From the IMG/VR virus record IMGVR_UViG_3300034283_000223, positions 1 through 34,632 of that record: 34,632 nt of DNA; one strand, 5' to 3'. This document shows, piece after piece, positions 1-34,632 of the stretch. The position numbers were made by a program, and so were the translations under genes. The stretch's first letter is position 1. The number at the start of each line of letters is the position of its first letter. The notes beneath the pieces are model-generated. The model was not told where the DNA came from. It did not search any database and worked only from the letters and a program-made list of their open reading frames with translations. The DNA is from a virus.

Positions 1-218
1 TTTTCCAGCAATTCCTTGCTTGGATTCTTGATGTCCTCAGTAGCAGTTGAGATTTCAATCTTTGACATGGTCACATTGTTGACCACCTCGGCAAAGCAAT
101 GTTCTCTGTAGCCAACTGGACCAATATCCTCGGTGATAGTATCAATCTCTGCGTTGCCATACGCAGTGTACTTTTCTCCATTAAACTCAAAATCAACACT
201 TACATCTTCCATAATCAT
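1..218 (-). CDS. Hypothetical protein, C-terminus cut by window edge
   Basis: The frame opens with ATG at 218 and stays open to the window edge, giving 72 complete codons. It begins MIMEDVSVDFEFNGEKYTAYG and is rich in acidic and beta-prone residues; I do not recognise the family. The ATG overlaps the TGA of the upstream gene in an ATGA, and AAGGAAG lies 11 bases upstream as a plausible ribosome binding site. It is the last visible member of the recombination-module transcript, but the sequence shows nothing of its role. It is shorter than its true length because the gene continues outside the window. Confidence 0.6.
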   Translation of the reverse strand, partial: MIMEDVSVDFEFNGEKYTAYGNAEIDTITEDIGPVGYREHCFAEVVNNVTMSKIEISTATEDIKNPSKELLE

Positions 219-511
219 AATCTTGGTACTTCCTTTTTGATTTGTGCTAACACGAAGAGCGACCTTACCAGCGCACGCTCAAGATGGTCAACACTTGTTT
301 CACCGTTATTATCTGGACAAGGCGAGGACTTGTGCAACTGCATCTGCGCTGTGGCTAGGTGACGAATCGCTCTGGCAATATGGTAGTCGTGAGTCGGCCT
401 ATCCTTAACCAGCCAGTCTCCGTAGGCAGACTTGTCCGATCCCTTACCCATCACGCGCCAGACTATCTCTTGTGCAGCGTTGCCCATCTCTTGAATTGTG
501 GGTGCATTCAT
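215..511 (-). CDS. Hypothetical protein, 98 aa
   Basis: Soluble, mostly helical 98-residue protein with His-rich central segments (HDYHIARAIRHLATAQMQLH, about residues 41-60) followed by an acidic/hydrophobic helix (DHLERALVRSLFVLAQI). The pattern loosely recalls small phage proteins of the MazG/DUF5664 nucleotide-pyrophosphatase neighbourhood, but I see no diagnostic metal-binding motif and do not assign a function. Its ATG overlaps the stop of the 23-codon ORF upstream (ATGA), and a strong AGGAGG site inside that ORF lies just before it. Its own stop overlaps the next start. Start choice is therefore well supported; function is not. Confidence 0.75.
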   Translation of the reverse strand: MNAPTIQEMGNAAQEIVWRVMGKGSDKSAYGDWLVKDRPTHDYHIARAIRHLATAQMQLHKSSPCPDNNGETSVDHLERALVRSLFVLAQIKKEVPRL

Positions 512-579
512 TTTGCAAGCCTCCTATAGAATTCGTCCAGTAATCCTTCTAGCCATAAGACATCTGCTGGGTCGATCAT
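508..579 (-). CDS. Micro-ORF, 23 aa, coupled on both sides
   Basis: A 23-codon frame, MIDPADVLWLEGLLDEFYRR followed by LAK. Its ATG overlaps the stop of the PD-(D/E)XK nuclease gene (ATGA) and its TGA overlaps the ATG of the 98-aa gene (ATGA). The AGGAGG near its end would serve the downstream gene. It may encode a small amphipathic helix, or its value may be that translating it couples the two flanking genes. A longer frame ending at the same stop and starting near 738 only shadows the nuclease gene. Confidence is moderate because so short a frame has little coding signal. Confidence 0.45.
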   Translation of the reverse strand: MIDPADVLWLEGLLDEFYRRLAK

Positions 580-1394
580 AACTTCATCCCAGGAGGCGTA
601 TAGCCTTTGACCCAAGCCCATACTTTCTGCATCGCGCAGAAGGCAATACCAGCTTGGTAGAGTTCGTCTTCGTCCCATACCTTCGTCATCAGCTTGGTAG
701 CATCGTTTGACGCTAGGACCACCGACACGCAGGCACACTTAGGATTCTCGCTTGCGTTTCGGTACGCCCAAAGCTGGGCGCAATCTGTATCGTAGAAAGG
801 ATCGTACTTAGGGTTAACCTTACGATTCTTCAAGTCGATCATTGCGTCACCAATACCCTTCATTCTTACATAGGCATCGGATCTTCCAGCATAACCAGCA
901 CCGACCAGACCTTTTTCGCACCAGTAGGTTTTCTCGATGTTTGCGTCCGCCCACTTCTTAAAGGTTTCAATGTACGGCTTGAGGACTTCATCCTCGGAAG
1001 GAGAACGTCCCAATAGGATGTTTTCCATTTCCGTGTGCATTTTCGTGCCATGTTCAGCTGCCTTCGTTGTTGATTCTTTAGAGTCCTTAACCACTCTTCG
1101 AGCGTAGGTTTCGAGCGTTTCATCTGCCTCCTTCGGAAGTGTGAGCGAGGACATGATTGCCTGCTCTATCTTCCACGCCGTCAATTGCGGCTTATCCATA
1201 ATGCCAAGCACGCTGGTTACGGATGGGTACAATCCCATCTGGCGCGCATCGGCTACGGTTGTGTTTCTTTCTTTCCCGTTCTTGCCAATCACAACGTGGG
1301 CGGATTCACCCTCGGCTGTGTACCAATGTCCCGCCTGGTCAGTAGCGACCAGACGGGAATTAGTAGGCTCTTTCGCTGTGATTGTAAGAGCCAT
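576..1394 (-). CDS. RecB/Cas4-like PD-(D/E)XK exonuclease
   Basis: This 272-aa protein carries the ordered motifs of the RecB-like PD-(D/E)XK nuclease superfamily: HGTKMH around residues 115-120, a CEK with Glu160, GRSDAY with Asp173, MIDLKN with Asp187 and Lys189, and QLWAY around 207-211. In this superfamily the Asp and the D-x-K pair bind the metal for DNA hydrolysis, and the Q-x-x-x-Y motif contacts DNA. It follows an SSB-like gene by 5 bases and precedes small genes by ATGA overlap. This is the usual setting of a phage recombination or DNA-processing exonuclease. The start MALTI lacks a clear Shine-Dalgarno sequence but lies right after the upstream stop. No helicase or iron-sulfur Cys cluster is visible, so Cas4 in the strict sense is unlikely. 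Confidence 0.85.
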   Translation of the reverse strand: MALTITAKEPTNSRLVATDQAGHWYTAEGESAHVVIGKNGKERNTTVADARQMGLYPSVTSVLGIMDKPQLTAWKIEQAIMSSLTLPKEADETLETYARRVVKDSKESTTKAAEHGTKMHTEMENILLGRSPSEDEVLKPYIETFKKWADANIEKTYWCEKGLVGAGYAGRSDAYVRMKGIGDAMIDLKNRKVNPKYDPFYDTDCAQLWAYRNASENPKCACVSVVLASNDATKLMTKVWDEDELYQAGIAFCAMQKVWAWVKGYTPPGMKL

Positions 1395-1399
1395 TTGAT

Positions 1400-2041
1400 T
1401 TAGAATGGCACTTGGTTGCCGTCTGCATCAAGCTCGACCTTAGTGGCCGTGGACTTGCCAGCAGCGGTAGCAAACTCCTTGGAAGCACGAATCTTTTCCT
1501 GCAACCAATCGGGCATATCATTGAACTGACCAGCTTCACCCTGCTCGATCTCGTAATACAACTGATCGTTGGTGGTGGTAGCTGGTGCTTTCATTCCCTT
1601 GGGTAGTTTGGATGCACCTGCGATGGCGCAGTATTGCCGACCCTGCTGGCTGGTCTTGTGGATCAGCGTGAGCATAGCTGGCTTGCCCAATAGGTTCTTC
1701 AAGCTGAACGCCTGGAGTTCCTTGGAGGTGAAAGTCTGGCCTCTCCACTGCTCAAGCAGTTTCCGCAAGCTTGCTTTCTCGCCAAGGCTGCGGGTCTGCT
1801 CGATGGAAACGACCATAGGCTTTTGGATCGTGGTGCGTTTGCCATTCTCCTCGACCTCGAACTCATCGGTTTGATCGGGCAACTCAAAGGTCAAGCGGAC
1901 TTTAGGTGTCCACTTCTCCTGGTTGTCCCAATTGGTTTTCTGGTGGCCTAGATCGACTAGGCTGTAAAGAACGCCAACAGTTGCGCCAGCTTCGGGCAAC
2001 TTGCGTTCCATCTTCTGCGATTCACTTATGGTTAGTGCCAT
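1400..2041 (-). CDS. Putative single-stranded DNA-binding protein
   Basis: The 213-aa protein has a beta-rich core (about residues 18-130, with KVRLTFELP and PAMLTLIHKTSQQGRQYCAI), a flexible linker and an acidic C-terminus ending VELDADGNQVPF. The final acidic stretch plus hydrophobic Pro-Phe resembles the C-terminal tip that SSB proteins use to recruit partner enzymes. Position between two nuclease genes fits a recombination or replication SSB. AAAGGAGAT lies 7 bases before the ATG. I infer the SSB role from the tail, composition and context; the OB-fold itself is not demonstrable by eye. Its first residues MALTI are the same as those of the following nuclease, probably by chance or local duplication. 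Confidence 0.65.
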   Translation of the reverse strand: MALTISESQKMERKLPEAGATVGVLYSLVDLGHQKTNWDNQEKWTPKVRLTFELPDQTDEFEVEENGKRTTIQKPMVVSIEQTRSLGEKASLRKLLEQWRGQTFTSKELQAFSLKNLLGKPAMLTLIHKTSQQGRQYCAIAGASKLPKGMKAPATTTNDQLYYEIEQGEAGQFNDMPDWLQEKIRASKEFATAAGKSTATKVELDADGNQVPF

Positions 2042-2054
2042 TGTAGTATCTCCT

Positions 2055-2516
2055 TTATTTATTTGGGTTTAGTTTTGGTTGTATGTATGGGGTAAGTTCG
2101 TCTTGATTGTGTACCCAAAATCCAGCACCAACTGTGGTTGACATAGGATTGCTGGGCACATATTCGATCTTCACATTGGAAGGCGCGATCTGTCGAGCTA
2201 ATTCGCACACGCTGTCGGCGGTCATTATGACTAGCCACTCTTTGCGTCCGTTACGGCGGAAGAATACTGCTGGGATCTTGCCCTTCGGACAATCACGCTT
2301 GGATTGCTCCATCCACTCTTCGGGTTTGAGTGCTTGGCAACGCTTGCCTTCAATGTGGAAGGGAAAGTTCTCGCAAACCACATCCCCGCTACCACCCTCT
2401 GGATTGCCTGCGAACTGTTGGCTACGGCGAGCCTTCTGCCAGCCCTGCTCCCGCAGGTAGTTTGCTAATTCTCGCTCACCCGCTGCGCCTTTAGCCCGAC
2501 TATTGATTTTGCCCAT
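2055..2516 (-). CDS. Hjc-like PD-(D/E)XK endonuclease
   Basis: 153 aa. The N-terminus has the layout of archaeal Hjc-type Holliday-junction resolvases and related phage nucleases: SRAKGAAGERELANYLRE with Glu14, RRSQQF, GGSGDVV with Asp45, and HIEGKR with Glu56 and Lys58. These four residues match the E...D...E-x-K metal site of the superfamily. The C-terminal third (WLVIMTADSVCELARQIAP) probably completes the fold. The protein could cleave branched DNA before packaging; context with an SSB-like protein and an exonuclease supports recombination or replication. Junction specificity cannot be read from sequence. The ATG at 2516 is preceded by ATGG and by a small hairpin (see 2521-2575). Confidence 0.75.
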   Translation of the reverse strand: MGKINSRAKGAAGERELANYLREQGWQKARRSQQFAGNPEGGSGDVVCENFPFHIEGKRCQALKPEEWMEQSKRDCPKGKIPAVFFRRNGRKEWLVIMTADSVCELARQIAPSNVKIEYVPSNPMSTTVGAGFWVHNQDELTPYIQPKLNPNK

Positions 2517-2520
2517 CCAT

Positions 2521-2575
2521 CGGGTTTAGCTGTCAACCCGCGATGGTGTCGATATATATTTTAATCTATTTTAGT
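2521..2575 (-). promoter_or_regulatory. Hairpin and AT-rich promoter-like stretch
   Basis: Between two minus-strand genes lies a perfect 6-bp inverted repeat, CGGGTT (2521-2526) and AACCCG (2535-2540), with an 8-base loop. Next to it is an AT-rich run (2551-2575) containing TATATAT on the minus strand. On the minus strand the AT-rich run comes first and the hairpin lies in the leader just before the ATG at 2516. This could be a promoter followed by a leader hairpin; a good -35 at ideal spacing is not obvious, so the call is tentative. Confidence 0.35.
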
Positions 2576-2750
2576 TCCGCCAAGTCTTATTAGCTCTGCT
2601 AATATCCTCATTAAATCGTCTAATCATTGCCATCATGGTCAGCTTTTCTACGATCTTCTTGTTCTTCTTCACCCAAGCCACAGCCTCATCAAAGGACTCC
2701 ATGTCCTTTAGACCTTCCTCGAACTTAGCCCAAGCTTCTTTCTCGTTCAC
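2571..2750 (-). CDS. Small hypothetical protein, 59 aa, GTG start
   Basis: Reading from a GTG at 2750 gives a 59-aa helical, lysine- and glutamate-rich protein (KEAWAKFEEGLKDMESFDEA, KKNKKIVEKL). I prefer this start because GTGA overlaps the TGA of the upstream nuclease gene, the same coupling used elsewhere in the window. A longer frame from a GTG at 2816 would overlap that gene by 70 bases. No family is recognised; it could be a small partner of the preceding nuclease, which is inference from coupling only. Confidence 0.6.
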   Translation of the reverse strand: MNEKEAWAKFEEGLKDMESFDEAVAWVKKNKKIVEKLTMMAMIRRFNEDISRANKTWRN

Positions 2751-3142
2751 AAGCTTTGGAATACACGCCAGTTCTGACCTGTCGAGGGGCAAAGCTTGGT
2801 TGTTATGCTTTTGCACTTGGCGATGGGTAACAGCCAGAATAAATCATCGTTCATTCCCCAGCACGCCACATAATCCACGCCACTGATAGCGCGCTTGGGG
2901 ATATTAAATCCATTGCCACTGCTGGTAGTAAAGCGGTATTTGGTGCGCCCAGGCTCTACGGTCTGTGCGGTCTTAACTTGGATGCGGAAGAACTTATTGT
3001 TCTTTTCGGCCACCACATCGTACCCAGCAAAATCCTCATAAGGCGTAAGCACGTTGTACCCGCACCGCAGCAACGCGCCAGTTACGCGAGCTACCCCTAC
3101 TGCTCCAACTTGGCGTGATGTTAATTTCATCCTTGACGGCAT
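2747..3142 (-). CDS. PD-(D/E)XK endonuclease-like protein
   Basis: 131 aa. LLRCGYNVLTPYEDFAGYDV followed by FFRIQVKTAQ shows the D-x(n)-Q-x-K variant of the PD-(D/E)XK core, with Asp42, Gln55 and Lys57, as in the small endonucleases of the PF11645 type. The first acidic residue usually seen in the N-terminal helix is replaced in GAVGVARV, so activity is uncertain. The C-terminal half has SGVDYVACWGMNDDLFWLLP, typical of the conserved strand pair following the active site. AGGA lies 8 bases before the ATG. It stands back to back with the plus-strand gene at 3169, sharing a short intergenic region that overlaps its first codons. Confidence 0.7.
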   Translation of the reverse strand: MPSRMKLTSRQVGAVGVARVTGALLRCGYNVLTPYEDFAGYDVVAEKNNKFFRIQVKTAQTVEPGRTKYRFTTSSGNGFNIPKRAISGVDYVACWGMNDDLFWLLPIAKCKSITTKLCPSTGQNWRVFQSL

Positions 3143-3161
3143 TCGGTTTGTCCTAGATACT
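3133..3161 (+). promoter_or_regulatory. Promoter candidate giving a leaderless transcript
   Basis: TTGACG (3133-3138) and GATACT (3156-3161) are spaced by 17 bases. They match the sigma70-type -35 and -10 consensus at 5 of 6 and 4 of 6 positions. The expected transcription start falls at or within a base or two of the ATG at 3169, and no Shine-Dalgarno sequence precedes that ATG, so the message would be leaderless. The -35 lies within the first codons of the opposite nuclease gene. Confidence 0.5.
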
Positions 3162-3168
3162 TTTCACT

Positions 3169-3534
3169 ATGAAAGCAATAACAATGATAACACTGACGGC
3201 GATGCTGATGGCATCGGTGATGGCGGAAGATGATGACGCTGACGCTGTTGATTTTGTGGGAGCAGTGCTAAAGCGCAACGGATTCTCATGTGGCCGTGGA
3301 TGCGTAATATCAGAGAATGGTGGAATGGCTTATTCATCGTCATCTGGTAGGTCAATAATTTCTACTGAGGGTTTCTATTTTAAGTCTGGAAGTAGTGTTG
3401 TTGGAAAAGATTCGACATTCATATCGAAGTCTAGGAATTTCTTTTATGGAACTTCTGCAACGATTAAGGCTGGTTCTGCCTATATGAATGGAGACGCTGT
3501 TTGGGTTGGATCTCAAGAAGAGGATAATGATTAA
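3169..3534 (+). CDS. Small secreted protein of unknown function (possible moron)
   Basis: 121 aa. Residues 1-19 look like a signal peptide (MKAITMITLTAMLMASVMA) with an AxA-like SVMA cleavage site, followed by an acidic stretch EDDDADAVD. The mature part has two cysteines close together (GFSCGRGCVIS), then Ser/Gly/aromatic beta-rich repeats and an acidic tail QEEDND. No family is recognised. It is the only plus-strand gene within a 27-kb minus-strand block, has its own promoter candidate, and its stop overlaps the convergent stop of the GH108 gene by 3 bases. That is the layout of a moron: an independently expressed cargo gene, often altering the host envelope. A Gram-negative periplasmic fate is likely; role unknown. 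Confidence 0.75.
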   Translation: MKAITMITLTAMLMASVMAEDDDADAVDFVGAVLKRNGFSCGRGCVISENGGMAYSSSSGRSIISTEGFYFKSGSSVVGKDSTFISKSRNFFYGTSATIKAGSAYMNGDAVWVGSQEEDND

Positions 3535-4295
3535 GCTCCAAATATTGCGAGCCTATTCCGTATTCTGCTTTCTAGTCCACTAATAAACTTCTTTCTGGCT
3601 GGGTTGCGTTGAGCCATTCGGTATTCGTCCTCAAGCTGGGCTTGGCTGGCTGCACGCATTAACGCCTTTGGCTCAACTTGGTTGATGGCCTGCAATGTCT
3701 TTGGACCTAGCCCTCCGTCAACAGTTACCTTCTGCCCCAGCGTGTTCAGTCCTTGCTGGATGTACTTCGTTGCACCGCCCATCCCGCGATTAAACGCGAG
3801 ATCTTGTGCGAATGGCTGGACTTCCTGGGGGAGTTTAGAGACGAATGGGCTGGTATACTCTTTGACGTACTGCGCCGCAGCCTGCGCTCTTTCTTGCGCT
3901 GGGAGCGATGAGATTCTTTTGAAGGCATCTGGATGATATTTGTCGTTAATACCAGCAACCTCAAAATTACCACCCATATCTCCTGCTGGCAATTTATAGA
4001 CCTGCACGTTGCCCTGCTTGTCCTTCCTTGCCTCAAAGTCAATTGTCTTTAACGCTGCTGTTTGTAGTGCATCTTGTTCTGGTTTTGTTTGCATAGGTTG
4101 TTGTTCCTCTATAAAGTCAAGTTCTGGTGCTTGCGTGGCTTGTGGCATTTGCTTGGCATATTCTCTAGCCTTCTCAATCGGAGCTATCCTTCTTATCTCT
4201 TCTGGCACTGGCTCGTATCCAGTACCAGTAAGTTCTCTTGCCACCATATCGTTTCTCAAGGAGACATCCTTGGATGGGTTCACGGAAAATTTCAT
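3531..4295 (-). CDS. GH108-type muramidase with PG_binding_3 domain
   Basis: 254 aa. The middle and C-terminal parts follow the GH108 N-acetylmuramidase layout: TIDFEAR with Glu88 as likely catalytic acid, then GDMGGNFEVAGINDKYHPD (105-123), which matches the family's D-P-G-G...G-I block. The peptidoglycan-binding part follows: DLAFNRGMGGATKYIQQGLN and VTVDGGLGPKTLQAIN, with a C-terminal EDEYRMAQRNPARKKFISGL typical of PG_binding_3. Unlike canonical members, which read E-G-G, this one reads E-A-R, with a longer insert before D-x-G-G. The first 80 residues are a linker starting [11 protein letters not shown], a motif shared with the 24285-24626 protein. Position at the end of the ejection-protein run suggests a virion-associated lysozyme or the endolysin. 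Confidence 0.75.
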   Translation of the reverse strand: MKFSVNPSKDVSLRNDMVARELTGTGYEPVPEEIRRIAPIEKAREYAKQMPQATQAPELDFIEEQQPMQTKPEQDALQTAALKTIDFEARKDKQGNVQVYKLPAGDMGGNFEVAGINDKYHPDAFKRISSLPAQERAQAAAQYVKEYTSPFVSKLPQEVQPFAQDLAFNRGMGGATKYIQQGLNTLGQKVTVDGGLGPKTLQAINQVEPKALMRAASQAQLEDEYRMAQRNPARKKFISGLESRIRNRLAIFGA

Positions 4296-7200
4296 TGCTT
4301 TTGGCCTCGCTTAATTCTTGACTCATTACGAATCAAAAACTCTTTTCTTGCATCACTACCAACTTGAGAATACGCGCTCTTTAATGCCCTAACCTTATCC
4401 TCGCTACCAAGTCTCTTAAAGCCACTATCACCAAGCAATGCTTCAGCAGCAGCGCGGTTGGCTCGGCCTCTTATCTTTGAGTATTTTTCATACAACTCTG
4501 GAGACAGCCTGTACTTTTCATTGCCAATCATAAATTGCTCTAAAGGCTTCGGTGGTATCACGTCTCCATTTTCAGTTTCCTTGAATAGCTTGTAAATTGC
4601 CAAGGTGGTTTTATCGTATGTCGCTTCCCTTGATTTGGTGAAATCAAAAAAGTTGTACATTACTGGATCAGCACCTTCTGGTGTTTGAGGTATTTCCCTT
4701 CCCCATATATCAATCTTTTTTGGCAGATCCTCCGCATAGCCAGGAATCTTTCTCTTGAGGACTTCGCCAAATAAATTTAGCGTTCTTTCTGTTGTATCTT
4801 CACCCTCAATATCCTTAATCTTTATTTTCTCTGGCAATGAATCGCTCATAGCCCTTGACACAGCACTAAGCGTATTGGGAAAAACTATTGAAGATACTGT
4901 TCCAAAGTAATTGGCAATCCACTTATCCATTCTATCCCTCTTCCCGTCAAGCATGGCCGAAAGAAGGCTGTTTGTTCCCTTCAGAAAGCTTTGGTTCATA
5001 GCAAATGACAAGGTTTCTGGAACAAGTGCGGTTAAAAATTCTGGACTTATAAATTCACCCTTATCTGTTGCCTTGCTTGCTTCGTTCCAAGTTGCAAGCA
5101 TTCCGCCAACAATCCCCATTTTCTCAAGATTCATAACACGATCACCAGGCTGAAGGTCTGTAGAATCACCTTCAGCAAATCTTTCCAGCGCGCTAAGGTT
5201 TATTGTTCGGGGAGGAAGTGTTTTGTATTGTATGTCCCTAGTCTTCTCGGAATCCTCTGCCGACCCCCCAATCACTCCAGCATCCGATAATGTTTTTGCG
5301 ACTGCACCTATGGTTAGGCTTGTTAATGTTTTACCTATCGCCATATGCACGCCTCTTGCATCTTTGGCCTGCATTGCTGGTATTCCCTTTGTAACGAGCG
5401 CATAACCAGGAAGCGAATAATCAAGCATTTCATCAATTACGTTTGCTGGTGTCTTTGCGTATGGGATAATTGTCTTTCCAAGAGTCCTCGCCAATCCAAC
5501 CCTATTACCAAGGCCAAACATATTTGATACGCTTAATGCTGCTCTTGATAGTGGCGTATCCTGCTGGAACACGGCCTCTGCTGCCTCTTGCTCTATTTTC
5601 CCTAAAGCTTCTGCTGATGGAAGTCTGGTAGCAACAGAAATAGCTTTACCAGTTTGACCAGCAAGCTGTGCAGATTCAGCCAAAAGCCTTGATTGAGCCA
5701 TTCTTCTAAATGGAGTATCGCCAAGCTGAAGTAGGCGCAACATTGTTTCTGGAGGTACGCCAAGCACTGTTTCGGCGGCCAGTCTAGCCCTATCAAGCCC
5801 AGCCTGCCCCAATCCTTTCCATCCGTTAAGAACTGGTTGGGCCAATCCAGATCCCGTCCAGAACTGCTTAAACGCTTGGGCTGGCTGAAATCCCCTTATT
5901 TTCTCTCCAGACAATAACCCTTCGGCACTGATGCCTCTTTTTAGCCCAGCCAATCCTTCTCCGCCTCCGCGAACAAATGCCTTAACTGTTTCCCCAACCC
6001 TTCTTGCTCCAGCCAAAGATATTGGCGAGGATACAGTTCTTTCCGCAACTGGCATTCCAACTGATTTCTTGAATGCCCTTGCCACCTCTTGGCTTATAAA
6101 CGCACCCTGTCTTCCAATTGCTCTAGGCAATGAACTTACCGCATTGCTCCAAAGATTCGTGACCAAGGACAAGGGGGCAAGAAGATTTCCTTGTATTACG
6201 GTTGGCAATGTCTCAGCAAAAAACTTCTTGGGAACAAGTCTTGACTCAAAGTTCTGGAATCTGAATGCACTCTCTATGAATCTCTTTTCTGCTTGAATTG
6301 CTCTTTGTATGTCAACATCATCCAGCGTGTTTCTTGCTGTTTCCGCAAGAGTTTCATAGGTTGACCTAGTTCTGGCTTGAAGCTTAAAAAGCTTTCTGGC
6401 TTTTATAAGAAGGGGCTGAGTAAGGGTTCTTCCATTCTTATCAAGAAAAACGCTTAGCGCGGCAAGGTATCCATTTTGGGTTGCCGACGGGAGAGTCCTC
6501 ATTGCTGCGACAGTTTGAGCGGCTTCTGTAGGTAGTTTTATTCTGGTCTTTGCAAGATCAATCAATGACTTTACATCATTCTGTTTTGAGGCTCGGTTAA
6601 TTAGCTCGGCATTTGCAACTACTTTTTGAGGAGCAGTTCCGCTTTCAAAAATTCCTCTAACAACATCATCTGATTCGTTTGCCAAAGCATCTTGTAATGC
6701 CTTCTGGCCGAACTTTGCGTATTTTATATCCTCACTCTTTGCTAGTTGTTCTCGAACTTCTCTGTTAAGAAATGGATCTTTAACCATCTTCACGCCTGCC
6801 TGCCTATATCCAATCCCCCTTGGTGTAGCAGGCAATTCAATCGGCAATTCAACTGGAGCAACGCCTGCCTTTGCTACTGCTTGCTCTGCCTTTGGAGCAA
6901 CAGACCCAACTGCTCTTGGGGCTTGCTTTAACTCTTGCAACACTCTTGCCGCTGCAGTCGTACTTTCAATTGATGGCATAACAGCAGGCGCAACAGCCCT
7001 TGCTGCTGGTGCGACCTTGCCAGTAAATCCTTCAGCAACTCCTCTTGCCAATCCAACCAGCCCACCACCAGTAGGCGTGAGAATAGATGCCGCTGTTGTG
7101 GTTATTGGATACTTCTCAACATCGCGCTGTAATACTTCGCTGATGCGAGCCATACGCTCTGGACCTAGCAATGCTTTACCAGCAGCCTCTTGACCCTTTT

Positions 7201-7870
7201 GGCCTGCTATGAATCCACCGATACCAGCAATCGCGCCAGTAGCAAGCTTTGGGAGTATGCCTCCAGGTGTAAGTGCGGCAACGGTTTCGGCAGCAACAGC
7301 ACCAGTAGTTGCGGGGATTACTTGGCTTGCTACCGTGCGTGCAATCGCACCAAGCCTGCTGGGTTCTTCTGGTTCAAGCTCAAATGAGTCAACATTGCCA
7401 TCCTTGTCGGCCTCAAAGCGCACTACCTTTCCGTCCTTGTTTCTGCCAATGGCAAAGCCAACGCCAGTGTTTTTATCCGTTCCAGACGATACGGTTTCAA
7501 TGCCAAGCCTCTGCGCTTCCTTTACGGCTGGTATTGCTGGTGTCTCAATAATGCCTTCAGCCAACGCCTGCGCTGTTGGCTTGTATCCTTCGGCTATCGT
7601 GCCATCTGGCCTGCGGATCGTACCCATAGCATCCACAGCCCTGCCAGCCTCAATGGATGCTTGCTGTGGCGTTGCGCCAGCTTGTAGTTGACGCTGTGTT
7701 TCTTGCTGTAGTACAGCCTCACGCTCTGGAGAGATAACATCCTCTGGCGCACCACCAGATGCCAAATAATCAGCCTTGATTAAATTGCCAGCATCTTCTT
7801 GGGAAAGTGGAGCAAACTCTAAATCTTGTTCCTGCTCTGGAACGAACTCAAGCTCTGGCTCTATAGCCAT
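4292..7870 (-). CDS. Large internal virion / DNA-ejection protein
   Basis: At 1192 aa this is the largest gene in the window. The N-terminus is acidic and Gln-rich. Residues about 172-235 form an Ala/Gly-rich hydrophobic stretch (VIPATTGAVAAETVAALTPG, then AIAGIGGFIAGQKG) that could insert in membrane. The remainder is long, helical and Lys/Arg/Ala rich, with RTLGKTIIPYAKTPANVIDE near residue 860, a pattern seen in large podoviral ejection or polyvalent proteins. No transglycosylase motif is visible, which fits the muralytic activity being a separate downstream gene (ATGA overlap). Size, position after adaptor and nozzle genes, and composition point to the T7 gp16 role by analogy; sequence identity to gp16 is not claimed. 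Confidence 0.65.
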   Translation of the reverse strand: MAIEPELEFVPEQEQDLEFAPLSQEDAGNLIKADYLASGGAPEDVISPEREAVLQQETQRQLQAGATPQQASIEAGRAVDAMGTIRRPDGTIAEGYKPTAQALAEGIIETPAIPAVKEAQRLGIETVSSGTDKNTGVGFAIGRNKDGKVVRFEADKDGNVDSFELEPEEPSRLGAIARTVASQVIPATTGAVAAETVAALTPGGILPKLATGAIAGIGGFIAGQKGQEAAGKALLGPERMARISEVLQRDVEKYPITTTAASILTPTGGGLVGLARGVAEGFTGKVAPAARAVAPAVMPSIESTTAAARVLQELKQAPRAVGSVAPKAEQAVAKAGVAPVELPIELPATPRGIGYRQAGVKMVKDPFLNREVREQLAKSEDIKYAKFGQKALQDALANESDDVVRGIFESGTAPQKVVANAELINRASKQNDVKSLIDLAKTRIKLPTEAAQTVAAMRTLPSATQNGYLAALSVFLDKNGRTLTQPLLIKARKLFKLQARTRSTYETLAETARNTLDDVDIQRAIQAEKRFIESAFRFQNFESRLVPKKFFAETLPTVIQGNLLAPLSLVTNLWSNAVSSLPRAIGRQGAFISQEVARAFKKSVGMPVAERTVSSPISLAGARRVGETVKAFVRGGGEGLAGLKRGISAEGLLSGEKIRGFQPAQAFKQFWTGSGLAQPVLNGWKGLGQAGLDRARLAAETVLGVPPETMLRLLQLGDTPFRRMAQSRLLAESAQLAGQTGKAISVATRLPSAEALGKIEQEAAEAVFQQDTPLSRAALSVSNMFGLGNRVGLARTLGKTIIPYAKTPANVIDEMLDYSLPGYALVTKGIPAMQAKDARGVHMAIGKTLTSLTIGAVAKTLSDAGVIGGSAEDSEKTRDIQYKTLPPRTINLSALERFAEGDSTDLQPGDRVMNLEKMGIVGGMLATWNEASKATDKGEFISPEFLTALVPETLSFAMNQSFLKGTNSLLSAMLDGKRDRMDKWIANYFGTVSSIVFPNTLSAVSRAMSDSLPEKIKIKDIEGEDTTERTLNLFGEVLKRKIPGYAEDLPKKIDIWGREIPQTPEGADPVMYNFFDFTKSREATYDKTTLAIYKLFKETENGDVIPPKPLEQFMIGNEKYRLSPELYEKYSKIRGRANRAAAEALLGDSGFKRLGSEDKVRALKSAYSQVGSDARKEFLIRNESRIKRGQKQ

Positions 7871-7873
7871 TGC

Positions 7874-8623
7874 TTACTGCCTCGCTTGCAGTCTACCTGG
7901 TTTTCCGTTGATATAAATAAGTTGCCCAGGCTTTACGCCTGCTGCCTTTGCTTCTTGGAGGCTCTTAAAGTTCCTTGGTGCTTCTTGCTGTGCTGGTGCT
8001 TGCGCTGGTGCTGGAGTCTCTGGGGCAACTTGCGGTACTGCTTGTGGTGCTGCTTGCGGCGTGGCTTGTAACGGCATTGCTTCAGATTGATAATCTGGAA
8101 CATTCGTTTCCATCTGACCCGCTTGTCTGTTAAAGCCAAGTTCCGCCATTTTTCCTTGAAGCACCCCACGCTCTGCCTCAAGTTCCTTCATTACATCGGA
8201 TCTTTTCTTCATTCCTACAAGTCCAAGACCAAGCTCCATTGCGCCAGTGCGTGTATCTCCTTTTGCAATCTCAAGCTCTTGCTTCAATTTTTCTTGCGAG
8301 AGTTTTGTCAATCTTGTATTGATTGCCTCTCTCTGGGCGTTGATGTCTTCGTTTTCCAAAGATTGTTCATTCGTAATTGTGCTTCCAATCCCAGCAAGGT
8401 AAGGAGCAAACGCTGGGTCTTGGCTTAACGCTGGAAGGTCTTTAAGCTTTCCCTTGACCTTCAATCCACCCTTCTCGAAGCTGAAGTCAACATCTGGCTG
8501 TTCCTTCAGTGCCATTGCACGCTCTTCTAAAGCCTGTTTTCTTTGTGCTTCGGCAGCAGCCTGCTTGTCAATATCGCCTTGGCGAAACATATTCATCAAT
8601 TCTGGTACATCAATTACTGCCAT
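7874..8623 (-). CDS. Structural protein with coiled coil and Ala/Pro/Gln linker
   Basis: 249 aa. Residues about 15-45 and 95-170 are helical, with heptad-like charged stretches (KLSQEKLKQELEIAKG, KKRSDVMKELEAERGVLQGK). They are followed by a low-complexity Ala/Pro/Gln linker (about 180-220) and a compact tail FKSLQEAKAAGVKPGQLIYI with NGKPGRLQ. The tail looks like a small beta-barrel or SH3-like module. Genes of this kind lie among ejection proteins in podoviruses. The function is inferred from neighbours: it lies 3 bases before the large ejection protein and 8 bases after another coiled-coil protein. Confidence 0.6.
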   Translation of the reverse strand: MAVIDVPELMNMFRQGDIDKQAAAEAQRKQALEERAMALKEQPDVDFSFEKGGLKVKGKLKDLPALSQDPAFAPYLAGIGSTITNEQSLENEDINAQREAINTRLTKLSQEKLKQELEIAKGDTRTGAMELGLGLVGMKKRSDVMKELEAERGVLQGKMAELGFNRQAGQMETNVPDYQSEAMPLQATPQAAPQAVPQVAPETPAPAQAPAQQEAPRNFKSLQEAKAAGVKPGQLIYINGKPGRLQARQ

Positions 8624-8631
8624 AAATCTCC

Positions 8632-10260
8632 TTATATCTTAATCAAGTTTCCAAGGCCAGTAGCAATCTGACCGAATTGTTCAGCACCACTTGGCTGTCT
8701 AGAAATTGCACCAACCTGCGCGCCGTAGGTGCTTCCAAGATAATTAGCCTGCGATCCGTACAAGCTTGTAAACGCATTTTGTAATGCAACAGGAATCTCT
8801 GGATTGGTTGTCTGATAGAAGTTAGCAGCCGTTGACGGCTGTTGGTTAAACCCACCAGGCAGTGCTTGATTGGCTTGGATGTAGCTCTGCATCGCACCCT
8901 GCTGTTGGGCTGTCCGCTGGCCTGCAAGATTGTATATGGAAGGTCCGCCACCAATGAAGTTAGCGGCTGCTCCAAGCCTATTCTGACGCAATGCGTCACG
9001 GAATGCTATGTCGGCCTTGAGCGCATCACCAGTTGCCAAGCCAGACCCAAGGAAGCTCTGCGCCGCACCATAGCGTGCCAGCTTGCGTTGTTCGCCAGCA
9101 GCACCGATCTGAGCAGCTTCTTGTACTGCTGGTCCAATTCCAAAGATGTTGCCACGCGCTGTCTGTGCGGCTCTTGCTGCCTGCTCGTATCCACGCCGTT
9201 CTTCCGCACCAATGGTCGAACCAAGGCGAAGCTGATTAAGAGCCTCGTCCTCGATGGTTTTGCGGATTTGCTCAGTCTCTGGCGTGGTCGTTGCACCAAT
9301 TGGCTCAGTAGCCATCTGGCGATACTGCTGACCCAAGCCAACCGCAGTGCGATAGGAGTCTGGATCAATTTGGAAAAGCTGTTGTGAAGCACGCTCTTCG
9401 GGTAGCTGAACAAACGACCTAAATGCAGTAATCTCCTTTAGCCCTTCTGGACTATCCATCGTGATAGGCGTGAAATTCTTCTGCATATCCTGCGCGCCAG
9501 TAACTGCGCTGGTTACGCTCTTTAAGTCATCGTTGAGTTGCTTGACGAATACTTCCGAAGAAGTGCGCCTAGCATCGCCAGCGGGGAGTTCGGCAAGAAG
9601 CTTGTTGGCCGTAGCGAGCCGTTCATTGATTCCAGCAATCTGAGCATTTCCACGCTGAATAACATCGTTTAGTTTAGATGATCTTGAATTGTTGTAATCG
9701 TCAACGATCTGCTGATCGGATACTTGGAAGTTGAGCATTGATCCAAGGTCGGATGATCCGTAATTGCGTGCAGCGGAAAGCTGTGACAAGGCTTGGTTAA
9801 ATCCAGGCCCAGCAGGACCAGCCGCACCGCCTGCCGTGTATCCAGACTCGCCACCAGTTAGAGTGCGGATTTGTTCTGCTAGAGAGTTATAGGTTTTCTC
9901 TTTTGCTGCATTGCCAAAAAGTTCGTCTTCAAGTTTCTTTATTCTTCCTTCTTCAACATCGGCAGCTTTCTTCTTTGCATCAGCAACAGCTCTATTAAAA
10001 TCCCATCTTGGCTGACCCCAAGACTCATATCCATAATCGTCTGGATTAAGACCCATAGAGCTTATTAGTCCCTTAGTTTGATTTTGCGCTATTTTGTCCT
10101 GTCCATTATTCCCAAAAAGCCAACTTCCAGGGCGTTCTGGAAGCCCAGATGACTCGCCTCTATACCAGCGTACTCTTGCTGTTTGTTCTGGGTATCTGTC
10201 TTGCCAACTAAGCGCAGCATCAATGGCATTCCTAATCTGATTTGCTGTCATCTCTGCCAT
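8632..10260 (-). CDS. Putative internal virion protein, 542 aa
   Basis: Predominantly helical, Ala/Gln/Arg-rich protein, with long coiled-coil-like stretches (NERLATANKLLAELPAGDA) and a glycine-rich break near residues 135-160. The C-terminal third is rich in Gln, Asn and Tyr. No enzymatic motif is visible. The start follows the upstream stop after one base. Length and place match T7 gp15-like ejection proteins, but there is no recognisable similarity, so this is positional inference. Confidence 0.6.
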   Translation of the reverse strand: MAEMTANQIRNAIDAALSWQDRYPEQTARVRWYRGESSGLPERPGSWLFGNNGQDKIAQNQTKGLISSMGLNPDDYGYESWGQPRWDFNRAVADAKKKAADVEEGRIKKLEDELFGNAAKEKTYNSLAEQIRTLTGGESGYTAGGAAGPAGPGFNQALSQLSAARNYGSSDLGSMLNFQVSDQQIVDDYNNSRSSKLNDVIQRGNAQIAGINERLATANKLLAELPAGDARRTSSEVFVKQLNDDLKSVTSAVTGAQDMQKNFTPITMDSPEGLKEITAFRSFVQLPEERASQQLFQIDPDSYRTAVGLGQQYRQMATEPIGATTTPETEQIRKTIEDEALNQLRLGSTIGAEERRGYEQAARAAQTARGNIFGIGPAVQEAAQIGAAGEQRKLARYGAAQSFLGSGLATGDALKADIAFRDALRQNRLGAAANFIGGGPSIYNLAGQRTAQQQGAMQSYIQANQALPGGFNQQPSTAANFYQTTNPEIPVALQNAFTSLYGSQANYLGSTYGAQVGAISRQPSGAEQFGQIATGLGNLIKI

Positions 10261-10261
10261 A

Positions 10262-10738
10262 TTAAGCCTTTAACTCTGGGTTGCTGATATTCGTTCCAAC
10301 AGTGCCGTAGAAATCAAACGGCCCTGGCTGGCGGTTCATTGCCACATTCTGCTCAACTGAGGCATAAGGCGATGTGCCATAAAGACGCTCAAACTGGCGA
10401 GTCATCTGATCGCCTAATCCACGATTCAAAGCATACGCCTGTGGGCTTTGTTCATACGCCCTACGTAACCCTTCCAGTGTTCTCTGAGGTCCGTATTGAC
10501 GCTCAAGTTGTAATCCAGCTTGTATACCTGCTTGCTGGTCAAGAGCAGATAACTGGCGTTCCAAAGAACGCTGTTGAGGCATATATTGAATGCGAAGTTT
10601 GTTTTCCAAAGCAGCCATCTCTGGTGCTTTTTCAATGTAAGTCTCAACATTCTTCTTATACGCATCTGCATTGGCCTGCGCTACCGCCGCTGGATCGGGC
10701 GGCGGAGGAGGTGCAGGAATTGAAGGTCCTCCACCCAT
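10262..10738 (-). CDS. Putative internal virion protein, 158 aa, Pro-rich N-terminus
   Basis: The N-terminus MGGGPSIPAPPPPPDPAAVA is a recurrent signature of small phage virion proteins located between nozzle and ejection genes. The rest is a helical, Gln- and Arg-rich coiled-coil region (RSLERQLSALDQQAGIQAGL) ending in a Tyr/Pro-rich segment. It corresponds in position to T7 gp14. It lies one base after the upstream stop and one base before the following start. No catalytic motif. Confidence 0.6.
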   Translation of the reverse strand: MGGGPSIPAPPPPPDPAAVAQANADAYKKNVETYIEKAPEMAALENKLRIQYMPQQRSLERQLSALDQQAGIQAGLQLERQYGPQRTLEGLRRAYEQSPQAYALNRGLGDQMTRQFERLYGTSPYASVEQNVAMNRQPGPFDFYGTVGTNISNPELKA

Positions 10739-10739
10739 A

Positions 10740-11108
10740 TTAAACTCTAGCCTTTCGCATAAAACTCATATAGTCATAACTCCTTGGTTTACCAGAACGA
10801 TTGAATGTGATCCGCTTGCGAGGACCAAAACGCTCCCAAAGGAGCAACAGCAAGCATCTCAAGGATTTAGCACCTTTTGAGGAGATAGTCAAATCAACAA
10901 ACACATTCTCACCGTCTTCGCTATGCACATAATGCTTAGGCTCTTGCCCATCCTTGATGCACCTAGCCAAAGCCACGCCTGCAATACCATCCTTATCCTC
11001 GACAATGCCAACCATCCCTTGCTTCTCAAACCAACCAAACCACTCAGCCAGGTTAGGCCACATAGCCTCTGGAACACCGCTTTGCTCAATATACTCAACA
11101 GCCGTCAT
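10740..11108 (-). CDS. Small protein, possibly GNAT-like, at the gp13 position
   Basis: 122 aa with alternating strands and helices: YIEQSGVPEAMWPNLAEWFG, then GMVGIVEDKDGIAGVALARC, NVFVDLTISS, SLRCLLLLLWERFG and KRITFNRSGKPRSYDYMSFM. The order of strand pair, acceptor-side strand, helix and final strand is compatible with an acyltransferase-like (GNAT) fold. T7 gp13, at the same place between gp12 and gp14, belongs to a family placed in that fold clan. I see no clear acetyl-CoA P-loop (Q/R-x-x-G-x-G/A), so it may be structural or a degenerate enzyme. Start overlaps the nozzle gene in ATGA. Confidence 0.5.
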   Translation of the reverse strand: MTAVEYIEQSGVPEAMWPNLAEWFGWFEKQGMVGIVEDKDGIAGVALARCIKDGQEPKHYVHSEDGENVFVDLTISSKGAKSLRCLLLLLWERFGPRKRITFNRSGKPRSYDYMSFMRKARV

Positions 11109-12955
11109 ATTGTTTGCTGGATCTGGATTGTGTCTGGATTGGCTGCAGCCGTGATCTGGCGGATCGCCATCTTGTTTGCTGGCGTGGAAATCTTAATGTT
11201 AATCAACCGCCACTTTTCGTATGCCCTAAGATCGCCTGCAAGCTTTTTCTTAACTGATGTCGGAAGGACGGCTGGAAGCACGAATGGGAGTGTTAGAACC
11301 GAACTTGCAATATTGATGTTGGATGCAACGTCAATATCACCAACGTCAATGTCTCGCTGGATTGCTACAGTGGCATCATTGGAATAAGAATTGTCAAAGA
11401 TAACCTCAAAATGACTTCCATACTTTAGAGAGAAAGGATCTCCAAAATTAAAGTCCTTGGTGCGGACATAAGATTCGTAGTCAGTTCCAGCATCTTGATA
11501 ATCAGCAGATGTAGTTCCCGCTGGAGACTTGTACCCAGAGTATTTCTCAATGATCCCATTGGTCTTCTTAAACATCGCCCTAGAGCCTTCTTGATTAAAG
11601 TTCGTCAGCGTGAACTGCATAACCTGCGGACTCCAAGTTCCCTCGAATGCGCCTAGGGCAGTATTGTAAACCAAGAGCGTGTCGTTGTAATCGTTTGATC
11701 CAGTAGGTATGGCAAGGAAGTAGCGGTTGTCGTAGTAGATCGCAGTAGCTACCCTAATAGAATCCGTATTGATGCTCTGAATCACATCCTTGACTATCTC
11801 TGAAACTGGTATTCCAACCGAGCTGAAGTCATCCGCCACAGACCGAACAAGCGATCTGATGCCGTTATCGGATAGGAATAGAATGTCGCTGCTTACTTGC
11901 ACCGCCGTTCCAGTTGCCACGCATCCAGTATTGTTTGAAATGATCGAAACAATCCAATCTGCGCCAGATGTTGCATCGCTAGGAATATCAACCTGGAACA
12001 CTCTGCGCTTCTTGAATACGATCAGCCTATTCTTGTAGTAAGGCACAACTGCCGTAATCTGATCTCCGTCATCGCCGTTGACAACGATGCTGTTGGTTGA
12101 TGCCCATACAGAAGGATCAAGGATGTCAGAGGCATAAAGCGTGTTTCTATTCGCACCAGAGCCAACGCCGAACAGTCTATTCTCAGCGTTGACCAAAATC
12201 CTAATACCCGCTGGAGGCGCGCTGACTGTGGCTGTAGCAGTAGCACCAGAGCCGTCACCAATGATTGTAACTGTAGGTGCGGTTATGTAGCCAGAACCAC
12301 CATTAACAACCGTAACTCCAGTAACAGCACCTCCAGCTACTAGGGTAATCAGTTCTGGCATCGTACCGCCAAGTGTAGGGCCAGTAATGATTGCGGTTGC
12401 GCTGGTATAACCACTGCCGCCAGTTGTTACCGTGATCGCCCTAACCTTGCCGCCCTGCCTTTCAACCGCAGTTCCATCCCAAAAGTGTAGGTCACTATCG
12501 GAATCAGATAGAAACATCTTGTCAACAAACTGTGCAAAAGATACCTCAATGTCTTCTGCCACGCTGTAGCCGTCACGCCATTGAACCTGCTCTGCTGTCC
12601 AAGTTATGTTTGTATTGGCCCATTCTTGGTATCCAATATGAGGAGTTGCGCTTCCGCTTGATTCAATGCTGTAAAATTTCCCACCAGTAACAGTAAGCAA
12701 TTGCTGGTATGCGGATGTCTCGTAGTAGCGCATCCCGCCGACAGAGGCTAACCCGCTGGTTGCGCCAGTAGCAAAGCTTGTTGCTCCAACGCGAGTCTCA
12801 AGATTACCCTTTGGCGAAAGGGTCATATTGTACAACTCTTGTACTTGGTTCTCGGCTAGTAGGTCGGATTGTAGACCGCTGGCTTGACCGCCAGTAAAAT
12901 TGCGTATTCCGTCAAAGGACAGAACATCGTCCAAATTGTCGCTGTAATAAGGCAT
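11105..12955 (-). CDS. Tail nozzle / tail tubular protein B-like
   Basis: 616 aa, beta-rich. The N-terminus (GQASGLQSDLLAENQVQELY with NMTLSPKGNLETRVG) is typical of podoviral stabilisation or nozzle proteins, where it connects to the adaptor ring. Glycine-rich repeats TTGGSGYTSATAIITGPTLG and VVNGGSGYITAPTVTI (around 175-235) form an inserted beta domain. The following part (RLFGVGSGANRNTLYASDIL, ITAVVPYYKNRLIVFKKRRV, SSDILFLSDNGIRSL, DNRYFLAIP) has propeller-like repeats. The gene follows the adaptor-like protein, as gp12 follows gp11 in T7. The product should form the lower tail tube through which DNA exits. Confidence 0.75.
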   Translation of the reverse strand: MPYYSDNLDDVLSFDGIRNFTGGQASGLQSDLLAENQVQELYNMTLSPKGNLETRVGATSFATGATSGLASVGGMRYYETSAYQQLLTVTGGKFYSIESSGSATPHIGYQEWANTNITWTAEQVQWRDGYSVAEDIEVSFAQFVDKMFLSDSDSDLHFWDGTAVERQGGKVRAITVTTGGSGYTSATAIITGPTLGGTMPELITLVAGGAVTGVTVVNGGSGYITAPTVTIIGDGSGATATATVSAPPAGIRILVNAENRLFGVGSGANRNTLYASDILDPSVWASTNSIVVNGDDGDQITAVVPYYKNRLIVFKKRRVFQVDIPSDATSGADWIVSIISNNTGCVATGTAVQVSSDILFLSDNGIRSLVRSVADDFSSVGIPVSEIVKDVIQSINTDSIRVATAIYYDNRYFLAIPTGSNDYNDTLLVYNTALGAFEGTWSPQVMQFTLTNFNQEGSRAMFKKTNGIIEKYSGYKSPAGTTSADYQDAGTDYESYVRTKDFNFGDPFSLKYGSHFEVIFDNSYSNDATVAIQRDIDVGDIDVASNINIASSVLTLPFVLPAVLPTSVKKKLAGDLRAYEKWRLINIKISTPANKMAIRQITAAANPDTIQIQQTI

Positions 12956-12964
12956 AAGCCTCCT

Positions 12965-13663
12965 TTACGCCGAGAACATTTCTTCTATGGTTAGCTCGCC
13001 TAAACTTTGCGGAGTGATCTGCTTGATGCCGCCAACCTGGCTCAACTCGTAGTTAGCCATAGCCGCAAGGTCAGAGTTGGCAGTCTGCGTGATGGCCTGC
13101 GCCTTGGCATACTGCCGTTCACGCTCTAGGGCATCGGAATGAGTCAAGGCTAGAACCAAGTGATGAACGTGGGGCAAGCGAAGCTCGTCATCCAGCGCGG
13201 CTTGGGATGGAGGAAAGTCAACGATAACATTGGTGCGGGTAAGGCATTTCAGCTTTTCCACAACACGCAATGGGATTGTGCCAGATGTGGCAAGCCTTGG
13301 GTAAAGGTTTAGCTCCGCAACGCCACTGCTGTTACGGCCAGTAAAATGATAGGTGTCTGGATCGCCAGTCCGCGCATCGTCAAGCAAACCTGGGTCTTGG
13401 CTGATGATCGTGGCCAGATCAATCGGGTCAACCTCTGCATCGTTGTAGGCCACCGAGAGAGGTGTCTCGACATTGCTACCAAGCGTGATTAAACGATTCG
13501 TGCCAACTGAATAGGTGGAGTTGGTGACAGTCTCACGCCAAGGGGCAAAGTCCCATACGCGCCGATAGGCTAGGCTTGCGGCTTTCTGCAAAAAGGTAAG
13601 CGTATCCGAGTCGGTCTTACCAACCTTCTCGCCAGCGTACTGAGCGATTTCAGTTAGGGTCAT
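12965..13663 (-). CDS. Head-to-tail adaptor / tail tubular protein A-like
   Basis: 232 aa. The N-terminal helices (MTLTEIAQYAGEKVGKTDSD, FLQKAASLAYRRVWDFAPWR) resemble adaptor proteins of the T7 gp11 and P22 gp4 type. Then come a beta domain about 45-150 (TYHFTGRNSSGVAELNLYPR) and C-terminal helices (HHLVLALTHSDALERERQYA). It would dock beneath the portal and connect to the nozzle encoded next. The ATG overlaps the stop of the 58-aa gene (TAATG). Confidence 0.7.
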   Translation of the reverse strand: MTLTEIAQYAGEKVGKTDSDTLTFLQKAASLAYRRVWDFAPWRETVTNSTYSVGTNRLITLGSNVETPLSVAYNDAEVDPIDLATIISQDPGLLDDARTGDPDTYHFTGRNSSGVAELNLYPRLATSGTIPLRVVEKLKCLTRTNVIVDFPPSQAALDDELRLPHVHHLVLALTHSDALERERQYAKAQAITQTANSDLAAMANYELSQVGGIKQITPQSLGELTIEEMFSA

Positions 13664-13839
13664 TATTCAGTAATGCTTGTGTAGCGCGGTATCTCTACAA
13701 ATGAAGAACCATTATATTCCCATAATCCAGCAACTATATTGTCTGGACATGGTATCCATTGAAGCGATGTGCTTACATCAAAGGAAGCGTCTTCAACTTG
13801 TGCGACTCGTCCATCTTGTTCTACAAGAGCAAGCCTCAT
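13663..13839 (-). CDS. Small tail-associated protein, 58 aa
   Basis: This 58-codon gene starts at an ATG overlapping the fibre gene's TGA (ATGA) and stops in TAATG with the adaptor gene. Its sequence, starting MRLALVEQDGRVAQVEDASF, ends with LWEYNGSSFVEIPRY, the Trp...Tyr-Asn-Gly...Phe-x-x-x-Pro pattern found at the end of fibre proteins and in short fibre-assembly proteins. I infer that it accompanies the fibre encoded directly upstream. Double translational coupling supports it as a true gene. Confidence 0.7.
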   Translation of the reverse strand: MRLALVEQDGRVAQVEDASFDVSTSLQWIPCPDNIVAGLWEYNGSSFVEIPRYTSITE

Positions 13840-15131
13840 GCGTATTCCTCCACAATAATAATTCCAGCTTTCCCAGATCCTCCGTCAACAGATCCAGTGT
13901 TTTGATTGTTTGCTCCTCCGCCGCCACCAGCACCATAACCACGACCAGCACCGCCAGCAGCTCCAATCGGGGATGCCTTTCCGCCTCCTCCAAAAATTGT
14001 TGATCCTCCTCCTCCGCCTGCTCCTTCAGCACCAAATGTTCCTCCAGCAGCACAGTTACCAGAACCACCATCAAAATTTATGTTTCCATCAGATCCCGCC
14101 CCGCCAGCACCACCGTCTGCATTCCATGCGGATGCAGCCGCTGATCCAGCACCTGGAGATCCTCCAGTAGCTGAACAATGTGTTCCAAATGAAGATGTTG
14201 CCCCAGCTATTCCAATTCCAGCACTTTGACCAACTCCACCAGTTCCAATGGTTGCCGTTATGGTTGCACCAAGATCTGCGGCTTCGATCAATTTTATAGA
14301 TGCACCACCAGAACCGCCCCCACCTCCGCCAGACTGCTGACTTGCGCCTGTTGCAACAGATGGGCCAGCAGAAGCTCCACCACCAACAACTGTAACCTTA
14401 ATTCTTGTTAGAGAGGATGGCTTGGTCCATGTGGATGTTGTTGTGTAAACTCTTTGCGCCACAAGGCCAGAACTTGAAATAGCGGAAGTCGAAGCTGATG
14501 TAACTCTTCCCTTCGCATCAACTACAATGCTTGGGATAGATGTTGATCCACCATAAGTCCCAAGAGTTGCACCAGAAGTTCCAAGCGTCCCTGTCCCTTG
14601 GCTAATCGTAAAGTCACCAGCAAGGGTTGTGGAAAGGTTGGTGATAGTTCCAGTTGTGCTGTTAAGCGTAGCAACTGTTCCAGACGTGAAGATTCCAGCA
14701 GTTCCAGTTGTAGTACCAGCCGTAAGGGTTGGGATTGTTCCAGTAGTAATCGTTGCAACAGTAGATGTCGTTGTTCCAGCGGTAAGGTTTGGAATCGTGC
14801 CAGTGGTAATAGTTGCGCTTGTGCTTACTGTCCTATTTCCAGTAGCCGTACCGTATGTCAACGCACCAGTAAGATTAAGGGTTGTAAAAGTTCCAGAAGT
14901 AAGTCCATCATCAAGAAGATTCTGAACCGTTACCTTCCGTGGGGCTAGTGAAGAGTCAACGCTGTCTGGCGCGATTAGGAGCAAGTCAGCCGTACCAATG
15001 GTTGTGATCTCTTGTTGGTTCTTAATGATCGCAGAATTGACAAGCGCGGTATCAATTAGGTTATGCAGGCCAGCCGCAGTAACCGTGCCGTTGGTGGAGA
15101 AGGTCTGCTGACGATTGATTATGTTTGCCAT
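13836..15131 (-). CDS. Tail fibre/adhesin with glycine-rich C-terminal domain
   Basis: 431 aa. The N-terminus (INRQQTFSTNGTVTAAGLHN) is a common virion-attachment start. Residues about 95-190 are Thr/Gly/Ala/Ile repeats of the type ATITTGTIPTLTAGTTTGTA, giving a beta-stranded shaft. The final 190 residues are strongly Gly-rich, with runs GGGGGSGGAS, GGAGGAGSDG and GAGGGGGANN, ending GKAGIIIVEEYA. This is the glycine-rich domain found at phage adhesin tips, where Gly-rich loops form the receptor-contacting surface. The protein probably binds host receptor. The 58-aa gene overlapping its stop may help folding. Confidence 0.75.
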   Translation of the reverse strand: MANIINRQQTFSTNGTVTAAGLHNLIDTALVNSAIIKNQQEITTIGTADLLLIAPDSVDSSLAPRKVTVQNLLDDGLTSGTFTTLNLTGALTYGTATGNRTVSTSATITTGTIPNLTAGTTTSTVATITTGTIPTLTAGTTTGTAGIFTSGTVATLNSTTGTITNLSTTLAGDFTISQGTGTLGTSGATLGTYGGSTSIPSIVVDAKGRVTSASTSAISSSGLVAQRVYTTTSTWTKPSSLTRIKVTVVGGGASAGPSVATGASQQSGGGGGGSGGASIKLIEAADLGATITATIGTGGVGQSAGIGIAGATSSFGTHCSATGGSPGAGSAAASAWNADGGAGGAGSDGNINFDGGSGNCAAGGTFGAEGAGGGGGSTIFGGGGKASPIGAAGGAGRGYGAGGGGGANNQNTGSVDGGSGKAGIIIVEEYA

Positions 15132-15132
15132 A

Positions 15133-15948
15133 TTAAGCTGTAAACCTCAGTGCGGTTGCAAAGAATGTGCCAGCAGGGATTGTGCCAGCAGTTGAGCCTT
15201 GGTTTTGGATTGAGTATTTAACAAAATCTGTTGCTGCTGGATAAAGAGACAAGACAATATTAACTGTGCCAGTAGCCGAGCCTAGCGAGTTTAATGAACC
15301 GATAATCATATCTCCAAGCGCGACACCAGTTAAACCAAAGCTACCAGTTGTAGCATCTGCTGAGTTATGTTGTGCAACTGTAGCAGAGGTAAACGCTGCT
15401 GTGCCAAAGCTGACCGCAGTTAGCTTCGGACCACTTGCCCCAACCTGGAGCGTGCCAGTTGTTGCCAAGCCAGTATTGCTGATCGTCGTGGAGGCAATCG
15501 TACCCAGCGTGTTTGTGCCAGTAGAAGAAGTAAAGCCAGTAGCGAAGGTGGAAACGCCAAGAATGTTGGGAATTGTGGCAGTGCTAATTGTGGCCGTAGA
15601 AATTGTAGCCGTACCTGCTGACAGAGTGCCAATCGTGGCCGTGCCAGTAGAGGCTGTAATGCTAGTTCCAAAGGTCGCTGGGCCAGATGCGAACAGAGTA
15701 CCAATCGTGGCCGTACCAGTTGATGCTGTGATGTTTGATCCAAAAGTAACAGCACCAGTAAGGATTGATGCTCCATCGACAGCAAACGATCCAGTGCTTT
15801 TTACGCCAGTAGTAGATAGCGATAGAGCCGAAGACGTGTCATCACCATCGGTAACAACCTGCAACGTGCCGTCAAGCCCACCAGTAGTGAAGGTCTTGAG
15901 AAGCTGTGCAAAGCTACTACTAATGGTCTGTGTTCCAAGTGTGGGCAT
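15133..15948 (-). CDS. Repetitive fibre shaft protein
   Basis: 271 aa, composed largely of Thr, Ser, Ala, Gly and Ile. Imperfect repeats include ITASTGTATIGTL (twice) and TATISTATISTATI, as expected for a beta-helical or triple beta-spiral shaft. The C-terminal 100 residues lose the repeat and resemble a small beta-sandwich (FVKYSIQNQGSTAGTIPAGT). It sits one base before the adhesin gene and shares the repeat style with its shaft. The repeats create long shadow frames on the opposite strand that are not genes. Confidence 0.65.
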   Translation of the reverse strand: MPTLGTQTISSSFAQLLKTFTTGGLDGTLQVVTDGDDTSSALSLSTTGVKSTGSFAVDGASILTGAVTFGSNITASTGTATIGTLFASGPATFGTSITASTGTATIGTLSAGTATISTATISTATIPNILGVSTFATGFTSSTGTNTLGTIASTTISNTGLATTGTLQVGASGPKLTAVSFGTAAFTSATVAQHNSADATTGSFGLTGVALGDMIIGSLNSLGSATGTVNIVLSLYPAATDFVKYSIQNQGSTAGTIPAGTFFATALRFTA

Positions 15949-15956
15949 TTAGTCTC

Positions 15957-16205
15957 CTAGTTAGAAAGGCGGTTTTTAAGGACATCCCAGGCCATTGAGC
16001 AAGCAAGCCCTATCAGCCCAGCTACAGCCAGAACCTTGGTCCGCAAGTGTTCTAGCGCACCTAATCTATTAGCAACATCCCCGTGAAAAGCAAGTGACCT
16101 TTCTAGCATCGAGATCAGCGTCATCTGGCGTTCCTCCATCCTAGCAAGTCGCTCTGACACGCTGGCAACCCTATCTTTAAGATCGTATACCTCATCAAGA
16201 CTCAC
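15957..16205 (-). CDS. Coiled coil plus C-terminal membrane segment (XhlA-like holin candidate)
   Basis: 82 aa. Residues 1-55 form a charged coiled coil (SLDEVYDLKDRVASVSERLA, RMEERQMTLISMLERS), followed by one hydrophobic span at about 57-75 (TKVLAVAGLIGLACSMAW) and a short positive tail. This N-terminal coiled coil plus C-terminal anchor is the layout of XhlA-type hemolysin/holin-associated proteins. It overlaps the preceding 92-aa gene by 11 bases. The sequence does not show whether it acts as a holin, an antiholin or an anchor for a fibre component. Confidence 0.55.
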   Translation of the reverse strand: MSLDEVYDLKDRVASVSERLARMEERQMTLISMLERSLAFHGDVANRLGALEHLRTKVLAVAGLIGLACSMAWDVLKNRLSN

Positions 16206-16473
16206 GACCTTTACCCTCCAGGTATCTTAGTGAAACCGCAAGATGGACAACGGCATCCACAACCTCGTCCCGATCTCGACCTTCCTCGACAATCCGCTTG
16301 ATGCTTCTGTTGACAGATAGGAGATGCTTTACCTTGCCAATGTACTTCGTCTCCTTGACCATGTTGTTGTTCTCCACGGCAAACTTTAACGCCTCCTTGA
16401 AACAAGCGTATTCCTGCCCCGTCATTAAGAAACGCAAACTCAAATTGGTCAGCCACATGGCGATGCGTTTCAT
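16195..16473 (-). CDS. Hypothetical protein, 92 aa
   Basis: Helical protein with hydrophobic N-terminal 20 residues (MKRIAMWLTNLSLRFLMTGQ) and charged helices (KYIGKVKHLLSVNRSIKRIV, RDRDEVVDAVVHLAVSLRYL). Its ATG overlaps the stop of the lipoprotein gene in ATGA, and its own end overlaps the coiled-coil membrane gene. A second frame at 16211-16480 is a shadow of this one. No family recognised. Its location between a lipoprotein and a membrane protein suggests an envelope-related role, which is inference. Confidence 0.6.
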   Translation of the reverse strand: MKRIAMWLTNLSLRFLMTGQEYACFKEALKFAVENNNMVKETKYIGKVKHLLSVNRSIKRIVEEGRDRDEVVDAVVHLAVSLRYLEGKGRES

Positions 16474-16604
16474 TTGACATTACCAGAACTTACTGCTCCA
16501 GCATCGGCAGCAGCACCCATGTCCGAATAGCGGGGCAGCACATTGCTGTCCGCTGGCTTTGGCGAGCAGGAGCAGAGCAAGAGGGTGAGGATGAGGAGGG
16601 GCAT
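16470..16604 (-). CDS. Small lipoprotein, 44 aa
   Basis: From the ATG at 16604 the product starts MPLLILTLLLCSCSPKPADS: a short hydrophobic stretch ending in L-C-S-C, a usable lipobox with Cys13 as the lipidated residue. The mature part is only 32 residues, polar and Ala/Ser-rich. Size and lipobox fit an outer-membrane spanin subunit or a small exclusion lipoprotein. I choose this start over one further upstream because it follows the previous stop by one base and places the signal peptide at the N-terminus. The stop overlaps the next ATG. Confidence 0.55.
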   Translation of the reverse strand: MPLLILTLLLCSCSPKPADSNVLPRYSDMGAAADAGAVSSGNVK

Positions 16605-16605
16605 T

Positions 16606-17541
16606 TTAGGCAACCACAAGGCCGAGGAATGGTACTTTACTAAACCAAGCATTACCGCTTGAAGTTTCAGATCTAATGCCAACTAAAGCACTGCCATTTG
16701 CTGGCAATCCAGCAGTTAGTGCTGGAGCAAATCCAGAATTTCCATCAGATAAATAAGACGGACTAGAAACATTATCAAAAGCATAAACTCCTGTTCCACC
16801 TCGAAATTGGCTAAATCCTCCCGTTTTTTCACCAAATAGCATAGTGGTAACTATAGACGAGCTTTCATTTCCCTGAACTATTGTAGCGAAAGAATTATTG
16901 CTTCCTCTTCTGGATGATCCAAAACCAACCCAGTGCATTCCAGATGGAAGCGTTATATTTGAATCAAGGTTTGTTATAACATTTGAGGTTGATGGGAGAA
17001 TTGCGCAATCGGCCAGCTTGTTTCTTGGTAAAAGATTGCTTCTGTCATAATCATAAATTGCACATCCAACAAACTCTCTAGCCGTAATTGTTCCAGATGC
17101 GGAACCAGTGCCAGCCGTAACTGCAAATGTGAACGTATCTACTGTTGGGGCAGTTAAGATTACTTTTGTTCCATTGTATATTGATGGTGTAGCGCCAGCG
17201 ATTCTTATCCTATCCCCAGCAACAAACCCATGAGCCGTTGAAGTTGCTGTTGCCGTACCTCCGCTTTCAGTAATTGATGTAAGGGTTTTTGTGGTTGCCG
17301 TGTTTGCAGTGAATGCAAGAGAAACGCCACTAATCGTTGTTGGTCTAGCAAAGAAATATCTGTAAAAGAAAATGGCTCTATCACCGAAACCAGTTGGGCC
17401 AGTAGAATCAAATCTTGTTGTGGTTACTGGCAAAATGCAAAGCGAACCAGAACCACTATAAAATGATGAATTTATATATCCAATCTGATCTGGATTTCCA
17501 AAAGGCCCAGTAGATTGAAGAGTGGCTCTAGTAAGAGGCAT
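16606..17541 (-). CDS. Tail/fibre-associated virion protein
   Basis: 311 aa, beta-rich. Residues about 85-155 contain TAHGFVAGDRIRIAGATPSI with YNGTKVI and TFTFAVTAGTGSASGTITA, a small beta domain recurrent in phage structural proteins (the so-called FCCH-like repeat). Flanking parts (PVTTTRFDSTGPTGFGDRAI, TLPSGMHWVGFGSSRRGSNN) look like a beta-sandwich or lectin-type fold. No enzymatic residues are evident. Neighbours are fibre and decoration proteins, so a peripheral virion role is likely. Confidence 0.6.
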   Translation of the reverse strand: MPLTRATLQSTGPFGNPDQIGYINSSFYSGSGSLCILPVTTTRFDSTGPTGFGDRAIFFYRYFFARPTTISGVSLAFTANTATTKTLTSITESGGTATATSTAHGFVAGDRIRIAGATPSIYNGTKVILTAPTVDTFTFAVTAGTGSASGTITAREFVGCAIYDYDRSNLLPRNKLADCAILPSTSNVITNLDSNITLPSGMHWVGFGSSRRGSNNSFATIVQGNESSSIVTTMLFGEKTGGFSQFRGGTGVYAFDNVSSPSYLSDGNSGFAPALTAGLPANGSALVGIRSETSSGNAWFSKVPFLGLVVA

Positions 17542-17550
17542 CGCCTACTC

Positions 17551-17967
17551 CTAGCTTAACTGCGTCACTTCAGCAGTTCCAGCCGTGGCAAAGATTCCGC
17601 CAATCAATCCAGTGTAGTTGAATGGGACTTCGTAGTAGTCTCCAGCACTTAGTCTGACGCTGAAGGCTGTTGTGCTGGCAGTTGCTGTGCCTAGCATAAC
17701 GTGGAGGTTACCTGGTCCAGAATTGAAGATTGTGCATCCAAGCCTACCAGTGCTTGCCGTTGCAATCGTGCCGTAGCTAGTCGAGGTGAAATCGGTAGGT
17801 CCTGTTCCGCCAGTTGTGGCGTTGGGGATGCGCACGCCATCGGCAACGTCTGCCTGGAGCGTTGTAACCAACGCCTCTAACTCGGTTAGGTTAGCGTTGA
17901 TCGATAAGCCAGTGCCGCCAGAAAGCGGTCCTAAACTCTCAATAATCGTGTTCCATTGGCGGCCCAT
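17551..17967 (-). CDS. Small virion protein, 138 aa
   Basis: The N-terminal helix (TELEALVTTLQADVADGVRI) leads to a compact beta domain (GCTIFNSGPGNLHVMLGTAT, FSVRLSAGDYYEVPFNYTGL, GGIFATAGTAEVTQLS). This is the layout of capsid decoration or spike-base proteins, which often end with such a C-terminal beta-sandwich. No family name is assigned. Ten bases separate it from the next gene. Confidence 0.55.
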   Translation of the reverse strand: MGRQWNTIIESLGPLSGGTGLSINANLTELEALVTTLQADVADGVRIPNATTGGTGPTDFTSTSYGTIATASTGRLGCTIFNSGPGNLHVMLGTATASTTAFSVRLSAGDYYEVPFNYTGLIGGIFATAGTAEVTQLS

Positions 17968-18007
17968 ATATTTGTCCTTTTTAGTTTAACACGCTAGGTG
18001 GGGTTCA

Positions 18008-18355
18008 TCAAGCGGCGGCGATGGTCTCTCCATTGGGCCAACCAGACGAAGGAATTTGAGTTTGGTCGCTCCAAGTTTGATGCGTTGCGATGGCGTTTGT
18101 ATCTAAGTTTACGAGCGACCATCTGTTTGGAATTGCCGCATCTGGAGAATCCCAAATCAAGTTCTTATTCGAATCAAGAATTTGTTGCCATTGGGTTGCG
18201 GTCAACTTTAGGTATGTTCCGTTAAACCCATCTGGCGAACCAGACACAACAACCATAGTCGTACTCGCCACAGGAATCCCACTAGGCGCAGCCCCGCCGC
18301 CAAAGGGAAGTTTTCTTCCGTTGTTTAGTCCAATGTTAAGACTTAGCGAGGGCAT
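18008..18355 (-). CDS. Hypothetical virion protein, 115 aa
   Basis: Starting at the ATG at 18355, the protein begins MPSLSLNIGLNNGRKLPFGG, a start typical of small structural proteins in metagenomic phages. It continues with SGSPDGFNGTYLKLTATQWQ and Trp-rich beta segments (RWSLVNLDTNAIATHQTWSD). A TTG at 18370 would add five residues; neither has a good Shine-Dalgarno sequence. A hairpin lies just upstream. The function is not known; context suggests a decoration or fibre-base protein. Confidence 0.55.
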   Translation of the reverse strand: MPSLSLNIGLNNGRKLPFGGGAAPSGIPVASTTMVVVSGSPDGFNGTYLKLTATQWQQILDSNKNLIWDSPDAAIPNRWSLVNLDTNAIATHQTWSDQTQIPSSGWPNGETIAAA

Positions 18356-18374
18356 AAAATAACAATGCAATCAA

Positions 18375-18400
18375 TCGCCAAGGGATAGAACCTTTGGCGA
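18375..18400 (-). terminator. Intergenic hairpin, possible attenuator
   Basis: TCGCCAAGG (18375-18383) pairs with CCTTTGGCGA (18391-18400) around a 7-base loop, with one bulged base. On the minus strand the stem is followed by a T-rich run before the ATG at 18355. This could be a weak terminator or a processing hairpin lowering expression of genes below 18355; there is no classical uninterrupted U tract. Confidence 0.35.
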
Positions 18401-18417
18401 TGTGGTTGCTTGAATCA

Positions 18418-18657
18418 TTAACCAGCTATGTAGCCGATCACCTTGCCAGTTCCAGCCGTGTAGCTGTTGAACTCGCCATAGATGATGTTGCCAGAGCCAA
18501 TCGTAACGCCTGTCAGAGTACCATCGAACCTGCCGCTAATCGCACTAAACGTGGTATTCTCAAGCATCTGGATCGCCCAATAGCCAGCCGTAGCTGTTCC
18601 TTGCGTCCCTACGGAAAATCCGTATTGACCTTGGAATTTGTCTAATGCGCGAGACAT
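18418..18657 (-). CDS. Small virion protein, 79 aa
   Basis: Beta-rich 79-residue protein: GYWAIQMLENTTFSAISGRF, then GVTIGSGNIIYGEFNSYTAG and KVIGYIAG. It is coupled to the preceding gene by a TAATG overlap. The pattern resembles small capsid-associated or spike-associated proteins encoded after the capsid gene, with no catalytic motif. The function is unassigned. Confidence 0.55.
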   Translation of the reverse strand: MSRALDKFQGQYGFSVGTQGTATAGYWAIQMLENTTFSAISGRFDGTLTGVTIGSGNIIYGEFNSYTAGTGKVIGYIAG

Positions 18658-18851
18658 TAGCTATGTAGCGCGATGCGGTAGCTCGTGCCGTTAAGAGTCA
18701 CGTTCAAGGACGCAGGGGCTGTTGCAACTGTGTTGACAGTGCCACCGCTGGAGCTTGCCGTAAACTCAATCACATTGGCAAAGTTAGCTCCGTTGATACG
18801 GACTGCTCTGTTCTTCGCCTTAATTGGACTGCGTTGAAACTCATCACTCAT
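18657..18851 (-). CDS. Small protein, 64 aa
   Basis: 64 aa with a charged start (MSDEFQRSPIKAKNRAVRIN) and a beta-prone remainder (VIEFTASSSGGTVNTVATAP, LNVTLNGTSYRIALHS). The stop overlaps the next ATG in TAATG; the start overlaps the upstream gene's stop. Likely a minor structural protein by location; no family recognised. Confidence 0.55.
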   Translation of the reverse strand: MSDEFQRSPIKAKNRAVRINGANFANVIEFTASSSGGTVNTVATAPASLNVTLNGTSYRIALHS

Positions 18852-19132
18852 TTTATTTTTCTCCTTAAAGTCGCACGTTTGATGCTATCTGGCGTGAACT
18901 GACTTTTGAATCTACTGCCAAGCTTTTGTTCTTGGCGATAGTACCCCTTCATTAAGTTTGTTTGATTGACTCCCAGCGGGTTGTCGAGGGGTTCGCCAAC
19001 CCCCACTAGGCTCAATCTTTGTGGGACGGTGAATCGTTTAAGGTAACGAGGGACAGAATCCCTTTCGGCCACAGCCTTTTCCAGTTCGACAACTTTCCCA
19101 TTTCTGGTGTCCTCGTACTGGTAAACAGGCAT
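18848..19132 (-). CDS. FmdB-like small protein lacking the zinc cysteines
   Basis: 94 aa. The start MPVYQYEDTRNGKVVELEKA and following SVPRYLKRFTVP resemble the beginning of FmdB-type zinc ribbons, which read M-P-x-Y-x-Y-x-C-x-x-C, but every cysteine is absent, so zinc binding is lost if the relationship is real. The C-terminal half is basic (KGYYRQEQKLGSRFKSQFTP, IKRATLRRKIK). It lies between capsid-region genes, so a head-completion or nucleic-acid contact role is possible but unproven. Confidence 0.5.
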   Translation of the reverse strand: MPVYQYEDTRNGKVVELEKAVAERDSVPRYLKRFTVPQRLSLVGVGEPLDNPLGVNQTNLMKGYYRQEQKLGSRFKSQFTPDSIKRATLRRKIK

Positions 19133-19473
19133 TAGCTATAGTTTTCCTTATCCGACTCCTCGGCCATCTTCATCATACGGTCTTCTTCGGACTCTTCGGG
19201 TACAGCGGATTCTTCTTCAGATGCTTCAGCCATAGCGTTGTTTACACGCACCATAGCCACGCTACCTTCAATTTTCTCCACTACACCTTCCAGTTCCACC
19301 ATGTCTCCAGCTTCTGGTGTGGCGTTTTCTTCGCCTTCACCTAGCTCGAACATAGAGATCGGCAGTTTAACCAATCCTTCTTTCATAGACTTCTCCTTGG
19401 TGGAAGAGGCTGGGGAGGTTTTACCCTCCCCAGCTTTCCGAGGACCCATACCAATGACTAGCATGGTTCCCAT
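19132..19473 (-). CDS. Acidic hypothetical protein downstream of capsid
   Basis: 113 aa. A Lys/Ser N-terminal segment is followed by a small beta region (AGDMVELEGVVEKIEGSVAM) and an acidic tail (EASEEESAVPEESEEDRMMK). The gene lies directly after the major capsid gene; acidic proteins here are often head decoration or assembly factors. Start is the first ATG, 7 bases after the capsid stop. No named family. Confidence 0.55.
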   Translation of the reverse strand: MGTMLVIGMGPRKAGEGKTSPASSTKEKSMKEGLVKLPISMFELGEGEENATPEAGDMVELEGVVEKIEGSVAMVRVNNAMAEASEEESAVPEESEEDRMMKMAEESDKENYS

Positions 19474-19480
19474 TTAATTA

Positions 19481-20509
19481 TTAGCTGTAGTTGGACTTCG
19501 CAACGATGACTCGGAAGAACCGAGGATCGAGTTGCTTGGCCGCGTAGAACGTCTTGAAGGACGCAACAACGCGCTGTCCATAAGGATCGCTCTTATCAGC
19601 AGCATCAAGGATCGTGACCTTCGGAGCGAAGGGCGAGCCAGAGGCGGCCAATGAGGACAAGCTAGGAACACCAAACGCGCCACCACCGAGGAGGACGTTG
19701 GCATAACCAGTGTTAACACCAGTTGTTCCTACGCTGTTTTCAGCGATACCAGAGGCGGAGGTATTGAAGGTCTGGACGTTGGTCGAAGAGATGACCGACA
19801 CGCCAAACAATTTACCAGTCTCACCTTTGAAGATTTGGTCGGGGGCAGAGTAGCTCGACACCTTCAACCAATCATCGTCCTGCTGCAAGTCACGGATAAC
19901 GGCAGGATGCGCGACAAGCGCGTAGCCGTCCTTGATCTTAGGAGCGCGGGCGATGAACAACGAAGTCGCGCCATCGAGCAAGTCGGTGGCGGTCATTGCG
20001 CTGTTAGCAACGGACGAAGTAGCCCAGGTCGTGCCGTTAGTCGTGTTCTGAGCATAACGGGCATACGATTTGGTGGCTACGCCAGTACCAGTGCTGGTCG
20101 AGGAATCCTGCACCAACGCGCGGTGACAGAGAGTGTCAGCGTGGAGGGCGGCATCTTCGCCGAGTTGTTTGGTGGCCTGTGCCAAGTGCGAGAACAATTC
20201 GGTTGCGAGAACAACATCCGTTAGGATGATCTTGCTTCCGTACTGTACAAGCGTGGCTTCCACTGAGGACAACGTGAGATCACGCTCGTCACCAGAAGAA
20301 GGAGTCGTTCCTTCCGACAAAGCGGAGATCGCAGTGATGCTGGGATCGCCGAAGCGGAAGAACCGAATCGTTTTGTTTCCACCCGTTTTAGTCGGGTAGG
20401 GGGCTTTCATTGCGAATTGCTCCATTTGGAGCAATGGGATTGCACGTTCCAATAACGCCTTCGAGAAGTACGTCTGGAACTGTGCGCTGACTGAACCAGT
20501 AGTTACCAT
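19481..20509 (-). CDS. Major capsid protein, N4-gp56 family type
   Basis: 342 aa. The N-terminal part has the N4-gp56 family pattern: SAQFQTYFSKALLERAIPLL, MEQFAMKAPYPTKTGGNKTI, ALSEGTTPSSGDERDL, VEATLVQYGSKIILTDVVLA and KQLGEDAALHADTLCHRALV. This is a HK97-fold capsid subunit family used by several podoviruses. The C-terminal domain includes KDGYALVAHPAVIRDLQQDD and a final strand KQLDPRFFRVIVAKSNYS. The gene follows the scaffold gene, as expected, and is the unit forming the icosahedral head. Confidence 0.85.
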   Translation of the reverse strand: MVTTGSVSAQFQTYFSKALLERAIPLLQMEQFAMKAPYPTKTGGNKTIRFFRFGDPSITAISALSEGTTPSSGDERDLTLSSVEATLVQYGSKIILTDVVLATELFSHLAQATKQLGEDAALHADTLCHRALVQDSSTSTGTGVATKSYARYAQNTTNGTTWATSSVANSAMTATDLLDGATSLFIARAPKIKDGYALVAHPAVIRDLQQDDDWLKVSSYSAPDQIFKGETGKLFGVSVISSTNVQTFNTSASGIAENSVGTTGVNTGYANVLLGGGAFGVPSLSSLAASGSPFAPKVTILDAADKSDPYGQRVVASFKTFYAAKQLDPRFFRVIVAKSNYS

Positions 20510-20540
20510 ATAATTAAGTATCCTTGTTTGTTATGACTAC

Positions 20541-21512
20541 TCAACCTCTGTCAACTTCGCTTGCCATTTTCATCAATTCACGTTCTTGCTCATCAAGAGT
20601 CAGTTCGTGAAAAGCTTTAGTCTTGGCAGGACCTTTGGGTTGTCCAGACGCTGGAGTAGTCGCTTTTCTGAGTTGAGAAAGTTCTTTCTCATACTCTGCA
20701 ACCTTTTTCGACAAATCGGAGGCGGACTCCGCTTGGAGCTTCACCTTGGCAATTCCAACCGCATCCTTGATCCCTGCTGGGTAATTACGCAGGATAGCGT
20801 GGTTTTGCAACATTTCCGATACGGCTTTATACAATGTGCTGTTTGAATCTTTGAGTTCAGGATTTGCTTCTACTTCATCAAGCAAATTTTTATCCCAAGC
20901 AGACTTTAGTTCCGCTTGAGTCTTTTGCTCGACCTCTTTCCTTTCCTCAACCTCAATGTCACCAGCTTTTTGTTCGGCAAGTTTTGCAAGATCGTCACGG
21001 CCTTCATCACGGTAGCTCTTTGCTGCTTCCCTGTAATCTTCCGCGCTAAACTTGCGACTTCCCGACTTTGTCTCGCCTTGAGGAGTTTCTGAAGTCTTCC
21101 TTGCCCTTTCAGCCTCGATCTGCTCACGCTCTGCTTTGATTCTGGCTTTCTCTGCTCGGACATCTTCCCACTCCTTCTCAAGTCGTGACTTAGCCTTCTC
21201 GTAACGGGTAGGCTTCTTTTCGGAAGCCGACTCCGACTTGTCTTCTGAAGATTGCGTTGTTAAAGAACTTTTGGCTTCCTCGGATTTCTCCTTGGTCGCT
21301 GAAACCTCATCCGAGGCTTCGAGTTTTGTTTGTTCGGCTTTATCAGCAGGCGCGGGGTTCTGCTCGTTATCTCCGCTGGCCTTTTCTGTAGCTTCCGTTT
21401 CTACTTTGGCTTTTTCGTCTTCCTTGGGAGTAGGATTAAAATCCCGTCCTTCGTCAGCCGCTTGCGCCATCGCCAATACATCCGCTTCAGTTAGGTTGTT
21501 TGAATCCGCCAT
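20541..21512 (-). CDS. Capsid scaffolding protein
   Basis: 323 aa, highly charged. Glu, Lys, Ala and Ser dominate, with long coiled-coil stretches (KSRLEKEWEDVRAEKARIKA, EREQIEAERARKTSE) and no hydrophobic core. The C-terminus (ELTLDEQERELMKMASEVDR) is a short helix, as in scaffolds that contact capsid through their ends. Position directly before the capsid gene and composition support the role: an internal scaffold guiding prohead assembly, later removed. No protease motif is visible. Confidence 0.75.
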   Translation of the reverse strand: MADSNNLTEADVLAMAQAADEGRDFNPTPKEDEKAKVETEATEKASGDNEQNPAPADKAEQTKLEASDEVSATKEKSEEAKSSLTTQSSEDKSESASEKKPTRYEKAKSRLEKEWEDVRAEKARIKAEREQIEAERARKTSETPQGETKSGSRKFSAEDYREAAKSYRDEGRDDLAKLAEQKAGDIEVEERKEVEQKTQAELKSAWDKNLLDEVEANPELKDSNSTLYKAVSEMLQNHAILRNYPAGIKDAVGIAKVKLQAESASDLSKKVAEYEKELSQLRKATTPASGQPKGPAKTKAFHELTLDEQERELMKMASEVDRG

Positions 21513-21560
21513 TTTGACCCTTTCTTACACTTTTCGGTAGGGAGTCATTCTACCTAAAGG

Positions 21561-21884
21561 TTAGTCGGCTACTGGTTCATCCGATCCATCCCCATAGCCT
21601 GGAATGGCGGAGTTAAGTTTTTGGGATGCGAGCGATTCTAAGGTCGCTACACAACCACGGAAACCTTTAGCATAACCACAAGCGTCTGCAAGTGCCTCTG
21701 ATTTCTTCATTACCGCAGAGCCATTCTGACGCAGGGTTAGGTTAAGCAAAATAAGACTTAGCTTCTGTCCCGTTGGGGTTGACAAGAATCCTGTCCACGC
21801 CTTCTCGTCCTCATCTTCCCACTTGGGTTCGTTAACCCATTCTTGGTTGCGAATGAACGCCAATGCTGCTTTTAGTTTTCTCAT
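21561..21884 (-). CDS. Hypothetical protein, 107 aa, between methyltransferase and scaffold
   Basis: Soluble helical protein: LKAALAFIRNQEWVNEPKWE, AWTGFLSTPTGQKLSLILLN and KKSEALADACGYAKGFRGCV. Its ATG overlaps the stop of the methyltransferase gene region, and it precedes the scaffold gene by 48 bases. Small proteins here are widespread in podoviral head modules but unnamed. I give no function. Confidence 0.55.
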   Translation of the reverse strand: MRKLKAALAFIRNQEWVNEPKWEDEDEKAWTGFLSTPTGQKLSLILLNLTLRQNGSAVMKKSEALADACGYAKGFRGCVATLESLASQKLNSAIPGYGDGSDEPVAD

Positions 21885-22411
21885 AGTTTTATTGCCCAGG
21901 AATCGCCTTGGAATAGCGTGTAGTCCTTTTGTCCTATTTCCTCAAGTAAGGCCATCTTGACTGACTTCCAACTCCAATCGTGACCAGCCATAATCCCGCC
22001 TTCTTTAAGCTTCTTGCGCCAGCCCTTGAGGTCTGCCAGTACGCCTTCGTAGCGGTGATCTCCGTCAATATAAACTAGGTCTAGCTCGCCATCCTTGAAG
22101 AACTCAAGCGCATCTAGGCTTTTGCCCCTGCTATATAAAACATTCTTAAATGGAGATACGCGCTCTTGGAACGCATCAAAGACAAACTTCATTGGGCATT
22201 GCTGACTCGCCCTATCGTTAATATCGTAGCCGTTGAGCCAAGGATCTACGGCAAGAACATCCTTAAAATACTTTGCGAGAACTACTGTTCCCTCGCCACT
22301 ATAAGAACCAATCTCAACAGCCCTACCAGTTGCACCTTGTTCATTCGCCCACTCACACAACTTTGCCAAGCCTTCCGCCTGGAAGGCATCCCGCATTACT
22401 GGTACTTTCAA
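21881..22411 (-). CDS. Class I SAM-dependent methyltransferase
   Basis: 176 aa. Motif I is GRAVEIGSYSGEGTVVL (29-45), followed by the acidic strand end LAVDPWLNGYD (53-63). Motif post-II is LVYIDGDHRYEGVLADLKGW (112-131), with GGIMAGHDWSW (138-148). IDGDHRYE plus GGxxxGHD is typical of Methyltransf_24-type small-molecule or O-methyltransferases such as those acting on sugars. The start is a TTG overlapping the portal stop (TTGA), preferred over the ATG at 22396 because of the coupling. It could modify a virion protein or a surface sugar; substrate unknown. Confidence 0.7.
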   Translation of the reverse strand: MKVPVMRDAFQAEGLAKLCEWANEQGATGRAVEIGSYSGEGTVVLAKYFKDVLAVDPWLNGYDINDRASQQCPMKFVFDAFQERVSPFKNVLYSRGKSLDALEFFKDGELDLVYIDGDHRYEGVLADLKGWRKKLKEGGIMAGHDWSWKSVKMALLEEIGQKDYTLFQGDSWAIKL

Positions 22412-24288
22412 CCCGCCATCGGTGCTGGTGCTTGGCCCTGCATTGCTTCTGGAGGCAATTGTTGCCCCTGCTGTTGCATCTGAGCCTTACCTGCATCACG
22501 AAGCTGTTTCTGGATAGCGCGGGATGTATTGGGGTCAACCTGTTCCAAGGCTGCCAAGTGCTGTTGTAAGTGTGCCATCAGAACTTGCATTGCGCTCTGA
22601 TCGACCTGCTGTTGCCGCTGTTGAGCCGCTTGGTTAAACGCGAAGAGAACGGATATATGCGCTTTGTGATCATCGCTAGGTTTGATGGCGACGGGGAATC
22701 CAGTTGCAAGCATAGTCGCGATTTCAGTCGCTTGATCTTCAGCTTGATCGCCAGAGGCTGCGTTTGGATCTTGGAAGAGTCTGCGAACCAGCGAGGGATC
22801 ATCTTGTTCAAGCACTGACTTTACCAGTTCGCCTTGGTTGACGAAAGGATTATTTTGGAACATCTGCATTCGCGCCACTGACTTCTGTAACGCAAACTGG
22901 CGGTTAATAAAGTCAAGTCCACCTTTCGGCTCAATCGAATACTCATCGTGAATACCGTCTGGAGGCATCGAGCCAGTCTCTTCCGCATAGCGGTACATCA
23001 AGTCTTTCTTGTTGTACTGCGTGTAAAGCGACCAGCACTGCTTGAAGAGATGGGCTAGACCCATTCGGAACATACGATTGCGAAGATCGCCAGACGCTGC
23101 TGCCTGCGACTGCAACGCTTGGATCTCGGTAGCAGTCTTACGATCCGACACCTGGAACTGCGAGCCAGCACCAAAGTCTGGATTGCCCATCCGCTGTTCA
23201 GAAAGTAGACGCTCTTCGAGCATCAGTTTCTGGAAGTCAAATGGAGGTTGGCTAAACTGAACTGGCTTCAAGCCTTGTGGCAGAATCTGCCCAGGCTGCA
23301 TCTTCAAGTTCGATGTGTTTAGCGAGATTGGATTCTGCGCTTCAAAGACGGGTCGGTTGGCAAGCTCCACGTAGTCGCTTAGGGAATTTTTGAGCTTATT
23401 TAAGAGGTTCTCGTTCGGGAGCAGGATTTCTGCTACGCCTCTAGGACTATACCAACCGCCCCCTGTGACCTCATAGGGGAAATCTACGAAAGGTGGTTCA
23501 CCGTGACGATACGGCAATGTGAAAGGTTTGCGGACATCTTCAGTTAAAACAAGCGGGCTATAAGTTTCGACCTTCCATCCGTCTTCGGATGGGGTGTACA
23601 TTTCCCAAAGGACAATACGGTCATTCTCAGCTTCTTGAGTAATTCCCTCACGCCTGTAAATCTCGTCTTGAATCTCACTTCGTAAGCCCACCGATTTGGA
23701 GGGTTTACCAGAAATTGTTTTGATAAAGTCCTCATCCTGCTTGTACAAGGGATTTGCCTTATAGGAATCGACACTCGTTGAGATGATGTGAACGATGAAG
23801 TCTGCATCTTTGAACTCCTTGGTGTAGGAAGGAACGATGATGTGGAAGGGATCAATAGCCTCGAAGTCAATGCGCTTCTTGTCTTCGTTCCAGATGATCT
23901 TGGCAACGCCACGTCCGTAGAGCAGGATGTTGTCAATTACGGAAACAATTTCTTTCTGGAAGTTTGTCTTCTCCCGCATATTATAATCAAACCAACGCTC
24001 GGCTGAGACTGTCAGCGGGGCTAACTGCTGGCGCATTGGCACGAAGCTGGAGAGAATGTCGTTGCCAATCGCGCTATTGACGAAGCTGGGTTTCAGCTTC
24101 TCAATCGCTGTGTCGATTAGCTGAACGTGCAGGTCGGCGGCTGTAGGCCAAGGCTTGACCTTGCGGCGTACACCAAAGTAGCGAGCTTGATAGAACAACC
24201 TCTGGCGGTTCTCCCAAGTCTCGCGCTGGTTAAGAGCCTCGATGATTCTTGTATAATAATCTGTACGACGTGTATCTTTAGCGTTCAT
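22408..24288 (-). CDS. Portal protein
   Basis: 626 aa. The order of regions fits podoviral portals: N-terminal helical region with [60 protein letters not shown], and [40 protein letters not shown]. The C-terminal part is Gln-rich with coiled coils ([20 protein letters not shown]), like the barrel region of large portals. It forms the dodecameric channel at the unique vertex and binds terminase. ATGA coupling with the preceding gene and TTGA with the methyltransferase. Confidence 0.8.
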
Positions 24289-24626
24289 TTGTTTTGATAT
24301 AAATTGGCTTGTTGTTCGTGAAGTTTTTGTGCGTATTGGTTGGCTTGATCTGGTGTTTCAAATTTACCAAGATGTTTGCCTGTTTCAAAGTATTTCATTA
24401 AAGCGTCTTTATCAGACATTATTGTTCCATCATCGCTTACAGTTGGAACAAGCACTTCTTGCCCATCCACATTAAACGATGTTGACCTAACTGTAGAAAT
24501 TGTACCATCTGGGTTCTTTACTACTGGCCTTGAAAACAAATCAATGTTTCCACGCTCAATTAGTCCAGGCATATTATCAAATGGATTCTTAATATCCTTT
24601 GATGGGTTTACTGAAAATGTCGGCAT
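24285..24626 (-). CDS. Small virion-type protein with shared FSVNPSKD N-terminus
   Basis: 113 aa from the ATG at 24626, which is preceded by GGAG at 10 bases and lies one base after the upstream stop. It starts [12 protein letters not shown], a motif also at the start of the GH108 protein. The rest is a compact domain: [40 protein letters not shown], and [20 protein letters not shown]. Domains like this recur in phage structural and polyvalent proteins, but I know no assigned activity. Its location just before portal suggests a head-related protein. Confidence 0.6.
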
Positions 24627-24627
24627 A

Positions 24628-24867
24628 TTATTTGTTGCGCTCCACTTTAAGTTCGTAAGAAAGATCGTTGACAGCATTCAAGGCTTTCCTCGCCCACTCA
24701 CGTGTGCCAGGTGTACCTCTGCGAATCTCGTTATAGTTTTGGTCTTTCATTAACTCTTCAACTATTCCCGTTGTGTGGGTTACTGGTGTCGTTGTTGCGC
24801 AACCACCAAGACTCACCACGCAGATCACGCTCAATAGCTTCGCGATTCTTGCGCCAATCGGTTTCAA
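24628..24867 (-). CDS. o-spanin-like lipoprotein (Rz1-like)
   Basis: From a TTG at 24867 the product begins [20 protein letters not shown] followed by GGC: a positively charged start, a hydrophobic core and a lipobox with lipidated Cys23. The mature part is 57 residues. The frame overlaps the i-spanin candidate by 110 bases in another register, the arrangement of Rz/Rz1 genes. The outer-membrane lipoprotein would pair with the inner-membrane partner to fuse membranes at lysis. The longer frame up to 24948 would bury the signal peptide, so it is not used. Weak point: it is not Pro-rich and extends far beyond the i-spanin gene. Confidence 0.5.
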
Positions 24868-24946
24868 GGTTTTGTGTTCGCTTCTCTTTCCAACCTGGAA
24901 TGATGCGAAACACTGCTGCGATGATCTCAAGGATTGCACGCAGCAC
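24758..24946 (-). CDS. i-spanin-like membrane protein (Rz-like), 62 aa
   Basis: GTG start at 24946. The first 18 residues (MLRAILEIIAAVFRIIPG) form an N-terminal membrane anchor, followed by a highly charged segment ([34 protein letters not shown]). One N-terminal anchor and a charged periplasmic part is the Rz layout, though 62 residues is shorter than usual. It follows the holin candidate by 6 bases and contains in a different frame the start of a lipoprotein gene. No Shine-Dalgarno sequence is clear. Together these three make a compact lysis cassette; inference from architecture. Confidence 0.5.
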   Translation of the reverse strand: MLRAILEIIAAVFRIIPGWKEKRTQNLETDWRKNREAIERDLRGESWWLRNNDTSNPHNGNS

Positions 24947-24952
24947 AAAAGA

Positions 24953-25123
24953 TTATTTAATATTCAGTCCGACCGTTTTTAGGAAGTTTACGATCTTTTC
25001 CAAGAACGAATCGTCCGCTGGGGTCGGTGTGAGTTTGACAATGATGCGGGCAGCGAGAACGATGCCACCAACAGCGGCTACGATCTCTTGCCAATTTGAA
25101 GTAATCCAATTCCATATGTTCAT
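24953..25123 (-). CDS. Holin candidate, 56 aa, one membrane segment
   Basis: 56 codons with GGAG 8 bases upstream of the ATG. The product begins MNIWNWITSNWQEIVAAVGG, has one hydrophobic span at about residues 13-29 (EIVAAVGGIVLAARIIV) and a polar C-terminus with an amphipathic helix (FLEKIVNFLKTVGL). Small size, single span and position before the spanin-like genes suggest a holin that permeabilises the inner membrane for endolysin release. A one-span holin of this form would be class III-like or pinholin-like. The endolysin candidate (3531-4295) is encoded far away. Confidence 0.55.
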   Translation of the reverse strand: MNIWNWITSNWQEIVAAVGGIVLAARIIVKLTPTPADDSFLEKIVNFLKTVGLNIK

Positions 25124-25137
25124 ACTATTTTCTCCTT

Positions 25138-25716
25138 TTATCTAATTACCGTATTTTTTGACTTATCTTTTTCAAGATCTTTTCTTAGGCTTGGAGACTT
25201 GGAAAGATTCTCCATGCTGGCAAATTCTGGACGAGAGGCCATTGCAAAACCAGGTTTTGATGGCGTTGCACCAGGTGCTGCATTGTACGAAGATGGACGA
25301 ATGGCTGGCTCTGAAATTGCTGGATTGTCTTGTTCGTAGGCAAGCCTCATTAACCTGTCCCTATCAAGCATGTCATTAAAATAACTTAATGGAATGCCTA
25401 TGTTATTCTTATCCGCATTAAGTGCTATTTGGATTGCTTGTTTTCTATCACCAGTTGAAATGGAGTTTAGAAATTCATTTTGAACATTTGCTCTGTTTTT
25501 TTCTGCTTCACCAGTAACCTTGGAGGTCACGCCGCCTTGAGTAGAATAACTTGATTCTGGGCGATCGCTAAGCGAAATGAAATCATCTTGATTTTGGCTT
25601 GGTGCATATTGAGCATACATCTCGGCAGCTGTTCTGCTGTCTGGTTTATAGTTTTCGCCAAATGAATTAAATTCCTTTCTAAGTTTAGAAAGAATATTCT
25701 CTTTTTCTTTTTCCAT
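25138..25716 (-). CDS. Hypothetical protein, 192 aa, between terminase and lysis genes
   Basis: Hydrophilic protein rich in Asn, Ser, Glu and Lys. The start is a charged coil (MEKEKENILSKLRKEFNSFG), then a Tyr-rich region (RTAAEMYAQYAPSQNQDDFI), a helical middle (DRKQAIQIALNADKNN) and a Pro/Ser-rich disordered tail. No enzymatic motif or membrane span. It might be a minor head or ejected protein; evidence is only its neighbours. Confidence 0.55.
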   Translation of the reverse strand: MEKEKENILSKLRKEFNSFGENYKPDSRTAAEMYAQYAPSQNQDDFISLSDRPESSYSTQGGVTSKVTGEAEKNRANVQNEFLNSISTGDRKQAIQIALNADKNNIGIPLSYFNDMLDRDRLMRLAYEQDNPAISEPAIRPSSYNAAPGATPSKPGFAMASRPEFASMENLSKSPSLRKDLEKDKSKNTVIR

Positions 25717-25725
25717 AAATAAACT

Positions 25726-27150
25726 TTATCCTCCTGCGTCAAATCCAGCCATAACGGGGTCGTGTGCCACCATTAAGTCTTGAAGTGACTTCCAAGTTGG
25801 ACGCTCTATCTGAAATGTCAAGTCAAGACCGACATTTGAGCTACTGAGGCACAAGGCCAGCGCGTCAGCCCTATCGGGTGAGGCTATGCCTCTGGCACGC
25901 ATCGAGTCCTTAGACTCCACGCCAAGCTTGCCCTTGCTGTTGGTTATTGTACGCCTGCAAGTCAACTGCGCTGTCAAGTCCTCGTCCTCTGGCAATATGA
26001 TCTCGGCATCCTCAATCTTCTTTGCCATCCCATACCACATCTCAGCCGATCTGTTGGTATAGGCGTTGTTGTCGTATGCCGTAGCTCCAAAGTTAACGCG
26101 GTTGACTACCCAGCCAGACTCGGCCAAGGCATCGCACATAACCATGCCCATACCACTTGCGTCAGCGTAGATGTTGTTGGCTTCTAGCCCAGCCTTCTTA
26201 AACTCGACTATAAATCTGCCTACGGCTGCCATCGTGTCTTTCTCACGCCAAGCAATCATAGGCAGAATCTTGTTGCCGTCGCTTATGCAGATCACGTTCT
26301 GATCGCCACCCGCTGCAAAGTCCACGCCTGCTATGCGTACACCTGGCTTGAATCGGGGTGGTGTGTTGTAGCAGTTCTGTAGCTGGGTGAGGTTGATGAC
26401 TAGGCTTTCCAGCCCTATGTCAACAAACTCGCCGTAGATCATAGATCGGGTTAGTGGGTGCTTCTCGCCGTACCGCTGGATTACCTCATCAATCTGCGCT
26501 CTGGTTATGTGTGGGCAGTCAAACGCTGTGACTGCGTGCTTCTGCCACATATTGGCTTCCTTGGTAAAGGCACGATAGAATGCACCGCTAGTCCCGCCTG
26601 GGCTGGATGCGATTAGCAAGCGGGTTGGTTGACATCGGCTGATGGCCTCAAACAGCGGGTCGGCTACGGTCTTGGCTTCGTCCACTACCATCAGCAACGG
26701 ATGGTATTCGTGGTCCTCTGCGTGCCAGCCTTCAGCACGCCCAGGATCAGTAGCTGAGTAGCCTATAATGCGTGATGTGTTGCCGTTGGGGTGGAGGTAG
26801 CGGATCTCGCCAGATGTGACCTCCCAAGCACCACCAAGCTTGGCAATGTGATTGCGCAGGCTAGGCCAGAGTTGGCTTTCGACTTGTCGGAAAACGCCTG
26901 CCGTAGTTACAGCGATTGAGCGCGGGTAAACGAGCGCGTGCCATATCAAAATAGCCGAAATGACGGTGCTGGTCTTGCCAGAGCCGTTGGCTGCACGCAG
27001 GGCTACGCGACAGTCTCTTGGCTCTAAATCGCGTAATACCTTTCTTTGCCAATCATACAGATTGATGCCCAAGACATTAGATGCGAATGCGGAGGGTTTA
27101 GAGAGGTCTTCTAGTATCTCTTCTTGACTACGCTTGGGGGGCTTTGGCAT
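25726..27150 (-). CDS. terL: Terminase large subunit
   Basis: 474 aa. ATPase domain: adenine motif near DWQRKVLRDL (33-42), Walker A AANGSGKT (53-60), Walker B LLMVVDEAK with Asp157/Glu158, and the coupling-motif region LLIASSPGGTSG. Nuclease domain (RNase H fold): AGVDFAAGGDQN with Asp277, IYADASGMGM with Asp330, and SPDRADALAL with Asp426/Asp429. All key residues for translocation and DNA cleavage are present. This motor packages DNA through the portal. It lies 61 bases downstream of the small-terminase candidate and leads the head module. Confidence 0.92.
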   Translation of the reverse strand: MPKPPKRSQEEILEDLSKPSAFASNVLGINLYDWQRKVLRDLEPRDCRVALRAANGSGKTSTVISAILIWHALVYPRSIAVTTAGVFRQVESQLWPSLRNHIAKLGGAWEVTSGEIRYLHPNGNTSRIIGYSATDPGRAEGWHAEDHEYHPLLMVVDEAKTVADPLFEAISRCQPTRLLIASSPGGTSGAFYRAFTKEANMWQKHAVTAFDCPHITRAQIDEVIQRYGEKHPLTRSMIYGEFVDIGLESLVINLTQLQNCYNTPPRFKPGVRIAGVDFAAGGDQNVICISDGNKILPMIAWREKDTMAAVGRFIVEFKKAGLEANNIYADASGMGMVMCDALAESGWVVNRVNFGATAYDNNAYTNRSAEMWYGMAKKIEDAEIILPEDEDLTAQLTCRRTITNSKGKLGVESKDSMRARGIASPDRADALALCLSSSNVGLDLTFQIERPTWKSLQDLMVAHDPVMAGFDAGG

Positions 27151-27211
27151 GAGTGTAGGTTAAGACCTCTTTTTGTTTTGAGCCACAATAATTTGGGGGG
27201 GTATATGCGTA

Positions 27212-27871
27212 TTAAATGGGGGCTGGGGGGTTGGCGGGTGGCGTGGTGGTGGTCGGATACTTTGCAAGGGATTCGGCTCTTGGCTTGCGTAGTTTCATTC
27301 GCTTATGTCTAGGCTTTGGCAAAGTTTGCTTATGTGTTGAGATGATTGGCTTTGCAACTTCGTCACAAGTACTAACAGCATCAACACATTTGACTTCATT
27401 TGTCGCAGAATAAAGATTGTATTTACTTTGGTTCACATCTATAACTTCCGCCTTCTTCTCCTTCTTTCTGCCCGCGATGCCCGCGAGAAGTGAGGCTAGG
27501 TTCGAGCTGATTCCGTGAGTATGTTCTTGCGTAACTGCAAGCCTGGCAGATGGTTGTGCCCAGTTATAGCCACGCTCAAGAATCCACGCCTTGGCTTGCC
27601 AACTCTTTTCCCCAGCAAGCTGAACATCACGGAGAAGGGACAACTCGTGCTTTTTGCGAGCCGTCTCGACTCTCTTGCCGAAATCTGGTTTCCTTTGTGA
27701 CCAAGTGCGGATGGTGGATGGATTCACGCCGACCAATGCTCCCGCTTTCTCCAATGTGAAACCAGAGCCACACGCCGAGATTATTTCCTCGGCGATCTTC
27801 TCGGTAAAAACTTCACGGCCATTCTTGGCTTTCTCTATCGGTGCGTCTGGAGTAACGCTTTTTTCATCCAT
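27212..27871 (-). CDS. Terminase small subunit candidate
   Basis: From the ATG at 27871 the product has 219 aa. Residues about 22-60 contain a helix-turn-helix (EKIAEEIISACGSGFTLEKA, GALVGVNPSTIRTWSQRKPD), followed by a helical region FGKRVETARKKHELSLLRDV and a basic Lys/Pro-rich tail (LPKPRHKRMKLRKPRAES). HTH plus central oligomerisation plus basic tail, immediately before TerL, fits a small terminase that recognises packaging DNA. The frame stays open further upstream to 28153, but that extension only overlaps the plus-strand gene and lacks coding character. No Shine-Dalgarno sequence is clear. Confidence 0.7.
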   Translation of the reverse strand: MDEKSVTPDAPIEKAKNGREVFTEKIAEEIISACGSGFTLEKAGALVGVNPSTIRTWSQRKPDFGKRVETARKKHELSLLRDVQLAGEKSWQAKAWILERGYNWAQPSARLAVTQEHTHGISSNLASLLAGIAGRKKEKKAEVIDVNQSKYNLYSATNEVKCVDAVSTCDEVAKPIISTHKQTLPKPRHKRMKLRKPRAESLAKYPTTTTPPANPPAPI

Positions 27872-27923
27872 AATAAGAAAGACTAATAACATACGGCGAG
27901 CCAAAAGAAAGTTAAAATACTTC

Positions 27924-27952
27924 TTGCATATATAGACAATCGGCTTTAGTTT
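27924..27952 (+). promoter_or_regulatory. Candidate early promoter of the plus-strand operon
   Basis: TTGCAT (27924-27929) and TAGTTT (27947-27952) are 17 bases apart. The -10 match is weak, but its distance to the ATG at 27959 is 6 bases, so the transcript would start at or next to the initiation codon. The region 27872-27958 is the divergent gap between this operon and the terminase genes; AT-rich sequence (TATATA at 27928-27933) could also serve the minus-strand direction. Confidence 0.35.
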
Positions 27953-27958
27953 GACCTT

Positions 27959-28174
27959 ATGAATAACACATTGACACACGCCGAAGCGACCACGGCTCAA
28001 GATGTTCGCATTGCCGAATTGCTGGAAACAATCTCCACTCTCAAAGCCACGCTGGAAGAATGCTTGGACTTTGTGACCGAGAAACACGACTTCGACAAAC
28101 CCAAAAACAAAACCGCTTGTCTTATCTCTTCCATTGACGAGGCAATCTACCAAGCAGACGAGGTGACGAAATGA
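27959..28174 (+). CDS. Hypothetical protein, 71 aa
   Basis: First gene of the plus-strand operon. Helical, with a leucine-zipper-like stretch (RIAELLETISTLKATLEECL) and a polar second half (FDKPKNKTACLISSIDEAIY). It ends in an ATGA overlap with the next gene. No Shine-Dalgarno sequence precedes the ATG; the promoter candidate would give a leaderless message. Small proteins from such an operon are often early host-takeover factors; this is inference from position and size. Confidence 0.6.
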   Translation: MNNTLTHAEATTAQDVRIAELLETISTLKATLEECLDFVTEKHDFDKPKNKTACLISSIDEAIYQADEVTK

Positions 28175-28359
28175 ACCTAGATCAAATCAAGTCATCGTTA
28201 GAGGCTGGCAAGAAAGTGTTTTGGGCAAATCAATCCTATGAAGTTATCAAGGACAAGATCGGTCAATACTTGGTAATTCATATCGGTGGACATTGCGTGG
28301 GTTTAACCAATTCGGCTGGAATCTTACAAGGCAAAGAAAGCGATTTCTTTACCAAATAA
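28171..28359 (+). CDS. Small phage protein, 62 aa
   Basis: MNLDQIKSSLEAGKKVFWAN and SYEVIKDKIGQYLVIHIGGH with GKESDFFTK form a compact beta-rich protein. The pattern DQIK...LEAGKKVFWAN..YEV..D..GQYL....G...GLT...G....GKESDFF is one I recognise as recurrent in hypothetical proteins of phages and plasmids, without known function. ATGA coupling with the first gene. Confidence 0.7.
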   Translation: MNLDQIKSSLEAGKKVFWANQSYEVIKDKIGQYLVIHIGGHCVGLTNSAGILQGKESDFFTK

Positions 28360-28387
28360 CACAACCAAAGAAAGGAAACGACACAAT

Positions 28388-28816
28388 ATGATAACAGAAA
28401 CAAAAAAACCAACTCTCAAAAACCTAATCGACTCAACCAACATCCCCGCATCACTTGTTCGAGGAGTAGTCCGTCAGATGGGCGGTTGGGAATCCTTCAA
28501 GCAATCCGCCCCCGACATCACACGCCACGGAATTAGCGGGGGCTTTCATGGATTCATTTACTATACTGACACGCTTCGCTTCGCCCATGCCCATAGAAAA
28601 GTGATTCTCGAAATGGCATCTCAGCAATCGAAAGAACTAGGATTTGGATTGGTCGAAATGATTAAGGGCTTTAGATGTATGGATGGTGCAACTGAAGCCG
28701 AGATTGTAGAGGGTTTAGCTGGCAACACCGACCAGACCCAAGTTCCGAACGGCCTCGCTTGGTATGCGGGTGAAGAAGTGGCAAGGGCTTACTGCGATAT
28801 GACGGAGGAGGCTTAA
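28388..28816 (+). CDS. DUF7222-type mobile-element protein
   Basis: 142 aa. MGGWESFKQSAPDITRHGIS, GGFHGFIYYTDTLRFAHAHR and GLAWYAGEEVARAYCDMTE match a family common on plasmids and phages (I believe DUF7222): MGGW-x-SF, HG-x-SGGF-x-GFIYY-x-DT, and a conserved WYA-x-EEVARAY end. Function is unknown. AAAGGAAACGACACAAT precedes the ATG, so a Shine-Dalgarno sequence is present. The next gene overlaps its stop in TAATG, with GGAGGAGG serving that gene. Confidence 0.75.
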   Translation: MITETKKPTLKNLIDSTNIPASLVRGVVRQMGGWESFKQSAPDITRHGISGGFHGFIYYTDTLRFAHAHRKVILEMASQQSKELGFGLVEMIKGFRCMDGATEAEIVEGLAGNTDQTQVPNGLAWYAGEEVARAYCDMTEEA

Positions 28817-28950
28817 TGATCTGCTTCTCCATCTACTCACGCAACGGCTCGTTTGTCTGCCGTTTTGATGACCGCAACAAAGCCGAAATGTGGAGAAAGT
28901 TTCACGGCATCCAAGAATATGTAATCAGAAAGGAGGTGTGGAATGATTAA
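28816..28950 (+). CDS. Small protein, 44 aa
   Basis: 44 codons: MICFSIYSRNGSFVCRFDDR, then NKAEMWRKFHGIQEYVIRKE. A GGAGGAGG precedes the TAATG start overlap. The alternating beta pattern followed by a helix, with an acid/basic tail, looks like a folded mini-protein. Its last 8 bases overlap the next gene, whose strong ribosome binding site AAGGAGG lies inside it. No family recognised. Confidence 0.6.
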   Translation: MICFSIYSRNGSFVCRFDDRNKAEMWRKFHGIQEYVIRKEVWND

Positions 28951-29026
28951 GGCATACACCATTTTGATGTTTGGGATCTTGCTTGGCTTGAGCCTAGCAA
29001 GCTGGATCGAGTTGGTCGGAAAATAA
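28943..29026 (+). CDS. Membrane micro-protein, 27 aa
   Basis: 27 codons from the ATG at 28943 with a near-perfect AAGGAGG six bases upstream. The product MIKAYTILMFGILLGLSLAS followed by WIELVGK is one hydrophobic span of about 18 residues with a short charged start and tail. The strength of the ribosome binding site argues that this is truly translated. A single-span micro-protein in an early operon could target a host membrane complex or act in superinfection control; not shown by sequence. Confidence 0.6.
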   Translation: MIKAYTILMFGILLGLSLASWIELVGK

Positions 29027-29031
29027 GTTTT

Positions 29032-29088
29032 CCCTCGTCCATCCTTTTAACCGAGGGTGGGAGAGGTCAAACTCGATAGAGATGACCT
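29032..29088 (+). promoter_or_regulatory. Two consecutive leader stem-loops
   Basis: CCCTCG (29032-29037) pairs with CGAGGG (29052-29057), and AGGTCA (29064-29069) pairs with TGACCT (29083-29088). Both stems are perfect 6-mers with loops of 14 and 13 bases, in the 94-base gap before the 53-aa gene. They could be an attenuator, a processing site or a protein-binding leader. No run of T follows, so a standard terminator is unlikely. Confidence 0.4.
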
Positions 29089-29120
29089 AAAGAAAAGTAA
29101 AAGAAAGGACACACGCTATA

Positions 29121-29282
29121 ATGAAGAGCAAAAAATACGATCAGTTGAAGTGGATACTTAATCTATTCGACCAGTTGTCGGATAAAAATTCCTATAAGCA
29201 ATATAGGAACGCAGTTCATTCTCTTGCCAATTATGCAAGCAAAGAGGTTGAGAAAATAGAAGGAAAGAAGGCGGGCAAATGA
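29121..29282 (+). CDS. Small protein, 53 aa
   Basis: Basic helical protein: MKSKKYDQLKWILNLFDQLS, DKNSYKQYRNAVHSLANYAS and KEVEKIEGKKAGK. AAAGGA lies about 12 bases before the ATG. The stop overlaps the next ATG (ATGA). Lys/Tyr/Asn content is unlike the fibre genes and typical of small early proteins. No family recognised. Confidence 0.6.
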   Translation: MKSKKYDQLKWILNLFDQLSDKNSYKQYRNAVHSLANYASKEVEKIEGKKAGK

Positions 29283-29455
29283 AGCACCCCAAGCAACTAG
29301 ATGAGGTTGGAATTACTGAAAGCTATTTAAGGAAGATGGCAAAGAAAGAAGGCGTATCCTATAAGAAGGCGGTACAGATAGCTATGGAACAATGGGGAGA
29401 GTATTCCCTAAAACTGATTAACAAGATTGTCGCGGAGGATATAAAGACAAGATAA
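29279..29455 (+). CDS. Small HTH/RHH-like protein, 58 aa
   Basis: 58 aa: VGITESYLRKMAKKEGVSYK followed by KAVQIAMEQWGEYSLKLINK. Two helices separated by EGVSY and the K-x-x-x-A-x-x-x-A spacing resemble a short helix-turn-helix or ribbon-helix-helix core, so a small DNA-binding regulator is possible. It overlaps the preceding gene in ATGA. The repeats in the region just downstream (29501-29812) might be its targets, which is speculation. Confidence 0.55.
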   Translation: MKHPKQLDEVGITESYLRKMAKKEGVSYKKAVQIAMEQWGEYSLKLINKIVAEDIKTR

Positions 29456-29500
29456 CAACACCGCCAAGGGTTCAATCCCCAAAGCTTTCGCATTCGCTAA

Positions 29501-29812
29501 CAAACGGCAGCCCAGGCATTCCGTCTTTACAAACGGAAGCTTGGCCTATAAGGACAATATAAAAATATGACAGAAGACGAAATTATCAAAGCCTACCTTT
29601 CGCGACTAGGTAAGAAAGGCGGATCTGTAAAAGGTCCTCAAAAGGTGCGACCAAAAGAACACTATCAGAAGGCGGTAGGAATACGTTGGGCTAAGTATCG
29701 GGAGCGTCAAACGGAAGCACAGGCATCCAAACGGTAGCGTAGCCTTTCGCGGGAGCGTTAGCCCTATAAGGGGTATATAGAACAGCCCTATAAGGGTGCT
29801 ATAAACGGCAGC
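29501..29812 (+). repeat. Short direct-repeat cluster, AAACGGnAGC and CCTATAAGG
   Basis: The decamer AAACGGnAGC occurs at 29502-29511, 29531-29540, 29709-29718, 29729-29738 and 29803-29812, with a degenerate relative at 29917-29926. CCTATAAGG occurs at 29545-29553, 29763-29771 and 29787-29795; the last two lie in a 24-base imperfect tandem unit beginning AGCCCTATAAGGG. The repeats flank and enter the last plus-strand gene and stop at the convergent gene end. Density above chance suggests protein-binding sites, an origin-associated array or a termination/processing region. Confidence 0.5.
29567..29737 (+). CDS. Small basic protein, 56 aa
   Basis: 56 aa: MTEDEIIKAYLSRLGKKGGS followed by VKGPQKVRPKEHYQKAVGIR and WAKYRERQTEAQASKR. 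The pattern AYLSxLGKKGG...K followed by a basic helix recurs in small proteins of phages and mobile elements, often suspected to bind DNA. AAGGA lies 12 bases before the ATG. Two AAACGGnAGC repeats fall in its last codons, so the repeats constrain, or come from, coding sequence. Last gene of the plus operon. Confidence 0.6.
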   Translation: MTEDEIIKAYLSRLGKKGGSVKGPQKVRPKEHYQKAVGIRWAKYRERQTEAQASKR

Positions 29813-29977
29813 CTAGCGACCAATACGGCAACAACAGGCTCTGTTGTCTAGCGGTTCAACCTTAAATTTGACCACTGGAAGGTCTGGGGCATCAGCCTTG
29901 CTGCAAAGACGCTTAGAAACGGCATTTCCGCTCGATTGTGAACGTTTTAGAGCCTTATTTTTGGCCACCTTTGCCAT
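29813..29977 (-). CDS. Small basic protein, 54 aa, tentative
   Basis: A 54-codon frame on the minus strand, beginning MAKVAKNKALKRSQSSGNAV and ending NRACCCRIGR. It starts one base after the stop of the DUF6321-type gene, matching the tight spacing seen across the window, but lacks a clear Shine-Dalgarno sequence. A basic N-terminus and three adjacent cysteines are its only notable features. It would be the last minus-strand gene facing the plus operon. If not a gene, the 29738-29978 stretch is non-coding between convergent transcripts. Confidence 0.4.
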   Translation of the reverse strand: MAKVAKNKALKRSQSSGNAVSKRLCSKADAPDLPVVKFKVEPLDNRACCCRIGR

Positions 29978-29978
29978 A

Positions 29979-30221
29979 TTACCAATTTTTGCAGCTCCAC
30001 GCGCGCGCCGTTAGCTTGTTGGGAGGGTTGCTGTCGCACTTGTGTCTAGCCCTAAAGCTACGCCTACGCTCTGGATTGTTCTTCTTAATGGTCATCTTGG
30101 GGTCACCATAGCGGATAACCTTGCTTTTCCCATCCTTACACGCTCGGACTACAAATTTGCGCGCCTCGCCAGGTGTACGCCTTGGGCTATTGCAAGGCAG
30201 TTCTCTAGGATTCAAGGTCAT
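29979..30221 (-). CDS. DUF6321-type domain protein
   Basis: 80 aa. TPGEARKFVVRACKDGKSKV, IRYGDPKMTIKKNNPERRRS, FRARHKCDSNPPNKLTARAW and SCKNW match a recurrent phage domain (probably DUF6321): YGDP-x-M-x-I, P-E-R-R-x-x-F-R-A-R-H-x-C-D, and a terminal A-x-x-W-S-C-K-x-W. It is usually fused to phage structural or protease proteins; here it stands alone. Cys and His could bind metal. GAGG lies just before the ATG, and the gene overlaps its upstream neighbour by 17 bases. Confidence 0.7.
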   Translation of the reverse strand: MTLNPRELPCNSPRRTPGEARKFVVRACKDGKSKVIRYGDPKMTIKKNNPERRRSFRARHKCDSNPPNKLTARAWSCKNW

Positions 30222-30489
30222 CTACCTCATCTTGGTCCCAAACGTCTGGAATCGAGTCCTGGAGCGACTGTAGTGCCTTCTGGTGGCTTTCAAAGAAACC
30301 CGACAGCCTCTTGACCTGCTCTGTAAGGCTGTTCCATTGCACTTCAAAGACCTCATAGGAGCAGTTGGCATTCATATCGTCTACCAGTTGGCCTAGCAAA
30401 CGTAGCACGCCATGCAACTGTGCATTCTCACGTTGAAGCAGGCCAATGAACTTGTGCGCTACCTTCAACTGATCCCTATCGTGGTTCAA
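30205..30489 (-). CDS. Coiled-coil hypothetical protein, 94 aa
   Basis: Helical protein: VAHKFIGLLQRENAQLHGVL, RLLGQLVDDMNANCSYEVFE and VQWNSLTEQVKRLSGFFESH. It begins at a TTG at 30489 overlapping the end of the previous gene by 14 bases, with AAGG upstream, and ends in an acidic tail (DVWDQDEVDDLES). No known domain. Coupled spacing supports expression. Confidence 0.55.
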   Translation of the reverse strand: MNHDRDQLKVAHKFIGLLQRENAQLHGVLRLLGQLVDDMNANCSYEVFEVQWNSLTEQVKRLSGFFESHQKALQSLQDSIPDVWDQDEVDDLES

Positions 30490-30619
30490 ACCCGCCCTTC
30501 TTGGCTTTCATCATGCGCCACACCTTTGGGCTGATGGTGCTTTTAGACTTAGGACGGCTAGTGCCAGCCTTGCGGCGGGCGTTAATGTTTGCATACAAAC
30601 CAGGTTTACTGTTGTTCAT
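30476..30619 (-). CDS. Small basic protein, 47 aa
   Basis: From the ATG at 30619: MNNSKPGLYANINARRKAGT, then SRPKSKSTISPKVWRMMKAK and KGGFEPR. KPGLYANINARRKAG is a recurrent motif of short phage proteins of unknown function, which supports this start over the longer frame to 30727. A TGnTACAAT-type element sits 6 bases upstream, so the transcript may be leaderless; no Shine-Dalgarno sequence is seen. Confidence 0.65.
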   Translation of the reverse strand: MNNSKPGLYANINARRKAGTSRPKSKSTISPKVWRMMKAKKGGFEPR

Positions 30620-30625
30620 TTCACG

Positions 30626-30631
30626 ATTGTA
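30626..30631 (-). promoter_or_regulatory. Extended -10 promoter element, leaderless spacing
   Basis: On the minus strand TACAAT, preceded by TGG (an extended -10, TGn), ends 6 bases before the ATG at 30619, putting the predicted start at the A of ATG. A -35 is poor (TTGATT at 14 bases), as is tolerated with extended -10 elements. It would drive the genes 30619 to 29813 independently of the primase operon. Confidence 0.45.
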
Positions 30632-30647
30632 CCACACCGCAACAAAA

Positions 30648-30884
30648 TCAAAAGTATAGAAGCCTCTGCATTTGCGATTCACTAATACAATTTTCTGGTT
30701 CGCTTTGGCTTTGCAATACGCCAGCAATCCTAATCAATCTCTTCTTGAGCATTTCTTTCGGCCATCCGTCTTCAATACCCTTGCATCTGGTCCACCACAA
30801 AATTGACTTAAATGTAGCTTGGGAATGTTTGGCGTAGTCAGCCTGCGTATTTCCAGCCACAAAATCGTACCCACCCATCCTCAT
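30648..30884 (-). CDS. Hypothetical protein, 78 aa
   Basis: From the ATG at 30884, in an ATGA overlap with the primase-like gene: MRMGGYDFVAGNTQADYAKH, then SQATFKSILWWTRCKGIEDG and WPKEMLKKRLIRIAGVLQSQ. It is helical and Trp-rich. No family is recognised. A longer frame to 30926 would overlap the upstream coding region. Probably a replication-region accessory protein by location. Confidence 0.55.
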   Translation of the reverse strand: MRMGGYDFVAGNTQADYAKHSQATFKSILWWTRCKGIEDGWPKEMLKKRLIRIAGVLQSQSEPENCISESQMQRLLYF

Positions 30885-31483
30885 TTGGCTTCCGTCTCCA
30901 TATCCCCATAAACTTCGCAATCCCAAACTGCGCCTACTATGCTTCCATCAAACAGCCTTTCAACAGCCTCAACCCACCCACCAACTTGGCAATCCTCCTT
31001 GATTTTGGCCACTATTTCGGCTGGGACTAGCTCGATTTGCCTCTCCTCGTTATCTGTCAACGACTTATCAATTTCTGGGACAGCTGGGACAGGTTTTCGC
31101 AACCCTATTTCACCCACGGGTGTATTACATAACGTATCTTTATTAGATACTATAAACTTTTCAAGCAGTGCGCGTAGGTTATAAAAAGGTGTCCCAATTG
31201 TCCCAGAATCCGCTTTCTTATCCCTTTTAGGACATGAAAACGGCTTAATGGCGATATACGACTTTGGCTTAGCAACGACCCCATCTCCAACCAGCTTGGC
31301 TATCATGGCTCGATGCGCCCTATCCCCGCGATACTTGGCACACCCGAACCTGCCGTCTTTGTATATGTATAGATGTTCCTTGCGGTTGTCTTGCCCAAGC
31401 GCAGCGCAAGCTGGACAGCCAGCCTTGATCCCGCCGTCTGCTGCATTCTTCACGTTATGCAACTTTGATATGTCTAGGCTCAA
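30881..31483 (-). CDS. Primase-type zinc-ribbon protein
   Basis: 200 aa. Residues 20-60 read AGCPACAALGQDNRKEHLYI, then YKDGRFGCAKYRGDRAHRAM: Cys23, Cys26, His37 and Cys48 make the CxxC...H...C site of phage primase zinc ribbons, which read template sequence. No TOPRIM or helicase motif follows; residues 60-200 are a polar linker and a helical tail. It is directly coupled to the prim-pol/helicase gene upstream, so the two may share one replication function split between proteins. An alternative is a regulatory protein using the same ribbon. Confidence 0.65.
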   Translation of the reverse strand: MSLDISKLHNVKNAADGGIKAGCPACAALGQDNRKEHLYIYKDGRFGCAKYRGDRAHRAMIAKLVGDGVVAKPKSYIAIKPFSCPKRDKKADSGTIGTPFYNLRALLEKFIVSNKDTLCNTPVGEIGLRKPVPAVPEIDKSLTDNEERQIELVPAEIVAKIKEDCQVGGWVEAVERLFDGSIVGAVWDCEVYGDMETEAK

Positions 31484-33468
31484 AACTCATCCCTCCTATG
31501 GCTTGCTCTGGATTGCCCTTGAACTGCCACATTCTTAAACCCTCTTGCATTCTTACCGCTTGGAGCCACAACCGAATGACTCTGGGTTGCGCCGTGTATG
31601 GCATACATCTGCTCATTTATGACTTTCTGGAGCCTAGCAAGCTCCATTGCAACCCACCTGCGCTCCGCACAATACTCTCCGTATAGGGTGATAAGCTCCT
31701 CATTGGTTATCTCAAATCCCTTGGCCTTTGTTACCTTTTCCTTGATGAAGTTTGTGACGCTGTCCGACTCCGCAAGCAGGCTGTTGACCTTCTGTATTTG
31801 CGGGCTGGCTAGGCGTATGTCTCCAGTCTCCCTCACATCCTTCAGCAACTCTCGGAACCCGCATAGGAACCAAGCCAATATCTCTGATCCTTCCTCCTCT
31901 ACCAGCTTGTCCGCAAGCCTATCAACCTTCTTGGCTGGTGGTGGATTGGTAAACTCAAGCAGCAACAACCTCCTGCCCCAAGCCTCAACATCACCTTCCA
32001 GCGCGACCTTGAGCCTTTCGTTGGACGTGATGAGGATATTGAATATGCCTTGCAGCACTACGCCATCATTAAGACCCTTGCCCTCCGCCTCCATCGTGTC
32101 TCCTCCAGTTAGCCCCTTGATGACCTTGGCTCCAGGGGTGGATAAGAAGTTGCCAGGCACGTCCGTTCCAGAGAGCAGTGTCTTGGCTCGAAACCTATAC
32201 AACTCAAACTGATTGTTGAGATGTCCAGTTCTGAGCGCGGCCATGTTGTGTTTGCCAACGATGTTTAGAACAATGTTGACCAGCGTTGACTTGCCTCCAC
32301 CAGCCTGCCCATACATCACCATGAATCTCTGGATGATATTTCTTCCGAACAAACACATCCCGCCGTACTTTTGAAACATCACCGCATCATCTGGATCACT
32401 GAATGTCGGACCAACCAGATCGGTCAAGAAGCGTTGTGGGATCTTATCAATGCCCTTGTACTCTATCGGCGATTGATTGCGCGAATAGAAGTCTGGGCTG
32501 AAGTCGTGTTCGCGTAGCTCTCCGTCATCATCAAAAGTAATATAGCTGTTGGCGCAATGCACACCTGGAATACCCTTGTTTATGAACGCATCCTGCACCT
32601 CCACCATGCCCCGCAACTGGCGGGTAATAGATGTGAGCAGCCTTTCACTCCTCATGTCTTGCGTTGACGGCTCGCCAATGTCTCTACCTACTTCCAGTAT
32701 GGATGAGCTTATCTCCTGCTTGATCGTGTCCTCGCTCTTAATGCCCCACAGTCCTGTCTCTGGATCGTACATATAAAACTTCTTCTCGGATGGCTCCCAC
32801 AGAATTTTGTTTTCGGTGTGATACTTCGCAGCCCAGAACGGCTCATTGATACCAACCAATGTTTGCGCCTCAGTTTCCGTATTGGTTCGGTACTTGAACG
32901 GCGCGCCCCAAGCCTCCTCCAACTCCTTGCATTTCTTTTTATGCTCATCATCCTTCCACGGCCTATTGGTATCCTCTGGCCAATTGATTTCGCTAAACTC
33001 AATCTCGACTGGAGCTGCCCCTCTTACTGGATATGTGTACTGGCATCCGCTTGGATGCGTTCCGTAAACTATTGTTTGCCCGCCATTACTTCTCCACTCA
33101 CCCCAATCCTCAGTGCCAGCCTTGATCTTAAATAGGTCTGGATACTCGCCCTTGATCTGCACCCAGAAGTTGCGACCTCTGGCTCCCTTGGTTTGGAATG
33201 TTGCGGCCAGCTTTGGATTAGCCTTCTCAAACTCTTCCGCCCTTGCATCGCTATCTACGTCAATGGAACACAGATTGGATGATGCCCTGCCCATCAGCAC
33301 GCCTATGTTTGATGCGAGCAACTTCTGAATATACTCGGTGCGGAGGGTTTCCTCGTACGCAATGTTTTGCCACCCAACCTGCACTGGACCCTTCATTCCT
33401 TTCGGAACAAGTAGGAATACTGGTTTACCCAAACGACAGCGTAAAGCTGTCAACATTTCTTCATTCAT
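31480..33468 (-). CDS. Prim-pol / SF3 helicase replication protein
   Basis: 662 aa from the ATG at 33468, preceded by AGAAAGG at 11 bases. The N-terminal bifunctional primase-polymerase part has NLCSIDVDSD (about 65-74, catalytic acids) and IVYGTHPSGCQYTYP (133-147, the conserved His). The C-terminal part is a D5/SF3-type helicase: Walker A MYGQAGGGKSTLVNIVLNI (about 385-403), a downstream GTDVPGNF, and ILITSNERLKV with Asn and Arg typical of the sensor region. Such proteins prime and unwind DNA at phage origins. The upstream frame extends to 33519 but is not needed. The structured region 33469-33720 lies immediately before it. Confidence 0.85.
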   Translation of the reverse strand: MNEEMLTALRCRLGKPVFLLVPKGMKGPVQVGWQNIAYEETLRTEYIQKLLASNIGVLMGRASSNLCSIDVDSDARAEEFEKANPKLAATFQTKGARGRNFWVQIKGEYPDLFKIKAGTEDWGEWRSNGGQTIVYGTHPSGCQYTYPVRGAAPVEIEFSEINWPEDTNRPWKDDEHKKKCKELEEAWGAPFKYRTNTETEAQTLVGINEPFWAAKYHTENKILWEPSEKKFYMYDPETGLWGIKSEDTIKQEISSSILEVGRDIGEPSTQDMRSERLLTSITRQLRGMVEVQDAFINKGIPGVHCANSYITFDDDGELREHDFSPDFYSRNQSPIEYKGIDKIPQRFLTDLVGPTFSDPDDAVMFQKYGGMCLFGRNIIQRFMVMYGQAGGGKSTLVNIVLNIVGKHNMAALRTGHLNNQFELYRFRAKTLLSGTDVPGNFLSTPGAKVIKGLTGGDTMEAEGKGLNDGVVLQGIFNILITSNERLKVALEGDVEAWGRRLLLLEFTNPPPAKKVDRLADKLVEEEGSEILAWFLCGFRELLKDVRETGDIRLASPQIQKVNSLLAESDSVTNFIKEKVTKAKGFEITNEELITLYGEYCAERRWVAMELARLQKVINEQMYAIHGATQSHSVVAPSGKNARGFKNVAVQGQSRASHRRDEF

Positions 33469-33591
33469 ATCACGATTTACCTTTCTGCTTATTTGTTTTG
33501 TATCACGATGTTCAACCACTGCAAGTGGTATCTGCTTTTACTTATTAAAATTTATGCCCCTTTGTTTCAAGTGGTAATCGTGATTACCAGC

Positions 33592-33608
33592 CGCAAGATC
33601 TCCTTGCG
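33592..33608 (-). repeat. Hairpin repeat copy A
   Basis: CGCAAG (33592-33597) and CTTGCG (33603-33608) form a 6-bp stem around ATCTC. The 15-base core GCAAGATCTCCTTGC and the flanking TACCA (33609-33613) recur in copy B. On the minus strand the stem-loop displays AAGGAG, a Shine-Dalgarno-like sequence. Relative to copy B, the closing pair is C-G instead of T-A. Confidence 0.6.
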
Positions 33609-33684
33609 TACCATTCGGGACATTGTATTCATAAAATTCAAACTGGCTCTGATTCAAGGGGTAGACACACTGAGGAAACGCCCG

Positions 33685-33703
33685 ATGCAAGATCTCCTTG
33701 CAT
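33685..33703 (-). repeat. Hairpin repeat copy B
   Basis: ATGCAAG (33685-33691) and CTTGCAT (33697-33703) form a 7-bp stem around ATCTC, 94 bases from copy A and in the same orientation. Core and loop are identical to copy A. The pair next to the core is T-A here and C-G there, a compensatory change that keeps the stem. This favours selection on structure. Confidence 0.6.
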
Positions 33704-33720
33704 ACCACAACGCCAGTTAG

Positions 33721-34632
33721 TTATTTGTTTTCTAGCTCAATCGCCTTTCTGGATGCAAGCACAATATCTTCGGCGGTAATATTCCGCAGAGCGTTGCACC
33801 AGTATTGAGTCTTCGGGGTGCGATTACTCGCATCCTTACACTTCGCCTGCGGCAACCCAGCGTGCGGTCGGCAAGGCGCGTGTGGACAGGTATCGGGCTT
33901 GAACACCGATACGTTCTTGGGATAAAAACTCATACGATCTTTTGGATCGTAGCTGCCCCACAGCGACACACACGGTGTATCCAATCCAGCAGCCATATGG
34001 TTGACACTGCTATCTGGTGCAACAACAAAGTCAGCCCCGCTGATAATCGGGAACAGCGAGCGCACAGCCTTGGTGCAGTTAAATAGATCAATCACTCTCG
34101 GATGATCCACTTTAAAGTTGTTGCTGTTATCCAGCCCAATGATGACAGCGTGATGTTTGGGGTAAGCTTCTAGCAACGCCAGCACCGCCTCCTGCCCCAT
34201 CGTTGGCGGGTAGGTGCGGGTCGGACCACTGGACGAAACGTGGTAGGCAAAGAACGGACTAGGCAACGGCCACTTGCCCATCGCCTTCAACTCTTCGTGG
34301 TCTGGCTCGATGAGATGTAGAACTGGCTTACAATACTTAGCCATCGTCTTCTCATCCCAAACCCCCATCCACTCGTAGATGCGCTGGTAGCAGTTGCCAG
34401 GACCAGTGCCTAGCTTCGTGTTGCCAACCTGCCCGCTGAACAGATCGTCAGTCGGTAGGTGTGCGTCAAAAGAATCCCAAGCCTCTAGCGATGCAGGCAA
34501 CGGCCACAGCTTTGCACCCAACCCAGCGTAGAGAGGTAGGTTGCGAGCAGGTGCGTAAACCTCCACAACCCCGCCCGACTCCTGCACCAAGTAGTTGACG
34601 AAGGCGGTAGCAATGATCGCGTCACCAATTGC
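33721..34632 (-). CDS. GT9-family glycosyltransferase, N-terminus cut by window edge
   Basis: The frame is open to the window edge (303 residues visible) and its first residues AIGDAIIATAFVNYLVQES are the Gly-Asp loop at the start of GT9 (ADP-heptose:LPS heptosyltransferase-like) enzymes, so only a few N-terminal residues are missing. The nucleotide-sugar site is ISGADFVVAPDSSVNHMAAG, followed by LDTPCVSLWGSYDPKDR. A Cys-rich tail CPHAPCRPHAGLPQAKC is seen in a GT9 subset. It would transfer a heptose or related sugar, either to host surface glycans or to a phage glycan. Whether it is transcribed with the primase operon is unclear because the repeat region lies between them. Confidence 0.75.
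   Translation of the reverse strand, partial: AIGDAIIATAFVNYLVQESGGVVEVYAPARNLPLYAGLGAKLWPLPASLEAWDSFDAHLPTDDLFSGQVGNTKLGTGPGNCYQRIYEWMGVWDEKTMAKYCKPVLHLIEPDHEELKAMGKWPLPSPFFAYHVSSSGPTRTYPPTMGQEAVLALLEAYPKHHAVIIGLDNSNNFKVDHPRVIDLFNCTKAVRSLFPIISGADFVVAPDSSVNHMAAGLDTPCVSLWGSYDPKDRMSFYPKNVSVFKPDTCPHAPCRPHAGLPQAKCKDASNRTPKTQYWCNALRNITAEDIVLASRKAIELENK

Follow-up and report, generated by a model that had tools for sequence, protein, structure and literature searches.

The locus raises the question of what occupies the 252-bp gap between two minus-strand genes of an uncultivated virus, namely a glycosyltransferase-9-like (GT9) gene and a primase-helicase gene. The window, that is, the whole stretch of DNA that was analysed, is a 34.6-kb IMG/VR virus record (34,632 nt). 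The original prediction regarded the gap as a structured, repeat-rich leader or origin, and its observations on the letters were reproduced. Within the window the 15-base core GCAAGATCTCCTTGC is confined to two places, 33593-33607 and 33687-33701, and the pair flanking it changes from T-A to C-G as had been described. Three copies of ATCACGAT (33469, 33502 and, inverted, 33577) and two of CAAGTGGTA (33522, 33568) are present, each having one further occurrence in the window outside the gap. GTAATCACGATTAC is an inverted repeat, and all the listed hairpins were found in the gap. The statement that the gap holds more structure than any other intergenic space fails by energy, the z value of the 252-nt gap against shuffles being -0.05. 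Since the gap folds no better than shuffled sequence, energy alone would have dismissed it; the structure predicted for the gap was proved by covariation among aligned sequences, not by energy.

The gap (33469-33720) holds two tandem minus-strand copies, E1 and E2, of one element of about 75 nt, whose coordinates are shown in the Table. The order of its parts is a closing stem P1, AUGGU, the P2 hairpin with a GAGAN loop, a variable P3 hairpin, (A/U)UGAAACA, and P1'. That is, the element is a three-way junction closed by P1, with conserved AUGGU and UGAAACA strands. The GAGAN loop is GNRA-like, and a non-canonical G.A pair lies beneath P2. In the window's own family the aligned order is P1, AUGGU, P2 with a GAGAU loop, P3, UUGAAACA and P1', and the variants met in model searches and relatives were GAGAC, GAGAG and GAGAA loops, AUGAAACA, and an A-U replacing a G-C pair. 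The two 15-mers described above are the P2 hairpins of E1 and E2, and the 8-bp palindrome is P3 of E2. When E2 was folded alone, energy folding gave the family structure (z -3.04); for E1 alone it did not clearly do so (z -1.0).

Table. Features of the window, with the parts of the two element copies.
Feature	Coordinates	Strand	Evidence or remark
Upstream gene, GT9-like	33721..34632	-	PF01075, E 6.5e-8; truncated at window end
E1 (element copy 1)	33638..33718	-	R1 62.5 bits, E 7e-17
E1 P1	33718-33712 with 33647-33641	-	
E1 UGGU	33707-33704	-	
E1 P2	33702-33697 with 33691-33686	-	GAGAU loop 33696-33692
E1 P3 core	33683-33681 with 33661-33659	-	
E1 strand UUGAAUCA	33657-33650	-	
AUG-opened 21-codon frame, a few nt past E1, into E2 (MNTMSRMVRKEILRLVITITT)	33567..33632	-	sequence
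E2 (element copy 2)	33551..33623	-	R1 75.8 bits, E 5.3e-21
E2 P1	33623-33617 with 33560-33554	-	
E2 UGGU	33613-33610	-	
E2 P2	33608-33603 with 33597-33592	-	GAGAU loop 33602-33598
E2 P3	33589-33583 with 33578-33572	-	
E2 strand UUGAAACA	33570-33563	-	
Downstream gene, Prim-Pol/DUF5906/D5_N-type primase-helicase	31480..33468	-	Pfam PF09250, PF19263, PF08706 and PHROG DNA primase
DUF7222 protein, 142 aa	28388-28816	+	in plus-strand ORF block

In an alignment of 46 sequences, 88% of the cells of the 18-pair structure were paired, as compared with 67% in shuffled and at most 48% in slid alignments, and double changes were present in 16 of the 18 model pairs. Among 49 more distant viral sequences the value was 97% against 57% in shuffles; P1 had been used to select this set, no match was lost to the P2 filter, and P3 took no part in the selection. 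For 108 diverse sequences aligned to the model the paired cells amounted to 94%, against 56% shuffled and at most 46% slid, a model-fitted alignment of this kind leaning towards the model's own structure. In a blind mutual-information scan of the same 108 sequences, no other pair of columns ranked as high as any of the 17 variable model pairs. The next rank was taken by the non-canonical G.A/A.G pair below P2, and the scan gave no further helix or pseudoknot in this alignment. Because the search patterns prescribed AUGGU, GAGA and UGAAACA, the invariance of these strings among pattern matches is no evidence. Covariation was very strong for the stems of the element, and the claim of a structured leader or RNA element was supported: immediately ahead of the replication module stands an RNA structure that is conserved and covaries.

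We also built a covariance model, R2, only from viruses outside the window's family. In a 0.9-Mb search R2 recovered both copies, scoring E2 at 43.7 bits (E 1.6e-9) and E1 at 27.9 bits (E 9.7e-5), and this independent recall places both copies in the three-way-junction family. R1 matched exactly E1 and E2 in the window, the next-best match having an E of 3.6. Rfam 15 returned no family at the gathering threshold for the whole window and nine element-bearing loci, and at relaxed E it gave only chance-level matches on the element (RT-17, E 0.59). Against isolate phages, a BLASTN search with the gap found chance matches only, and a plasmid search with the element gave zero matches. Literature searches yielded no specific described equivalent; most subscription papers lay outside these searches and an earlier description is possible. 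Judged from its sequences, the element is a new RNA family, present in no RNA catalogue that was searched. The finding of a new conserved RNA motif is a known kind of discovery; the combination of in-ORF, leader and tRNA-array copies is unusual.

The junction itself was then followed in relatives of the virus. Sixteen IMG/VR loci encode near-identical primases. A 15-mer scan and BLAST of the gap gave about 50 contigs that match the first ~100 bp only (up to 100% identity) and then continue with different genes. Retention was counted in 80 loci fetched by the GT9 protein, not by the element, and the element with its hairpins was kept at the junction in 79 of the 79 testable relatives, the 80th contig ending inside the preceding gene. 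The flanking genes were swapped on both sides. The gene order was GT9, 0-2 optional genes, E1, and then one of two replication arrangements. One of them has E2 and the Prim-Pol module, with or without an extra gene. In the other, which lacks E2, E1 is followed by a split replication module of another kind that begins with one of several optional genes; here a true gene's AUG stands 3-14 nt after P1. E1 is near-identical beside unrelated replication modules, a gene-swap hot spot lies immediately 3' of it, and in the window's family the element marks a fixed joint for the exchange of replication modules. In one relative (L015/L072, IMGVR_UViG_3300042905_001227) a PAPS-reductase-like gene of 255 aa stands between E1 and E2; the same gene directly follows E1 in L095, L036, L126 and L133, and other genes (c19, c58, c105) replace it elsewhere. 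A gene-cassette/attC reading prompted by L015/L072 was dropped, as the swapped genes carry no copies of their own.

In the window, the stop codon of the GT9-like gene is 2 nt before P1 of E1. A coding reading of the 56-codon frame across the gap was abandoned: the frame is not conserved, with indels, frameshifts and stops in relatives (L007, L008, L010, L011, L012, L013, L006, L014). Of the two outcomes that the original prediction had named as refuting it, a lack of the hairpins in relatives and codon-level conservation of this frame, neither was observed. The protein of the 21-codon frame in the Table is not conserved either, and an AUG shortly after E1 recurs in relatives. The original prediction further noted AAGGAG in the hairpins and suggested that a ribosome binding site might be sequestered there. 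AAGGAG proved to be only one version of the P2 stem, others being AAG/CTT, AGG/CCT and CCATGG among further ones, and the conserved part is the GAGAN loop. Since the stem covaries freely and the loop is conserved, no Shine-Dalgarno sequence is kept, and sequestration of a ribosome binding site is not supported.

Copies of the element were found in hundreds of environmental viral contigs; one looser viral scan brought in 51 contigs, and another brought in over 120. At least 5 of the 6 P2 pairs are present in every one of the 164 matches to the pattern tested. The aligned matches to the element number 434, of which 237 are distinct. Virus records of 7-233 kb hold 1-3 copies each. On one viral contig (L322:2898-4267) three copies lie within 1.4 kb, two of them only ~20 nt apart. 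Cellular copies are rare and belong to Verrucomicrobiota, Planctomycetota and one thaumarchaeal lineage. In large genome searches, whose stricter filters lose weak matches, copies were present in 3 of 188 genomes of the class of a Spartobacteria genome and 2 of 246 of the phylum of a Phycisphaerae genome, and three other phyla gave none (0/299, 0/296 and 0/141). In a genome search 5 of 26 matches folded properly, and the remaining ones are chance. Most of the bacterial copies examined look prophage-like. The thaumarchaeal family provides one genome with five copies, one with at least 11 and a third with a single copy; among 200 sampled genomes of that phylum no others have any.

The settings of these copies vary. 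Of the viral copies between genes, 71 had two neighbours; 56 of these had an upstream gene, and 49 a downstream gene, in their own orientation. Intergenic viral copies lie a median of 16.5 nt from the co-oriented upstream stop, and only about a third of the co-oriented downstream genes start within 30 nt. Twelve of 150 distinct elements have a tRNA no more than 60 nt away, and typically stand on its 5' side at a distance of 2-10 nt; in L405 copies are lodged between tRNAs. A tRNA-only role was dropped on the same count.

Other copies lie inside reading frames, in frame and in the sense orientation. They occur in Mu-type portal proteins (L457, L370), in terminase-like proteins (L317, L310), in the L443 family and in L427. 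The name terminase-like was assigned from sequence and context, Pfam giving no match. Terminase-like relatives of ~76% identity lack the insert in the same acidic linker, which gives an occupied and an empty site; one in-ORF copy (L477) has decayed. In-frame insertion was thus seen in four unrelated host-ORF families, none of them containing the window copies. The peptide frame differs, being GMVSGENPE... in terminase-like copies as against NGxQGDPAT... in the portal and L443-type copies, and intergenic copies shift frame via P3 indels, so no encoded peptide is conserved across all copies. Wherever the host gene examined was trustworthy, the element had the sense orientation, as it did in most intergenic copies; few independent ORF families stand behind this bias. 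Antisense copies in large ORFs of GC-rich contigs were judged to lie in shadow ORFs: these ORFs have GC-rich first codon positions, which is what shadows of opposite-strand genes would be expected to show. Peptides of the L443 family read NGTQGDPAAG or NGVQGDPATG, except in L533 and L535-L537, where the sequence is NDVQGDPAMG. In these four the G-C below P2 has become A-U; that is, the pair is kept and two residues are altered. This pair-preserving change, the sense orientation and the covariation of P2 and P3 together argue for a function at the RNA level.

The archaeal copies lie mostly 150-370 nt after anchored PQQ-dehydrogenase genes, and three such genes in tandem have one copy after each. 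A few have no co-oriented neighbour gene. The lineage (L295, L291, L292, L297, L298, L299; L268-L271) has expanded anchored PQQ-dehydrogenase genes, and most of these genes have after them a copy with a long, near-perfect P1 (GGAGGCTAGGAG / CTCCTAGCCTCC). A 3'-UTR or stand-alone role is possible for them; copies so placed, some without neighbours, do not suggest antitermination or a 5' leader.

We think, with a probability of roughly 0.6, that the element would be a self-contained sense-strand RNA module acting in cis in phage transcripts. In this mechanism P1 would zip the element shut, so that it may be tolerated between stop and start codons, between tRNAs and inside reading frames, and a conserved RNA-binding protein or cellular machine would recognise the conserved core. 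In the window phage the element may serve as the leader module of the replication operon, whichever replication genes come next. The varied settings disfavour a duty tied to one gene type and make an origin, a simple RBS switch or strict tRNA processing unlikely. Our first choice is that the cis signal could be antitermination-like or a signal for processing or stability. The likeliest single mechanism would be a co-transcriptional signal such as RNA-driven processive antitermination, with about one chance in three. A broader reading, which we offer tentatively, is a new class of position-independent phage RNA device, found in leaders, in tRNA operons or within structural genes. In viruses that infect PVC bacteria, and in one lineage of archaea, it would engage either a conserved machine of the host or a defence that senses RNA; it may work as an antiterminator, as a processing or stability signal, or as a decoy.

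The main rival, which we regard as unlikely yet serious, is a selfish palindromic mobile element of the RPE or MITE kind that spreads between and within phage genes, its fold serving mobility or tolerance after insertion. It would account for many of the same facts, such as the in-frame copies in portal, terminase-like and other ORFs, the occupied and empty sites with one decayed copy, and the many copies in one archaeal lineage. However, a virus record holds only 1-3 copies, retention at one junction is complete (79/79), the conservation of stems and core far exceeds the need of terminal inverted repeats, and neither a target duplication nor a transposase was identified. In the outline given by a review, RPEs are ~150 bp, occur in many copies per Rickettsia genome and each have a conserved encoded peptide (Ogata 2000, reviewed PMC10969869). 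As outlined there, they resemble the element in being small inverted repeats found in frame inside unrelated protein-coding genes and elsewhere (PMC10969869). The element differs from them in its size of ~75 nt, in its occurrence mainly in phages (1-3 copies in each record), in its covarying three-way junction and in P3 lengths that fail to preserve the frame outside ORFs, and it has no universal peptide.

A new self-cleaving ribozyme processing phage transcripts, like theta or hammerhead ribozymes, is improbable. The compact junction with conserved unpaired strands, the phage setting and the lack of a fixed gene partner would suit it, and placement beside tRNAs recalls theta ribozymes, which are HDV-like, occur in gut phages and cut at tRNA 3' ends (PMC10879173). 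Theta ribozymes too are small phage RNAs often beside phage tRNAs and widespread in viral metagenomes (PMC10879173). The element differs in being an open three-way junction, mostly 5' of tRNAs and not at their 3' ends, and also in ORFs. Copies in essential genes disfavour this reading, as those in portal and terminase-like ORFs would cut essential mRNAs. Moreover, the consensus has neither the CUGANGA...GAAA core nor a nested double pseudoknot, no extra helix covaries, and Rfam ribozyme families did not match the element. A 5' leader of a riboswitch-like or translational type, which would fix initiation at the AUG right behind P1, is very improbable. The AUG spacing in the window's family, with no Shine-Dalgarno sequence kept, and the tandem copies agree with it, whereas in other viruses only 49 of 71 intergenic copies have a co-oriented downstream gene, mostly starting beyond 30 nt, and the archaeal, tRNA-array and in-ORF copies do not fit. 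Least credible is the replication origin of the original prediction, or a primase start site made of iterons and hairpins for the adjacent Prim-Pol primase. The element does adjoin replication modules of several kinds, and in a Spartobacteria contig a copy precedes an AAA_25-domain ORF by 60 nt. Against this, the near-identical E1 accompanies unrelated replication modules, and copies of the element also adjoin tRNAs, lie within portal and terminase-like ORFs and follow PQQ-dehydrogenase genes in archaea. The coarse GC-skew profile has no local switch at the gap. An iteron-type origin was also dropped on the short direct repeats, which are not conserved: the two ATCACGAT copies outside E2 are kept in close relatives only and are absent in L074, L186, L129 and L109, from which the ATCGTGAT repeats are likewise missing.

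A cis-acting RNA module has known counterparts in phages. The HK022 put RNA consists of two stem-loops and directs processive antitermination, and lambda boxB is a lone hairpin next to boxA with a GNRA-like pentaloop. Like put and boxB/nut, the element is a phage cis RNA of similar size on the sense strand, and its GAGAN loop resembles the boxB pentaloop; unlike them, it is a three-way junction. A covarying RNA in hundreds of viral contigs that is absent from Rfam must do something specific with its core. The phages concerned have poorly studied hosts (Verrucomicrobiota, Planctomycetota), and a thaumarchaeal lineage is also involved. Because one and the same small module is shared by leaders, tRNA arrays and coding regions, a biochemical test on one copy would inform on many phages, and the alignments and coordinates render its function directly testable.

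A weak, divergent candidate was seen in Microcystis phage Mwe-Yong1318-1 (OR083034.1; L462:2487-2560), with 20 bits and without AUGGU, in a 440-bp gap one gene upstream of the small terminase gene. It came from consensus queries and is not counted as a family member; if real, it would provide a laboratory system. Elsewhere in the window, ORFs at 28388-29737 form a short plus-strand block in which the AT skew becomes positive, the genome being minus-strand otherwise; this block is likely an early or regulatory region.
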